64,000 nt of DNA from Prorocentrum cordatum. Taxonomy: Eukaryota; Sar; Dinophyceae; Prorocentrales; Prorocentraceae. Both the position numbers and the translations under genes were made by a program. Of the stretch, positions 1 to 64,000 are shown piece by piece (position 1 is the first letter of the stretch; every line of letters begins with the position of its first letter). The stretch is from positions 233,264 through 297,263 of the forward strand of contig CAUYUJ010016069.1 of the NCBI GenBank assembly GCA_963575745.1, read 5' to 3'. The notes below the pieces were generated by a model. That model saw only the letters and a program-made list of their open reading frames with translations, did no database searches and was not told where the DNA came from.

Positions 1-255
1 TCAGGGGACGTGTGTGTCAGGAGGCGTGCCAGGGGACGTGTCAGAGGACGTGTCAAAGGACACGCCTGGGGACATGTCAGATGACGTTTCAGGGTCAGAG
101 AACATGCCAGAGGACTTGTCAGGGGGCTTTCCAGTGGACGTGTCATAGGGCGTGCGAGTGGACATGTCAGGGGACGTGTCTATGGATGGCCAGCCAATCG
201 TTTTTGAATCCGCTATTCGGGTGCTCTGCCGGGTTGACTTCTAAGGAACAGTGAT
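1..255. repeat. Degenerate GGACGTGTCAGG minisatellite
   Basis: Loose tandem copies of a motif close to GGACGTGTCAGG, with spacing varying between about 12 and 18 bp, fill the first 190 bases and fade out towards 255. The open frame through it encodes only repeated Cys-Gln-Gly/Arg-Thr and I do not regard it as a gene. The array may continue off the left edge. From 256 to 522 I see nothing recognisable. Confidence 0.7.
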
Positions 256-522
256 CTACTTCCCCCCGACAAAATAGGAGGAGGGTGCGATTCGGAAAAG
301 CTGGCACTCTACAGCGCCTACGCCCGGGGGGTTGGTGACATTCCACGCGTGGTGGTCTCTAGGGTGATCGGAGGCCGCAGGAGTGCCAGATAACTGAGAG
401 AGCGAGCTACCTTCACAGCACCTTTTCGACTCTCTTTGCCTTGTGTGCCAAGCACTGGCCGTCGCCCCGTCTCCTGTGCAAGGCAGATACTTCTTTACCA
501 GCCTGGAACATGCTGCATTTGT

Positions 523-761
523 TCCCTTTCTGGTCAGCCTCTGCATATCCACACATGTTCTGTCGGCAGACTCCTCAGGCCATGGGTAGCGCGGACCGGC
601 ACGCAGTGAAGCGCGAATTGGGCCACAGCAGTAGGGTGGAGGAAGGCTCCGCCGTCGATTACCAGCCTGGAACATATCCCTATCCCTATGCTGGGCACCT
701 CCTCATCACGATGCCAATCTTAGGGATTCCCTTATTTTTTGAGGGCGAATCCCTAAGATTG
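523..761 (+). repeat. Dispersed repeat R1, left part (interrupted)
   Basis: This segment matches 21177-21405 with only scattered differences. It ends in a natural inverted repeat (AATCTTAGGGATTC ... GAATCCCTAAGATT). The match stops abruptly after CTAAGATTG at 753-761 and resumes at CTAAGATTG 18342-18350, so this copy was split by an insertion. An ORF crosses it but is also present in part at the second copy; I see no protein family in it. Confidence 0.85.
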
Positions 762-782
762 GAAAGAGCGTGTTCTACCGCT

Positions 783-1010
783 GCTGGCGGAAAACCGGGG
801 GGGTTCACTACCGGTTCGAACCCCTCCCCCCCCCCCCCTCCGGAAAACCGGGGGGGGTCACTACTGGTTCGAACCCCTCCCCCCCCCCCCCCCCAGCTCA
901 TCATGAAAAGGGGGGGGGGGGTCACTACCGGTTCGAACCCCTCCCCCCCCCCCCTCGAAAACCGGGGGGGGTCACTACCGGTTCGAACCCCCCCCCCCCC
1001 TCGAAAACCG
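783..1010 (+). repeat. Four direct G/C-rich units with central GGTTCGAACC
   Basis: There are four tandem units of about 45-60 bp, each made of GGAAAACCGG, a G run, TCACTACCGGTTCGAACCCC and a C run. Homopolymer lengths vary between units and may be imprecise in the assembly. The units are the left arm of the fold-back element; opposite-orientation copies lie at 1662-1740 and 18067-18160. Confidence 0.85.
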
Positions 1011-1017
1011 AGTGGGG

Positions 1018-1640
1018 GTGCGGACAGTGGTGGGGACGGTGTTGGTGGGGACAGTGGTGAGGGGATAGCGGGACAGTGGTGGGGACAGTGGGACAGTGGG
1101 ACAGTGGTGGGGACGGTAGTGGTGGGGACAGTGGTGGGGACAATGGTGGGAACAGGGGGGGACAGTGGACAGTGGTGGTGACGGTGGTGGTGGGGACAGT
1201 GGTGTGGGGACAATGGGAATGAGGTGGAAACAGTGGGACAGTGGAGGGTACAATGGTGGTGGGGACAGTGGTGAAGGCGGTGGCGAGGACGGCGGTGGGA
1301 CAATGGGACAAAGGTACAGTGGGGACAGTGGTGGGGACAGTGGGGACAGTGGTGGGAACAGTGGGACAGCTCAGTGGGACAGCGGAGGAGTCAGTGGGAC
1401 AGTGGGGACAGTGGGGATAGTCGGGCAGTGGTTGGGGCCGTGGAGACAGTGGGGAGAGTGGAACCGTGGTGGGAACAGTTCTGGGGACAGCGGGGACAGT
1501 GCGACAGTGGTGGGGCACTGGTGGGGACAGTAGGGGCGGTGGTGGAACCAGTGGGGACAGCGGTGGTGAGGACAGTGGTGCTGGGAACACCAGTGGGGGA
1601 TGTGATGCGGACGGTGGTGGGGACCGGGAGTCGTTTGCTG
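1018..1640 (+). repeat. GGGGACAGTGGTG minisatellite
   Basis: A long degenerate array of GGACAGTGG / GGTGGGGACAGT units with indels in almost every copy fills the centre of the fold-back element. All six frames are open over long distances because the motif lacks stops; those Gly/Ser/Trp or Pro/His/Cys ORFs are artefacts of the repeat. Confidence 0.85.
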
Positions 1641-1661
1641 GCGGTGAGTGGGGGGGGGGGG

Positions 1662-1740
1662 GGGGGGGGGTCGAACCGGTAGTGACCCCCCCCCGGTTTC
1701 CGAGCGGAAATGGGGGGGGGGGGAGGGGTTCGAACCGGTA
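1662..1740 (-). repeat. Inverted G/C-rich units, interrupted by the transposon at GGTA
   Basis: About one and a half units are present in the orientation opposite to 783-1010. The second stops at ACCGGTA (1734-1740), exactly where the nested transposon begins. The missing continuation, TAGTGACCCCCC, is found on the far side of the transposon at 18067. Confidence 0.85.
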
Positions 1741-1920
1741 CCTGAAGGCCCTCGGCCTTACTAATTGTTAGCAGCACATGTAAGTAGGTTGTAAGTAAGT
1801 TGCAACTAGGTTGCAAGTAAGTTATAACCATTAGTAATGTTACTAAGTCGGCTAACTCGGGCGGTGCATTTGGAGGTAGATAGCTTGAGTTAGCGAAGTT
1901 GCTAACTTCGCTAACTTTTA
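1741..1920. repeat. Left terminal and subterminal repeats of the transposon
   Basis: The 12-bp terminal repeat is followed by repeated AAGTAAGTT/AACTAGGTT/GTTACTAA motifs and then a perfect 12-bp stem hairpin at 1889-1915 (GTTAGCGAAGTT, loop GCT, AACTTCGCTAAC). Similar AACTAGTTATAACT and TCCGCTAAC motifs occur in inverse orientation near the right end, as expected for transposase-binding subterminal repeats (inference). Confidence 0.7.
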
Positions 1921-2225
1921 CAGGCTTACGTGAAAACAGAGCTGCTGCATCGGGTTTTCCTTGGATGTTGCCTCCAGAAACGCATGCATGTGTTTGGATT
2001 TTCGGGATCACGCATATCGGAAATCATGATCCAGACTTGCGTGCGAACGCATTCAGAATATTGTATCGAGCGTTACAAGAATGTTGTGCATTGCAAATGC
2101 AACATATCATTTCGAATTCGCAACCCTCTGTTGCACATGTTTTTGAATGTCACTAGAGTTTGGGCTCCAGCCCTTTGGGCGAGGATTGCTGCTGGCGCTT
2201 GTGGCGTCCTCCTGCACGCGGCGTG

Positions 2226-4642
2226 ATGAACGCCTCCCGTGAACAGCAGATCGCGGAGGTCCGCCCCAAGATGATGGCCATCAAGGACATGTACTTGCAT
2301 CCTGATGCAGCGGTGGTCTCATTACTTGAAGACGTATGCAGCATTGCAAGAGGCATAGACTGCCTGAGGGTAGAAAAAATACACTCGAAGTATATGATGG
2401 TGTGCACAGAGAATCGTTACGGAGATGGAATCATTCCGAGCGAGGTTATGGATTTGATTTCCAAGATCTTCAAAAATGGATTCAAGAACTCAGCCCTCCA
2501 GAATCCAGCTTGCATGGAACTTCCACCAGTGGGCACGCCTGAGTACAATGCAATCAAGAACTTCAATTTCAAAATAATGGAGGACTCAGCGGGCCAGCTG
2601 CCGCAGTATGATTGCGATGCAAAGTTCGCATCCTATACGTGCGGCCACACATCCATGGGTTTGCGTTGCATCAACGCAGGGGTTCCAGTACCCGCGGTCA
2701 TGCCAGAGCGTTTCGACAGAATCTCGCACCAAGGGAAATTGTCACTGACGAGGTCACGGGAGGTTCAACCAGACTACGCTAAGGCGTGTGACGAAGGAAT
2801 TGAGTGGAAGGTCTTTCGGTACGAGTTCGTGAAGGAGTTCCCGTGGATTAGTAATCTTGCTCAGGAGGCTGGCAATGCAGGCCAACAAATTGCCAGATGC
2901 GAATCTCGCATGAGTCTCATGTACAAGATCGCAGCAATTGCCAACCGACACCACACGGGTGGCACCATGATCGATTGGGATAGTGTGATCCGCGAGGCGA
3001 CTCGCGCAGGCTCTCTCTTTCCTGGGGAGATCGATGGCTTAGTAAAATATGTGAAGGAGTTGTCTGGCGGCCTCGGCAACCCGATCTTTCTGAACGAGCT
3101 TCGCGACTTCTCGCGGCAGCTGACCTCCCAGTGCGTGGTCACGGGTTCAATGGCGAAGTCTCTCGCCGAGGTGCAGATCAAGCATGAGGGGGCCGCTGCG
3201 ACATTCAAGCTCGCATGCATGAAGGCGATGACATGTGCGACGGGTAAGTTCGCGAGGGATGGCCATCAGATGCTTTTGAAGCCAGGCGACGTGACCGCCT
3301 TGTCGAGCGATAAGAAGTCTACGATTGTAATGGTGGCCGATGAATTTCTTCAGAAAGTGCGACAGATCGCATGCGGTGAGGGCATCACGGCAGACACGGT
3401 CGCCTACGGCACCATCGTGGGATTGACTGACGTTCGCGTAGTTCATTTCGTGTTCAACAAGCCCGATGAGCGCTTAGGCACTTGCAAGACGCTGAATGAC
3501 ATCGGGGTCAGCTTCACCACTGCGTTGGCAACGCACGTTGGCAAAGCAGTTGCTAGCCCATGGAAGCAGATCGGTCGCGAGGGCGCATCCAAAGCCGTGA
3601 CAGGGCAGGCGCGTAGCTCAGATGTGAAAGAGTACACCGCTTCGGGCAAGTGGTCGAACCAAGTGGACAAGCTCAGTGACAAGGGGTTTGAGGTTGGCGC
3701 CAAAGTCGCCTTGGCGAGCGACACCTTGGGTGAGAACATTTACGAGCTGATCTCCATCGACGCTGCGACTGGCGTGAAGTTGAAGCTTCAGGCCACGGGC
3801 AGTGCGACATGCCACCCCATCGACGACTTCTTACGTGGCAAGTTCGTCGTGTCCACGATTATGAAGGACAGTCTTGCGACCTCGTCGCAATGCATGTGGA
3901 ATGCATATACACCCCCACACCTTTGAATTCTCGTTCGTCGTTCCCTCATCTCATTTGGCTCTGCGTCGTCATGTCTCATCTTTTTTTTTCCCGCTGCTCC
4001 CCCATAGAGGAAACGATCGACAAGTTCGCTGATCATGGCCCCCTCAAGTCTGTCGATTACCAGTGGGGTATCGAGGAGGCCAAAATCAGGCTGGCCTTGG
4101 ATGATGTATACAGCCAGAACGGCAACTGTCTCAAGTACTTGAGTGGCGTGATTACGCCTGTTAAGCTTCGTGCTCTCACCGTAACGCGTTCGTTTGAGGC
4201 TGAAGAGCTGGTGCTTGTCCCACTCTCTTCGGCAATCTACTTGAAGAAGCAGACTGATATAGTTCAGTGTGGGCATGTGTTCATGAAGACATACAAGGAC
4301 CCCAAGGGATTGACGTTCAATATCGTGTTGGCCCCCAGTGGTGGCATCAAGATGCCTAAGGCTGAGACGAACACTGGCGTTGGAGGGCTGAAGCAGGCAC
4401 CGTCTTCGCTCGTCATCCCCTTCTGGCTCGTACAGGATTCAGGTGAGCACGGCACCCCCAACATGAAGCTCAAGACCGTCAAGTCTACAGCTGTCCCATC
4501 AGTGTATGTACCAATTTTGACAAACAAGTGCGCCATCAACAAGGGCGATGTCCTTAGCGCCCAGCTGGCATCGCTCATGCCCAAGCGCAAGGTAGACGAT
4601 GTGCCTGCTGCGCCCGCGGCTAAGAAGGCCAGGAAGCGATGA
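2226..4642 (+). CDS. Transposon gene A: unknown 759-aa nuclear-type protein, one intron
   Basis: Two coding blocks join through a 137-nt GT-AG intron (3871-4007) that ends in a strong T/C tract before CCCCCATAG. Exon 1 is 2226-3870 and exon 2 is 4008-4642; the phase fits and gives 759 residues. I chose the ATG at 2226 because the 22 codons upstream in the same frame look non-coding, but 2160 is possible. Sequence visible: N-terminus MNASREQQIAEVRPKM, mixed alpha/beta-type sequence with CGHTSMGLRC and a basic C-terminus KKARKR with an upstream PKRKVDD, both typical of nuclear localisation signals. I recognise no domain. Position next to the left terminal repeat suggests a transposon accessory protein, for example DNA-binding (inference). 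The donor could be one of several nearby GT sites; the acceptor is clearer. Confidence 0.7.
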
Positions 4643-4838
4643 GGCTCGCGTGTTGGCAGCATCGGTTACACATACCATGTGTCGTGGGGGGTGTTTATGA
4701 AATGTATGAAAGCATCGTCGGTATCGTTCCTCTGCAATCGTTGCATCATTGCGTCAACACGCATCGGACTCGTCTGCAATTGTCCATTGCATCGGCCCGC
4801 AGGCGTTTGGCTGATCTGCGCACGCACTGCAGCTGCAG

Positions 4839-6335
4839 ATGGCAGTGAGCGTGCAGCTCCGCACGGTCATCGAGGGGGGCGGCCTTAAGGATCGCGAGCC
4901 ATGGGTCCCGAGGGCGGTGATGCATGCGGCAGGGGGGCTCTTCGTGGAGCTGTCGAGAGCGGATAGGCAGCTGCAAAAATTTATATCTGTGCCCAACCCC
5001 GCCAAGAGCCAATCGCCTCTGGCGACAAATTCGTTTTTCGATCAGATCTTGAAGATGCGCAACGCCGCTTGCACCGATGCCATTTGGGACCACTTGAAGC
5101 AGGCCGACCCATTGCTTCAGCAAGATTGCGACAGGGCCAGCGTCATTAAGAACAATAGGAGTTCCCTGGATATGTCGCAATCGTGGACGCTTCGCGTATT
5201 CCCACCAGGGGAGGAGGAAGGAGGGGAGGAGGATGATACATTGGATGATGAGGTGGAGTGGCGGGGGAGGGGGGCGAGGAGGAGGGGCTGAAACAGAGGG
5301 GGATGGTGGAGGAGAAATGAGAGGAGGGAAAGGGGGAGGAGGAAGGAGCATAAGGATGACAAAAAAAGGATGAGGAGGAGGAATAGGAGATGCCTTCATT
5401 CGCTTGCGTGAATAGGCCGCTCTTGGGCCACTCTTGGATCGATCTCTTGACCTTGAGACTTCTTGGGCAATCTTGGATCGCGTGAGATCTTGGACAAACT
5501 TGGGCAATCTTGGGTCGCGTGACATCCATGCCTGCGTGTTGAAGCATCGCGTGATATCGGGACATATCCGTGGACATCTTGAAGTATAGATGAGCCCCTC
5601 TTGGGACCACCGTCCAGGCAAACCACTCCCCCAAGGGGATGAAGGGCGCAGAAGAGAACGCATTCTAGACATGTGCCCTAACGGGATGGTGGTCTACCAG
5701 AAACTGTCTCGATATATATGCCCGCAGTCCAGTGCGACCATGGTGATGAGCATTTGCATCACGATGCAGTTACCTGGAAGCTTCTGTTTGAGCTGAATGC
5801 TACTAAGAAGGTGTGGGTCGAATGTACGCCAACGGGGCTTGAGTACATACGGGTAGCATCTATCGCAGCAGCGGTTTCGTGCAGGCAGGAGGCAACACAT
5901 CGCTTGCGGTCAGCACCAGCAGGGGTGGAAGGTGTGAAATGCGACAAACGTCGCAGGACGGTGTTCATGGTGGTCGACGGCAAGCCTCTGCAAGAGCGAG
6001 TGGGCGATTGGACTCCCACGTACATCAACAACGCAGCCCAATCCCTTCGTGATCGCTAAGATAACGAGGCACGTGATGAGGCTGAAGCTGATGGGTCCGA
6101 GGAGTACGATGACCCGCCAGTCGCAGCAGGCGATGGCTCGCCACCAGGCGATGGCCCGCCACCAGGCGATGGCTCGCCACCAGGCGATGGCTCGCCACCA
6201 GGCGATGGTTCGCCAGGCGATGGTTCGCCGCCAGGTGATGGTTCGCCAGGCGATGGTTCGCCACCAGGTGATGGGCCGCCCTCTGTTTTCACTCGCCGAC
6301 GGGAGATGCGCCAGACGACGCTTAGCTTCCAGTAG
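4839..6335 (+). CDS. Transposon gene B: unknown protein, intron, internal TAA then PPGDGS tail
   Basis: Exon 1 (4839-5195, starting MAVSVQLRTVIEGGG) and exon 2 (from 5733, CDHGDEHLHHD...) join in frame if the 537-nt stretch 5196-5732 is an intron (GT...CAG). The stretch holds GA-rich low-complexity DNA and short CTTGGGCAATCTTGG repeats. A TAA at 6057-6059 would end a 227-aa protein. The same frame then stays open for 91 codons to TAG at 6333-6335: an acidic stretch (DNEARDEAEADG), about nine PPGDGS/PGDGS repeats and the terminus RQTTLSFQ. That tail has coding character, so the TAA may be a premature stop, a readthrough codon or lie in an unrecognised intron. No known domain is recognised. The terminal QTTLSFQ resembles a PCNA-interacting peptide (QxxLxxFF) but lacks the last aromatic residue. 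Confidence 0.55.
6115..6290 (+). repeat. 15/18-bp GGCGATGGCTCGCCACCA minisatellite in gene B
   Basis: About ten tandem units of 15 or 18 bp, alternately with CCACCA or CCA between GGCGATGG blocks, encode PPGDGS or PGDGS in the gene B frame. All length changes are multiples of three, which suggests the frame was maintained. Confidence 0.8.
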
Positions 6336-6409
6336 CTCCACTCCCTCTTCGCCTTCCCACCTCCCCTTCCCTCTCCCTCCAATCTCTATTCTATTTTTGC
6401 CTCGCGTGC

Positions 6410-7576
6410 TCAGTCCGAATCTGGCCCCGCTGGCGGCGGGGACTCAGTAACAGAACTCAGTTCAAGATGCGGAGGGCCATCGTCGCGCATGCCGCTGTTC
6501 GGCACATCGGCGTCCCTGCCCATGCTCATGCCCTTGCCCTCGTCGGGGCCCTTGCCGTCATCGTAGCCCCCGCCGCTGTCGAGGGCCGTCGCCTTGCCCT
6601 TACCACCGTCGTTAATGCTCTTGCCACCGTTGTAGCCCTCGCCATCGTCGTAGCCCTGGCCACCGTCGTAGACCTTGTCACCGTCGGTGCTGCCCTTGCT
6701 ACCATCGTAGCCCTTGCCACCGTCGTAGTAGCCCATGGCCTCGTCGTCGATGCCCGTGCCACCGTCGTAGCTTGTACAGCCGCGACCGATGCCATCAGCA
6801 CCCTTGCCATCGTCGTAGCCCTTTTCGTAGCCCTTGTCGTAGCCCTTGTCGTAGCCATTGACGTAGCCCGTGTCGTAGACCGCGTCGTAGCCCTTGCTCG
6901 AGCTGCCGTACGGGTCGTAGCCTTTGTCGCTGCCCTTGCCGCCGTCGTAGCCTTTGTCGAAGCCCTTGCTGCCGTCGTAGCCTTTGCCGCCGTCGCTGCC
7001 CTTGCCGCCGTCGTAGCCTTTGCCGCTGTCCGACATCATGTCCTGCGGCCCGTCACGCTGCTCCTTCGCCAGCCTGATGTGGCCCTTGCCGCTGTCGCCG
7101 TCTTTGTCGCGGCCCTTGCCGCTGCCGTCATTCTCGCGGCCCTTGCCACCGTCGTAGCCCTTGCCCTTGCCACCGTCGTAGCTCTTGCCCTTGCCATCGT
7201 CGTAACCCTTGCCACCGTCGTCGTAGCCCTTGCCATCACTGTCGTAGCCCGTGTCGTAGCCCTTGTCGTAGCCTTTGTCGTAGCCCTTGTCGTAGCCTCT
7301 GTCGTAGCCCTTGTCGTAGCCGTTGTCGTAGCCACTGTTGTCGTAGCCACTGTTGTCGTAGCCAAGCAGGATGTCTGTGATGTCGAGGAGCCTGTCTGTG
7401 ATCCGCCGCTCCCGCTGGAGCTCCTGTATGGAGGGCGAAAATCCGCCGACCTCCCTCCTCCTCCTCCTCCTCCTCCTCCTCCTCCTCCCCCTCCTCCTCA
7501 TCCTCCTCCTCCTCCTATTCCTTCTCCTCCTCCTCTTCCTCCTCATCATCCTCGTATTCCTCCTCGTCCTCCTCAT
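6410..7576 (-). CDS. Transposon gene C: GYD/GKG-repeat low-complexity protein (minus strand)
   Basis: The reverse-strand frame encodes a protein dominated by GYDKGYD, GYDGGKG and GYDDGKG repeats, with an internal non-repeat block GHIRLAKEQRDGPQDMMSD and the acidic terminus ESPPPAGPDSD. The arginine-only N-terminus (7576 to about 7455) is the translation of a CCT/AGG tract and is probably intron or untranslated sequence; coding is convincing from EVGGFSPSIQELQRERRI onward. The block HIRLAK...QDxMSD recurs at the C-terminus of gene D, so the two are paralogues arranged head to head about 0.8 kb apart. Gly/Tyr/Asp/Lys-rich proteins of this type are often disordered and condensate-forming (general knowledge); function here is unknown. 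The opposite strand is also open, giving a Val/Ala-rich shadow ORF that I reject. Confidence 0.6.
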   Translation of the reverse strand: MRRTRRNTRMMRRKRRRRRNRRRRRMRRRGRRRRRRRRRRREVGGFSPSIQELQRERRITDRLLDITDILLGYDNSGYDNSGYDNGYDKGYDRGYDKGYDKGYDKGYDTGYDSDGKGYDDGGKGYDDGKGKSYDGGKGKGYDGGKGRENDGSGKGRDKDGDSGKGHIRLAKEQRDGPQDMMSDSGKGYDGGKGSDGGKGYDGSKGFDKGYDGGKGSDKGYDPYGSSSKGYDAVYDTGYVNGYDKGYDKGYEKGYDDGKGADGIGRGCTSYDGGTGIDDEAMGYYDGGKGYDGSKGSTDGDKVYDGGQGYDDGEGYNGGKSINDGGKGKATALDSGGGYDDGKGPDEGKGMSMGRDADVPNSGMRDDGPPHLELSSVTESPPPAGPDSD

Positions 7577-7600
7577 CCCCCTTCATCCTTCTCCTGTGGC
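7455..7600 (+). repeat. CCT/CTC low-complexity tract
   Basis: Nearly pure (CCT)n with a few TTC and ATC interruptions. It creates poly-Leu, poly-Pro and poly-Arg ORFs in several frames, none of which I call as genes. Confidence 0.8.
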
Positions 7601-8312
7601 TCTCACCCCAGCAGTCCTCGTGTAGGCGCGCCTCGCGGCTCAGCGCCTCGGCGCTGCGCGCCATGGCCGCGCGCGCCACCGCGCGCGGCCACGCCCCCCT
7701 GGGAGGAGAAAGGGGTCCTCCAGGGGGCCTCGGTCCAGAAACAGCAGCGCGCGCAAATGGGGGGAGGGGGGGGGGGGTGCGATTCAGGTGAGGGGGCGAT
7801 TCGGGTGAGGGGGCGTGGCTGCGTCGCGAATCGTTTCGCGCTGTGCACTCATGGGTGCATGCAGCAATGCATGCGTTGTGTCAGAGTTTACTTGGGGATG
7901 TGAACTTGAAAATGAGATGCGTTAGCATCGTCGTCTGCGTTCGCTCGAGACAGCCTCACAATTAACTCAGCATCACGCGACCTCACAATGAACTCAGTAC
8001 CGCGAACCATGATGTTGGTTATGGTATGCCATGCAATGCTACGCTATGGTGTGAATATCCCTTCCCGACCTCATCATCCTCCGTTGCCACCGCCGTTTAG
8101 GCCCGAGCGTTGCTCGGGTCGCGGCAGTGCGCGACCAGCTGCAGCGCCCCACGCGCAGCAGCTACCAGCGCTCCGCGCGCAGCAGCACCAGCTGCATCAG
8201 CACCACCAGTGCATCCAGCAGCTCCACGCGCAGCAGCACCAGCTGCAGCATCGCCACCAGTGCAACCAGCAGCACCACCCGCAGCAGCATCACCAGTGCA
8301 ACCAGCAGCACC
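7601..8312. other. Intergenic space between head-to-head genes C and D
   Basis: It holds no convincing gene. It includes a G run near 7762, two copies of GCGATTC(A/G)GGTGAGGGGG, two copies of CCTCACAAT(T/G)AACTCAG near 7956 and 7980, and CAG-rich sequence from about 8150 that runs up to the gene D start. A shared promoter region for C and D is plausible but no specific element is recognised. Confidence 0.5.
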
Positions 8313-9584
8313 ATGGCGGACGAGACCGCGGTGACGCTGCTCCTGGAGGCGGCGGAGGATCTCAGCCAGCGGCGGCGCGCCGCGGCCGCCAAGGTCTTGC
8401 AGCCCACCAGCAAGGTGGCCCCTCGGCCGCCAAGCACGCCGCCGACGGCGAAGGTCTTGGCGAAGTACGATCGCTCGCGCGTGGCCGACGGCTTGCTCGA
8501 CGATCTCGAGTTGGCGCCCGCGCTGGATCCCGAGTTGAACTCGTTCCAGGGCCTGCAGGAGTTCATGGGCGACGGCGATGGCGACGACACGGGCTACGAC
8601 TACGCCAGCTACGACGGTGGCAAGGGCATCATCGACGGTGGCAAGGGCTACGGCGGTGGCAAAGGCAGCTCGAGCAAGGGCTTCGACAAGGGCCACGACG
8701 ATGGCAAGGGCAGCGGCGAAGGCTACGACATCGACAAGGGCCGCGACAAAGGCTACCACGGTGACAGGGGCGACGTGGGCTACGACGGTGGCAAGGGCGA
8801 CAAGGGCTACGACCGCCGCTACGACCCGTACAGCTCCAAGTGGTATGACCACCCCAGCTCGTGGTACGACCGCGACAACGATGACTACGACAACAGGTGG
8901 TACGACCGCAGGCGCTGGGGCGACTACGACAAGGGCTCGAGCAAGGGCTACGACAACAGAGGCTACGACAGCAAGGGCTACGACAAGAGTGGCAACTACC
9001 AGCGTGGCTACGACAACCGTGGTTACAACAACCGTGGCTACGACAACCGCGGATACGACAGCAGTGGCTACGATAACCGTGGCTACGACAACTACGGCAA
9101 CAGTGGCTACGACAGCCGTGACTACGACCGCAAGGGCGACAAGGGCTACGATCGCAAGGGCGACAAGGGCTATGATCGCAAGGGCTGCGACGTCGGCAAG
9201 GGCTACGACGGTGACACGGGCTACGGCGGTGATCCAAGCTACGACCGTGGCGATACAGGCTACGACAGTGGCAAGGGCATCGACAGTGGCAAGGGCCACG
9301 ACGGCGGCAAGGGCGATAAAGGCTACGACGGCGGCAAGGGCTGGCGCGAGGAGAAGTCCCGCGGCGGGCGCCACATCAGGCTGGCGAAGGCCCTTGCCAC
9401 CAAGGAGCAGCTGGACGGGCTGCAGGACCTGATGTCGGACCGCGGCAAGGCCGACTACGTCAGGTGGAGCAAGCGGACGCACTGGCGCATCTGGGTGGAG
9501 GAAAACAATACAGATCTAGTTCTATCGGGCCCCCTCATCCCTCCTCCTTCAACGGTTCTTACCACGGACGAGGGGGGAGGATGA
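8313..9584 (+). CDS. Transposon gene D: GYD-repeat protein with conserved C-terminal block
   Basis: I take the ATG at 8313 (MADETAVTLLLEAAEDLSQR); the upstream part of the open frame is Ser/Thr-rich translation of a CAG tract. The 423-aa product has an ordered-looking N-terminus (about residues 1-90, ending FQGLQEFMGDGDGDD), then about 250 residues of GYDNRGYD, GYDRKGDK, WYDR and GYDGGKG repeats, then a C-terminal block GRHIRLAKALATKEQLDGLQ, DLMSDRGKADYVRW and a tail. The block HIRLAK...LQDLMSD is shared with gene C, where it sits in the middle of the repeats. No catalytic motif is visible. A disordered or condensate-forming protein carried by the transposon is an inference from composition only. 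Confidence 0.65.
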   Translation: MADETAVTLLLEAAEDLSQRRRAAAAKVLQPTSKVAPRPPSTPPTAKVLAKYDRSRVADGLLDDLELAPALDPELNSFQGLQEFMGDGDGDDTGYDYASYDGGKGIIDGGKGYGGGKGSSSKGFDKGHDDGKGSGEGYDIDKGRDKGYHGDRGDVGYDGGKGDKGYDRRYDPYSSKWYDHPSSWYDRDNDDYDNRWYDRRRWGDYDKGSSKGYDNRGYDSKGYDKSGNYQRGYDNRGYNNRGYDNRGYDSSGYDNRGYDNYGNSGYDSRDYDRKGDKGYDRKGDKGYDRKGCDVGKGYDGDTGYGGDPSYDRGDTGYDSGKGIDSGKGHDGGKGDKGYDGGKGWREEKSRGGRHIRLAKALATKEQLDGLQDLMSDRGKADYVRWSKRTHWRIWVEENNTDLVLSGPLIPPPSTVLTTDEGGG

Positions 9585-9806
9585 GGGCCAAGAACTGGAT
9601 ATGTAATGTGTTCCTCCTCCCGACATCTGGGCGGAGGCGGCTGTTCGCCGCTGATCTGCAGTAGCGCCAGAATCACTACCAAAGCGGCGCCGAAGCCGCC
9701 GCTGCTGCATTAATGTGCCGCCACCAGCGCGGCAGCAGGCGTGGAGTCCATTCTAGACCGCGCGCTGCCTCTCCTCCGTCGGGGATGATCTATTATGGTG
9801 GGGGTC

Positions 9807-10099
9807 GTCGTATGTAAGATTCTAACATACGACGCAGTTGTCGTATGTAAGATTCTAACATACGACAAAGTTGTCGTATGTAAGATTCTTACATACGACA
9901 CCGTTGTCGTATGTAAGATTCTAACATACGACGGATGTGTTAATAGAATCCTTATGATATATAAGAGCGATATGTCGTATGTACGATTCTTACATACGAC
10001 AACGTTGTCGTATGTAAGATTCTGACATACGACAGATTTGTCGTATGTAAGATTCTGACATACGACAGATTTGTCGCATGTGAGATTCTGACATACGAC
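9807..10099. repeat. Array of eight 27-bp palindromes at 33-bp period
   Basis: Eight near-perfect palindromes start at 9807, 9840, 9873, 9906, 9974, 10007, 10040 and 10073. Each is about 27 bp (arms GTCGTATGTAAGA and TCTTACATACGAC around one central base, usually with 0-2 mismatches). Within each block of four the period is exactly 33 bp, with 6-bp spacers such as GCAGTT, AAAGTT, ACCGTT and AGATTT. The blocks are separated by a 41-bp A/T-rich insert (9933-9973). Each unit can form a hairpin. It lies 223 bp after gene D, inside the transposon. Confidence 0.9.
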
Positions 10100-10239
10100 A
10101 CCAAGGGTTTGAGCTCATGTTTAGAGTAAACTTCGAGGGTCTCCATCTCGCTCGTGGTCGACGTTGTGCCTAGAATTGGCTCGTCTGCTTGGCTGCGCTG
10201 CCCGCGGCTGCGCTGGATCATGTTGATAAGAGATGTATG

Positions 10240-11130
10240 AGCGTGGCGTGAGCGAGAATAAGGGGAAGTGGGATGAGAGGAGGATGCGCGGGAGAAGGAG
10301 GACAAGGAGAAGGAGAGGGGGGAAGATTCTGAGGAGGAGGTGGGGGGTGAGGAGGAGGAGGAGGAGGGGAAGGCCCATCCTCCCCCTCATCCTCACCCTC
10401 CCCCTCCTACCTTTATCCTCCTCCGCCTCCTCCTCCGCCGCCGCCGCCTCCTCCTCCTCCTCCTTCTCCTCCGCCTCATCACCCTCCTCATCTTCCCCCA
10501 CCTCCTCCTCCTCCTCGGCCTCCTCTTCCTTATCCTCATTCTCCTCCTCGTCATCCTCATTCCCCTCATTCTTACTCCGTCTCATTCTCGCCCTCTTCAT
10601 TCTCAGCATGTCTCCTCCTCGTTCCCGCCGTCGCCGTCGAAGCCGTCGCCTGCGCCGTCATCTGCGCGCGCGGTGCAGGGGAGGGCGGCGGCCACCGTGA
10701 CGACCACGATTGAACGACAACGAGGATGAGGAGGAGTAGGAGGAGGAGCATGAGGAGGAGCAGGACAAGGAGCACGCGGAGGAAGAGGGGGACGATGGGG
10801 AGGAGGAGAAGGAGAAGGAGGAGGGGGAAGAAGATGAGGAGGAGCAATTGCCATGGCGGCTGCGATAGCGACGGCGACGGCGAAGAGTTGGTGGCGACGA
10901 GTTGGCTGCGACGAGTTCGACGGCGGCGGAGACGACGGCGGGGGCGTCTCATCCTGCTCCTCCTCCTGCTCGCCCTCCCCCTTCTCCTCATCCTCGTCCT
11001 CCTTCTCCTCCTCCCTATCCCTCCTCACCATTCTCACCCCCATCATCCTCCTTCTCCGTCTCATTCACCTCCACCGCCTAACCCTCCTCATCCTATTCTT
11101 ATTTCTCCTCGTCCTCATTCGTATTCGTAT
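10240..11130. repeat. Alternating GGA-rich and CCT-rich low complexity
   Basis: Blocks of (GGA)n and (CCT)n alternate, forming long imperfect inverted stretches. Every frame is open in places, giving Arg-, Ser-, Leu- or Pro-only ORFs that I do not accept as genes. Nothing else is recognisable here. Confidence 0.75.
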
Positions 11131-11256
11131 CATCGGTCTCTCCGCAGGGTGCTTTATCGCGCGAAAAGCTGCAGCGAGAACCTGAAGGCTCGCATGCATG
11201 CGTTTGCACGCACAACCCCAACGAGCCCCCATCTAAGTACGCCCCGACACCCACAC

Positions 11257-11999
11257 TCAGGCGGCGTATTCACCGATACCCAAGGCTTTGCGCCCCCGCG
11301 CACGATCGGCAGCACCTGCCTCCACAAGGCGATTATTCGCCCGATCAACCGCACCCTTACACATCTTGGCGTTGTCCAAGAGCAACGTGAACGAATCCGC
11401 GGCCTGCTCCGCCTTCTTCACGAGCTTCTCCATCTTCTTGTATGCAGCGTCTGCCTTTCGAGTGGGCATGGACGGGGTTCAGACGTGGCGTTGACACGCC
11501 GTTGCTAAGTGCGACCGTTCGCCCAGCCGCTTGAGACCATGCGACCACAGTCGCAACGCCAAGCCATTACACAACCAATTTCACACCCTGACATCATGAT
11601 AGTACATATCTGCGTGTCAACGCAACCGAACGCGCATGCATACGACTGCATTGGGCGCTGCCTCAACGCCCCCCCCCCCCCCTAGTGTCACAAGTGCGCC
11701 CTTCGACGCGAACTACTCGCAGCCGATTGCAATGCGTTTCAACACAACCGAACATGCATACAACTGCATCGGGTGATGCCCAACCGTTTATGCTCTAATC
11801 AGCAAGTATATTTCGACGTGAATGGATTGCAACCACTTGCAACATGTCATGCATGAGATACTGGCTGCCTTGCGGTCCGCCGTTTTGGACATCTTCTGGC
11901 AATGCTGCTTGTGCCTGATCAGGGTATCCAACCTTCATTGAAGTGCTCCGTGTCCTCCTTGCGGTGCTTGGCACGCAGCGCCTTCAAGTCGGCTGACAT
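11257..11999 (-). CDS. Transposon gene E: small charged spliced protein (minus strand)
   Basis: Exon 1 on the minus strand runs 11999-11933 (MSADLKALRAKHRKEDTEHF...) and exon 2 runs 11450-11257. They join in frame across a 482-nt GT-AG intron (11932-11451; donor GAAG|GTTGG, acceptor GGCAG|AC) to give 86 residues, ending ALGIGEYAA. Composition is Ala/Lys/Glu/Arg-rich and helix-prone (KKMEKLVKKAEQAADSF), compatible with a short coiled coil. No family is recognised. Gene F, 418 bp away on the other strand, is similar in size, composition and exon layout, but I cannot show homology by eye. The intron contains a duplicated motif (ACCGAACGCGCATGCATACG near 11627 and a related copy near 11749). Confidence 0.5.
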
Positions 12000-12416
12000 G
12001 GCAGGCGTAGTCGCGTACACACGCGCGCGCGCCGCAGCTTACAAGCTGCGTTCTCTCAGCCCTCAACCAACTCGGCTGCGTGAAAACGCATGTAGTCTGC
12101 GACGCGGTCGCATGGCATGAGTGCCAACCATGTGATCACACATCACTGCCCTACTCATACCCCCCCCCCCCCCCCACTACATCGACGCCGTGATCGGGCA
12201 CTCCCGTTGCATGTCCACCCCCAGCCGCCTCCTCATCTCGACCCCTCTCCTGTTCACACCTCTCGCGCCCCCCCCCCCCCCAGCTTACTACATGTCGCCA
12301 ACGATGGCGGGGCTGAACGTTTGGCAAACCGTCAGCAGCATTTGTGGTTCATTCGCCCACCTTTGCGAACCAGTTCACGCGTGGCTTACGCGTCCCCATT
12401 TGTGGTTCACGTGTCC
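12000..12416. other. Intergenic between divergent genes E and F
   Basis: It contains a C run and two copies of ATTTGTGGTTCA (about 12341 and 12399); the second lies directly upstream of the gene F start in the context CCCCATTTGTGGTTCACG. That resembles the spliced-leader core CCATTTTGGCTCA with one insertion, but too weakly to call. Nothing else is recognised. Confidence 0.4.
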
Positions 12417-12853
12417 ATGGGAAAATCAGCGAAGACGATCGCGATGGAAGCGCAGGTGCGCTTTGAGCTGCAGGATGAAAAGCAGGAACGCCAGCGGTCA
12501 GTGAAGACTGCCAAGGCGGCATTGAAGCATGCCAAAGCAGCGAAGACGCAGGCTGAGAAGAAGGCAGGCGGTTGTTAACTAACAACAACACAAGGGCCCC
12601 TCGAGGCCAGGGGGGAGGGGATGGGCTCTCGAGCCCACCCCCTTAGTCAATGGCCCCATCGGTGTCGCCAGTCCCACCCGCCTCCGTGCGATCGCCCCCC
12701 TCCCTCCCCCCCCGATAGGCAGAGAAGAGGTTCAATGCGTTTTTGAAGAGCAAGGACGCGTGGATGAACGCGCTGCTCGACGCAGATGATGCGAGCGCGG
12801 CCCACGTTCGGGCCGAGACTGAGCTGGCGCGCGCCGAGCGCGATGCCCGCTAG
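12417..12853 (+). CDS. Transposon gene F: small Ala/Lys-rich spliced protein
   Basis: Exon 1 is 12417-12570 (MGKSAKTIAMEAQVRFELQD...) and exon 2 is 12723-12853 (KRFNAFLKSKDAWMNALLD...). The 152-nt intron begins GTTGTTAAC and ends in a C-rich tract plus GATAGGCAG. The split GAG codon restores one 94-aa frame ending ETELARAERDAR. Unspliced reading would stop at 12576-12578. The heptad-like Ala/Lys/Glu pattern suggests a coiled coil. No known domain. The agreement of phase, pyrimidine tract and coding character on both sides makes this one of the clearer introns in the window. Confidence 0.6.
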
Positions 12854-13776
12854 GGGCGTGGGGGCGACGGACGACGGGTGGAGGGGTCAGAGAAAAAACC
12901 TGCATGCATCAATGCAAGATGAGTCTGGGATGATAATGTCGGCATGATAGCGCAGGTGCCTCGTCCCCCTCCTCATCTTCCCCCTTCTCCTCCTCCTCCT
13001 TCCTCCTCCGCCTCCTCCTCCCCCCTCCCTCCCAATCCTCATCCTCATCCCCATCCTCGTCCTCCCCATCACATCATTCCCTCTTCGTCCCTCCTCGTCG
13101 TTGTCCTCCTGTTGCTGCTGGTGCTGATGCTCTTGCCCATCCTACTACGCTACTAAGCCGTGCCCCCCCCCCCATCGCTCCCTCACAACTGCTTCGCACT
13201 CTGAATGGCATTGGTGCTATGCGTTTCCGCTTTTTCGCGTCATAGGATCATCCGACGCCTCGCGATATCTGTAGGATGACGCAGCACCAAAACCCCAATA
13301 GGAACCACATATAGAGCCCCAAGGCCGCAACGGGGAGGAGGAGGGGGATGAGGAGGGGAAGATGAGGAGGATAAGGCGGAAGAGGAGGAGGATGCGGATG
13401 ATCGCGACTTTGGGATGCTCCCGACTGGTGAGGTTAAATCCAGAACGCCAGTTCTGTGAGTGATGTCTTGGACCGTCCCCTCGGCATCAGCGCGCGCGCA
13501 CTTAACGAAAATGATGATGAGACATATGATGATAACAACTGCAGGTGGTCTGCGCTCTTCGTTCGAGTCGGATGGGCTGGCGGGGATACGCGACGCGGCA
13601 ACACTTACATCGCCATATACGCGTCGGTTCTATGTATGCCAAGATGCATGCAACCCGTTGCAGGTGGTAGACTCGCACTGCCATCCGAAACCAATCTTCG
13701 ATGCGTGGGGCATTGCAAGTTGGCATCAGTTGGTGTCGGGTTCCCGTTTCGAATATAGATCACACAGGCCCGCGTC
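12854..13776. other. Low-complexity spacer between genes F and G
   Basis: It holds a CCT-rich tract (about 12960-13120), a C run near 13165 and a GGA tract (about 13320-13420). ORFs at 13456-14014 overlap in two frames and show no conserved features, so I leave them out. Confidence 0.5.
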
Positions 13777-13797
13777 GCATAGCCATTTGGGCTCGAT
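13777..13797 (+). promoter_or_regulatory. Relict spliced-leader-like sequence 5' of gene G
   Basis: TAGCCATTTGGGCTC (13780-13794) matches the dinoflagellate spliced-leader core TAGCCATTTTGGCTC at 14 of 15 bases; over the 21 nt aligned, 16 match. It lies about 95 bp upstream of the gene G ATG. Genomic relict leaders 5' of genes are known in dinoflagellates and are taken as traces of reverse-transcribed trans-spliced mRNAs. The same T-to-G difference occurs in the copy before gene H. Confidence 0.55.
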
Positions 13798-13870
13798 CGC
13801 GATCGATCGCGATCTATCGCGAGGCGCGATCTTTCGCGAGGCGCGACCTATCGCGAGGCGCGAGGCGCGA
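13793..13870. repeat. GATCGCGA / TCGCGAGGCGCGA palindrome-rich repeats
   Basis: It includes the perfect 20-bp palindrome GATCGCGATCGATCGCGATC (13795-13814), followed by about four copies of TCGCGAGGCGCGA. It lies in the inferred 5' leader of gene G. Confidence 0.75.
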
Positions 13871-13910
13871 AGGTTCGGAACTGTCGTCTTATGGCGACGG
13901 TTCCGAACCT
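13871..13910 (+). promoter_or_regulatory. Hairpin presenting the gene G start codon in its loop
   Basis: AGGTTCGGAAC (13871-13881) pairs with GTTCCGAACCT (13900-13910), then a T-G wobble, then GTCG with CGAC. The result is a 16-bp stem closing an 8-nt loop TCTTATGG that contains the ATG at 13891. The symmetry is exact apart from the wobble. A role in start-codon selection or translational control is inference. Confidence 0.7.
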
Positions 13911-15297
13911 CCGCGCGGAACTGCAGCACATGTCAGAGTGGGTATCGACACAAATCGCATGTGGTCTGTGCCCATCAGCCGTGGCCCAGCACCAGTACGA
14001 CAGCCTCCTCATGAAGATCAACAACCTGTCACAGATCAGTACTGACGAGGCGACAGCCTTGGTGAAAACAATCAGGGAGCACTCGCTGAACACTTGGACT
14101 CAAGAGAACATCGCACGCTTGTGCCAGAGCGTCGGGACCAAGACAGGCATGTTGTCAATGCCAGGCGGATCCAAGCAATGGCAAGAGATTAGCATTGCAT
14201 CGAGGGTCTTCACGGCGAGCGAGATCAAATCGCTGAAGAGCGGCGACCTGAGTGAGAAGGCGTGCATACGCCTGGTCGCCGCTCGGTGCAAGCTGATCGG
14301 CGCCCACACGCTCTCCGAGAGCTCCAAGGGCAAGATGGCCGCGCTCGTGGCGTGGGGCAGCGGCAAGGGGCATGGGGGCGATTGGCTCAGGCTCCTCGGA
14401 GAGGTGAAGGGTGCCATCTCCAAGGCCATCACGTGCAAGGGTTGGTCCACGCTTGGGTACGCCACGGTGTGGAACTTCGACCGCATCGAGGACATGTCGG
14501 CTGAGCCGTGGTGGAAATCAGCTTACAAGGACGATGGGCCCGCCTTGGAGGAGATCCAGACGGACGCGCCAGACTACGTGAGGAAGTCGAGCAGGCGTTG
14601 CGCGGCGAAGACCTCGCCTGCAGCTGCAGCGCCCCCAATGACAGCCCCAGACCCTACGGCTGGCGGGCAGTTGCAAGTCATGCAGGCCCTGTTCGGTGCA
14701 CCGCTGTGCGCGGCGCTCTTCGCCAACTCGGCGGCCGCGGCTCTCAGGCCGCCCGAGCCGCCTGCGCAGCCGCGCGTGGAGCTGGAGCCCCCGAAGCCAA
14801 AGCTCCCGCCGCGCGAGGAGCCGCAGCAGGAGCCGAAGCTTCCGCCGCGCGAGGAGCCGCGCGATGAGCCGCGCGATGATGAGCCCGAGCCAGACCTGAC
14901 CGACGAGGAGGAGAAGCTCAGGGCGCTCCTCGCCAAGAAGGCCAAGACCGCCAAGGCGAGGAAGCGCCCCTCCGCGGCTGGCGAAGGCGTCGGTGACGCC
15001 GAGGGCGGGGCAGGCGTCGAAGACGCCGAGGGGGCTGTGCCAATGAAGAAGGCGCGGCCCCCTGCCATGCGGCGACCCGCGGCTGCCGTGCCAAAGCCCG
15101 CCGTGCTGCCCAAGCCGCCGACGTGCGAGTGCAACGCGCCGTACAGGTGCGGCTACGTGATCTACAAGCCTTCACAGAAGGTGTTCAGGGCCGTTGTGGG
15201 GAGGGCAGATCGCCGCGTCCGCTTCGACCGCAATGCGACGATGAATCGCATTGAGGCTTGGAGCGCGGCGCTGGCGTGGATCGACGCCAAGTGTTAG
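13891..15297 (+). CDS. Transposon gene G: unknown 468-aa protein with basic Pro/Ala-rich region
   Basis: A single open frame starts MATVPNLRAELQHMSEWV at an ATG set in a hairpin loop. Residues 1 to about 230 are mixed and helical (for example SIASRVFTASEIKSLKSGDL); residues 230-400 are low complexity, with PPREEP repeats, an acidic EPEPDLTDEEEKL and basic stretches KKAKTAKARKRPS and MKKARPPAMRRPAA that could be nuclear localisation signals. The C-terminal 60 residues are ordered again (CECNAPYRCGYVIYKPSQKV ... AWSAALAWIDAKC) with a CxC...C pattern. No family is recognised. It directly precedes the transposase gene in the same orientation, as accessory proteins of CACTA-like transposons often do, so a transposition helper is possible (inference). 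Confidence 0.65.
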   Translation: MATVPNLRAELQHMSEWVSTQIACGLCPSAVAQHQYDSLLMKINNLSQISTDEATALVKTIREHSLNTWTQENIARLCQSVGTKTGMLSMPGGSKQWQEISIASRVFTASEIKSLKSGDLSEKACIRLVAARCKLIGAHTLSESSKGKMAALVAWGSGKGHGGDWLRLLGEVKGAISKAITCKGWSTLGYATVWNFDRIEDMSAEPWWKSAYKDDGPALEEIQTDAPDYVRKSSRRCAAKTSPAAAAPPMTAPDPTAGGQLQVMQALFGAPLCAALFANSAAAALRPPEPPAQPRVELEPPKPKLPPREEPQQEPKLPPREEPRDEPRDDEPEPDLTDEEEKLRALLAKKAKTAKARKRPSAAGEGVGDAEGGAGVEDAEGAVPMKKARPPAMRRPAAAVPKPAVLPKPPTCECNAPYRCGYVIYKPSQKVFRAVVGRADRRVRFDRNATMNRIEAWSAALAWIDAKC

Positions 15298-15480
15298 GTG
15301 CTCGACGCGGGGAGGGGGAGGACCAGGGGGTTGTTGAGGACCAGCAGGGCTGGGAGCTCGCATCGCAGCTGCAGCGCGGCGGTGGGCGGCGCCACATCGA
15401 CGAACTCCCTCGTGCTTGTATGACGTTGCACCATGATGTCTAAAACACAAGTCTGTTGCGATCTTTTCATCGCAAGTCGC

Positions 15481-15694
15481 ATGCATCAATATGCAACACT
15501 CCTTTCTCTCGCGAGCTACCGTCGCACTTCGTATGCATCACTATGCACCTACATGTCCTTCTGATGCGACGTCGTATCATGCCATATGCATCGTTATGCA
15601 ACGTGCACTTCTGTTGTGATCTATCGCCTCGCTGCATTCAGATGCATCATGCAGCGTGCCCCTACCATAACGCGACGCATGCATCCTATGATGC
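15481..15694. repeat. Spaced ATGCATC(N)2-3TATGCA palindromic motifs upstream of the transposase
   Basis: Five copies of ATGCATC followed by a partial mirror (ATGCA or ATGC) start at 15481, 15533, 15586, 15642 and 15679, spaced by 52, 53, 56 and 37 bp. They fill the gap between genes G and H. Similar ATGCATGCA motifs recur elsewhere in the transposon (for example 7858 and 17575). They could be protein-binding sites for the element (inference). Confidence 0.6.
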
Positions 15695-15715
15695 GCATTG
15701 GCATCGTTATCGAGT

Positions 15716-15736
15716 CTGTAGCCATTTGGGCTGAAA
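15716..15736 (+). promoter_or_regulatory. Relict spliced-leader-like sequence at the transposase start
   Basis: The 21 nt match the dinoflagellate spliced leader at 17 positions, including GTAGCCATTT and GGCT. It ends two bases before the ATG of the transposase (15739). It marks the likely 5' end of a once trans-spliced mRNA and supports 15739 as the start over the in-frame ATG at 15586. Confidence 0.6.
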
Positions 15737-15738
15737 CC

Positions 15739-17820
15739 ATGGCCGCGTCCGCCGCCAGGAAACGCAAGGCGGATGAGGCGCTGGTGGAGCTCCACAGGGG
15801 CTCATACCTGTCACAGCGTGCTCTGTCGGGTGTCCTAAAATATGTGCGAGACCATGGGTTGCCCGACAATATTTCACGGAGCTCACAATACAGGGCAAAC
15901 GAAAACATCATTGCCAAAGAGTCGAACGCATATGGGAACGTCTTGCGTTGCATAGACACGCCTTTAGTCAGTGGTAGAACTTTCGAGAACTGGGTGTGCT
16001 GTCCTGGGCCATTTTTGTATTCCTGCTGCAAGGCTAGCGCTCCAGTCAGGGAGATGTTTCGCCGCTCACTTCAGGAGCACCCATGCAGCTTGGCGTCGCC
16101 GTGGCACATCATTTTATATTTCGATGGTATTTCACCGCGAGACCCCCTGGCGAAGGGGAAAGATTATCGGGGGGTTGATGCTGTTTACTGGTCGTTCGCT
16201 GAGTTCGACGAGTCCTTGGGTAACGAAGATGCGTGGTTCACGCTTAGCACTGCGCGGTGCGCAAAAATAAAAAGCATCCCAGGTGGCATCGGGCAGTGCA
16301 TCAAGATGACCCTCAAAGAAGTTTTTTTTAATTATGCTGGTGGTTTCAATTTTGAGACGAGCGGTGTTACATTAGACGTGTCAGAGAACGGCGACGCAAC
16401 GTCGCACGCGACGATCGTCGCGAAGCTGTCGTGCGTCATAGGGGACGAAGAGGCATTGCGGGAACTACACATGAACAAAGGGCACGCTGGTTCCAAACCC
16501 TGTGCGTTATGTCGCAACGTCTTGAATAGAAAGTTTGATTATTTGACATATGATGTATCTGGTTTCTTTGTGACAGACGCGTGCTTGGATGCGTCAAAGA
16601 TACGCAGAAACGATGACGCGACAATCATCGCGATCCTGGAACGACTTCGGCCCGATTGGGATAAATATCAGCGGGGGGAGTTTTCAGAGGGGCAGTACAC
16701 GACCATCACACAGCACAAAGGATGGAACTTCCACCCCGAACACATAGCGCTGGACCCAGGTTTGCGATATCTCCCTGCGTCATTCATTTGCTTTGACTGG
16801 ATGCATATTTATTTTGTGTCTGGTATATTCGACAGAGAAGTAAAAGCACTTTTAGGGCATGCGCAGTTCAAGTGTTTGTGTGATGCAATGGAGTTGCATG
16901 AGTATTTCATGAAGTGGACGTGGCCGAGTAAACACCACTCAGCCGCAACTGTATGGGAGACTGGTGAGCTCCAAGCAAGTGCCTCAGAAGAGATCTCTGC
17001 GTTGCCTGTTTTGTGCAGGTATATTCGGCAAGTAATTGCCATGCATCCTTCATCGGATCAAGTGGCCCCCCAGATCGCAAGTATGCTGGCATTGCAAGAT
17101 GCCGTTGACATAATCATCACGGCGGCGCGGCGGCTTCCAGTCACGACCGCGCAGATAGAGTCAGCGATAGTGAAACATCTTCGGTGCCATCAGGACGCAT
17201 ATGGTGAAAGCTATTGGGTGTATAAGCACCATATGGCAACACATTTGCCAGAAATGTTTGAAAAACATGGGTCGCTCAGTTGCTTTGTCCAGGAACGCAA
17301 GCACAAAAACGTAAAACGTTTCGCCAAAGACCACATGTGCAAGAAGGGGCCAGAGAAGGCTCTCATGGTCCAACTCACTGCGCAGCACGCGCACGATTTA
17401 AAGACCATGCGTGTTTCACCTGGCTTAGTCGACCCAACGAAAGCAACACAGAAGCTGCTGAATGCGTTGAAACGCATGTGCCCTGGGACGCAGACAGCCG
17501 TCTCCAGCATCGAAGCCATGACAGATTTCGGCCGCATCAAGCGCGGTGATATCGTACTTCTGGGGTCGGGCGGGATGCATGCAGCAATGCAAGTGTGGTT
17601 TCACGTGAAATGCGACGATGGCGAGTCGCAGGTGCTTGTCCAGCAGCTTGCAACTAAGCATGTGAACGCCGCTGAAGGTTTTTCCAGACACATCTTTTTA
17701 GATGATACAGACCCTGTTCTGATGCCTCTGACCTCGCTGAAAGCTCCTGTGATTTACAGGAAAATAGAGAACGACATCACGTGCATTTGGCCAGTAGAAT
17801 ACAAATCGCGATGTTGCTAA
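15739..17820 (+). CDS. Transposon gene H: DDE transposase, Tnp2/CACTA-like
   Basis: The start is taken at 15739 (MAASAARKRKADEALVEL), right after a relict spliced leader; the product is 693 aa with a basic N-terminal motif. Order of motifs: YFDGISPRDPLAKGKDYRGV with Asp at residue 129; a zinc-ligand-like GHAGSKPCALC with Cys255 and Cys258; a mid-protein CFDWMH with Asp353, equivalent to the DPMH motif of Tnp2-type transposases; then KHHMATHLPEMF and SCFVQERKHKNVKRF with Glu519. This D...D...E arrangement, with the Cys pair between the first and second Asp and the H-rich motif before Glu, matches the RNase-H-fold DDE transposases of the CACTA/EnSpm-Plavaka group. The frame is intact with all three acidic residues present, so it may be functional. 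It is the rightmost gene of the 16.3-kb element. Confidence 0.8.
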   Translation: MAASAARKRKADEALVELHRGSYLSQRALSGVLKYVRDHGLPDNISRSSQYRANENIIAKESNAYGNVLRCIDTPLVSGRTFENWVCCPGPFLYSCCKASAPVREMFRRSLQEHPCSLASPWHIILYFDGISPRDPLAKGKDYRGVDAVYWSFAEFDESLGNEDAWFTLSTARCAKIKSIPGGIGQCIKMTLKEVFFNYAGGFNFETSGVTLDVSENGDATSHATIVAKLSCVIGDEEALRELHMNKGHAGSKPCALCRNVLNRKFDYLTYDVSGFFVTDACLDASKIRRNDDATIIAILERLRPDWDKYQRGEFSEGQYTTITQHKGWNFHPEHIALDPGLRYLPASFICFDWMHIYFVSGIFDREVKALLGHAQFKCLCDAMELHEYFMKWTWPSKHHSAATVWETGELQASASEEISALPVLCRYIRQVIAMHPSSDQVAPQIASMLALQDAVDIIITAARRLPVTTAQIESAIVKHLRCHQDAYGESYWVYKHHMATHLPEMFEKHGSLSCFVQERKHKNVKRFAKDHMCKKGPEKALMVQLTAQHAHDLKTMRVSPGLVDPTKATQKLLNALKRMCPGTQTAVSSIEAMTDFGRIKRGDIVLLGSGGMHAAMQVWFHVKCDDGESQVLVQQLATKHVNAAEGFSRHIFLDDTDPVLMPLTSLKAPVIYRKIENDITCIWPVEYKSRCC

Positions 17821-17935
17821 CATGATGCGCTGCGGACCGTCGCGTTTGCCCCAGGACGATAAAAACATCTGAAGGCCCCTGAGCAGATCCAAATCGACGA
17901 AGCGCCCAATCATGATGCCCCAATTTCCAACTACA

Positions 17936-18066
17936 TGAGATGCAAAAACATAACATAAACATTAAAAAAAAAACAGCTTCAAACTGGCCAAACCTAACTA
18001 GTTATAACTCCGTTAATAACAATTAGAAGTTCCGCTAACTGTTACTAACTACGCAGGGCCTTCAGG
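17936..18066. repeat. Right subterminal and terminal repeats of the transposon
   Basis: An A/T-rich region has CCTAACTAGTTATAACTCC, GTTAATAACAATTAG and CCGCTAACTGTTACTAAC motifs that mirror those at the left end, then the terminal AGGGCCTTCAGG (18055-18066). Confidence 0.75.
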
Positions 18067-18290
18067 TAGTGACCCCCCCGGTTTTCCGGATCCGGAGGGG
18101 GGGGGGGGGGAAGGGGTTCGAACCGGTAGTGACCCCCCCCGGTTTTCGAGCGGAGGGGGGAGGGGGGGGGAGGGGTTAGGGGAGGGGGGGGGGGGGAGGG
18201 GGGGGGGGGGGGGGGGGGGGGGGAGGGTTCCAGCAGGGGGGGGGGGGGATTTTCGGAGGGGGGGTGGGGGGGCGACCCCCGGGTTCCGGA
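18067..18290 (-). repeat. Right arm of the fold-back element and long G run
   Basis: The interrupted unit resumes with TAGTGACCCCCCCGG, followed by one full unit with GGGGTTCGAACCGGTAGTGA near 18114-18133 and then a stretch of almost pure G (about 18160-18260). Homopolymer lengths should be treated with caution. The last 50 bases carry the right end of the fold-back element. Confidence 0.8.
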
Positions 18291-18341
18291 GGAAAAGGTT
18301 GGCAATTTTCCACAGTAAAGCGGCGGTGGATCACGCTCTCT

Positions 18342-18403
18342 CTAAGATTGTCATCGCCTTTTGGCGTGTCAGTCTTAGGGATAGGGATTCCTTCGAGGCT
18401 GGT
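18342..18403 (+). repeat. Dispersed repeat R1, right part
   Basis: The R1 repeat resumes with CTAAGATTGTCATCGCC and runs in register with 21397-21457 to GGCTGGT. From 18404 to 18584 I see no feature beyond the probable 5' flank of the kinase gene. Confidence 0.8.
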
Positions 18404-18584
18404 AACCTCTGGACATCCGTCCAACATTCGACTCCATCTCATCCCCGACAGGCCTGGGCAGCTGGGATCCGATGGCTCTGCTGGATGGGCAGGCCTGCGC
18501 TGCCCGTGCCCTTTCTTGCCCAAGCTTTCCCGCCTGCCCAGGCATCGTAGCGGAGGGGGCCTTGGCTGGCCGCCGCCGCCCAGG

Positions 18585-20075
18585 ATGCTGTTGGACACCC
18601 GGCTACCGGCCGAGGCCACGTGGGGCGATCCCGGCTGTCTTGCCGGCCGAGCCCGCGACGCGCCCGCCAGCCGGGCCGATGCGCGCAGCCACCTCCACCG
18701 CTCCTCGACGGAGCACCGGCCCCTGGCGGAGGCGGCCGGCCTGGAGCACGCGCTGAGATCCTCCCCCGCGATCCTGGCGAGCTCGATGCGGCGCACGCCG
18801 CAGGCGCTCCCGGTTCGGCTCGCCGGCTTCTCCGGCTGCGAGTCCCTGAGGGATGCCAGGGTCTCGTCCATCAAGAGCTCGGTGAGCGTCGCCACGTTTT
18901 CCCCGCTGGGCCGCGACGCGAGCCCCGCCTTTCTGCGGGTGGGCGACTGGACCTTCCACGGCAGCATGACCACCATCTACGACGGCTCGGCCGGCTTGTC
19001 CAACAGCTGCGTCCAGATGGGGAGGGCAGTGTCCGTGAACAGCGCCGGCAGCCGCAGCGACATGCTCGTGGCCGTCAAGACGGTGGCTCTCGACAGCGAC
19101 GAGGACAGCGTCAAGATGATTAGAAGAGAGCAGGCGGTTCTTGCCGACCTCGGGGACAGCCACCCGCACATCCTGCCCATGCTGTGCTTCACGGAGACCA
19201 GCACCGACCTCGTCCTGCTGACGCGCTTCGCCTCCGCTGGGGACCTGGCGAGCTACATGCCGAGGAACTCACCAGTGGCGGAGGGCGAGGTCAGGAAGCT
19301 CGCTCGGCAGCTCCTCTCTGCTCTCTCCTTCCTGCACGGGCGCCGAATTGTCCACGGCGACATCAAGCCCCCCAACGTGTTCCTCACCGAGTTCGACGAA
19401 GCCGGCATGCTTGCACAGGTGTCGGATTTCGGCCTCTCCGCCAGGGTCCCCGACGGCCAGAGCGTCGTCCGCGTGGACGGCGTGCAGGGGTCCTACGGCT
19501 TTGTGCCCGCGGAGGTGATCGACAGGGGCGAGCTCGGCTTTGCGGCCGACCTGTTCGCGCTGGGCGTGATGGCCTTCCGCTACCTGGGGGGCCACGACCC
19601 CTTCTTTCCCCCGTCCAGGGTCCACGACGCCATTCGAAGAATAAAAAGCGACACAACCATAAACTTTTTGAGGTCCGCGCGGGTTTCTTGGATCGGCGCT
19701 GGGCCCCCCTCCTTGGCGCCGGGAGCGCGCCAGGAGCGGCGCCCGGGGCGCCGCCAGGGGGGCCCATCGCCGATCCAGGACATCCGCGCGGAGCTCCGAA
19801 AGTTTATGCTCACGCCGTTCTTTGTCCCTCCAGCCATAGAGTTCGACAGCAGGTCCTGGGCGCTGGTGTCGGCCAGCGCGCGGGCGTTTGCCGTGCGGCT
19901 GCTGAGCTCGGAGCCAGAGGCCCGCGGCGAGGCGGCGGCCCTCTGCGCCGACCCCTGGATGGTCGCCGCGGACACGGCGGGGGAGGCTGCCGGGCCCGCG
20001 TCGGCCGACGAGGAGGTCCGCTTCATGGGCCTCGCCCACGCGCGCGAGGTCTGGGAGCGGGGGGACCTCTCGTGA
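18585..20075 (+). CDS. Protein kinase, Ser/Thr type, with introner-like insertion
   Basis: The frame is read from ATG 18585 (MLLDTRLPAEATW), which follows CCCAG and could also be a 3' splice site, so the true start may lie upstream. Kinase motifs in order: VAVKTV with the ATP-binding Lys165; HGDIKPPNVFL with catalytic Asp259 (HGD replacing HRD); SDFGLS with Asp281; PAEV in the APE position; DLFALGVMAFRYL for subdomain IX; and RLLSSEPEARGEA...DPWM for subdomain XI. The glycine loop region (GSMTTIYDGSAG) is atypical. Between HDAI and EFDSRSW a 204-bp insertion (19634-19837) adds 68 in-frame codons; without it the frame reads VHDAIEFDSRSWALVS, typical kinase spacing. A short C-terminal tail ends AREVWERGDLS. 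The substrate is unknown. This is the only convincing non-transposon gene in the window. Confidence 0.75.
   Translation: MLLDTRLPAEATWGDPGCLAGRARDAPASRADARSHLHRSSTEHRPLAEAAGLEHALRSSPAILASSMRRTPQALPVRLAGFSGCESLRDARVSSIKSSVSVATFSPLGRDASPAFLRVGDWTFHGSMTTIYDGSAGLSNSCVQMGRAVSVNSAGSRSDMLVAVKTVALDSDEDSVKMIRREQAVLADLGDSHPHILPMLCFTETSTDLVLLTRFASAGDLASYMPRNSPVAEGEVRKLARQLLSALSFLHGRRIVHGDIKPPNVFLTEFDEAGMLAQVSDFGLSARVPDGQSVVRVDGVQGSYGFVPAEVIDRGELGFAADLFALGVMAFRYLGGHDPFFPPSRVHDAIRRIKSDTTINFLRSARVSWIGAGPPSLAPGARQERRPGRRQGGPSPIQDIRAELRKFMLTPFFVPPAIEFDSRSWALVSASARAFAVRLLSSEPEARGEAAALCADPWMVAADTAGEAAGPASADEEVRFMGLAHAREVWERGDLS
19634..19837. mobile_element. Introner-like inverted-repeat element in the kinase gene
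   Basis: The 204-bp segment is flanked by GCCAT on both sides (19629-19633 and 19833-19837). Removing one GCCAT plus the insert restores a continuous kinase reading frame. It is built of two long inverted arms (left ATAAACTTTTTGAGGTCCGC ... GGATCGGCGCTGGGCCCCCC; right arm the near reverse complement) around a GC-rich loop. It ends in a good 3' splice signal TTTGTCCCTCCAG. A related copy lies at 23600-23727. Introner elements with inverted repeats and target duplications are known in dinoflagellates. Splicing here would need a non-canonical donor, because no GT stands at the left junction. Confidence 0.7.
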
Positions 20076-21176
20076 CGGCGCGCGATCGGCCTGGGGCGAG
20101 CCTGGTGTTCGATTACGTGTCAGAGTGATGACCCTTCGCTGGAGTGACTTTTGGGGCGGGCCCACTTGGGCCCCCCAGTCGCTGAATGCGATGCGATAGC
20201 AGCGGCCTGCGCGCTTGGCTTTGGCCCCCTCGCGCCTCCCCAAAAGCTGCGCACCAGAGGTCACTCTTGCCCAGGGTCGCTCTTACGGGCAGTCGAGGTG
20301 TGCAGAGGTCGGGCCGTGGGCGCGCTTCGCGCCGGAGAGGGGGTTCGGTCGGGCTTGTGCAGCTTTTTCGGAGAATCGCACGGCCCTCTCCGTGAGGACG
20401 CGATGGCAGCGTGCGGCAGGTTCTCTCGAAGTTAGGGCGGTTTGCGCAAGCGGTGACGGTTTTGCACACCTTTTCGCTGTTATTCGCTGGTGAGGCGTTT
20501 TCTTTGCAACACGCTTTGCCTGCTCCCGGCGGTGACGCCAGTGAGCCGCCGCACCCGCAGCCACAAGGGGCATGCGTGGACGATCGGCCTGGCAGTGCTC
20601 TTCTGGGCTGCTCCTCGCCAGTTCCACCGTCGGCGGCATTTGTTTCCTGTCGATGCCCTTGCACGTTTAGTCGTCTTGATGCTGTAGCGCTACAGGCTTG
20701 CCCATTTGTGAGGATCAGCCGTTCGAGCGACGCCGAAAAGACAGCACACATGTTTTGACCAAGCAGGAATGTTCGCCTATATCAGAGGAGTGCCAGTATT
20801 GCAGAGGGAAGCGGTGCCTGCCGCATGTCAGTTCTAGCGTCGCCAACGGCATTTCATGGCAATGGTCGGGGACTGTCTGTCTTTGTGTATGATGTCGTCT
20901 CCAACGACTCCACAGTCCAGCATGTGGATGAACTCTGGTGGCTCTCGCACAGCATGGCACTCAGAACCTGACCGCGCTGGAAGAAGCATGTCCCCGAGAT
21001 TCGCCTGATAGGCTGGAGGACCTCTGAGAGCATCTTGTGAATGGAATGGTTTGCATCGGTGTATTTAGGCTTGCCGGATGTATGTGCTTGCCAGCTCCAC
21101 CAATGTTTCTGAAGGGTATGGCAGAGGGAGGGGGAGAAGGTTCGTTGTCAAGCACGTGCATGTCCATCCCTTTCTG
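20076..21176. other. No gene recognised
   Basis: The 3' flank of the kinase gene. ORFs of 60-200 codons exist on both strands but none has a family motif or consistent coding bias. No repeat structure stands out. Confidence 0.5.
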
Positions 21177-21462
21177 GTCAGCCTCTGCATATCCACACAT
21201 GTTCTGTCGGCAGGCTCCTCGGGCGATGGGTAGCGCGGAGCGGCACGCAGTGAAGCGCGAATTGGGCCACAGCAGTAGGGTGGAGGAAGGCTCCGCCGTA
21301 GATTACCAGCCTGGAACATATCCCTATCCCTATGCTGGGTACCTCCTCATCACGATGCCAATCTTAGGGATTCCCTCATCTTTTGAGGGCGAATCCCTAA
21401 GATTGTCATCGCCCTTTGGCGTGTCAATCTTAGGGATAGGGATACGTTCGTGGCTGGTCAAT
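21177..21462 (+). repeat. Dispersed repeat R1, uninterrupted copy
   Basis: A full-length copy of the repeat found split at 523-761 and 18342-18403. It contains the inverted AATCTTAGGGATTCCC / GGGCGAATCCCTAAGATT pair and a third AATCTTAGGGATAGGGAT. It serves as the empty-site reference for the nested insertions. Confidence 0.85.
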
Positions 21463-21537
21463 AGAGCAGGAGGCAGGAGGAAGGGGGAGGGCGCCAGGCA
21501 GGCGGGCCGGGGCCGCGGCCTCGGCTCCTCAACGCCG

Positions 21538-21750
21538 GAGGTCTATAATCGGGAGCGGCAAGGAGGGGGGTGATGACTAGGGGGGGGGATATCATGGCGG
21601 GGGCCATGATATTTCCTCAGACTTCATGGCGCCTCTTCTCATTCCATGGCGTCCCTGGCCCCCCCTCTGGGCCGCGCACATGCCGCCGGTCATGATCTGC
21701 ACCTCCCCCTCTTGGACACCCCCCTCTTGGCCGCTCCCGATATAACAGGC
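21538..21750. repeat. Small inverted-repeat element
   Basis: ATAATCGGGAGCGGCAAGGA (from 21545) and, about 170 bp on, the inverted TTGGCCGCTCCCGATATAAC form arms of roughly 28 bp with a few mismatches. Inside lies a perfect hairpin ATATCATGGC-GGGG-GCCATGATAT (about 21589-21612). MITE-like; no second copy in the window. Confidence 0.5.
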
Positions 21751-22091
21751 TCGGTCACCGCTCGGCGCCTGGCGTGCCACACTCGGTCGGGTGCAGGCCG
21801 CGCAGGCATCAGGAGGAAATGAAACACACAGACACAATTAATCGTCGATTCCCCAGAAAATATAAGAAAATATGGGAAGTGGGGGGGGGAAGACAAAAAC
21901 CCAGAAAATATGGGAACATATAGGGAATATTTTTATTAGTGCGTATTTATTTGTGTGTCCTGTGGCCCCTTCAAAGCAGCACGATCGCTGGGGCCAGAAG
22001 CCTCGGGAGGCAGCGGGCGGAGGCCCTGGTGCACGCCAGGGGGAGGGGCCAGGCCCCAGGAGCTGCAGGACGGCCACTCACCACCCACCAA

Positions 22092-22232
22092 ACCACCCCA
22101 ACCCAACCCGAAGGCTCAGATTTACCTTCGATTTCCAGTGGGGGGGGGTTCGGGAAACATCGAACAAACACATGTGGAACCCTTACCCCCCTCCAACCCG
22201 AAATTCGGGTCTTCGGGTTGGGTTGGGGTGGT
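22092..22232. repeat. 141-bp fold-back element with perfect 22-bp arms
   Basis: ACCACCCCAACCCAACCCGA... at 22092-22113 is repeated as an exact reverse complement at 22211-22232. The internal sequence has a G run. No second copy is seen here, and target duplications are unclear. From 22233 to 22659 there is no gene; GGACGAAATCTGGACGAAATC-type repeats occur near 22386 and again near 23336. Confidence 0.7.
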
Positions 22233-22659
22233 CTGGTAGGTAGTCAGCCACGGGGCAGGAGAGCGATCGCGTCACGAGTGGCGCCGCCGCCTGTGTGGTC
22301 CTTCCCGGGAGCCTCAAAGGGGGGTTCTAGAGTGCCTCGCTGTTCGGGAGATTTCGTCCATATGCCGTCGGATTTGAGCGACGTTTGGACGAAATCTGGA
22401 CGAAATCGGCCGACCCCGTCGGCGTGTGCGAGGGGTTTGTCTGTTCGACTCGTCGTCTCCGTCAGTCAGTCGTCTGCGTCGCTCCCTTTCCCTGCACCCC
22501 TCCTCATGCCTGTCAGCGAGAGAAGAGCCTCGCAATGTCGTGATCGAATCGAAGGGAAGCCCCTTCCCTTTGATCGCGGTCCGTCCCAGGGGGTTCCTGG
22601 GGGAGCTCGCCACCCAGATACGTTTTACCCCCCGCCGTCCCGGAACCCCCGCGCGGTTC

Positions 22660-23200
22660 CAGAAGCCCACAGAAGTCCCCAGGAATTCTTCTTCCAAGAC
22701 TCTTCCACAGGGTGCCCATTGGGGCCCCAAGAGGCCTCCAAAGATACTCCCGAGAGAGCCCCAAGAGGCAAAAATCATTGATTTCCCGTAGGTTTTTGAC
22801 AGATTTGGGCGTCCTCGCTTTTTCTACTTCCCGCCACCCTAAGACAGTCGACGAGGCCCTCAAGATCGTCCCAAGACGGCCCAAGAGGCTTCCAAGAGCG
22901 CTCCAAAAAATTCCAAAAGAACCCCAAGACAGCCCAAAACGCATCCAAGACGGCCCAAGAGGCCCCCAAGATGGCTCAAAGAGCGTGCCCAGACGGGGAA
23001 CCCGAACGGACATTTCGAGCCCTCGGCCCGGAGAAGCTCTCAGGAGGCCCTAAGAAGTTCCGAAAAGGCCGCAAGAAGCCCACAAGAGGCCCCCAGGACA
23101 CCCGAGAAGGCCCCCAAGAGGCCCCCAAGAGAACCCATAATTCCGCCCCCAGAGGCCCCCGAGAGCCTTCCCAAGAGACCCCAAGAGGCATTCCTGAGGA
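22660..23200 (-). repeat. Dispersed degenerate repeat D1 (CCCAAGANGGCC), reverse orientation
   Basis: Dozens of degenerate CCAAGA-GGCCC units spaced about 12-33 bp occur here, with an internal segment GTAGGTTTTTGACAGATTTG shared with other D1 loci (24660-25150, 32400-33110, 49298-49510). Open frames across it are repeat artefacts. Confidence 0.7.
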
Positions 23201-23405
23201 CTCGGGCCCACGTCAGCGTTGTCGTCGTCGCCGCCGCCACCGCCGCCGTTGTCGACGACGTCCCCCTTCAGGGTCGGCGGCGCCAGCCGTAAGGCTTTTG
23301 CAATCTGGACGGAAATTTTGTAGAGGAGCGGTCGAGATCTGGACGAAATCTGGTCGAAACCAAGTCATAATGAGGCGCGGATGTCCACAGAGGCCCCCTT
23401 CGCTG

Positions 23406-23593
23406 AAGTCGGGCGTGTCCCCCTACAGGGGGATTTTTGACGAAAAATAAAAAATACCGCAAAAATAATCAAACAGTAGTCCAGAAATGGTTTGGGGACT
23501 ATTTTTTGACTATTGTTTAGCCTTTTGGGGGCTTTTTTGGTGTATTTTGCATTTTTCGTCCAAAATCCCCCTGTAGGGGGACATGCCCGACTT
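23406..23593. mobile_element. MITE-like element, copy 1 (188 bp)
   Basis: The ends AAGTCGGGCGTGTCCCCCTA and the inverted TAGGGGGACATGCCCGACTT belong to arms of about 43 bp, each with a nested TCCCCCTACAGGGGGA palindrome. The centre is A/T-rich and includes GGGGACTATTTTTTGA. It is closely related to copy 2 at 26517-26703. No clear target duplication is present at this copy. Confidence 0.8.
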
Positions 23594-23599
23594 AATCCT

Positions 23600-23727
23600 G
23601 GCGCGCGGAGCGCGCTAGTGGCGGCGCCGGAGGCGCCGCCATGGGGCTCCAGCGCCGATCCATGAATCCGCACGGACCTCCAAAAGTTTATGTTTATGCT
23701 GTTTCTTGTTCCTCCAATCCACACGTG
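23600..23727 (-). repeat. Second, partial copy of the introner-like family
   Basis: On the minus strand it reads like the left arm of the kinase introner (ATAAACTTTTGGAGGTCCG ... TGGATCGGCGCTGG), with the GC-rich GGCGCC loop but without the other arm. It directly abuts MITE copy 1. It is not in a recognisable gene. Confidence 0.65.
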
Positions 23728-24059
23728 GCTGGTAAGCTTTTGTCGAACACGCCTGTGGTGAGTCACCCCCACCCTCTGTCGCCGAGGAGGGTCCTCTTGG
23801 GGCCACCTCTAACGTAGCGTCTCGCTAGAGGCTCCCCATGATCCCCCATGATCGCTCCTTGGGGGGTCACTTGCTTTTATCTTGGATGCTTCTGCAGTGC
23901 CAGCGCCGTGCGTTTCCGCGTGCCCGTTCGAAGATGGTGCGTCCCATGTCTACGCAGTGGTGTGTCACAAACCTGTCAAGGTTCACTCCGTGAGTGGCCG
24001 CTCCACGCAATGGTGCGTTCCATTCGGTGCCAGGTGCTTTACGTGCGTGCCAACTCGAG

Positions 24060-24560
24060 GAGGGTGCATCCCAGGTCCAGAAAGCCTTGCGCTCCAAGCC
24101 CAGAACGTGTAAAAGGGCGTAGGCTTGGGAGACATGCTACATGGGCAGAGGATGTTCACACGTCCACGTCTCCCAGGTCCAGAGAGCGTGGCAGGTGTAT
24201 TTGGTTCTCAGTGTTCCAGGTCTCCCACGTCCAGAAAGTGTTGCAAGGGCACGGGATCCTCACCACCCCAGCTCTTCTCCCAGAGAGCCTCCCCAGCGCA
24301 CGTGATTCACAAAGGTCCAGGCCTCTGACCTCCAGAAGGTGCGGCAGGGGTGCGTGGCTCTCAGCATTCCAGCTCTCCGTTGTCCAGAGCGCGGCATGGG
24401 CAAGGGGGCCCCGTCATTCTAGGTATCCCAGGTCCAGAGAGGGCATGATGATGGGACTCTCGTCACTCCAGGCCTCCCAGGCTTAGAAAGTGCAGCAGGG
24501 GCAGAGGGATTTCCCAGGGCCGGAGACCGCGGCAGAGGCACAGGATGTTCACGTTCACCA
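24060..24560 (+). repeat. Degenerate minisatellite, CCCAGGTCCAGAAAGTG units
   Basis: About eight units of roughly 45-60 bp begin CCCAGGTCCAGA and continue with G(C/T)GGCAGGGGCA...CTCA..ATTCCAG. Examples start near 24070, 24174, 24230, 24429 and 24477. From 23728 to 24059 the same motif is recognisable only faintly; no gene. Confidence 0.6.
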
Positions 24561-24659
24561 ACCATTGACGGTCCCCCAGTTCCACTATCAAAATTTGGAA
24601 TACACCCAGATTATGGGAGAATGCGAGATCCGCACTGCAGCATTAGTATCATGCTTTTA

Positions 24660-25150
24660 GGGTGGTCTGCTGGGGTAATGAGACTCTCTTGGGCCCCCCC
24701 TGGAACATCTTGAAGACATCTGGGGTCGCTTTTGGGACGTCTCAGAGCTTTCTTAGGCCGTCTTGGGAGCTTTTTCGTCGTCTTGGGGGGTTATGGGCCT
24801 TCATGGGGGCTCATCTGGGGGCTCTCTTGGTGGCCGTCTTTGGGCAATGTTGGGGCTCTCTTGAGACCGTTTGAGGTGTTCTTGGGGCCCTCCGAAGCCC
24901 CCATGGACCCACCTCGAACCGAAAAGCCTGGAGGCCACAGTTTCTAGGAAACCATTTCGATAATCGTCGCGCCCTAGGGGTCCAATGGGGGCCCTCCTGG
25001 GGGGCGTCTGGAGCCGTCTTGGAAGCCTTGTGGGGCCCGCGTGGGCCGTCCTGGACCACTTTGGCACCGTTCTGAGCCATCTGATACCCTCTTCGGGATA
25101 TGTGAGGCCGTCTTGGGCTCCTTCTGACCTGTCTTGGGGGCTGCTTCGAT
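24660..25150 (+). repeat. Dispersed degenerate repeat D1
   Basis: GGCCGTCTTGGG and TTGGGGCCNTC units on the plus strand make up the same family as 22660-23200 in opposite orientation. No gene. Confidence 0.65.
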
Positions 25151-26504
25151 GATCTGGTCGGTCTTGGAGATGGGAGATGGTGGGCCAGCAACGCATGCCG
25201 AAAAGCTGGTGGGGAGGTTTGGAGAGCCCAGCCACAGGCGATTTATACTCCAGAAAACCGAGCCCCCCTGTGAACCCAGGGGGCGGCAGATCCAGCGGCT
25301 CACCTCTGCGCCCGGCCTGTGGGCTGCGGCCGCAACGGAACCCGTCAGAGCCAACGAAGCATTCCCCTGTCATGCTCTTGCGGAGCCTCGACTGAAGGCT
25401 TGGTTGGTGCTGCCGGTTTTCTAACTTAACTGGAGCTGTAGATCAGCTACAGAGCTGACAGGCACACCTAACCCATATAGAATCATCAGGCGTACTAGTC
25501 TCAAGTATCTAGATGCCCGAACTCAGTCTGTTGCCAGAGCTGGACCCAACACACTATTCGTAATCTGCTATTTTTAAAAGAGATGCCAGGCGCCAAAAGA
25601 ATAATACCGGGACGCGGGCCTCGTCGGCACCTGCTTGTGAGGCCTCATAGGGGGGCCTTTCGGAGTCCTCTTGGGGCGCTCGGGCGCGCCTCTCGGGGGC
25701 CTCCTGCGGGCTCCCAGAGGAGCCCTCTGGAGCGTGTGTGGGGGCTTGTTGGGAGCAACGGCCGGGGCCACCTGTGGGTGAGAGGGCGGATTCCCGGCCG
25801 CCTGTTTCCGGGGCGCGGTCGCGTTCGCCCCTTTTGGAGCCCTTTCGGGCGCTCCTGGACCCGAACAGGCCAGAAGGGCAAACTATCCACAGCCCACGCA
25901 GACGCGGATACGATTGCCGCGGGCCCACTTGACGTCACCGCATGAGACCCGCCCGGGCCTTTGCTGCGCCCCCCCCCCGCCCCCTTGACCGAAAGGAGGA
26001 AGAGAAGGAGGAAGGGGGAGAACACACGCGCTACGACGTTTTCTCGCTCCGAGCCAGACAGCACGCGTGCGACCTGAAACGGATTCGCGCGAGCGGCCAC
26101 TCGCTCGGATAAAGATTACAACAAGTTTCGATGATTTCCTTCAGGGCCCCCAATCATGATTCCTAGAGGCCTCTGAGGAAGTCACGTGGGGAGCCCTGGA
26201 GTCCCTGGAATCGCCGCACAGTGCTGGATAAACGAGGTCCGTGGCCATCGACACGCTTCTGAAGTGCTCGCGCACTCAATAATAGTGGGCCGTCAGGGAC
26301 CTGAGGGTGTTCTTTTGCGTGCCGCGGGCACGGAGGTGGATAGCGCAATGTGATTGGCAACTACGACAGGCTGAGTTACAGGGCTGGACCTAAACGGTGT
26401 TTTGGCGATTTCGTGGGCCGTTCTCGTCTCGACCTCGTTTTGCGGTAGAGGTGGACTGAGTACAAAAATCGAAGGAACACGAAAACAACACGAAACGAAA
26501 AACA
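25151..26504. other. No gene recognised
   Basis: ORFs up to 190 codons occur on both strands but lack family motifs and overlap one another. The sequence is GC-rich to about 26100 and more balanced after that. No clear repeats. Confidence 0.45.
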
Positions 26505-26516
26505 CAGGGTAGGTTC

Positions 26517-26703
26517 AAGTCGGGCGTGTCCCCCTACAGGGGGGTTTTCGACGAAAAATAAAAAGTACCCCAAACATAGTCAAAACATGATCCAAAAATA
26601 GTCAGGGGACTATTTTTTGAGTATTTTTTGACCTTTTTGGGGTATGTTTGGGATTTTTGTATTTTTCATCGAAAATCCCCCTGTAGGGGGACACGCCCGA
26701 CTT
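26517..26703. mobile_element. MITE-like element, copy 2 (187 bp) with 12-bp flanking repeat
   Basis: Same family as 23406-23593, with the same inverted arms and A/T-rich centre. The flanks CAGGGTAGGTTC (26505-26516) and CAGGGTAGGCTC (26704-26715) match at 11 of 12 bases, which I read as a long target-site duplication. Confidence 0.85.
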
Positions 26704-26720
26704 CAGGGTAGGCTCCGCCC

Positions 26721-26911
26721 TGCTGAGTTACAGTCGGGGCCCTGAAGAAGGAACCCTTTTCGTTGGGGAGGGGCTCCGCGTTCCTCAATTGCTTCGCAGC
26801 TTGCCCGGGATTTTCCTTAGGTTTTTTCGATACGAGATCGAAGTCCAACTCATGGAAAACAGGGGCCTCGTTCCTTATTTTTGGGTTCCTTAGGTCAACG
26901 CCCCGACTGTA
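26721..26911 (+). repeat. Dispersed repeat R2, copy 1
   Basis: About 190 bp, from TGCTGA...TTACAGT through GAAGGAACCCTTTTCGTTGG and GGTTCCTTAGGTCAACGC to GACTGTA. A diverged copy lies at 30031-30220. Neither shows terminal inverted repeats or a poly-A tail. Confidence 0.75.
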
Positions 26912-26994
26912 CGCCAGCCTGGCGTGGCCAGGGAGGCAGAGTCGCCGATCCCCTGGGTTCAGGATCGGCCTGGCCAGGGTCGGTACACAGGCCT

Positions 26995-27440
26995 CCGACT
27001 GTCGCCCCCTCCCCCCCCCCGGCTCCTCCTCCTCCTCCTCCTCCTCCTCCTCCTCCGCCCCCCCCCAGTTCCCCCCCTCCCCCCCCCAGTTCCTCCTCTT
27101 CCTCCCCGACTGTATACCCGTGGAAGCATCAGCGTCCCAGCAGGGAGCACGCACGCGCACGCTCGTGCGCCAGCGCCCGCCCCGGAAGCGGCGCGGCAGG
27201 CGAGGCGAGACCCGGGCGCGGGGTCCATGGGGCGGGCTTCGGGAGGGAAGAAGCCCACAGGCACAATGAAGCGTCGATTCCCCAGAAGAGATTGGAGGAA
27301 GAGGGAGGGAGGGGGGGAGGAGGAGGAGGAGGAAGAAGAGGGGAGGGAGGAGGGGAACAGGGGGGGGAAGAGGAGGGGAGGGAGGGGAGAGGAAGAAGGG
27401 GGAGGGAGGGAGGGAGAGAGGGATCGTCGCCCGCATTGAG
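26995..27440. repeat. CCT tract followed by GGA tract
   Basis: (CCT)n/C-rich DNA (about 27005-27110) and, after a GC-rich spacer, GGGAGG/GGA-rich DNA (about 27295-27440). Frames are open through both but show only low-complexity residues. Confidence 0.7.
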
Positions 27441-30030
27441 GCGAGGGAGGGGGGGAAGACGAAAGCCCAGAAGATACGGTCCTTTTCATTTGTGTCTATG
27501 TCTTTGCGTGTCCCATGGCCCCTTCAGGGAAGTGAAAGCGCAGTTGCGGAGCCAGCGTCGACGTCCGATTACGTTGGGGACGACACTGCTTTGGTCATGC
27601 GATGAGGTGTGAGCAAAACCTCCGCGCGGCCGAAGTCACATACCGTCGGCGACATCGAGTCGTATTGTATTCTGTGCGAGATGCGTGGTGCGACGGCCCG
27701 TTCCCAGCAGAGCCGTCTGTGATGTGCGAAGCCGTGCGGGCTGAACGAATTATGCGTTTGTTGGGCACGCCTGGCACATCATCAGAAAAAATGGTTGCAC
27801 TTCGTGTGCAATAGTTACGTCATACGGTGGGGTCATTCTTCAAGGAATGTGCCAGGAGGATTTAGACCCTGGAGGATTCCCTATCTGATGAGGGTGGCGG
27901 TGATACCCATGGCCATGCCTCAATCGGTGTTCCACTGGCTTCCCAATCATGTATTCTTTATTTGAGGGTTCCTTATCCAATGCCCTCACCTTCTGTTGTG
28001 TAGGTAGTTGCGACGCAGTGTTTCAGATATTGGCCATCGCGTGAGCCTTCCACGCAAGTGCTGTTGCTCCCAGATGCCCTCTCTGCCCAACAGGCTGGGT
28101 TGTCTCTTCCAATGTTGGCAGCACGCGGCAATTCGATCTTATTTTTTTGTCTGCTCTAAATGGTACGCCAGAGCTTTACTGTTCACTTGTCCTGCGTTCG
28201 GCCCAGCTTGGCCAGACATGCTGCTTACAGTCGTCGATGCTGTTGGCGGTGGGATGGGGGCATGGCGTGACTTGCTTGCTGTAAGGGGGGAAGCAGTATT
28301 CGCGTTCGGCCAGGATTTCCTTCACCTTGACGGGCAATCGCGGAACAGTTATGGTTCTTGGTTTCAGCGTGACTACTTGCATGCTCACCTAGCTGAATAC
28401 AGGGAGCGGCCCCCCCCACACGTCTCTATGCCTAATTGTTGATGGCGTACCGGGAAACCATGCGCTCCAGTTTGCGCTTGTCTGTTTCGATGCCACTCGT
28501 GTGCAGCTCCTCTGCTTCTCGGAATGCCCCACTCCTTCCCCCGCTCACGTGCACGTTCATTTGCGGCTTGCCTTCTCAGGATACGCACGTTGCGCACCGG
28601 GCACACAGACGGTGCCACGAGCTTGGGTGTGTGAGGCATGGCATGGCATCATCCTGGTCTTGTGCCGCTTTACCGCATTCATCCCATTGCTGCGGCTGCA
28701 TGTTGTGGAGCCACCGCGCGCAGGACAACCAGCTCGGAAGCACAAGCTCATCTCCAAGAGATTTGTCTCCAAGAGCTGGCCTGAGCAGCAACCCGTTCAT
28801 GGTATCGACGAATTCATTATTGAGATGGACATCGGATGGGATACAGAGTATTTCCAAGGCAGCGGCGATTTCGGCTGGAATGCAGAGTATGATGCGGCGG
28901 ACCTCGCTCATGCCGTCGACTTCAGCCCCTTCGAGTCGCTTCCAAGAGGTTACTCTCGCACGTCATTCTGACCGGTCTTATCGACAGTGAAGGCTGCCTG
29001 GCTGAAAGTTCAGGGGCGGTGCCCAGAGCGGGTCCTGGGTCAGGGCTCCCCTCCGAGGGGGGGACTGGCGACGCGCGGGAGCTTCCCTTGAGGCCAGTTC
29101 CGCCCCCTCGGCCCTGGCCCCTCCCTCAGAGCTGCCCTCCTGGGCTTCTGGCCAGTCGGGAGGGTCGACGAATTCGTGCTCCGTTTTCACCTCGCTGGCT
29201 TCACACCTGGTGGGGGCGCCATGGGGGTGGGGGCTGGAAGTTGTCGGCACGCACATCGGGGTTACGGCGGGACGTCCGACCCCCCGCCCCTCGGAAGCTT
29301 GTCTCTACCTTCTAGAGAAGGCCCTCTCAGAAGCGTCCCAGACTCGCCACGAAGGCAAATTGGGTCCTGAGGGACATGGCCTTTACTGGACCGCGGAGCT
29401 TTCCTCAGGCCCAGTTTTACATGCCGAGTCGTTATTTGATTGTCCTGGTGCCCGTGTAGGGCCCGAGGGGTCCGAACAAGTTCCAGGACGCCATCCTGCA
29501 TCGTGGGCGAAAATCGTATCCGTATCCGCGGCCTCGCGGGCCAGGCCCCTGGGCCGCGACTCGCGGATACGGGGCGTCTTTTCGTGGATGCCCCCAGCGG
29601 CGGAACGTATCCGTGCGACCGCGTATCCGCGCGATCGCGCCTGCGAATTAAGATGGTGAGGGCGCAGATGCGGATCATGCTCGCTGTTCGTGACTGCAGG
29701 ACTGTCTGCTGCGTGCGACAAGGGGGGCGTCAGAGGATTCGTGTTGCTGCTGCAATGCTCTCATCATTGCCCTCCTCAGAATGGGTGCTCCTGGACACGA
29801 CCAGGGCAGACCTCGAGCACGTCACCCGAGATCGTATCTCCGTCCATCGCCCTCCCGAGCGCGTGAGGGAGGTGCCACAGCACACACTCAGAGAGTGTTG
29901 TGGCTCCGATTCGATTCCGATCCGGCGTGCAGCTCCCGATTTCCGAGCCGATGCGGCGATCGCCGATCTGAGCGCCGATTCCCAAAGATTCTCGACGCGA
30001 TTCCGACTGCGACCCGGTTTCGCGATTCGA
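27441..30030. other. No confident gene; weak ORFs only
   Basis: The least unconvincing ORFs are 28501-28971 on the plus strand (156 codons) and 28576-28911 on the minus strand (111 codons); they overlap, so at most one can be real, and neither has a recognisable motif. Around 29490-29640 there are repeated CGTATCCG motifs. I see no repeat family or RNA gene in the rest. Confidence 0.4.
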
Positions 30031-30220
30031 TGCTGACCCTTACAGTTGGGGCATTGAGGAAGGAACCCTTTTCGTTGGGGAGGGGCTCTGTGTTCGTTAG
30101 TTGTTTTGCAGTTCGCCTTTGGTTTTGCTTAGGGTTTCAACGGGAAATCGAAGTTAAACTTATGGGAAAAAGAGACCTCGTTCCTTATTTAGGGTTCCTT
30201 AGGTCAACGCCTCGACTGTA
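30031..30220 (+). repeat. Dispersed repeat R2, copy 2
   Basis: The diverged second copy of 26721-26911 keeps GGAAGGAACCCTTTTCGTTG, TTAGGTCAACGC and the terminal CGACTGTA. Confidence 0.75.
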
Positions 30221-32399
30221 CTGCTCTGAGATGGCAGCAGAAGGGGGGCTGCTCAGAGGAAGGCCCCTGCCGCATCTCAGCAGACCGCCCCGTGGCCCGG
30301 CCCACTCCTCGAGCGCCGATGGGGGGTAGGGACGAGGTCGGGGCGCCCAGTCTGGGAGGTGGCCGCCTGCAACAAGAGGGAGGAGGGAGGAGGGAGGAGG
30401 GAGGAAGGTTCGAACTTCGAACTTCAAGGAGCGAAGCTTTCGTGTGCTTTTCGCCCTTCGGGGGCCTCCTAGGGACTCCTCGTGGTCGCGGCTGGGCTGA
30501 GTCCCCTTGGAACTCTTGACGCTTCGCGTATTCTCACCAGCGGTCGCTGCTGCCTGCCGCCTGACCGCGGCCCCGCGCGCGCCCGCCCCCCTACTCGCGG
30601 CCGCAGCCCGACCGTGACCGCCTGCCGCTGGCGCTTCCGCCTGCGGCTGTAAAACAAAAAAGTAATCTCACCAGCCTTAATACACGTGCTACCTCCTGGG
30701 AGCGAGGTGCACACTCACACTGCGACTCACGCTGTGCTTAGACCCCCACGGTACTCCGTGGGCTCTCAGCCCGTGCGGTCTGGCTGCCATAACCCTGCCC
30801 GCGGCTCACTTGGGCCTCACAGGAACACGGGCCCGAGTCGCCTGCCGGGGCGCTCACTTTGGATGGCCGGGGCGGCAGGCCGAAGGCCCCCCGCCATGCG
30901 CTCCACACTCCCGAAGACGGCCTTGCCCATGTGGCATTTCCCCCCCCCGCGACGGCGCCACACGCCAACGACACACCGACTTCACGTGTTGGGTCTTCGT
31001 CTGGCGGCGTTGACATCCGGCGCTTCCTTCCATGTGTTCAATTTTTTGCGGCTATCGGCTGCGCCTCCTCTCCTCCCCTCCTGTCGCCATCGACGACTGC
31101 TGAGGGGTGACGACGTCGTGCAGTGTGGCTCTGGCCTAATACCTTGGGTCACCTCCTGGGGATGAGGTGCTTCCCTCTCAGCACTGCGTGCTGGTGCTGT
31201 GCTCGCCTGGGATGGCGGGGGCTTTCGGCCAGAGGCATCTTGCAGGCCCGGCCTTTCCACGTCTTGGCCGTTCCGCTTTTCGGCGCCGTCGCCCTAGAGT
31301 ACGACTTCCAGTTCATGTGGTGCATACTGTGGCAGGTCCATGCCTCCTCCTGGCCGACGTTTCCCCCCCCCGGCGTTGCCGACCGTTGCTTCCTCCTCTG
31401 GGAGTGGTTCCCGCTCGCTGTCGCCATCGACATCTTGCCCTTCTGCGCTGATCAGGTGGTGCACTCCATCCTGCAGTTCCCCCCTGACTGACACTGGGCA
31501 CGGTGACGTGGTGTCCACCTGCGATTGGACCTGAGTCGGCTCGCCGGCGAGCACCTGGTGCTCCGTGAGTGAGGCAGCCCGCTTTTCCCCCCCTCTTCGT
31601 CCCTCCGTCGCCCCGCCCTTCCCCCCCCTCCGTCCTTCCGTCGCCCTGCTCGGCGCCTGGCGTCCTAGTGCTGGTGCAACGTCGCCACGCGCGGCTGCCC
31701 GTCTGCCCGTTTTCCCCAATTTGTTCTGCATGTTGCACGAATTATCTGGCTCTGTGCCCCAGTTAGCCTGATTGACGCGCCCTCTGGACTTTTCCTTGCG
31801 GGCCGCAGATCAAAAAAGTATTCTCACCAGCCAGCATCGATGCCCAGGCGAATTGCCTTGATCAGGGGAGTGGGTGTGGGGGGGGGGGAACAAAGCGCTG
31901 GGGAAGCCGTCGAACCGATGTTTAGGATCCGCCTGGGCAGACCCACGAGTCAAGCACTAGTGATTTGGCGGACCTGCCGAACGAGTACGGGCGGAGGGTA
32001 CGGATGAGGAACCGGGAGGATAAGTACGAGGATGAGTAGGAGGAAAGGGAGGAGGACGAGGAGGAGGAGGAGGAGGAAGAGGAAGGATAATGGAGGAGTA
32101 GGAGACACAGGACGAGGGGGAAGGCGAGCAGAAGGATGATAAGCTTGATTGTACACATTCTAGATTTACTTCTGGTTGATCATGGAGGAGCGGGGGGAGG
32201 AGATGCAGAGGAGGAGGAGGAGGACGAGGAGGAGGGGGAGGAGGAGGAACACGGTTGAGGAAGAGGGGGAGAGGAGGAGGGCAACAATGATCGGGGTGAA
32301 GGCTATGGTGACGGCATCGACGACGACTAAGACGATTCCAGCATTTTTGAATGTGTTTGCGTACATTTGCTCTGGGCGTCGTTTGGAGACATTTTGGAA
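30221..32399. other. No confident gene; short direct repeats and GGA/CCT tracts
   Basis: AAAAAAGTA(A/T)TCTCACCAGCC occurs near 30656 and 31813, and TATTCTCACCAGC also near 30528. The repeated ends could mark a roughly 1.2-kb element, but its interior is not recognisable. GGA tracts lie at about 32037-32100 and 32190-32280. ORFs in 30.7-31.8 kb overlap on both strands without motifs. Confidence 0.4.
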
Positions 32400-33110
32400 C
32401 CATTTTATGGGGCCTTCTTGGGGCTATTATGGGAGCTTCCGGAGCCCTCTTGAGGGAGCCTTAGGGCCCTCTTGGAGGCGCCAGGAGGCCTCTTGGGGCC
32501 ATGTTGGAAGACCTCGATTGCAGAGGGGGGTTTTAGTTACGCTTACCCCTTTTGAGCCCCAGCAGTCGTCATTTGGAGCTGTGTTGGGGTTCTCTTGGGG
32601 TGCTCTTTGGGGCTCCTGGGCCGTCTTGGGGTCATCTCGGGCTTGTCGTGGGGCCCTCACGGGCCAGATTGGAGCCATCTTGAAACCAAATAATCCCATC
32701 GGAAGCGAAACGGCGAGAAGAACCATATCAATTGTATTCTTTAGGTGTTCGACGGATTTGGGTCTATTGAGGCCATCCTTGAGGAACTCCGTGGCCATTT
32801 GGAGCTGTCTTGGAGCGGTCTTGGGGCATCCTGGAGGCATGTTGATGGCCATCTTGAGCCATCCTTGGATACCTCAAGTAATCTTGGAGGCCATCTTGGG
32901 TTTTTTGAGGGCATCTGGTAGCCATGTTGGCCCCCGAGATGCCCAACTCATTAAACGACAATCGAATATCGAAGGGGCGTCCTCGATTACGTGCGCGCCT
33001 GGGCCCCAAACGTCGCCACTTGGGGCCCTCTTGGGGCGTTTTTGGGGGTGTTTTGGAGCGCCCTTGGGTTTCTTGGAGCCCGCTTGGGCCTCTCTTGGGG
33101 CCCTCCACTT
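32400..33110 (+). repeat. Dispersed degenerate repeat D1 (5' flank of the copia element)
   Basis: Many TTGGGGCC, GCCATCTTGG and GGAGC(C/T)NTCTTGG units, with an inner segment CATCGGAAGCGA...GTGTTCGACGGATTTGGG that reappears beyond the retroelement at about 49260-49330. The copia element therefore appears to sit inside a D1 array. Confidence 0.7.
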
Positions 33111-33115
33111 TCAAG

Positions 33116-33374
33116 TGGGCTGGGATACGGGCGAGAGGTAACGAGCGTGTGTCCGCGGCCATTTGTACTCAAGCGGCCGGCCGCCCAGATCTGATTACAC
33201 CTCAGCGCGAGGTGTACCGCTTGCCATCGAGACCAACACATCCTTTGCTTGACATGGCTCGTCGCTCCCGCGACGATCTCCTACTACTGGGACTATCGGT
33301 ACTATGATACAACAGAGCTGGAGCTGGGCTTCGCCAGAGGCGAAGCTGCTGGTTGGGCCTTCCCACGCTGTTCA
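33116..33374 (+). repeat. 5' LTR of the copia element
   Basis: It matches 48958-49216 over its length, from GCTGGGATAC and GGCGAGAGGTAACGAGCGTG to CTGGTTGGGCC. It contains the inverted pair CTCAGCGCGAGG and GGCTTCGCC...GGCGAAGC. Ends are placed at TG...CA by convention and could be off by a few bases. Confidence 0.8.
33153..33173 (+). promoter_or_regulatory. Spliced-leader-like sequence inside the 5' LTR
   Basis: These 21 nt align without gaps to the dinoflagellate spliced leader with 16 matches: CCG, GCCATTT and a perfect CTCAAG 3' end. The 3' LTR copy at 48995-49015 also matches at 16 positions, with GCCGTTTTTACTCAAG. It could be a fossil of a trans-spliced transcript captured in the LTR (inference). 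Confidence 0.45.
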
Positions 33375-33378
33375 AACT

Positions 33379-33391
33379 TGGTAGCGGAGCT
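33379..33391 (+). promoter_or_regulatory. Primer-binding site, initiator tRNA-Met type
   Basis: TGGTAGCGGAG lies four bases after the 5' LTR and matches the complement of the 3' end of eukaryotic initiator tRNA-Met (TGGTAGCAGAG) at 10 of 11 positions. This is the usual primer of copia-type elements. Confidence 0.65.
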
Positions 33392-33643
33392 GGCCTATGG
33401 TGGTCCGCTCTTGCTCTACTCCTCACCATCCACGGCACTATCTGGTGGACCACTGACGTGGTGGAACATCAAGGTGCAGTGGGTTTGCGCGGAGGAATGT
33501 ACATAACTACGCAATGTCGCAAGGACACTTGCAGTGATACCTCTGCCTACGCAGAGGCCTCTTACTCGCGTCCTACACCCCTGCGATACTAGACTCCTGA
33601 AGTCCACCCGCCTAGTCCAATTGGAAACTTTTTCGAAGACGGA

Positions 33644-34258
33644 ATGCATGGAAACATGCGATACGACATTGTGCCGCCCCCACCCCCACGCAGGCTTACG
33701 ACCACGCACAACAAGCCCCAACCAACCACATCCGACTACGACCTACGAGGCCATTGGATTGGTATAACTATCTTTGAGCTCACATGGATTGCTATCGGGT
33801 GTGCGGTGGGACACATACGTGGCGGAGACGACGCAAGAACCGCTTGCCCCCATTGGGCCCCGGCCGATCAAGTACCTTTCCGCGAATTCGCTCGCGAGGC
33901 GCATGCCTGGATCAACGTGACCACAGGCACCATGACGCCTTCCCAACAAGCTGCAGCATTGCAGCGAGGCTTGGAAGGCCTCGCGCGGACCATAGCCAGG
34001 AGAGTTCCCCCAGCAGCTATCAATTTCGGCGTTAACATAGGTGGCCGCCATACCGATGGCGCCACCTACATCATGTTCCTATTAAGTACGCATTTCGAAA
34101 ACCTAGAAGAGGAACGCCAACTCAACTCGGGCACAGCTCTCATTGACTTCCGAGTCCATGCGGGAGAACGGATCGGCCAGATTTTGGCACGCTTCGAGAT
34201 AGCCCGCTATGAAGCCGAAACGGTAGGCTTCAACATCCCCAACTTCCAAATTCTATAA
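33644..34258 (+). CDS. Gag-like protein of the copia element
   Basis: The open frame contains FREFAREAHAWINVTTGTMT...QQAAALQRGLEGLARTIARR and later FLLSTHFENLEEERQLN...RVHAGERIGQILARFEIARY. This pattern (a Trp-containing helix, repeated alanine-rich helices and a GExIxxxLxRF motif) is typical of UBN2-like/retrotransposon Gag in dinoflagellate copia elements. The first about 65 residues (Pro-rich, then hydrophobic) are less convincing and the true start is uncertain. Gag would form the particle that packages the element RNA. It lies about 270 bp after the primer-binding site. Confidence 0.7.
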   Translation: MHGNMRYDIVPPPPPRRLTTTHNKPQPTTSDYDLRGHWIGITIFELTWIAIGCAVGHIRGGDDARTACPHWAPADQVPFREFAREAHAWINVTTGTMTPSQQAAALQRGLEGLARTIARRVPPAAINFGVNIGGRHTDGATYIMFLLSTHFENLEEERQLNSGTALIDFRVHAGERIGQILARFEIARYEAETVGFNIPNFQIL

Positions 34259-37200
34259 AGTATTTTATTCAGAACCCTTGAAGTGGCGACGTCGCGTGCG
34301 CAACAACTCCTGCAGCCACTAAACCACCACATGCCGAGGGACCAGCAAGTTTGACTCTCTACTTGAACGCGCGAGGTCATGCGCCCACATCGCTGAGAGA
34401 ACCCCCGACAATATTGGTAGCATCTTCAGTCACGGTCACCGTGCCGAGACCATTCACGCTGAGGACAACGCAGGGCAACCTGCTACCAACGTCCAGAAAG
34501 ACGATCCGCAACCGGCGGAGACCACCACCCTATTGACTCAAAATGGTGGTTCGGCCTCGGGGTTGCAAGACTCCTGGGCCAGGTTTAGGGGGCCGCCCGA
34601 TGCGGCGGCCCCTACTCGAGCAACTACCCTAATGGGCTCAGCGGGGCAACCTGCTGAGTCCGCCTTCGCCTCTGGAACCGACGCCGACGCGTCTTCGGAC
34701 GACGAGGCCGCCGCCCTAGACTACTCCGGCATGCCCACGTACCTCGCGGAAGAACAACAGGCGTAATTTTCATTCGTAGGAAACCAGGAACATTAACGCA
34801 CGTGGAGACGATTTATGAAGAGGCCAGTTCGCAAGGTACGACGTACTATCCGACGCGCAATCAGGGGAAAGGGTAAGGGTCGAGGCAAGGGTAAAAGTAA
34901 ACGACGGCGACTGCATGGCAGAGGCATGTTAGCATTTCTAGCATCCCTTACTGGTCCGCAATATAGAGAGATGTTCCTAGGCGCAGGCAGGAACCGTAGG
35001 CATACGTCAGGAAAAAAGGAAAGGGACGTCGAGGCAACCCGAGGGGCGCTAACGGTAAAACAGTGGAATGTGATCTGCCATAGCACGCAACATTGTCGCC
35101 GTGAGTGCCCTCAGGGCGATGGGAGAGACCGAGGTCCGCCGATGCATTTGGATCAAACTGCCTCGGACACGCTGTATGTTGGCTTGGCAACAATTTTGGC
35201 CGACCCTGCCGACAGCTCAGTCGCAGTCGTTAACTGCGTGGCTGCCAGATATTTGAGTGCCAATATGGCCCATCTAGAATTATGCCGACGAGCTGTTCGA
35301 GGAGATATTCACTGGCCACAATGAGATTGACCAGGCAGACTGGCTGGGCATACCCATCGCGGGGCAACCTAGTGACATTGAGCTTGTCGAGGATTTCCAC
35401 GTGCCCGCCGAAGTAGATCGCGAAATGGCGGCGACACCCGCGGATTCAGACACCGCTATTCCTGCGGCAGAAGAGGAAATGCAATGTATGCTCTATCCTC
35501 GGGTTATTGGTAAGCCGACAAACATGGAATTGAGTGATGGTGACCTTTTGCGGGGGAACCCGCGAGATGCTAGCGATCTGTCTGGGCGCGTCCAGTGCGA
35601 GCTCGGCCGCGACGAAGGATTTCAATATGCATTCGCAGCTTCGGATCGCTCCACGGGCCGCCAGGGGCGATCGGCAAGCCGCCGGGCTTGGAGACGCCAG
35701 TGTCGCGCTGGCGACAATGGCGACGGCTGGGAAGATGGCTCGCGTCTGGTACGTCGTGGTCGGGTTCGCGTTGGTTCGCCCAAACATGCGCGCGCGCCCC
35801 AGTGGCGCTCGCTCCAGCGGCCTTCAGCGCCCCCATCTTCCTGATGCACGGGCCCCAAGGGCCCCTCCGAGGAGGGGCCGCAGACCTGGCGCCCCACCGA
35901 GGGTGGGGGGTGCGCTGGCGGGGGCGCCCGCGCCAAAGGGGATAGCCTCAAGAATAATGCCCAGAAGGCGGACGATACAGCGCCTTGTTGACCGCGCGAA
36001 TGCTGGATTGGCTCGCCAGTGCGTAGACCCAGATACGACGCGACACTGGCTGAACAAGGGTTGGGCCGAGCACCGGATTCGCCGTTGGTTTTCCCTTCGC
36101 AAATTTGAGCGAGACGATGTAGGCAACGCCATTCGCTCAAAAAAAGAAGGGGGCTGTCAAACCATGAGGGGCCTTGATAAAGCGAGGCTCCAAGAGGGCC
36201 ATTATCGAGGAACGGAGACTTTACCGAGGTGCTGTTTGCGCTTGATTCGGGCTCGCCGCCCGCGGGCTCGGCTGTTCCATGGGGGCCCATCAAGGGGCCC
36301 CGACTTCCGCAAGACACCGCGGGCCTGGTCTCGCGGCGATGGCCGGGGTCGCTGCACCGATCCGAACACGACGCCGCGCAGCGAGCAGTTGACGCGCGAG
36401 GACTACGAACAAGCTACGGCTCAAGAAATTGTCCAATCCACGAAGATTTGGGGAAGCCTCTCATCTGCTCATTACTTAAAGAAATTCAATCGCGATTGGA
36501 ATGCGGGAAAACCTGCTTCGCCCAAGCAAGAAGGACGACCAGCAAGAAGACGCTGAAGCTGAAGAAATGGCCGAAGCAGTGGACCCCGCTGCTGAGGCTC
36601 CTGCCGTGTGCGACTCGGATTACTCCGAGCCCTTTTCCACTCCCACAAACGTCACTTGTGATCGGGAGGGCTCTGTCGATCCTGCGGCTATCATCGCGGA
36701 AAGCATGGGTCTTTCCCCAGGAAGATTAAGTCGCCTACCGCGTTGGACAGGTAGATTGGGCAAGGACTACTGTCGACAAAAGGCTGAGCGCTACTAAGTA
36801 TAACTTGACCGTCAGGGACAAGCCAACTATTGGCAATCTGTTCCTCGGAAAGCCGGATGGGATAGACCTTGGCCCTGGCAGAGATCATATGCGCCATGCG
36901 CCATGGACACCAGCGGGGGCAACGCCAACGGCACCTGCTCCCAAGACAAGAACCATGTCAAAGAAAGATCAGCATCTGATTGTGCCTGAATCTTCGAGTT
37001 CTTCGAGCAATCCCAAGTCAATCGGTCCTGGTCAGCTCAGACCACCGCCTAAACAGAAGGAGAGGAAAAAGCCCAGGTGACCCCAATCCTGGCGATGGCA
37101 AGCGACAGCGAGCCGCGGGGCAACCTGCTGGTCGACGTCGATCCAGAGGGCCAGCAGTGGCCGCCGCAGCAGCTGCATTTTAAAGGCGCCATCACTCCTA

Positions 37201-38920
37201 CTCCCGAGGGCCCCGCAGCGCGTCGCAGCCCTACACCTGGCCAGGCGCGCGGGGCTGGCCGGGCGCCGGCGCTGGAGGGATCGTCGATGGGATGCTTCTT
37301 CATCGAGGCGCGGTGCCGAGCAGAGACTACTGGAAACTACATCAAGGGCATCAGGGGCAGCTCCCAAATATAAGAAGTGCGAGTACTATAACATCAGTGA
37401 GAAGACACGCCAGGACTTCGACACCCTTACCCCTCGGATCACCCCTCGGACTCCCAAAGGATCCGCATGCGCCGCCTCGCCATCGGCAGGCGCCCGCGCA
37501 CCTTCAGCATCGGCTGCAGCCAAATCCGCGGGACGGATTGATGGGCCAGATCAGAGCTCCGCGGGGCAACCTGCTCCTACTCTCGAAATGCCTGTCGAGT
37601 GCAGACATCATTGGGGATGTATGCGCGCCGCCAGGCGCGCGAATCTCAACCCGGCATATCGCCCCCATGTCGATGACGGGCCTGGTCGATACATCGCGGT
37701 GCAGTGCGACGCCAGGGACACCGCCGTCATTGCCGATCAGGTTTCTCACGCGCGCCAGCTTGTGCGCAATCCTGCGTGGACGTTCGGCTCCCACTTATCT
37801 GTCCGAGAAGAGCTACTTGGCGGGGATCCTTAAAGAAGATGGAATTGTTGGACCAGATATGGTCTATGTGGAGCAGCGCTGCTGCTCAGAGTGGCTAACT
37901 GCTGCTACTCGCCACAGACCATTTCACAACGGCCATTTTTGACAGGTTTCTGAGAGCAGCACCGCCTTTCGACAATTTCGTTAGATAGGTGGAGCCCTCG
38001 GAGCTGCTCGACAAGTGGCCACCTGAAGGATGTCATCATTACCACCCCCGACACCTGGAGACTGTCTGGCGTTGTCTCAGCGACCGCCATTGGGCATATC
38101 AGGCATTAGTTGTGCTGAACTTGATCGGCGTGGTTGACAACGCTGGCATGCGAAAAAAACAGGCCCCATATCAAGAAGTGCAAGTGTGCTACGGAAATTC
38201 ACAATACATACTTCATACGCCCAAGTAATGGACACAGCAGCCCTGGGATAAAGTGCACTGAGGCATTGTATATGAGGATAACGGATTTGACCATTCCAGG
38301 TGCACCTTGTTATTTCACTCCTGGTACCCATTGGGGGAATATCCCGAGTATACTTCGCGCAGGACCGTCATGCCGTGCCGACGACACCACCGGCAGAAGA
38401 GGCAGACAGTTTGTTCATTGTTGTCCATATGTACCTGGTGACAACAGAATCTAATCCGGCCTGCGCGTCGACTCCGAAGTCTGAGTTATGGCTAGTTCGA
38501 GAAACTTGCTTCGTGATAGCATGGCTATTTGGCGTTCAGCAAATGATATTATTATGTCGGCATGCAGGAACGGCAGAATTCCTCCGACTCGCATCGTCCA
38601 GCTCATAGGCATGCTGCCCAACGATAAGTGCATGTATGGCCGCGTGGGCCATGTATGGATCAATCCCATGTACCTGTGTGACAACGAGCAGGAAAAACTT
38701 CGTGATGCTACCCTCGACGAGTTGTACGAATTTCAATATGATGCGTCATCGTTGAAGGATTAGTTGATTTAAACACCCCCTTCAATTTGAAGTGTCCCGG
38801 ACCGACGCCCATCTCCAGGAGGTCGAGTTCTCTACGATATTTACGATGCAAGAAGGGTACTGAGCGGGGACACCTGCAGGGGGATCCGACGGATCGTGAA
38901 TTCAGACCCAGAGTGCGGAC
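34259..38920 (+). other. Copia internal region with broken ORF segments, no known domain
   Basis: Successive open segments switch frame: about 34533-34766, 35341-35844, 36501-36797, 36805-37080, 37370-37833 and 38488-38763. They share a Pro/Ala/Ser-rich style and repeated AGQPA peptides encoded by the 14-nt hairpins. 37370-37833 (YKKCEYYNISEKTRQDF ... SHLSVREELLGGDP) and 38488-38763 (MASSRNLLRDSMAIW...) have better coding character. No family is recognised. The segments may be decayed polyprotein or extra ORFs. Confidence 0.45.
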
Positions 38921-39484
38921 GTGACTGGCATGACATCGAATGGGATTACTCCCGAGGGCATGCTGTGCGCCAACGATCCGTTTCGTGCTCAGACGCAGCA
39001 GCTGCCACTACCTGCAGGGCAACCTGCGTCGTTTGCACCTATGAGTAGGGCCGCGACTCCCTTTGGGACTCCACAGAGCGCTGGGAGCACCGACAGCCTA
39101 CAGGCGAGGCTCCAGAGCATCCGGATGGACCCACAGCTCTACCAGGTTTTGCAGGCGACATCGCCGTTCGCATCGCCGCGTCCACTTGCCGGGCAACCTG
39201 CTTTCCCTGACCGCAACGCTGCGCAGAGGGTCGAGAGTTCGACTGGTCAGCAACAGTGGATGTACCGGCAAATGCGCGAGGCCGCGCAGAGCACGCGCAG
39301 GGGCGGCATCGACCTCCCTAGCGCCAACTGGACGCCACCTTGGGAGTATGTCCCGGACCCAAATCCATCACCGGACAACCCCAATAGGTACGGATACGTG
39401 CCAGCGTTTTTCAGTCATCCGACATGCGATCCGACAGCTGCAGATCGCCCCACAGCACCGCCGATGGACTTCCCATTGTCCTGA
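38921..39484 (+). CDS. Copia ORF segment, Pro/Gln/Ser-rich
   Basis: An open frame of 187 codons starting MTGMTSNGITPEGMLC; it is rich in Ala, Pro, Gln and Ser with two AGQPA repeats, and ends NRYGYVPAFFSHPTCDPTAA... The bias looks coding and it precedes the RING-containing frame, so it is probably part of the same polyprotein. No domain recognised. Confidence 0.45.
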   Translation: MTGMTSNGITPEGMLCANDPFRAQTQQLPLPAGQPASFAPMSRAATPFGTPQSAGSTDSLQARLQSIRMDPQLYQVLQATSPFASPRPLAGQPAFPDRNAAQRVESSTGQQQWMYRQMREAAQSTRRGGIDLPSANWTPPWEYVPDPNPSPDNPNRYGYVPAFFSHPTCDPTAADRPTAPPMDFPLS

Positions 39485-39636
39485 CTACCATGCTCAGGTG
39501 CCGGGAAACCCTCGCGTGGGAACGCAGCCGGAGAATCCGTGTATACGGGCGACAGCCGACGACTTCTATCAGTCTCAGTTGAAGCGGCTCTGGTTGCACG
39601 TAGGGTCTGCTGGGTCAGATTCCTCATTTTGGATAT

Positions 39637-40263
39637 TTGGCTACCCCAGCGGATCTAGATGTGACGCAACAGGCCCCTTGTCTGGTAGTGCCATCATCCA
39701 TGGGAGAGCTGCGCCCGGAGATCCTGGCCATCCACGAGGCGCAACAGGCCAACTTTTCAATGCAGTTGGCCCGCCAGCGTCGCAAGCGGGAGCGGCAGGC
39801 GAACGGGATGCTGGGTCGCGCGGGGCAACCTGCTACTCCAATCACAGCGGGGACACCTGCATTCAACCTGGCAGCGTTTGCAGCCATGCAGCCACCATCG
39901 GTTCCACCGATCCAGCATGAGGTTGGTGAAACTACTCTGGAGCGCCAGAGGCGTATCAGGCCATCGGCAACACAGCCGGTCATCGGCGGCGGTGACTTTT
40001 ACGAGTGTGCCATACGCCTGGACCAATGCATCCATCACGACAGGGTCTGGAGGCTTCAGTGTGGCCACATATTCCATGCGCGTTGCTGGGACCGAGTGGC
40101 ACGCGCTCATTTGGACAGGCAGCTGGCTGGTGGTACTTTGGAAGGTGCTGCAACTGAGACTCCCTGCGCTATTTGCAGGGGCGTTGGTCTAATCGCAGCT
40201 GAGTTTCATTATGCCCTCGCCGGAGATCAAGATGCAGCAAATCGTCATGAAGAAACACTCTGA
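39637..40263 (+). CDS. RING-H2 zinc-finger segment of the copia element
   Basis: The 208-codon frame has a charged helical N-terminal half (VPSSMGELRPEILAIHEAQQ...QRRKRERQ) and a C-terminal RING-H2 signature: ECAIRLDQC (Cys pair with wider than usual spacing), LQCGHIFHARCW (the canonical CxHxxHxxC core) and TPCAICRG (CxxC). RING-H2 domains bind two zinc ions and usually act as E3 ubiquitin ligases. It sits upstream of the protease, still within the LTRs. A RING domain is not a standard copia component; it could be captured cargo or an accessory protein. The first Cys pair is irregular, so zinc site 1 may be degenerate. Hairpin-encoded AGQPA and AGTPA peptides occur in it. Confidence 0.65.
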   Translation: MATPADLDVTQQAPCLVVPSSMGELRPEILAIHEAQQANFSMQLARQRRKRERQANGMLGRAGQPATPITAGTPAFNLAAFAAMQPPSVPPIQHEVGETTLERQRRIRPSATQPVIGGGDFYECAIRLDQCIHHDRVWRLQCGHIFHARCWDRVARAHLDRQLAGGTLEGAATETPCAICRGVGLIAAEFHYALAGDQDAANRHEETL

Positions 40264-40311
40264 GGGGCCAACGAGCTCAGGGACCTTCGCGAAGAGCTCA
40301 ACCGCATCACG

Positions 40312-41400
40312 GTGATGATGACGAACAACACGGCAGTTGCCGCAATAACACCTGCCGGGCAACCTGCTTCATCAGCCAATGCGGTGCAGGCGAGAGCAGC
40401 CACCGCGCCTGCTAGTGGTGCGCCTGTGCCATTGATATCCGCAACAGCCAACAACGCAGGGGCACCTGCTACGACTGCACCTTCAGCGTTGCCGGCCACT
40501 GATACGTGGCTGAGGCGTATGGAGAGGGCCACCGAGAGGAGCGCACAGTGGCTTCAATCTCCACATACATGCGCGCCCAATGGGCGAGACATCCGCCCGC
40601 GTCGCCAGCGCTGGGCGGAGAACCCGGTGATCGTACGTAGCGGCATCAGTGCAATATCCGAGCGCGACATGCTACGCTGTGTTGATGGTGAACACAGATG
40701 GCCAGGTAGCCGTGCGCGCCGACGAGGATACGTTCATGAACGTGCCGCTCACATCTGCACCGCGCCCACACATGCACGACGAGTATCCTGCGGCCTGGAT
40801 TTTCGAGAAGAGCCCCACTACGGAGGAGGAGGCGCGCGGGTACATGAACGTCTTCAGTCTCTGACGAGGAACGATTGGGTGTTGGAGCAGAGGCGCCGCA
40901 AGGGTATGCATGGCACAGCGCGGTCTGAAGTGCCAGGAATATTCGGAGAACGCCATGAAGTGGCCCTGGCCGCGGACTGTGGGACCATGGTGGATGGGAT
41001 GCTGACGATCCTTCTGGACATCGGCAGCAGCATCAACATCATCTGTCTGAAAACGGCACAGACGTTTGAACGCGTATCCTGCTCTTACGGACACGATATC
41101 AAGAATCTGAACTTGACGAAGAGGCATGGTGAGACATGGTGCCGCTGTGCGCGACCGGTCCTCGCACTGCAGAGTTGCGCGCAAGGGGGGAGGGGGTCCG
41201 GAGGGGGCACCTGCTGTGCCGAGACTTGACACCTACTCAGCTAACGTGGCTGAGGGTTGAGGGGAAAACATCCCTGCTCTCCTGGGTTTGAGGACTATGT
41301 CCAACATGAGGACTATCCTGATCCTGGAGCAGGGGTACGAGAAGATGGTCATCCATGGCTCTGAGATGCACAAGCTCCTCCGTGGAAGGGTGTCAGAGTA
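40312..41400 (+). CDS. Aspartic protease segment of the copia polyprotein
   Basis: An Ala/Pro-rich leader with AGQPA and AGAPA repeats leads to a region with LLDIGSSINIICLKTA (Asp at 41017-41019), the DxGS active-site motif of retroviral-type aspartic proteases. The first frame ends at 41229. A further stretch in another frame (about 41267-41400) reads PALLGLRTMSNMRTILILEQ...EMHKLL, which resembles the second half of the copia protease (the ALLGLRxM motif after the flap). The domain is therefore split by a frameshift. It would cleave the polyprotein. Confidence 0.65.
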
Positions 41401-43702
41401 CTTGACTTCATGAAAACGCCTTCGGGGCATCTGGCGCTCAAGGTCGACGAGTACGGGTCCTCATCTGAGGACGAAGGGTCGATGTCGTTTACTATTACAG
41501 CCAATCCCCACAGTGAAGATGACCCGTTGCTCGTCATGGAGGCAGCTGACACAGACACAGAGCCAGTCGCGGGGCAACCTGCATCGAGCAGTGCGGGGGC
41601 ACCCGCTATGAGCGATGCCCATGCATGCATGATGTCTCAGGATACCAAGGGCATCAGCTTCTCCATCAACGAAGAGACGCTTGCTTTCACGATCTAGCCT
41701 GTGGTGAACAACACCTTATAGACTTGGCATCACAGGAAAACGCGTCCTTCGGGGGTATCCCCACGCCAGCCGATCAGGATTTTGCCTTGCGGAACTTGCA
41801 GGCGCAGGTCTATCAGGCCATCTACGAGAAGGGCAGCAAGTGGATGCCGCCCGATGCGAAGGCAGGGGCACCTGCGGGAGGGGATGATGCCGCTGAGAAG
41901 TTTGATATCGTCACTTCGAGCAGCGGCTCAGCAGCGCAGCATGGCACGGGCATTTGAGCGCACCCATCGCTTGAAAATGAGTGACGGGGGCAGGCGCGTG
42001 CCACGGCCACTCGCGCTTGCTCCGACAGGCCGAACGTTGGGGCTCTGTCATCTAGCGCGGGGAAGCCTGCTTCTTTTCCTCTTTTCCCAGGCGCCGGCTG
42101 TGCGCGCCAGGGGCGCTGGCAAGCCCTTCTGCGCGGCTGCCAAGGACAGCAGTAGACCCGGCTGTGTGGCCGCTGCAGCAAATGAACGCTCATCGCATCA
42201 TTATCAGTCTCGTGCACTTGTCATTGAGGACATACGGACAGCTTGCGCTGCACTCCGAGCTCGTGGTTACCTGTGCGAACGTATCGCGCATGCAGAGTTC
42301 ACGACCTCTACTGGTACACAGTATTTGGGTGCTCTACTTTCGGGGGATTATCACCTGTTATGGGTGGCGACGCCTGCTGACTGGTACGTTAGGTTGCCTG
42401 GAAAGCGGGCAGGGCCACATTGCCAACGCATCCACAATCTAATGACCAAGGCTCGGGCTCTACGTATGTTTATAGTCATTATGGGACCGCCAGGTTATTT
42501 CTGGAAGAAAAGGTCCCGTACGAGATGCCATTGAAGATCTAGACTTGCAGGTCATGCGCACGCGGTGCTGCCATTTCGGTATGAAATACGACCGTTCAAG
42601 TAAGTTGCCTAGCGGCTAATATCTGCAAGTGGCAACTACCCACACGCGCGTCCCAACCAACTTGTGGAGATGCACATGCCAAGCTGCAGGGGGACCTGCC
42701 CAACTTGCTGACCATGAATTGGGCGGGCATGGCCAGGGTGCTCAGATGGCAGCAGGGCGCGACAAAACATTGGCTATCATGACCGCGAGATCGATTTACC
42801 AAGTTGATTTGCACAAAACAGAGAGAAATCACACGAGCGCTGTGCACCTTAGCATTCGCGCACGAGTGGATACAGGAGCTCGAACTTTAATGGGACCATG
42901 TCGTAGGACGGGTAACGATGACCCTGGATGACAATGCGATTATACAAGACATCAAGATTCAGGACCAGCCTATCGGGCACAATAACAATGCACCGTTACC
43001 GATTGGCGCGGCAAACTTTCGCATTCGATTATACTGGGAACCGCCAGAACCGGTTCTCATCGGACAAGAGGACCAGCGACCACGCCCAAGGCGAGTTGAT
43101 GACGATCGCCCTCCCTCACCTTGGATTGAGCGCGGCCGCCTGCCCCCCTCCATTCCCGAATTTCCGACGTTGAGTTCACCATGTACTGAGCGACAGACAG
43201 CTGCGCCGACGGATGCCCGAATCAAACAAAAAGAAAAGCATGTAGTCGACAAGCGGGCACCAAGCCACGCAATATACTCAAGGTAGTCGAAGAAGGCAAC
43301 GACGACTGCGGTGATGACCTCAAAGGTCTCGGTCGCAGTGCTCGCTACACCGATGTCCCCCTTGACTCCGACACGGAAAGCGATAATAAAGAGGGGGCCT
43401 TCGTCGCGCTACCTGTGGGGCCACCTGCTGAAACGTGCGCAGATGTATTCTCCAGAATCCCAACGTTATGCTACGGACGACACAACAAGGTCGATATGAT
43501 GGAATAGTGTGGAGGAAGTGGGTGCCCATCGCAGCTAGCATTCAGCCGAGGTCTCCTTGCGGGAGGAAATTTGGACAAACGCTCATATGTTGACCTTGGA
43601 AACCAAGATGTCCATGATGCAGTGATGCATTGCTTGGGCGTGTATTTCGTCAATGTTGTCATACTACAACCCAACTGCATAACGACTTGATTACTTTCCT
43701 AT
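41401..43702 (+). other. Copia region between protease and integrase
   Basis: Open segments: 41410-41697 (acidic, SSSEDEGSMSFTITANPHSE), then a frame change to 41625-41957 (GGIPTPADQDFALRNLQAQV...), then 41782-42534, whose second half reads LVIEDIRTACAALRARGYL...HLLWVATPADWYVRLPGKRA...MFIVIMGPPGYFW. The last piece has strong coding character but I recognise no family. From 42535 to 43702 the frames are shorter, with 42918-43286 the longest. Several hairpin copies lie here. Confidence 0.45.
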
Positions 43703-44543
43703 TTCAACTTCCAAGTCAACTATGACAATTGGCATGCGCGCCATAAAGAAGACCTTCCACATATCAAGTTTTGCGGAAAGTTGCCATGCGTCAAAACGAC
43801 CTTCGACGGTATTACTCACGAGAACAACCAGTGGGTACTTGGGTGGATCAGATACCGCCATGGACCACATTGGCCACATGCAAGGGCATTTGCAAAGTGA
43901 ACATGTAGCAATGTACCACTGGCTTACGTGATTCCCATTGGGTATTGATACGAAAACCGACCAATATTATGGCCAACCATCGCTTTCTATTTACGCCTTT
44001 TGAACCAAAGCGATGTCCTGGCCATCATCAGCAATCAGCATGCATCGGTATGTAATTAAGAACTGTCTATGGCTGCACATTATACTCCAAGGATGCAGTC
44101 TCTTTTCGTCGATGCAGTCCAGGTCGTTCAACTTCCAAGTCAACTGTGACAATTGGCATGCGCGCCATAAAGAAGACCTTCCACATATCAAGTTTTGCGG
44201 AAAGTTGCCATGCGTCAAAACGACCTTCGACGGTATTACTCACGAGAACAACCAGTGGGTACTTGGGTGGATCAGATACCGCCATGGACCACATTGGCCA
44301 CATGCAAGGGCATTTGCAAAGTGAACATGGAGCAATGTACCACTGGCTTACGTGATTCCCATTGGGTATTGATACGAAAACCGACCAATATTATGGCCAA
44401 CCATCGCTTTCTATTTACGCCTTTTGAACCAAAGCGATGTCCTGGCCATCATCAGCATGCATCGGTATGTAATTAAGAACTGTCCATGGCTGCACATTAT
44501 ACTCCAACGATGCAGTCTCTTTTCGTCGATGCAGTCCAGGTCG
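43703..44543 (+). repeat. 424-bp tandem duplication inside the copia element
   Basis: 43703-44126 is repeated at 44127-44543 with a handful of substitutions and one 7-bp deletion (CAGCAAT missing near 44455). Both copies run from TTCAACTTCCAAGTCAACT to GATGCAGTCCAGGTCG. The high identity shows a recent event. Confidence 0.9.
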
Positions 44544-45193
44544 CACACGATGTATTCCAAGTAAACCGTGATCCCTTTCATGGCCACCCTTTTTCTTTCA
44601 CCGTGCTAGTCACCAACGTGAGGGGATCTGATTTGGACGATCCATCTATCCCTCGGCAACCCGACGGGTCGATCTCGAGACCACCCTCGGGGGGGCTAGG
44701 ATGTCCTGCATGCGTGGATAATGTTAACATGCGCTCTCGTTCACATGACAGGAAGCTTAAGCATTGCAGGTGGTATGATAAGGAAGACTACCATTGCGCA
44801 TGTCCGAGCTGTAAGAAGAACTATGGCCATAATAAGCCTGGACATTTACGGACCCCCAGCAAATTCAACTTTGCCAAACCTTGGAAACTGCCCGACAATC
44901 ACGGACAGGCACCACCGGCTCCTGCCGAACCAGCAGCACCACCACCCGAGGCACAAGCCGCACCACCATTTGTGCGGCTACGAGCACCAATGCCCGGCTC
45001 TAGAGCCGGACCCGCAGCGGGTGCCAGCAGCCACGACATTACAGTAGGTAGACATGTTGCCGAACCTGCTGCGGGGCAACCTGCCACGAGTGGAGCGGGT
45101 AGTTCGGATGGCCACACCCCACTGCCACAGGTCAGAGTCAGACGTGAACGACAGCAACGTGCCAATCAGTTCACAAAACCTACGAAACCTTGA
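44486..45193 (+). CDS. Copia ORF segment with Cys-rich zinc-binding-like block
   Basis: A 235-codon frame beginning in the second duplication copy. It has GLGCPACVDNVNMRSRSHDR, then HCRWYDKEDYHCACPSCKKN, with CxxC...C...CxCxxC and flanking His, plausibly a zinc-binding element. A Pro/Ala-rich linker follows with an AGQPA hairpin at 45071. It overlaps the start of the integrase frame in another phase, so a frameshift links it to the polyprotein. Not assigned to a known family. Confidence 0.5.
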   Translation: MAAHYTPTMQSLFVDAVQVAHDVFQVNRDPFHGHPFSFTVLVTNVRGSDLDDPSIPRQPDGSISRPPSGGLGCPACVDNVNMRSRSHDRKLKHCRWYDKEDYHCACPSCKKNYGHNKPGHLRTPSKFNFAKPWKLPDNHGQAPPAPAEPAAPPPEAQAAPPFVRLRAPMPGSRAGPAAGASSHDITVGRHVAEPAAGQPATSGAGSSDGHTPLPQVRVRRERQQRANQFTKPTKP

Positions 45194-46272
45194 TCTAAGC
45201 GTGGTAACGCGCGAGCTGCGGAAGCTACACTTGCGCTCGCCCCATGCGAAAGAGTTTAAGATGAGACTCATCTTAACCAAGGCAGGTCTGGACGACGTCA
45301 GACTCAACCTGATCAAAGGTGTCTGCGACACGTGTCGGGAGTGCAGGGCTTGGGACAAGCCTGGGCATATGGTTATGCAGTCTACTGCACCGCCTGGCAA
45401 GTTCAACGAAGAAGTTGGACGCGACCTCATGTTCTACAAACGAGAACCGAATATATTCCACATCATCGATCGTTGTATTCGCTATGCCACCCGAATGGAG
45501 ATACCGGACAAGACAATGACCAGTATCCTGGATGCGTACCATCAGTGCTGGATGCAGTTTGGACCTGCAAAGGCATTCTACTCCGATGGAGAGGGCGCCC
45601 TCAACAACGACACTGCGAACGCAGTCCTTGAGGCAAAAGGCGCTGAGCTAAGGATGCGCGCGCGTGGACAACGCGCTACGACGATTGAAGCCAGAAATGG
45701 CAGACTACGCCATCTACTTCATGTTATGGAAGCTGAACTCAACAGGCTAGACATACTTCTTGTGTTCACACGACTACTGCTTGAAGCCTTGTTTGCCGCC
45801 AGCGCGTTCACCTTTCATACTGAGGTGTCTCCATGCAACGCCCTGCTTGGACGGCAACCGGCAACGCTCTCTGACTTGCCTGTTCTTGATCACGAGCAGC
45901 CGACGGAAACGTCGGATCAGTCTCGAGAACAGATGATACGCAATGTATGCATTGAAGCTATCACGCAGGCCACTGCAGTAGCCATGGCCAATCGTGCATT
46001 ACGATGAAGGAGATCTAGTTGACTACCAATGCCCCGCAACTACGAAGTACGACTGGGGAGGCTGGACTGGCCCGTTCACGGTTGTAAGAAATGATCCCAA
46101 TAGGGTTCAAGTCATCTTCCGAGTGGGAGGCCGCGACGTTCAAGTACAATGCGGCGATGCACGACGCTCACTTTACATTGAAGCTTTGATCGCCAGAGAG
46201 ATTGGTTCCGACAACACTGCACTACGAACAGGACGTTCGTGGCCAGTCTACCTGCGGGAAGACCTGCTATGA
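45150..46272 (+). CDS. Integrase of the copia element
   Basis: The N-terminal HHCC zinc motif is visible in LHLRSPHAKEF...CDTCRECRAW. The catalytic core follows: EVGRDLMFYK (first Asp near 45423), AKAFYSDGEGALNND (second Asp near 45580) and TTIEARNGRLRHLL (Glu near 45684), the D,D,E triad of retroviral-type integrases, then PCNALLGRQPATL. The frame ends at 46007. The C-terminal domain continues in another frame from 45994 (YDEGDLVDYQCPATTKYDWG...GPFTVVRNDPNRVQVIFRVG), an SH3-like segment normally joined to the core, so a small frameshift separates them. It inserts the cDNA into the host genome. Confidence 0.8.
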
Positions 46273-47181
46273 CATTGGGCTATGCCCTGACCAAGGAGGG
46301 GGCGCTTCAGATGGCAAGTGCAAGCCGGTTATCTCCTAAGATACATCTGGCTCTACAATGCCTAATCAGAAACTTTTTCCGCATCGAGAATGTACTTCCT
46401 GTTAGGTTGGCCAGGGGTATCCACAGGCTACCTCCGGTGGCTGACGCTGACAGTTGCACATTGGTCCACTATGACAGCGATGTGATCCCAGGATTTCTAC
46501 TATTATGAAGCAGAAGGCGCCGCTCTTAACATTCATGATATAACTGGATCAGCACATCCAAGAATCATCTAGTGCCCGAAGTCCACCGAGCCTCACGCGG
46601 GCTTGACAAAGACGTGCCAACATTTGAAGAATTGGCGGATATACCGACGCACGACGGAACCGCAAGAGAAGCCCCAGAAGCCGAACCACCACAGGAGGAT
46701 GGACGGCTTCTTAAGATATACGAGGAATCGGAGGCGGACCTCGAGGCACATATCATGGGAGTGCGGCGTGCAGAACTACATGATGAAAGGGAACTACTGG
46801 AGGCAATTCCACCAGAGGACCTTTTGCCAAAGTACCCACACATATGATTCCATACAACACTGCGCTGATCACTGCAGCTGCAGAACAGCGAGGACACTTG
46901 CCTAAGTGGGGACACCCGCGCGACTCCGACACCGAGGAGACGTATCATGTCCCACTGTGTTCCACGGTCGAAGATTGCAGTTACGGGCCGAATCTTATCC
47001 GGGCAACAGCACAGGATACTAGACGTCGACAGTTTTACCACCATGCGAGTCTTTGTCGCCGCCGATGCGAGGCGAGCTGCGGTTGTCAAGGAAGGCGACC
47101 TCAACGCGAAAGGTGACATCCAGGCGAATCCCGAGAAAGCATCGAAAGCCCGATCCACTGAATTCAAGACATGGTTTGACA
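46273..47181 (+). other. Copia linker between integrase and reverse transcriptase
   Basis: Short open segments such as 46572-46847 (acidic, PTFEELADIPTHDGTAREAP) and 46947-47330 look like decayed polyprotein linker. Two hairpins stand close together at 46888 and 46906. No domain recognised. Confidence 0.5.
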
Positions 47182-48240
47182 ACAGGTGTTTCAAAAGGCA
47201 AGATATATCTAAAGCGTCCGACATCATGACTTCAACGTATGTGTATACATGGAAGTTCGTGCAGAACGAGGGGCGAGATGGAACCTACCATCAGACGACG
47301 CCTGGTGCTTCGAGGCTTCATGGGCCCTGAAGCTTCCGACGTGGAAACCATCTCGGGGACAGCGCGGCGGCCAAGCCAGAGGCTGCTCGCAAGCGTGGTA
47401 GCGTGCAAGAAGCAGTGGATCATTGCTTCGCTTGACATCAGCATGGCCTTCCTGGAAGGGTTGACCTACTAGGAACTTGCTGAGGCAACTGGCGAGAAAG
47501 AACGTGTGGTGTGCTGTACTCTGCCGCCTGGATCGGCTACGGTGCTTCGAACTCTCCCAGGGTTCGAGCACTGCGACGAGTCGGAGCACTGCTTGCAGTG
47601 CCTTCAGCCAGGTACTGGCACCAAGGGCGCACCTCGAGCTTTCTCATTACAGTTCAGAAAGGCCACACGAGGTCTCGGTCTCAGACCCGCGTCCCGCGAC
47701 GAGGAGTTCGAGACGAGCAGCAACCTGCTCGCAGCCAAAAATGTTGATGACATCAATATGGCCGGCACAGAGGACACCATTGACAAGTCCGTCAAGTGCG
47801 TAGAGGACACCTCTGGTAAGTGGAAACTCAGCAAGCACACGTGCACCAATTGCGCTGCGAGGCATGCCGAGGATGAGGGCGGCAATGTTACGTTGGGCCA
47901 AGACGGATCCATCAAACAGCTCCGTCCTCTACAACATCCTGATTTTACCGGCGCCGGCGCTGTCGCCGGGGCATCCAAGATGGTTGCTCACGTGTTCGTC
48001 AGTCTCAGAGGCGCATTGACAAGTGCATTAAGCACCCAGGTATGGTTGGTGGCATGTGTAGTCTCTCTACAACGTGTCCAAGAACCGACCGATATACAAG
48101 TGCGACGACTGAACGCGCTCACCAGGAAACTGCAGGCCTGCCCCAAGAAGATCGTCTACCAAGCGATGACTCCCGCGGGCGAAGCTGACCTGCACAGCGA
48201 CTCAGGTTACCGACGCCTGAGTGGAGATGCCGACGGCGAA
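47182..48240 (+). pseudogene. Reverse transcriptase of the copia element, one internal stop
   Basis: In one frame: SRLHGPEASDVETISGTARR, KQWIIASLDISMAFLEGLTY (the copia RT motif with catalytic Asp), an in-frame TAG at 47470-47472, then ELAEATGEKERVVCCTLPPG, and later AAKNVDDINMAG, the VDD catalytic box. The frame resumes at once after the stop, and Gln (CAG) is the likely ancestral codon, so a single C-to-T change is inferred. Apart from this the domain is continuous to 48240. It synthesises cDNA from the element RNA. Confidence 0.75.
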
Positions 48241-48757
48241 GTCAAAAGGCTATGGTATTCGAGGGGCAAACCTGCTGCGGCGTGGAAACACGCCATCCGG
48301 CAAGCCTGCCGCTCACTTGATCGATGCGCGCTGCAAGTCTCACCGCTTGCAGGTCCGCTCGAGCTATTCAGCAGAGACACTAGCAGCAGCCCGCAACTTG
48401 GAGGACTGCTATCCCACGATCGTGACTCTGCACGAGCTCCATGCAGGGCCGCTAGCTCCCACTCAGTTGAAAAACGTGCTTGAGTTGGGTGGCCTGAGCA
48501 TCGAGGTCACTTTGACCATGGTTGCTGAGTCTGTTTTACAGTCCTTGTCAAGCAAAGACTTGAAGAAGCCGACTGCGTGTACCCTTGTAGGACACACCAA
48601 CTGGATACGACAGATGATGGAGCGAGGAATCGTGCATAGTATCCAGTGGTGTGACACCCGCAACATGACCGCGGACGGTCACACAAAGGGTCGCATCGAC
48701 AGAGATATGCTCCTACAGATCATGGGAGGTACGCGATCCTTCACGCATGCCGCATGA
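48190..48757 (+). pseudogene. RNase H of the copia element, one frameshift
   Basis: The domain begins in the RT frame (AGEADLHSDSGYRRLSGDAD, with the first catalytic Asp) and continues in another frame from about 48247 (KGYGIRGANLLRRG...HLIDARCKSHRL...SSYSAETLAAARNLED...CDTRNMTADGHTKGRI). One extra A in AAAA at about 48243-48246 explains the shift. SAET and DTRNMTADGHTKG hold the other acidic residues. The stop is at 48755-48757, about 200 bp before the 3' LTR. Confidence 0.75.
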
Positions 48758-48957
48758 CTTAAAACGTCATACCCCTTATCAGGCCAGACATCTTGGTCTG
48801 CGGCCGCCTGAGGAGTACTCATACGAACAGTAACGTGCAGGCGAGGCAACTTGCGCGCGGGTCCACCTTCCTTACGGCCCCGCCTTTTTGCTGCCCTTGT
48901 CTACATAGCAGCTGCTGTATCTGCTGTATAGAAGCGGCGGCCCCTCCGACTCTGAAG

Positions 48958-49216
48958 TGAGCTGGGATACAGGCGAGAGGTAACGAGCGTGTGCCCGCGG
49001 CCGTTTTTACTCAAGCGGCTGGCCGCCCAGATCTGAGTACACCTCAGCGCGAGGTGTACCGTTTGCCATCGAGACCAAAACATCCTTTGCTTGAGATGGC
49101 TCGTCGCTCCCGCGACGATCTCCTACTACTGGGACTATCGTTATTACGGTACAACAGAGCTGGAGCTGGGCTTCGCCTAAGGCGAAGCTGCTGGTTGGGC
49201 CTCCCAACCCCTGTCA
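48958..49216 (+). repeat. 3' LTR of the copia element
   Basis: Direct repeat of 33116-33374. It contains the spliced-leader-like 21-mer at 48995-49015 (3' end ACTCAAG). The segment 48758-48957 between RNase H and LTR has the hairpin GCGAG-GCAA-CTTGC at 48841 and no clear polypurine tract. Confidence 0.8.
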
Positions 49217-49297
49217 AACTCCTCTTAGATGATCGAGGAATCATCTTGACCTTGCAGACCTATCGGAAGCGAGAAGGCGGAACGGCAAAACACATAG

Positions 49298-49510
49298 ATG
49301 CTCCGCAGGTTTTTGAAGGATTGCGGCCTCTCGGGGGCATTTTTGGGATGCCCCGTGGCCACTTGGACCCGTCTTCGAGCGGTCTTAGGGTCTGTAGGAG
49401 CGCGTTGGAATCGATCGTGCGCTATTTTGAGCTATCTTGGAGGCTGTTTTGGGCTTTCTTGGGCCCTCTTGGAGCCATCCTGGGTTATCTTGGACGCCTC
49501 ATCGGGTCTG
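49298..49510 (+). repeat. Dispersed degenerate repeat D1 (3' flank of the copia element)
   Basis: TTGGAGGC, TTGGGCCCTCTTGGAGCC and AGGTTTTTGAAGGATTGCGG units are shared with 32400-33110 in the same orientation. Confidence 0.65.
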
Positions 49511-52500
49511 CCCCCCCCTCCCGTCTAGACCCAGGGGGATGAGGGATGGGGGGTGGACTTTTCCCCGATGGGGAAGAAAAGGGGTTGGAACAGGAAGCGC
49601 TTTCAACCGCCCGCGTCAGAGACTGGTGGGATTGTGCCCGGAACTCACCTCGGGAGAGGTCCAGGGAACGATTTTTGATTGGGAGGGACGGAGGTGGAGC
49701 AGGATAGGGATAAGGAGGAGGAGGAGGAGGAGGAGGAGGAGGAGGAGGAGGAGGAAAAGGAAGAGGAGGAAGAGGAGGAGGAGGCTTCGTCTCGCCTCTA
49801 TCGCGCCTGCGCGCCGAGTTAGTTGTGCTGCGCTTCTGGGCTGCGGTCGGTTCTCCTTTGTCGTTTCGTCGTGCCCTGCGCCTTCCTCCCAGCTCCGCTT
49901 GCAGCTCGCGCTGCTCTCTCTGCCCGTGGCCCTGGAATGCGGCCCTGGGGTGCGCCCGCCTGCCGCACCAGCGCTTCTTTTCATGGAGGTGCCATCAGTT
50001 CCGTGCGACGCGTTGGCGTCTGTGCCAGCTTGCCGATGTTAGCGGAGAAGGAGTACACACGGCTCATTTCTAATTATTCTAAAGTTCTTTGATTTTATTG
50101 GGGCCAAGATCCTTTCATTTCTAATTGTTCTGTCCTGGGCCTCTTACTGGCCACTGGGGGGCCAGGAACAATTAGAAACGAGCACACTTAGAAATGATCA
50201 CGATTAGAAATTAACGACGTGTACGTGTGTCAGTGTGTGTGTGTAGGAACCCTTAGAATTGCAGCCAGCCCTTCCGAAGACCAATGGGCCGCAGATGGCA
50301 GACGGCAACGAGTCCCCACGCGACTGAGCGGCACCAGTGGGGCGCCAGGCCCAATGAGCCATTAGGCCGAGTGGCGGGCCAGATGGTCCCCCCGAGAGAA
50401 AGACCTGAGGCGGATAACCCACAGGCGGGTAGGCCACTTGGGGAGAGCCGTTTGGTAGCGCACCTCAGTCGCATAGGGCCACGGCCGTGTCCCCATATCG
50501 TCGCGGCCTCCGATCGAGGGGTTCCCCTCTCTTCCCTACCACTCCCTATGTGTGTAGCGCTCTGTCCGCAGCCTCTGGCTTATGATCGCGTGATGCCGTT
50601 TGTCCTCCGAGCTGCTACCGACATGTATTCCTCTTCGTCCCTTTTACTTCCCATGTCCCCATCGCACTGCGACAGCGGCTCCAGGCTAACACGAGAGCGA
50701 GCTACGTCGCCACGGCTCCGCAGCCCCCAAGGGGTCGCACGGACACCCACGACGGACGCACGCAGGCCCACCCCACCAGGGACCCTCAGAGACTAGGTGC
50801 CGAAGTTCACCCAGGCGGCCTGGTGGAACCAGCACAGCAACCAATCCCCACTAGCGTGTCGGCCGTGCTCCGCGGGAGAGCACTCGTGCAGATCAGGGAA
50901 GGGACCGGGGCAGCTGCGTGCCAGGCGGCAGGGCACGCCTCGCTCGACGCAAGTGCCGCCTCCACCGCAGCCGCAGTGTCGGACGGCGGCCCGCGCGCCG
51001 CACCTCGAGCTCTGTCAGGCGCGGGGCCCTCCAGCGTCGAGGCCAGCGCGGTTGCAGCCACCCACGCCTCGCGCGTGGAGCGCTGCAGCCCGACCACGCG
51101 CAGGCTGCGCGAGGCCTGCGCCGGGTGCGCAGCCGCCGACTGCTCAGCCTGCGCGCCCTCGTCGCGGGACCTTCCTGCAGGCCGCCTTGCGTGTCGGGGC
51201 CGTGCTGCCGTCGGCTCGCGCCCGCGAGGAGTCCACAGGTACCACGGCCGCCGCCAGCGCGCCTGTCAGCTGGGGAAGTGTCTGGTCAGGAGCACTGCTT
51301 GTGTCAGCATCCGCTCGGCCACCGTGCAGGAGCTCGGAGGGGGGTCGGCCGCGTCCGCACTCACGCCCGTGGACATCATCACCGTTCACCACGGGCGCCT
51401 CCGCGACGGCCACCTCTGCTTTCAGAGGGCTCTCAGCAGGGTCCTGCGAGCCGCGTCGTGAGCAACCTCTGGTGTGGCTGTCTTGGCCGGCATGGGAATC
51501 TCTGCCGTGCCCTGCATCCGTCGTCGAGCTGCGCCGACAGCCCTTGAGGTCTGCTCGGAACGTCATGGCCTGACGAGCTGCTGGAAGTGGCCAGATTCTC
51601 GGCTGCACATGCGCTGGCTGTTGCTGCACCTTCCCCGACCATCAGTGGGGCATGCCATGGGCGGTAGCGCCGAGCGTCGCTCGGAGGGTGACGATGACGA
51701 AGGTCTGCTGGACGAGTACCATGCATTTCGCGGTCATGATGTGCCACTCCTGTTGGCTGAGGCCTGTCCATCATTGGAGCAGCGCACTGCGTCGGGGCCC
51801 CCAGCCGCTCAGGCGCGCGCGGCAGTGAACTGCACGAGCTCCTGCACCGTCGCATTCGGGTAGCGGGTCATCTGGGCCTCGAACGGGTGGAGTTGGTTCG
51901 GCTGGCGCAGCAGCAGCAGGTATCGTGGGATCCACGCCTACCAAGTGTCCGAGAGCGCGTGGGCGCTGTCTGCCGCCCGGGGACTGGCCCGCCAGCGCGG
52001 GGGGGATCAACGCCTGCCACGGGACCCAGGGGGGCAGCCCAGAGCAGCAGCTGGGCATTGAGGGCCGTCACGGGGCCTTCTTCTTCCTCACAGTCGTTGG
52101 CATCCCCACCGCCGTCGTCAGCAGCCACGTCGGCAAGCTCGCCCGCGAGAACCGCGGCCTGCTCGTCCGTGAGGGACACCCACCTGCCCAGGGACTCATC
52201 GTCTTCGTCGTCCACGGTGCTGGTGCCGCTGGGGTTATGGGTTATGGACGAAGGACTCGTTGTCGTCCGACCCCTGCGCCGTCTACTGACTGCATGCTGT
52301 CCTCAGAGCCAGGCGGGTCCCGAGTTCTGCAAGCCGCTCGGCTGTGCTGCGCCCCTGGGTGATGCGTCTCCTTGTCCCTCTCGTCTTCTTCGTCGTGTCC
52401 TTCGTGCTACCATTCTACTTGCTGTGAGGGCCTCTTTTCAATGGTGCGGGTTTTGTGACACTTGTTTTACATGCCTGGCCTTTCCCGGTTCGCCTGGTTC

Positions 52501-52547
52501 GACATCTGGGCGGGCATCGCGGGCCGTGCATTCTTCCCTCCGGCTCT
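49511..52547. other. No confident gene; inverted TTTCTAAT motifs and weak ORFs
   Basis: A GGA tract lies at 49696-49785. At 50118-50130 and 50166-50178 the arms TTTCTAATTGTTC and GAACAATTAGAAA form a perfect 13-bp inverted repeat, with more TTTCTAAT copies outside. From 50800 to 52430 both strands are open over long stretches. The minus-strand ORF 52215-51868 (start MDDEDDESLGRWVSLTDEQA) and the plus-strand ORF 50823-51461 have some coding appearance but no motif, and they conflict with ORFs on the other strand. Confidence 0.4.
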
Positions 52548-52928
52548 GATGACGGTGGTGATGATGATGACGATGATGCTGATTATGATGATGGTGATGA
52601 TGATGATGCTGACTGATGGTGGCGATGATGGTGATAGTGTCGGTGATGGTGATGGTGGTGATGGTGTTGATGTTGATCATGATGAGGGTAATGGTGATGA
52701 TGGTGCCGATGTTGGTGATTATGATGATGGTGGTGGTGATCGTCATGGTGATGGCGATGATGATGATGATGCTGATGATGATGATGATGATGTTGATGAT
52801 GATGATGATGATGATGATGGTGATGGTGATGGTGATGGTGATGGTGATGGTGATGGTGATGGTGATGGTGATGCTGATGGTGATAATGATACTGCTGCTG
52901 CTGATGATGATGATGCTGATGATGATGT

Positions 52929-52998
<70 letters not shown>

Positions 52999-53015
52999 AC
53001 TGGTGAGGATGATGG
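52548..53015 (+). repeat. (GAT/GGT)n microsatellite, left
   Basis: A nearly uninterrupted array of GAT with GGT and GCT variants, about 470 bp long. Poly-Asp, poly-Met and poly-Ser ORFs across it are artefacts. A similar array on the same strand lies at 59362-59631, beyond the DIRS-like element. Confidence 0.9.
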
Positions 53016-53618
53016 TCGTTCTCTCAATTCTAATTCATAAGTGCAATGAGAGCCGCCAGACATAAGTTTGCACTGCAGGGGCCAACAGTTGCATCTGCCC
53101 CATCGCCTTTTTCTATCGATATGCGGCCAGAGGGAGCGAGCCTCGCTTATATTGGCCTCCTCCTGGCCTGGATCGCTCTGGGCCCCACCGCTCACCAGCA
53201 CATCGCGCGCGGCCCGCGTCCGCCCTCCGACCCTCCGCTGGCCGCGGAGGACGCCCTGGAGCCGGACGCGCCCTCGCCCAAGGGCTGCGCCTGGAGGGGC
53301 CCGCCAGCTCCGCCGTGCGCGGAGCCGACTCTGGAGCTGCGCGCGCCCTCCGTGGAGGAGAGCGTCGCCCTGCTCCAGCAGTGCTCGGCCGGCGCGGCGC
53401 CCTCCGAGCAGACGTCGCTCCAGCAGGTGCTGGTCTCTCTCGCGGGCTCGCTGCTCGTGGAGGGGGTCCGGGGGGCTTGGCTCGCTCGCTGTGGCCGTCG
53501 CCAAGCGCCGTCTCCCAACTCGCCCACGCTCAGAGCCGAGGGCAGCCGAGCGGCTCCCGCTGACAGGCGCTCGCTGCCGCAGCAGTCGCAGCCGCTCGGG
53601 GGAGGCCTCTATCGATGA

Positions 53619-54640
53619 TTGAGGGAGATGAGCTCTTTGTCGAGGATGCTGTGCAGCCGCCGTTGCTCAACGTTCGTGCCGTCGTTGCTGCTTGTGCTGC
53701 TCGCCCAACAGACTGTGTGGTGGTCAGCCCGCCGCCGTGCGGACGATACCCGCCGAGCACGACGCGCCGCTCGCTGGCGCGGGCGTCGCGCAGGCTGCGG
53801 TCCCCGCCGGGGCCGGCGCGGGAGCGGGCGCCCCTGTGCAGGCGCAGGGCAGGCGCGCCAGCGGCCGCCCCTCCTGTCGGGGCCGCGGGCCCCCGCGGCT
53901 GCCCTGGCCGGGCCAGGCATTCCGCTCGGCCCTGCGCTTGCCGCCGCACCTGCCCTCGCTGGGGGAGCCGCCGCGGCTGGAGTCGCTCCCATCGCGGGGG
54001 CCCCGGCCCCAGCGGCCGCTCCAGCTGCTGCCGTCGCTGCTGGACACGGGGTCTTCACGCTGCGCTCGCTGCTGGACTTGGCCCCGTACTGGCGACGGCT
54101 GGCGGCGGTTTCCGCACCCTGGTTGTGTCATGCGATGTTGAAGGGCGTTGCCACAAGAAGTTCCGTGACGCGGTCGAGGCGATGCGGTAGCAGGCTTGGC
54201 CCGACTGGATCGTACCAGATGTTGAAGGGCGTTGTCACAAGAAGTTCCGTGACGCGGTCGAGGCGATGCGGCAGCAGGCTTGGCCCGACTGGATCGTACC
54301 AGGCCCTTGCGCGGCTGCCTGGTGTGCGAGTTTCATGGTGGAGAACGGCGGCTCGGCGGACGGACATCACATCGCTTTCCGCTCAGCGTGCCGCCTGGGA
54401 CTGGATGATCCAATCATGCTGCTCCACTCCGAGATGTCCAAGATCTTCCAGACAGCGGCCTGCTATGACCAGACCGATGCCAGCAACCTCGTCTGTCGAC
54501 AGCTCCAGCTGTGCCAGGAGAAGCTCAAATACCGCATCCCGGGCACGCCAGGCGCGATACACCGGGAGCGCGATGAGCTGATTCCTCACGGGGCTGCAGA
54601 ATACGCGGGGGATCATGGTGCGCCAGGGTCGCTGAGGAGG
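53619..54640 (+). pseudogene. Gag-like ORF of the DIRS-like element
   Basis: Recognisable blocks: an Ala/Pro-rich first half (53619 to about 54060), then CDVEGRCHKKFRDAVEAMR, WPDWIVPGPCAAAWCASFMV and HHIAFRSACRLGLDDPIMLL with regularly spaced Cys and Trp. The register changes frame, and an 84-bp tandem duplication (54135-54302) repeats the first block; its first copy ends in TAG where the second has CAG. Assignment as Gag rests on position before RT and on similarity in style to dinoflagellate DIRS-like elements (recalled, not searched). Confidence 0.5.
54135..54302 (+). repeat. 84-bp tandem duplication
   Basis: 54135-54218 and 54219-54302 differ at only about three positions (for example GTTGCCACA/GTTGTCACA and GCGGTAG/GCGGCAG). 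84 bp is 28 codons, so the frame is kept. Confidence 0.9.
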
Positions 54641-55497
54641 TGGTGGCCGAGGGCGCCGTGCTCAAGGAGCGCTGCAAGGCGAGGGGGGAGTGGGCGCTCG
54701 CCAAGCCGCCGCCGCCGCGGCGACAACGCTGGAGGGCAGGGTTGACCCCGCCAGCTCGACAGATCAAGGCTGCTGCCTGCGCCCTCGCCGTGTGCAGGAG
54801 CCCGCGCCACGGGCTCTTCGCTCCTGGTCCATGGTGGCCAGTCGCCAGCGAGATCTTCCCGCTCTCCCCGCTCGACGTGCCCGCTCGGCGTCCAGGCGGC
54901 CCCCTGGCAGTTCAGCGACGTCGGCGGCGACCCCAGCGCAGCGCTGAGCCTGCGAACGACGCGATCACATCGCTCGACGCGCTTGCTGGCCGCTCGTTCG
55001 ACGGGCCCGCCCAGTTGGACGCGGCCGCCCAGGCGCTCGCGGATAATCGCAGCGTGGACAACGGCGCGGCGCTGGGCCCCGCGCCTCGAGACGTCGGCAC
55101 CCGCGGGGGCCTTCGCGCGAGCTCTGCGGGAACGCCACCGCGCGTGGCGGCTCTTCCCCAGTCGCACCCTGCAACAAGGATCCGGTTTCCTGGCCCGAGA
55201 CGGGCGCCGCTCCCGTGTCGCCGTCGGCCGCGCCCGCCCCGTGGCTGGGGGGATTCATGGGCCAACTCGCGTTGCTGCGCTGATGGCGCCGACCGCCTTG
55301 GGAGGGAGTTGGGAGTGGCGCGCCCTGCTCCGATCCTGCCTTCCGTGTCAGGCCAGCCACAACTGGGGGGGCCGTGGTCCCCACCCCCTGTGGGGCCCCT
55401 CGATTTCGACGCCCCCTCTCGAGAAATCGTCGAGGCGATGGGTTCCCCCAGAGGGGGTCAGGGCCGCAGCTCCCCCAGTTATGGCTGGTCGGCGTGT

Positions 55498-56640
55498 CTC
55501 CTCCCACTACTCTAGCTTCGTCGAGGAGCCGTGCCCCCGCGGCATGGCGCGCTTCGCCCCCGCCGCGAGCCGGCCGCCGCCCCCGGGCGTCGCCCCGGTA
55601 GCAGAGAAGAGCGGTGCCCAGCGGATCATCTTCGACACGCGGCGGGCCAACCCGGACTTCCTTTCTCCACCTCGCACTTGGGAGACTTGAGGCGGGAGTC
55701 CATGCAAACGGGGGTCAGCCAGGGCCCCAGATCCCGCAGGATCCTGCGAAGACCCCCTCTGGCTGACCCAGGTTAGCGAGCCGCTCGTGGCCGCGAGGCG
55801 GCCGAGCATATTGGCTGACCCGGGTTTGCGAAGATCTGCGTTGCGTTTTTTTGTTTTCCTGCATTGCAGTTTTTGGTTTCCTGCTGACCCAGGTCTGGAT
55901 TGACCCGGGTCAGAAGATCCCCGACGCACTCGGTTGCCCACCGCGGCGGCTTTTAGCCAGCTCGCGACGGCGGACTGCGAAACCTGCTACTTCTACGCCG
56001 GCGACATCTGCTACGGCATCAGGCCGGCTCCCGTCCGAGCCGAGTCGACGGGCTGCCCGCTCGTCGGCGGCCGCCCCGCGCGTAGGCGACCGGCTCGCCC
56101 GGCGCCCCGCTGCCCCCCCGATGGGGCGGAGCTGCGCGCTTCACCTCTGCCACCTCGTGGTCGAAGGGGGCGCGCGGCGAGGTGGCCTGCCTGGCGATCG
56201 GCTCGTCGGCGATTCAGCAGCGGACCCCCCCGCGGCGCCGCCGGTCCCCCAGGGCGCTGCACGCGTCGACGATTTCCTGGTGGTGGGAGGGCCGCGAAAG
56301 GCCGTGGCCTCTGCGGGTCAGCAGGTGTCGGACACCTTCGCTGACGCCGGCTTCGTCGTGCACGAGGAGACCGGCGTCTCGACGCAGGTGCAGTTCGTCG
56401 GGCCCGAGCTGGGCGGCGCCCGCCGCACCGCGCGCGCGTCTCGCAGGCGGATCTGGCGCCTCGGGCCCGCCCTGACCGAGCTCTTGGCCAAGGGGTGGTG
56501 CAGCGGCGACGTCGTGGAGATCCACGTGGGGCGCCAGACCTGGGTCATGCTGATCCAGCGCTGCTCGCTGTCCGCGCTGTCCTCGGTCTACGCCTTCTTC
56601 CAGAGCAGCAATTGGGCGCCTCGCGGAGCTGTGGCCGTCT
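55498..56640 (+). pseudogene. Reverse transcriptase of the DIRS-like element, interrupted
   Basis: The N-terminal fingers motif is clear in VAEKSGAQRIIFDTRRANPD (to about 55680). About 230 bp of unrelated sequence with repeated GACCC(A/G)GGT motifs follow, then LPTAAAFSQLATADCETCYF (55940 onward). After a frame change come MGRSCALHLCHLVV, a decayed PMGWSWAL motif, and ARVDDFLVVGGPRKAV, the VDD catalytic box. The tail includes GFVVHEETGVSTQVQFVGPE and TELLAKGWCSGDVVEIHVGR. At least two frameshifts and the internal insertion disable it. Confidence 0.65.
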
Positions 56641-57369
56641 GTCCGGCGCGACCTGACCACGGTCATGGGCTTGCTCCCACTGCTTGTCGCGAACGCGTGC
56701 GCCCGCTGGCATGGCGTCGCAGCGGCTGGCAGTGCCCCGCGCTGCGGGTGTGGGGTCCGCCGACGGTGCTGCAAGCCCTCGGAGGCTGCTGCCGTCGGCC
56801 GCGTCGCCGAGCGCCGGCGGCGCCGCGTCGCGGGCGCTGTCGGCGCGCGGGGCCGCGCTTTCCTCGTCGAGGGCGCCCTGGGCGCCGCCGGCGACGCGCC
56901 CGGCTCCGTCGCCCAGGACGGCGCGATGGGGTTCGCAGCTGGGCTGCTGCAAGAGCGCGCGCGGCCGCGGGCTCTTTCGACCCGGTGGGCGCCATCTTCG
57001 TGCACCCGGGCCGCTGGCAGGTGGCCCGGAGCTTCCGATGGGCCGATGGGGGGCCGATGCCAACGCCCCCCGCCTCGAGGCGCTGGCCCTGTCCTCGGGC
57101 CTTCGCCGCTTGCCTCGGAGCCGCGCTGCTCGAGGCCGCGGGTTGCTCGTCTTCGTCGACGACCTCGGGCTGGCCCCCCCCGCGGGAAGGGGGCGGCCCG
57201 GGGCCTTCCAGATCCGAGATGTGCTTCGAGAAATCTGCGCCCCGCCCTTGGCCCGCGGAGTTCGACTCTCAGTTCGGCGGGCCCCGTCGGGACATAATCT
57301 GTTGGACTGCCCCTCGCGAGGCCGCCTGTATATCGAGAGCGCCAACGCGCCAGACGTCGTGGACGCCGC
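56641..57369 (+). pseudogene. RNase H of the DIRS-like element
   Basis: The first half reads DLTTVMGLLPLLVANA and CGCGVRRRCCKPSEAAAVGR in one frame. The second half, in another, reads LLVFVDDLGLAPPAGRGRPG (the Asp-containing xDNLGL motif) and VRRAPSGHNLLDCPSRGR, the VRWxPSexNxxDxPSR signature of DIRS-type RNase H. It is split by a frameshift around 57000. Confidence 0.6.
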
Positions 57370-58327
57370 GGGCCACGCCGCGGCTGCAAGCGATGACCCA
57401 CGCGCTCCGCCAGCCCCGCCGCCGTTCCAAGCCTTCGGCGAAAGCGGGGCCCTACACGGCCCAGACGCTGCTGTCAGGGGCGCGCCGCGTGGCAGGCGGC
57501 GCAGACGAGTGTTCCGAGTGCGGCGCAGCTTGCCGCGCGCCAGCGCAGTCTTCCGCTGCCGCCGCCCCCCGTTCGCCCTCCCGACCCTGAGCGAGCTGTC
57601 CTACCTGGAGGGGCGGCCGGTGGCGCCGGCAACGTGGGTCCGCCTGGGCTGGGACAGCCGCGTGCAGCTGGGCGCGCGCCTGGTGATGTCCCTTTGCGAG
57701 CACGCGGTGGCCGCCGTGTTCTCCTTCGTGGCGCGCCTTCGGCCCGGCGATTGCGACTCCTTCTCGTCGCTCCAGCTGGTCGCCCCCGTCGAGGCGGCCG
57801 GAGGGGCTGCGGGCGCGCGGGGGCTACAGCGCGCGCCAGCGGAAAAGGGGGCCCCCGCCATGACCAACATGTTGGACGACGTTGTGCCCTTCGACTCGGC
57901 GACGCACCTCTACCGTCGCCTCCGGGTCTTGAAAACCCGAGCCCGTGCCCCAACTGACCGCGTCTGGATGTTCTTAAAGGGCGACCTGTCTGCGCGGCCG
58001 GCAGGGGCGACGGCGGAGCTCCAACCGGTGAATCTGGCGATCGCGGCGCATGGGCTTTGCCGCGGAGGAGCGCCTCGCGACCTCCTCCACGTCCGCGGGG
58101 CGCCGCCGAAAGGAAAGCTCCGCAGCCGCTGGGCATCGGACTCCATGCTGAAGCTGTATGCCAAGCAGACGTGGGTGGTCCCAGAGCTTGCCCGCGTCCC
58201 TCCCCGCGTGGTGCAATGCGGCAGCCTCGTCTCAGAGCAGGTCGGCGCTGCGTTCGCCGTCGCGGCCGCCGCCCTTGCGCCTCCGTCCCTGGAGCGAGCC
58301 CCGCAGGCTCGGTTGCGACGTCGCTGA
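57370..58327 (+). pseudogene. Tyrosine recombinase of the DIRS-like element, catalytic Arg lost
   Basis: The frame is open from RNase H to TGA at 58325-58327. Motifs: FSFVARLRPGDCDSF (box I Arg, the xLRPGE region), DDVVPFDSATHLYRRL, then AHGLCRGGAPRDLLHV, where box II normally reads HxLRRGGA. The HxxR arginine is replaced by Cys (TGC, one change from CGC). Then RSRWASDSMLKLYAKQTWV supplies the W and the putative nucleophilic Tyr. The family cuts and joins DNA through the Tyr with an R-H-R triad, so the substitution should inactivate it (inference). Confidence 0.7.
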
Positions 58328-58374
58328 GTGCCCACCAAATCAGTGCCCGTCTCTGCTCACTCCTCCGTGCTGCC

Positions 58375-59139
58375 ATGGCCGCCTCCCCCTGCAATCGCAA
58401 GCAGGTCTTCCTCGAACTTTTTTCGGGGACCGAGGGGCTCAGCCGAGGAGTGAAACATCTCGGGTGCGGAGTGATCGCCGCTGGTTTCGTTTCTCGTCCC
58501 TGGCTCGATCTGGATCGGCCGGTCATCGGCTCGTCGGCCAGGTCTCTTCGTGCGTTGTCTTGGCCGTGTGGCTCGGGGCACCGTGCAACAGCTGGTCCCA
58601 CGCACGGCGCGGCCCCCTTGGCAGCAGCTGGTGTCGGCTCCGATCGCCCGATGCTATCTGGGCTCTGCCCGACTTGGATGGACGATCGCGCCCTGGCCAC
58701 TGTCGCCCGTGGGAACAGCCAGCTGCTTTCCCCTTTAGAAGTCACTCGAGCTTGCGAACGCCAGGGGGTCCTCGCCTTTCTTGAGAATCCTGCCTTCTCT
58801 TTTCTTTGGTCTACCCCCCGCTCGTCAGACTCGCCACCCCCCCTTTCCTCGCATTGCCTCGTGATTGATGTTTGTGGTTTCGGGACCCGCTGGGGGAAAC
58901 GCACCCGAGTCCAAGCTTGGGCCCACGGGTTCAAGATCAAGCTGCCCAAGCTGTGTAATGTTCGTAACGGTATCCGCTTTCATTCGCATAAGCAGCACAC
59001 CGTGCTTACGGGCAAAGACCCCGCCTCAGGCAAGCCCTGGACACAAGTATCGCAGAGCTATGCACGTCGGATGGCCTCGATTCTGGCCGCCGCCATTATG
59101 AACTGCGTTCAAAGTCTGCATTTGGCCCGCCTTCAGTAG
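58375..59139 (+). pseudogene. DNA (cytosine-5)-methyltransferase-like ORF of the retroelement
   Basis: It starts 48 bp after the recombinase stop with MAASPCNRKQVFLELFSGTE, whose ELFSGTEGLSRGV matches the SAM-binding motif I. GAPCNSWSHARRG (the PC catalytic-loop motif with a Cys) lies in a different frame at about 58580-58610. GVLAFLENPAFSFLW (motif VI-like ENP) and DVCGFGTRWGKRTR return to the first frame, so two compensating frameshifts flank the PC motif. C-terminal HSHKQHTVLTG and QVSQSYARRM follow. Related methyltransferase ORFs are known in DIRS elements and have been captured by several eukaryotic retrotransposons. ENP rather than ENV makes the exact subfamily uncertain. Confidence 0.6.
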
Positions 59140-59361
59140 TTGATATTTTGTTTGACAGTTTCGACGGCCATTTTGGCCGGAAGCCTTCCTGGGACTTGGG
59201 GTCCTTTCTCCTCCCTCCGCACCTGGTCGGTGGTGGTGACCTCCTTCCTGTTTCCTTCCATCCTCCGCTGCTGGCCGATCCTCGGCACGAGTGGCCCGTC
59301 GTCATGTGCACTCGCTTGGCTTGCGGACGAACAATCGTTCTCTGGCTTGGGTGGAGCGCTG

Positions 59362-59631
59362 GATGGTGATGATGATGAGGATGATGATGGTGGTGATGAT
59401 GATGACGATGATGATGATGATGAGGATGATGATGATGCTGCTGATGATGATGATGAGGATGATGATGATGAGGCTGATGATGGTGATGATGATGTTGAAA
59501 GGGGTGGTAGTGATGGTGATGGTGATGATGGTGATGATGGTCGTCGTGATGCTAATGTCAATAACGATGGTGATGATGCTGATGATGATGCTGATGATGA
59601 TGATGATGAGGATGGTGGTGATGATGATGAC
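59362..59631 (+). repeat. (GAT)n microsatellite, right
   Basis: A GAT array with GGT, GCT and AGG variants, about 270 bp, same strand as 52548-53015. The segment 59140-59361 between the methyltransferase and this array shows nothing recognisable. Confidence 0.9.
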
Positions 59632-60198
59632 GTCCTCCCTTCTCCCTCGTCCTCGTTCGTGCCGCTGCAGCCGCTGCCTCGCTCAACGCCCAGCGCTCGC
59701 CAGATCCAGTGCATGTGCCACCCTTTCTCTCTCGCCCGTTGGCCTCGGCCTGCTTCTCTGCCCGGGAGGGCTCGGCCTTTTGCTCGAGCGCAGTCGTGAA
59801 GTCTACGCCTGCGATTTGCACGGGCGTGCCCCGCCAGTGCTTCGCCGAATGTTGGTGCAATGTCGCAGGAGAGGAACACGTGCGTGTGCTTGTCTGTCTG
59901 CATGTGTTTCTCGCGTCTTCGCTGGTTGGCGCTGTATGGTCGTACATGCCACCGTGTTCTGCATTTGGCGTACACCGTTCCTCTATCGACAATGTTTGCT
60001 GGTAACTCTCATTAGCGGCCTCGCTAAGTACCGCTGTGTTGGACCAGCCGGCCGTGAAGCACAAAGTCTGTCTGCCCGTCTGTCTTTGCAACTGGGTGTT
60101 TGCTCCGGTGCCGCGCACGGGCCTGCAGAGGAGGTCGCGTGCCCGTCCCATTGGGTGTTGAGGAGTGTGCTTCGGCCCCCTCGTCGAGATCGGAAAGG

Positions 60199-60262
60199 GT
60201 GTGGTTGTGTGTGAGCGTGTGTGTGTGTGTGTGTGTGTGCGTGAGTGTGTGTGTGTGTGTGC

Positions 60263-60297
<35 letters not shown>

Positions 60298-60322
60298 AGT
60301 GTGTGTGTGTGTGTGTGTGTGT
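60199..60322 (+). repeat. (GT)n microsatellite
   Basis: About 120 bp of GT dinucleotides with regular GTGCGTGAGT interruptions. From 59632 to 60198 no gene is recognised. Confidence 0.95.
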
Positions 60323-60534
60323 TTGCGTTCGCGCGTCATACTGAAAGAGCTCACGCAGGGGCAGGCGGGCACGAGGGGTACGGGACTGGCCCTGCTAGGG
60401 GCATCGCTACTTGCGGTGATGTCTTTTTGTGGGTTTCGACTCCCAGGACTGTTACGCCAGGTCCTTCCAGCTTACCGCTGTCACGCCTCCTAGGTCCGCA
60501 GTGACCTCCCAATTGCTTTAAAGAAGTTCAAGCC

Positions 60535-60864
60535 TTGCTCCCCTGGTCGCAGGAGGCCAAGGTCGAGGACACGCATCAGTTCAGAGACCGAAAACGGCGG
60601 AGTTCAGGCAGACAACGCTGGCTACGACGAAGTAACTTGGGACCGACGCTTCGCGTAACCCCTCAGCCCGGTGCGGTCCCGCCAGATCAGTGGACCGGTG
60701 CATCTAGCTCAGCCTCGTCGTGGCGTGAATGGCAGTCATGGGGCACGTGGGGGCACCAAGGTGCGTCATGGACCGAGACAGACTGGAAGGCGAAGGGCAA
60801 GCGCTGTTCTCCCAGAGGAGATGACCCGTACGCGGACAAGCGTCCACGAGGTTGGGACTCCTGA
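60535..60864 (+). CDS. Possible Trp-rich small protein or exon
   Basis: 109 codons starting MLPWSQEAKVEDTHQFRD. The second half, WREWQSWGTWGHQGASWTET and KRCSPRGDDPYADKRPRGW, is unusually rich in Trp and charged residues and reads like a real disordered protein tail rather than random frame. No upstream or downstream exon was identified and no family is known. Competing ORFs in other frames make this tentative. From 60865 to 61480 I see nothing further. Confidence 0.3.
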   Translation: MLPWSQEAKVEDTHQFRDRKRRSSGRQRWLRRSNLGPTLRVTPQPGAVPPDQWTGASSSASSWREWQSWGTWGHQGASWTETDWKAKGKRCSPRGDDPYADKRPRGWDS

Positions 60865-61480
60865 TCCAGATGACGGGGACGCAACGAGGGGCCCGTTCGA
60901 GACTGGCTCATCCCCCCCAGCTAGCGCGGGAGCACCCACCGCCGTGGTTGGCACCCTCTACTCAGGATTGCCCGCAACCTCTGCACTGGGCAGCTCCCGA
61001 AGGGCTCCAACTGTGACGACGCCTCCCTCGAAGGCAGTCAGCGAACCGGTGATCGCCACGGCCCACCACTTATCGTGCAGCCTGCTGTGTGCAGCACACA
61101 CCACCTCCCACCCCCCCTCGGCTCTTCTCCGCCCGGCATTCGCCGCACCCCTCCCCCCAGACAGTTTCACCTGCAGCGCCCGGCCTTGGCCGCAATACCC
61201 TGTGCTACCTCCGCTGGGGCGGAGGGGCACCAATACCCTTGCGCTGCGCAGATAGGCAGCCCACGCTGGATTCGTGGACCTTGCCAGGTCTCTCCTCCCC
61301 TGCGGCCGACTGGGGCGTCTTCGTCTGCCGCACGGGACCACGGCCACTGCCTCCCTCGGTGGAGGCCACTGCTAGCGCGGGCTCTGGGGTCGTCTGTGTC
61401 ACCCCCCCAGGACAGCCCCCTTTGGACGGCAGTGACGGGTGGCTGAAATAACCCACCTCCTGCGCTCCACCTCTTTCGCA

Positions 61481-64000
61481 GCACAGTGAACGGCAGTGGT
61501 TGGTGACCGACATTACCCGCCGCACCACCCTCGCTCAGCCCCACCCCCCCGTGGTCATGAAGTTCTGTGCATGGATGCCCTGTGTATCTTTATCTGTGTC
61601 CAGCGGTTTTCGGCTGCGCCCCCTCCTTCTCTCCCTCTCATTCGCAACGTTTCTGCGGCTTTTGGCTGCGCCCCCCCCGATCAACAGCGTAGATTGCATC
61701 GGGCGCAGAAGAGCGTCCGCCCTGAGACCTGCCCAGGGAGTATCGGTCCTTCGTCGCCGACCCAGCCATGGTTCTACTACAAGGACGCCTTGGCACGTCA
61801 GCACGCCGCCAGCGAACGGTACAGCCCAGCAGCTCGGCAGCAGCCAGCCACCTGTATGCCCTGGCGTCGGAGGCATCCGGCTTCTGCATGGGCAGCGTGG
61901 CAGGTGTTGAGTGGGTGTGGCTGTCCACCATACACATGGTGATTGGCTTCGTCAAGTGAGCGGCCCCGCATCGAGTGGTTCAGCCTTTCGCGGTCTAAGT
62001 TCGTTTCGCTCTTCTCGGCGCAGCCACAGCCCCAGTCCTCGCCAGGACATTGCATCGTTGTGCCCCCGAACCGCGTGAGTCGGATACGATGTAAGTGCAC
62101 TGGCTACCTGCTGGTGGTTGCCAGCCTCGTGCACGCACACCAGTGGTCTTCACAGCACAGTGAACGGCAGCGGTTGGTGACCGACATTACCAACCGCACC
62201 ACCCTCGCTCAGCCCCACCCCCCCGTGGTCATGAAGTTCTGTGCATGGATGCCCTGTGTATCTTTATCTGTGTCCAGCGGTTTTTGGCTGCGCCCCCTCC
62301 TTCACTTCCTCTCATTCACAACGTCTCTGCGGCTTTTGGCTGCGCCCCCCCCGATCAACAGCGTAGATTGCATCGGGCGCAGAAGAGCGTCCGCCCTGAG
62401 ACCTGCCCAGGGAGTATCGGTCCTTCGTCGCCGACCCAGCCATGGTTCTACTACAAGGACGCCTTGGCACGTCAGCGCGCCGCCAGCGAACGGTACAGCC
62501 CAGCAGCTCGGCAGCAGCCAGCCACCTGTATGCCCTGGCGGTCGGAGGCATCCGGCTTCTGCATGGGCAGCGTGGCAGGTGTTGAGTGGGTGTGGCTGTC
62601 CACCATACACATGGTGATTGGCTTCGTCAAGTGAGCGGCCCCGCATCGAGTGGTTCAGCCTTTCGCGGTCTAAGTTCGTTGCGCTCTTTTCGGCGCAGCC
62701 ACAGCCCCAGCCCTCGCCAGGACATTGCATCGTTGTGCCCCCGAACTGCGTGAGTCGGATACGATGTAAGTGCACCGGCTACCTGCTGGTGGTTTGCCAG
62801 CCTCGTGCACGCACACCAGTGGTCTTCACAGCACAGAGAACGGCAGTGGCTGGTGACCGACATTACCCACCGCACCACCCTCGCTCAGCCCCACCCCCCC
62901 ATGGTCATGAAGTTCTGTGCATGGATGCCCTGTGTATCTTTATCTGTGTCCAGCGGTTTTTGGCTGCGCCCCCTCCTTCACTTCCTCTCATTCACAACGT
63001 CTCTGCGGCTTTTGGCTGCGCCCCCTCCCGATCAACAGCGTAGATTGCTTCGGCCGCAGAAGAGCGTCCGCCCTGAGACCTGCCCAGGGAATATTGGTCC
63101 CTCGTCGCCGACCCAGCCATGGTTCTACTACACGGACGCCTTGGCACGTCAGCACGCCGCCAGCGAACGGTACAGCCCAGCAGCTCGGCAGCTGCCAGCC
63201 ACCTGTATGCCCTGGCGTCGGAGGCATCCGGCTTCTGCATGGGCAGCGTGGCAGGTGTTAAGTGGGGGTGGCATTCCACCATGCACATGGTGATTGGCTT
63301 CGTCAAGTGAGCGGCCCCGCATCGAGTGGTTCAGCTTTCCGCGGTCCAAGTTCGTTTTGCGCTTTTCGGCGCAGCCCCAGCCCCAGCCCTCGCCAGGACA
63401 TTGCATCGTTGTGCCCCCGAATTGCGTGAGCCGGATACGATGTAAGTGCACCGGCTACCTGCTGGTGGTTGCCAGCCTCAGGCACGCACACCAGTGGTCT
63501 CCTATCGGATGGTGCCCCGACGCCCCTCATTGACACCGGTGCTCAGCGGCTTTTGGCTGCGCCCACCTCCTGCCTGAGACCCGCCATGGTTCGTCGCCGA
63601 CCCGGCCATGGTTCTACCACAAGGACGTCTTGGCCCGCCGTCAGCACGCCGCCTACGAGCGGTACGGCCCAGCAGCTCGGTAGCCGCCAGCCATCGTTTC
63701 GCCACTGGCGTCGGGGCATTCGGCTTCCGCACGGGCAGCGTGGCAGGTGTGGAGTGGGTGCGGCTGTCAGCCGTGCACTCGGTGACACCCGGTGTTTGGC
63801 TTCGTCAAGTGAGTGGCCCTGCATTGGGTGGTTCAGCCTTCTGCAGTTCGTGGTCGTTCTCCTTTCAGAGCAGCCCCAGCTACCAGCCCTCGTCAGTTCA
63901 TTGCATCGTTGTGCCCCGGAACTGCGTGAGTCGGATACGATGTGCACGCACTGGCTCCCGGCTGGAGGTGGCTCAGCCTCTTGAGCGCACACCAGTGGTC
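61481..64000 (+). repeat. 675-bp tandem satellite, three full copies and a truncated fourth
   Basis: Units start at 61481, 62155 and 62831 (GCACAG(T/A)GAACGGCAG), so the period is 674-676 bp. The third ends near 63504. A shorter, more diverged fourth copy fills 63505-64000 and the array probably continues past the edge. Units differ by few substitutions. Each carries TATCTTTATCTGTGTCCAGC, TTTTGGCTGCGCCCC and GATTGGCTTCGTCAAGTGAG. ORFs of 60-220 codons repeat with the units, but several frames are equally open, so I do not call a gene. Confidence 0.85.

What the first reader, a model, noticed from the sequence alone, without database searches (positions are those of the whole stretch)
34470..48854. 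A family of 14-nt tetraloop hairpins spread through a copia retrotransposon
About 24 copies of GCGGG-NNNN-CCTGC (loop most often GCAA, a GNRA tetraloop) lie across 14 kb of one element and I found none elsewhere in the window. Copies at 46888 and 48841 read GCGAG...CTTGC, and 41593 reads GCGGG...CCCGC. These are paired changes that keep the stem, so structure rather than peptide seems to be conserved. Most copies also read AG(Q/T/A/K/R/G)PA in frame, which suggests insertion in a frame-tolerant way. It could be a minimal mobile palindrome, a Gag or RNA-packaging handle, or a host-factor site. I do not know of a description of such a family.
Basis: partly seen in the sequence, partly recalled or inferred. 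Interest (0 to 1): 0.9.

Follow-up and report, generated by a model that had tools for sequence, protein, structure and literature searches.

The report
Repeated RNA hairpins in an algal retrotransposon
A group of copia-like jumping genes in a 4-billion-base genome, probably of an alga, carries some twenty to thirty copies of one tiny RNA hairpin along the element, and evolution keeps the hairpin's base pairs rather than the protein letters it encodes, which suggests a repeated RNA handle, perhaps for packaging the element's RNA.

Summary
The window element (LTRs 33107-33378, 48949-49220) has 21 sense-strand GCnGG-N4-CCnGC sites. The wider class GC-N3-GNNA-N3'-GC gives 26 paired sense and 0 antisense hairpins, three of them probably chance. 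GCGGGGCAACCTGC occurs 5420 times in the host genome against 41 for the reversed control.

Peptide conservation does not explain it: silent positions in the motif are conserved, conservation stops at 14 nt, and in related element groups the hairpin lies in other frames with a covarying stem (35 of 40 and 45 of 46 GC-N3-GNRA-N3-GC windows fully paired; covariation 0.513 against 0.131). A double-stranded DNA site is disfavoured: G-U 5420 copies, A-C 171.

The two indel cases examined are in-frame 12- and 24-nt steps, so a mobile palindrome is not supported. Best explanation: a dispersed RNA recognition element, most likely bound by the element's own Gag for RNA selection or packaging. The hairpin is shown; the function is inferred.

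The parts
33107..49220 (+). whole copia-like LTR element (degenerate copy)
   Evidence: two LTR-like repeats 91% identical over 272 nt; weak rve and RVT_2 matches in copia order
33107..33378 (+). 5' LTR (repeat part)
48949..49220 (+). 3' LTR (repeat part)
33519..33532 (+). hairpin GCAAG-GACA-CTTGC near the 5' end
   Evidence: aligned in L013, L020, L021, L024: stem fully paired in 3 of 4 (one by a G-U change), one mismatched pair in L024
33646..33659 (+). hairpin GCATG-GAAA-CATGC
   Evidence: 5 aligned loci: stem intact in L020, L021, L024 (loop end changed in L020 and L024), outer letter lost in L013, one mismatch in L026
34470..34483 (+). hairpin, AGQPA frame
34641..34654 (+). hairpin, AGQPA frame
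35359..35372 (+). decayed hairpin (AGQPS); intact in most of the 16 aligned loci
35428..35441 (+). decayed hairpin (one mismatched pair); GCGGGG..CCCGC or CCTGC in about half of the aligned loci
35550..35563 (+). hairpin in the RGNPR frame
   Evidence: pair 3-12 is G-C in 13 of 15 rows, mismatched in 2
35918..35931 (+). hairpin, loop GGCG
36503..36516 (+). hairpin, AGKPA frame, loop AAAA
37115..37128 (+). hairpin
37561..37574 (+). hairpin, AGQPA frame; extra neighbouring copies in other elements
38864..38877 (+). hairpin, AG[T/A]PA
39014..39027 (+). hairpin; middle pair A-U becomes G-C in L012 and L026
39188..39201 (+). hairpin with a mismatch here (C opposite U); G-U in 16 of 18 rows
39820..39833 (+). 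hairpin
39847..39860 (+). hairpin
40354..40367 (+). hairpin with a mismatch here (C opposite U)
40456..40469 (+). hairpin, AGAPA
41201..41214 (+). decayed hairpin (position 2 is A here)
41569..41582 (+). hairpin; first of a pair that is contracted by 24 nt in L019, L020, L022, L023, L025, L027
41593..41606 (+). hairpin with G-C middle pair
41862..41875 (+). hairpin
42057..42070 (+). hairpin, loop GAAG
42686..42699 (+). hairpin, loop GGGA; loops GAAA or GGAA in 6 of 8 relatives listed, a mismatched middle pair in the other 2
43415..43428 (+). hairpin with U-G second pair; GCGGGGCAACCTGC in 4 of 6 relatives listed
43880..43893 (+). variant hairpin GCAAG-GGCA-TTTGC
   Evidence: fully paired in 3 of 8 aligned loci (L009, L015, L016), one A-C mismatch in L010, L012, L023, outer letters lost in L027 and L037
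44304..44317 (+). same hairpin in the internal duplication
45071..45084 (+). hairpin, AGQPA
45199..45212 (+). variant hairpin GCGTG-GTAA-CGCGC (RGNA frame)
   Evidence: fully paired in L009, L015, L049, L051 of 7 aligned loci, broken in L012, L016, L054
46254..46267 (+). hairpin, AGRPA, loop AAGA
46888..46901 (+). variant hairpin GCGAG-GACA-CTTGC
   Evidence: no fetched relative aligned over it
48280..48293 (+). variant hairpin GCGTG-GAAA-CACGC
   Evidence: not kept in L064, the one relative aligned there
48841..48854 (+). hairpin GCGAG-GCAA-CTTGC in the apparently noncoding stretch before the 3' LTR
   Evidence: stem kept in both aligned relatives, L063 (GCAAG..CTTGC) and, with a G-U pair and loop TTAA, L064
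34797..35321 (+). Arg/Lys-rich stretch followed, in relatives, by CX2CX4HX4C: candidate Gag nucleocapsid-like RNA-binding region (the window copy lacks the first Cys)
   Evidence: pattern seen by eye; Pfam gives no zf-CCHC match
39604..40260 (+). segment with RING-like zinc finger
   Evidence: zf-RING_5 E 0.00048, below cut-off
45228..46004 (+). integrase-like segment
   Evidence: rve E 0.017, below cut-off
47230..47469 (+). reverse transcriptase-like segment
   Evidence: RVT_2 E 0.0002, below cut-off

Best explanation
The feature is a family of short RNA stem-loops, 5'-GC-N3-GNNA-N3'-GC-3' (mostly GNRA in the related groups), repeated some 20 to 30 times along the genomic-strand RNA of copia-like LTR retrotransposons. 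Shown: the stem is conserved by compensating changes, essentially only on the sense strand, in more than one reading frame and in an apparently noncoding 3' stretch, across element groups that otherwise differ widely. Inferred: the hairpins are read in trans by one protein. The most likely reader is the element's own Gag, in which a basic stretch and a zinc-knuckle-like pattern are also conserved; many weak sites spread along the internal RNA would mark it for selective packaging and condensation into particles. They lie in fast-evolving linkers because the peptide cost is lowest there, which would explain why one frame (AGxPA) dominates in the window's family.
For: Genome-wide count 5420 against 41 reversed control. 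In 19 aligned sequences (window plus 18 loci), silent motif positions 6, 9, 12 differ 0.162 against 0.387 at other third positions (0 of 20000 draws as low), and position 15 just outside is free, 0.437; the conserved block ends sharply at 14 nt. 312 of 322 kept orthologous rows (of 324) form a standard pair at 3-12, within-site shuffle P 0.0002. In group 2 and in L059+L060, 45 of 46 and 35 of 40 GC-N3-GNRA-N3-GC windows have all inner pairs, with G-C, A-U, U-A and C-G types; antisense 0 of 0 and 1 of 6. Covariation 0.513 against 0.131, 0 of 500 shuffles; slid controls at most 46.5% paired against 95.2%. Other frames: RGNPP and AGQPA in one ORF with silent stem positions invariant; X-G-N-X' peptides whose outer codons are reverse complements. 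Genome counts G-U 5420, A-U 2176, G-C 3882, U-A 934, A-C 171. Candidate reader: basic stretch plus CX2CX4HX4C in several family-1 loci and a similar basic stretch in L060.
Against: No binding, packaging or expression data. Predicted local folding in the window copy is mixed (mean hairpin probability 0.43 against 0.29 for synonymous recodings; 6 of 20 sites at or below 0.05). In the window's family many loops are GACA or GGCA. Pairs 1-14 and 2-13 hardly vary and give no covariation evidence; at those outer pairs changes that keep a G-U pair (8) are no commoner than those that break it (7). One of five measures, the number of pairs with a change on both sides, does not exceed its shuffles (3 against 2.4, 216 of 500). 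Several variant sites are broken in some relatives. Loci were picked because they hold at least one exact motif, and related copies are not independent.
Confidence: 0.5

Rival explanations
1. Host-factor site: a host RNA-binding protein (export, stability, localisation or silencing) reads the hairpins, which the element has collected to recruit or titrate it.
For: Sense-strand RNA specificity and multi-copy layout fit equally well; four of 30 sampled contexts show no similarity to known copies over the motif, so some sites may lie elsewhere.
Against: 26 of 30 sampled contexts lie in the related copia-like groups; no enrichment in the other 48 kb of the window.
Confidence: 0.25
2. Translation or co-translational folding device: hairpins in linkers slow ribosomes between domains.
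For: In family 1 the copies sit in fast-evolving stretches (third-position difference within 15 nt 0.462 against 0.387 overall) and no AGxPA-type site lies in the integrase-like segment 45228-46004.
Against: A copy in an apparently noncoding 3' stretch keeps its stem; a fixed loop and outer pairs would not be needed for pausing, and a 5-bp hairpin is weak (inference).
Confidence: 0.08
3. Conserved AGxPA peptide repeat; the stem is a by-product because AGxPA codons are palindromic at 8 of 10 stem positions.
For: 15 AGxPA peptides in frame; relatives keep AGxPA at matching sites.
Against: Silent-site conservation; other frames with other peptides; compensating changes that alter amino acids on both sides.
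Confidence: 0.02
4. Double-stranded DNA palindrome bound by a dimeric protein, or a mobile mini-palindrome.
For: Palindromic letters; clean 12-nt and 24-nt gains or losses.
Against: By symmetry a DNA palindrome would have equal G/T and A/C forms; 5420 against 171 found. Sites are orthologous across copies; no 14-nt empty site or target duplication was seen in the two indel cases examined.
Confidence: 0.03
5. RNA dimerisation, template switching or long-range genome folding through GNRA tetraloop-receptor contacts, without a protein reader.
For: GNRA loops in the related groups (23 of 30 GCnGG-type sites in L059+L060; 27 of 28 in group 2). Recalled: GNRA loops dock into RNA receptors.
Against: Family 1 mostly keeps G..A with free middle letters, which weakens receptor docking; no receptor motif was searched for.
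Confidence: 0.1

Closest known systems
Multiple dispersed packaging signals of single-stranded RNA viruses and hepatitis B pregenomic RNA (PMC6281560, passages read)
   Same: many stem-loops with a shared loop feature spread along the genomic strand
   Different: here an LTR retrotransposon; the 14-nt unit and its outer pairs look far more uniform; no coat-protein binding has been shown
Ty1 RNA cis-acting packaging/dimerisation region (PMC5454406, PMC8396678; abstract openings seen in search listings)
   Same: packaging-related RNA structure in a copia-class element
   Different: the Ty1 listing speaks of sequences at the 5' terminus, not of a repeated hairpin over the whole RNA
Rickettsia palindromic elements inserted in frame in genes (recalled, no call)
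   Same: short palindromes inside coding sequence
   Different: here sites are old and orthologous, the frame differs between element groups, and no insertion signature was found
GNRA-type hairpins such as lambda boxB or SSU rRNA helix 45 (recalled, no call)
   Same: small stem with a short structured loop
   Different: no evidence of common origin or shared reader

Membership tests
Ty1/copia LTR retrotransposon | two similar LTRs flanking the internal region | tested here: met
   272 nt, 91%
Ty1/copia LTR retrotransposon | integrase upstream of reverse transcriptase | tested here: inconclusive
   rve-like at about 45.4-45.7 kb (E 0.017) and RVT_2-like at about 47.3 kb (E 0.0002), both below Pfam cut-offs, order as expected
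GNRA-tetraloop hairpin | loop G-N-R-A closed by a stem | tested here: inconclusive
   23 of 30 GCnGG-type sites in L059+L060 and 27 of 28 in group 2; family 1 is mixed GNNA
Conserved RNA structure | compensating changes above controls | tested here: met
   (one of the five measures does not exceed its shuffles)
Dispersed packaging signals | many copies on the genomic strand with a shared recognition feature | tested here: met
Dispersed packaging signals | binding by the coat/Gag protein and effect on assembly | not testable with these tools
   needs experiments
Mobile palindromic element | clean insertion of the unit at empty sites | tested here: not met
   only a 12-nt gain and a 24-nt contraction in the two cases examined
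Protein repeat AGxPA | peptide kept, silent sites free, one frame | tested here: not met
Any Rfam family | match at gathering score | tested here: not met
   0 matches in the window

The most novel reading that the evidence does not exclude
An LTR retrotransposon lineage marks its own genomic RNA with an array of about 25 interchangeable tetraloop hairpins, read in trans by Gag: dispersed packaging signals in a retrotransposon, so strongly selected that stems are rebuilt by double mutations that change two amino acids at once.
Probability: 0.45. Interest if true: 0.9.

Novelty: new variant of a known kind. Interest (0 to 1): 0.8.

Why it matters
How LTR retrotransposons pick their own RNA is known in detail for few elements (recalled). 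A repeated, simple recognition unit with thousands of natural variants in one genome would make RNA recognition directly testable, gives a marker for finding related elements, and shows RNA structure overriding protein sequence in a polyprotein gene.

Tried and rejected
Peptide-only explanation: rejected. Chance or composition: rejected. Double-stranded palindrome: disfavoured by the G/T against A/C asymmetry. Mobile unit: not supported. Public viral contigs: no confirmed relative; a plasmid search gave only chance-level hits, E 0.6. Rfam and tRNA scans of the window: nothing. Protein relatives came only from EukProt entries labelled Pyramimonas sp.. A first hint of silent conservation came from frameshifted relatives P0032, P0040, P0043, P0044 and was superseded by DNA. 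RNA folding of the window copy alone was only mildly supportive. Sites 37625 and 48013 are paired in the window but not kept in the relatives aligned there, and 33328 lies inside the LTR; all three are counted in the 26 but left out of the parts; the first two are also in the 30 paired sites. L040, L042, L043 and L045 hold the motif without recognisable similarity over it; chance and decayed copies were not separated. The genome count for the A-A intermediate could not be obtained.
Full report
WHAT WAS CHECKED. The stated motif is present at the stated places. GCGGG-N4-CCTGC has 11 matches, all on the + strand and all inside the element, against a shuffled mean of 0.57. GCNGGGNNACCTGC has 15 matches, again all + and all inside, against 0.07. 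The element is flanked by a 272-nt direct repeat, 91% identical, at 33107-33378 and 48949-49220. Weak integrase (E 0.017) and reverse transcriptase (E 0.0002) matches in copia order, both below Pfam cut-offs, fit a decayed copia-like element.

THE PEPTIDE TRAP. A peptide Ala-Gly-x-Pro-Ala is encoded by GCN GGN NNN CCN GCN, so eight of the ten stem letters pair whatever the codons. Stem pairing alone is therefore no evidence of structure. The informative letters are the silent ones: motif positions 3, 6, 9 and 12. Taking AGxPA peptides by amino acid only, 15 occur in the stop-free segments examined: 14 use GGG, 14 use CCT and 15 have an x codon ending in A, although codon usage in the element is nearly flat (GGG 0.21, CCT 0.27, CAA 0.33 of Gln).

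THE HOST GENOME. The window lies in G000 (4.13 Gb, 21,875 contigs). GCGGGGCAACCTGC occurs 5420 times there, its reversed control 41 times. I fetched 20 stretches of 9 to 10 kb, chosen from the first 100 places listed, where the motif clusters. All 20 align to the window element, at mean identities of 67.8 to 81.4% (L021 over 2967 nt only). These loci were chosen for holding at least one exact motif, which biases towards presence.

SITE BY SITE. In 19 aligned sequences (window plus 18 loci) over 38.8-42.1 kb, silent positions 6, 9 and 12 of 11 motif sites differ by 0.162 on average, other third codon positions by 0.387; 0 of 20,000 random draws were as low. Position 15, one base beyond the stem, is free (0.437). 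One of the 11 sites, 41201, is out of the frame assumed for the window there. The profile falls from 0.53 at the base before the motif to 0.07 at its first base and rises from 0.06 to 0.44 after base 14. The conserved block is therefore the 14-nt hairpin and nothing more.

PAIRING. Over 25 sites, the window and up to 24 loci there are 324 ungapped orthologous rows; 322 keep at least 6 of the 8 outer letters. The pair 3-12 is standard in 312 of 322. Shuffling within each site gives 306.9 on average and reaches 312 with P 0.0002. A opposite C is seen 2 times, 7.1 expected. Changes that keep a G-U pair at positions 10 and 11 (24) outnumber the matching changes that break it at 4 and 5 (11), but at the outer positions 1, 2, 13 and 14 the two kinds are about equal (8 and 7; all). 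Genome-wide, with loop GCAA: G-U 5420, A-U 2176, G-C 3882, U-A 934, A-C 171 (reversed controls 41, 20, 111, 6, 18). Independence would predict about 1558 A-C. A palindromic DNA site would predict as many A-C as G-T, because they are the same site read from the other strand. A structure in sense-strand RNA predicts this asymmetry.

OTHER ELEMENT GROUPS AND OTHER FRAMES. I sampled 30 contexts of hits that stood alone or nearly alone in the listed places: 17 are family 1 over the motif, 7 a diverged group 2, 2 a further diverged group, 4 unclear (a notebook entry gave 14 instead of 13 for family 1). In group 2, two hairpins read RGNPP and a third reads AGQPA in the same open frame. The silent stem positions are invariant in all six loci (0.00 against 0.263 at other third positions) and the only variable letter in the three hairpins is loop base 7 of the first. 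In two 10-kb stretches of the further group (L059, L060; 74.8% identical over 4400 aligned bases; L059 shares five sites with group 2 at nearly the same spacing), 43 hairpins that pass a pairing filter lie in phase 0 (9), 1 (3), 2 (30) or outside a long frame (1), taking the longest stop-free segment as the frame, which may be wrong for some. Phase-2 copies read X-G-x-X', mostly with Asn as x, where codon X' pairs with codon X: QGNL, RGNP, LGNE, LGNQ, HGNV, RGNT, RGNA, RGNS and PGNR are exact reverse complements. Two amino acids thus change together where base pairs are kept.

FORMAL COVARIATION. Selecting only on the outer GC..GC and a GNRA loop, with the inner stem free, all three inner pairs form in 35 of 40 (L059+L060), 45 of 46 (group 2), 156 of 226 (family 1) and 14 of 18 (window element) sense windows; antisense 1 of 6, 0 of 0, 4 of 49 and 0 of 3; the rest of the window, both strands, 4 of 33. 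On the 33 distinct sequences of L059, L060 and group 2, 95.2% of cells pair against 75.4% shuffled, the covariation score is 0.513 against 0.131 (0 of 500), further pair types 12 against 7.7 (2 of 500), and slid structures pair at most 46.5%; the number of pairs with a change on both sides, 3, is not above its shuffles (2.4; 216 of 500). Pairs 1-14 and 2-13 were fixed by selection and say nothing.

MORE MEMBERS IN THE WINDOW. With the wider definition GC-N3-GNNA-N3'-GC the element holds 26 paired sense hairpins and no antisense one, including 33519 and 33646 near the 5' end and 48841 just before the 3' LTR. Three of the 26 (33328, 37625, 48013) are probably chance. Adding the GCnGG-type sites with other loops and four further sites known from relatives gives 35 candidates between the LTRs, 30 of them fully paired (37625 and 48013 included). 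The site at 48841 lies after the last long stop-free segment; two relatives cover it and both keep the stem (GCAAG-GCTA-CTTGC in L063; GCAGG-TTAA-CTTGC with a G-U pair in L064, whose loop is no longer G..A). The other variant sites are less constant: 43880 is fully paired in 3 of 8 aligned loci, 45199 in 4 of 7, 33519 in 3 of 4, 33646 in 3 of 5; 48280 is not kept in L064 and 46888 is not covered.

GAIN AND LOSS. At window position 40404 six copies (L013, L019, L022, L023, L025, L027) have 12 extra nucleotides that carry a further motif site (decayed in L019), as after an in-frame tandem step; at 41569-41606 six copies (L019, L020, L022, L023, L025, L027) lack exactly 24 nt, so that two hairpins are one. 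These look like slippage or template jumps between repeats, not insertion of a mobile unit.

HOW IT PROBABLY WORKS. Shown: a conserved RNA hairpin family, essentially sense strand only, tied to these elements in 26 of 30 sampled contexts. Inferred: it is a recognition site used many times per RNA. The best candidate reader is Gag. In several family-1 copies (L013, L022, L023, L024, L038), at window 34.8-35.1 kb, a basic stretch is followed by the spacing CX2CX4HX4C; the window copy lacks the first Cys; L060 has a similar basic stretch followed by cysteines. Pfam does not recognise a zinc knuckle, so this rests on the pattern. The nearest known idea is the multiple dispersed packaging signals of RNA viruses (PMC6281560; passages read). 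A host protein is the main rival.

WHAT IS KNOWN. Ten literature searches in an open-access library showed no description of such hairpins in an LTR retrotransposon among the rows listed, which were at most 20 of up to 801 papers per search; only titles and abstract openings were seen for most. Subscription journals and preprints were not searched.

HOST. G000's size (4.13 Gb) and the window's G+C (0.50 to 0.74 by 2-kb block, mostly near 0.6) fit the dinoflagellate Prorocentrum cordatum (about 4.15 Gb in the abstract opening of PMC10449503; a table passage of PMC11453091 gives G+C 59.7 but a size of 4,750 Mb), but all protein relatives found carry the label Pyramimonas sp. in EukProt. The host is left open.

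LIMITS. Copies are related and not independent; the shuffles do not correct for that. Loci were chosen by exact motif from capped listings. The genome tool answered five searches. Other copies were seen only in part, so hairpins per element are known for the window copy alone. The function is untested.

Noticed in passing
33153-33173 and 48995-49015: Inside both LTRs a 21-nt stretch matches the dinoflagellate spliced leader (recalled sequence) at 16 of 21 letters; L024 and L026 have matches of 15, the other fetched loci with LTR parts none of 15 or more. Two non-LTR places in the window score as high or higher (17 at 15716, 16 at 13777), so this may be chance.
   Followed up: partly
39604-40260: The element encodes a RING-like zinc finger, also present in several protein relatives and, by eye, in L039; unusual for a copia element as far as I recall.
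   Followed up: partly
43703-44543: Internal tandem duplication of about 420 nt, 98-99% identical, carrying one variant hairpin in each copy.
   Followed up: no
   Followed up: partly
L009:9615, L016:7681, L012:7634 (oriented): A stem of the same type with loop TAAC or TGAC (GCGGG-TNAC-CCTGC) recurs in three loci at places that did not map to the window.
   Followed up: no
9807-10101: 33-nt tandem repeat whose unit contains an inverted repeat (GTCGTATGT..ACATACGAC).
   Followed up: no
hairpin class: The commonest form resembles the helix 45 hairpin of small-subunit rRNA (recalled); GACA and GGCA loops speak against mimicry.
   Followed up: no
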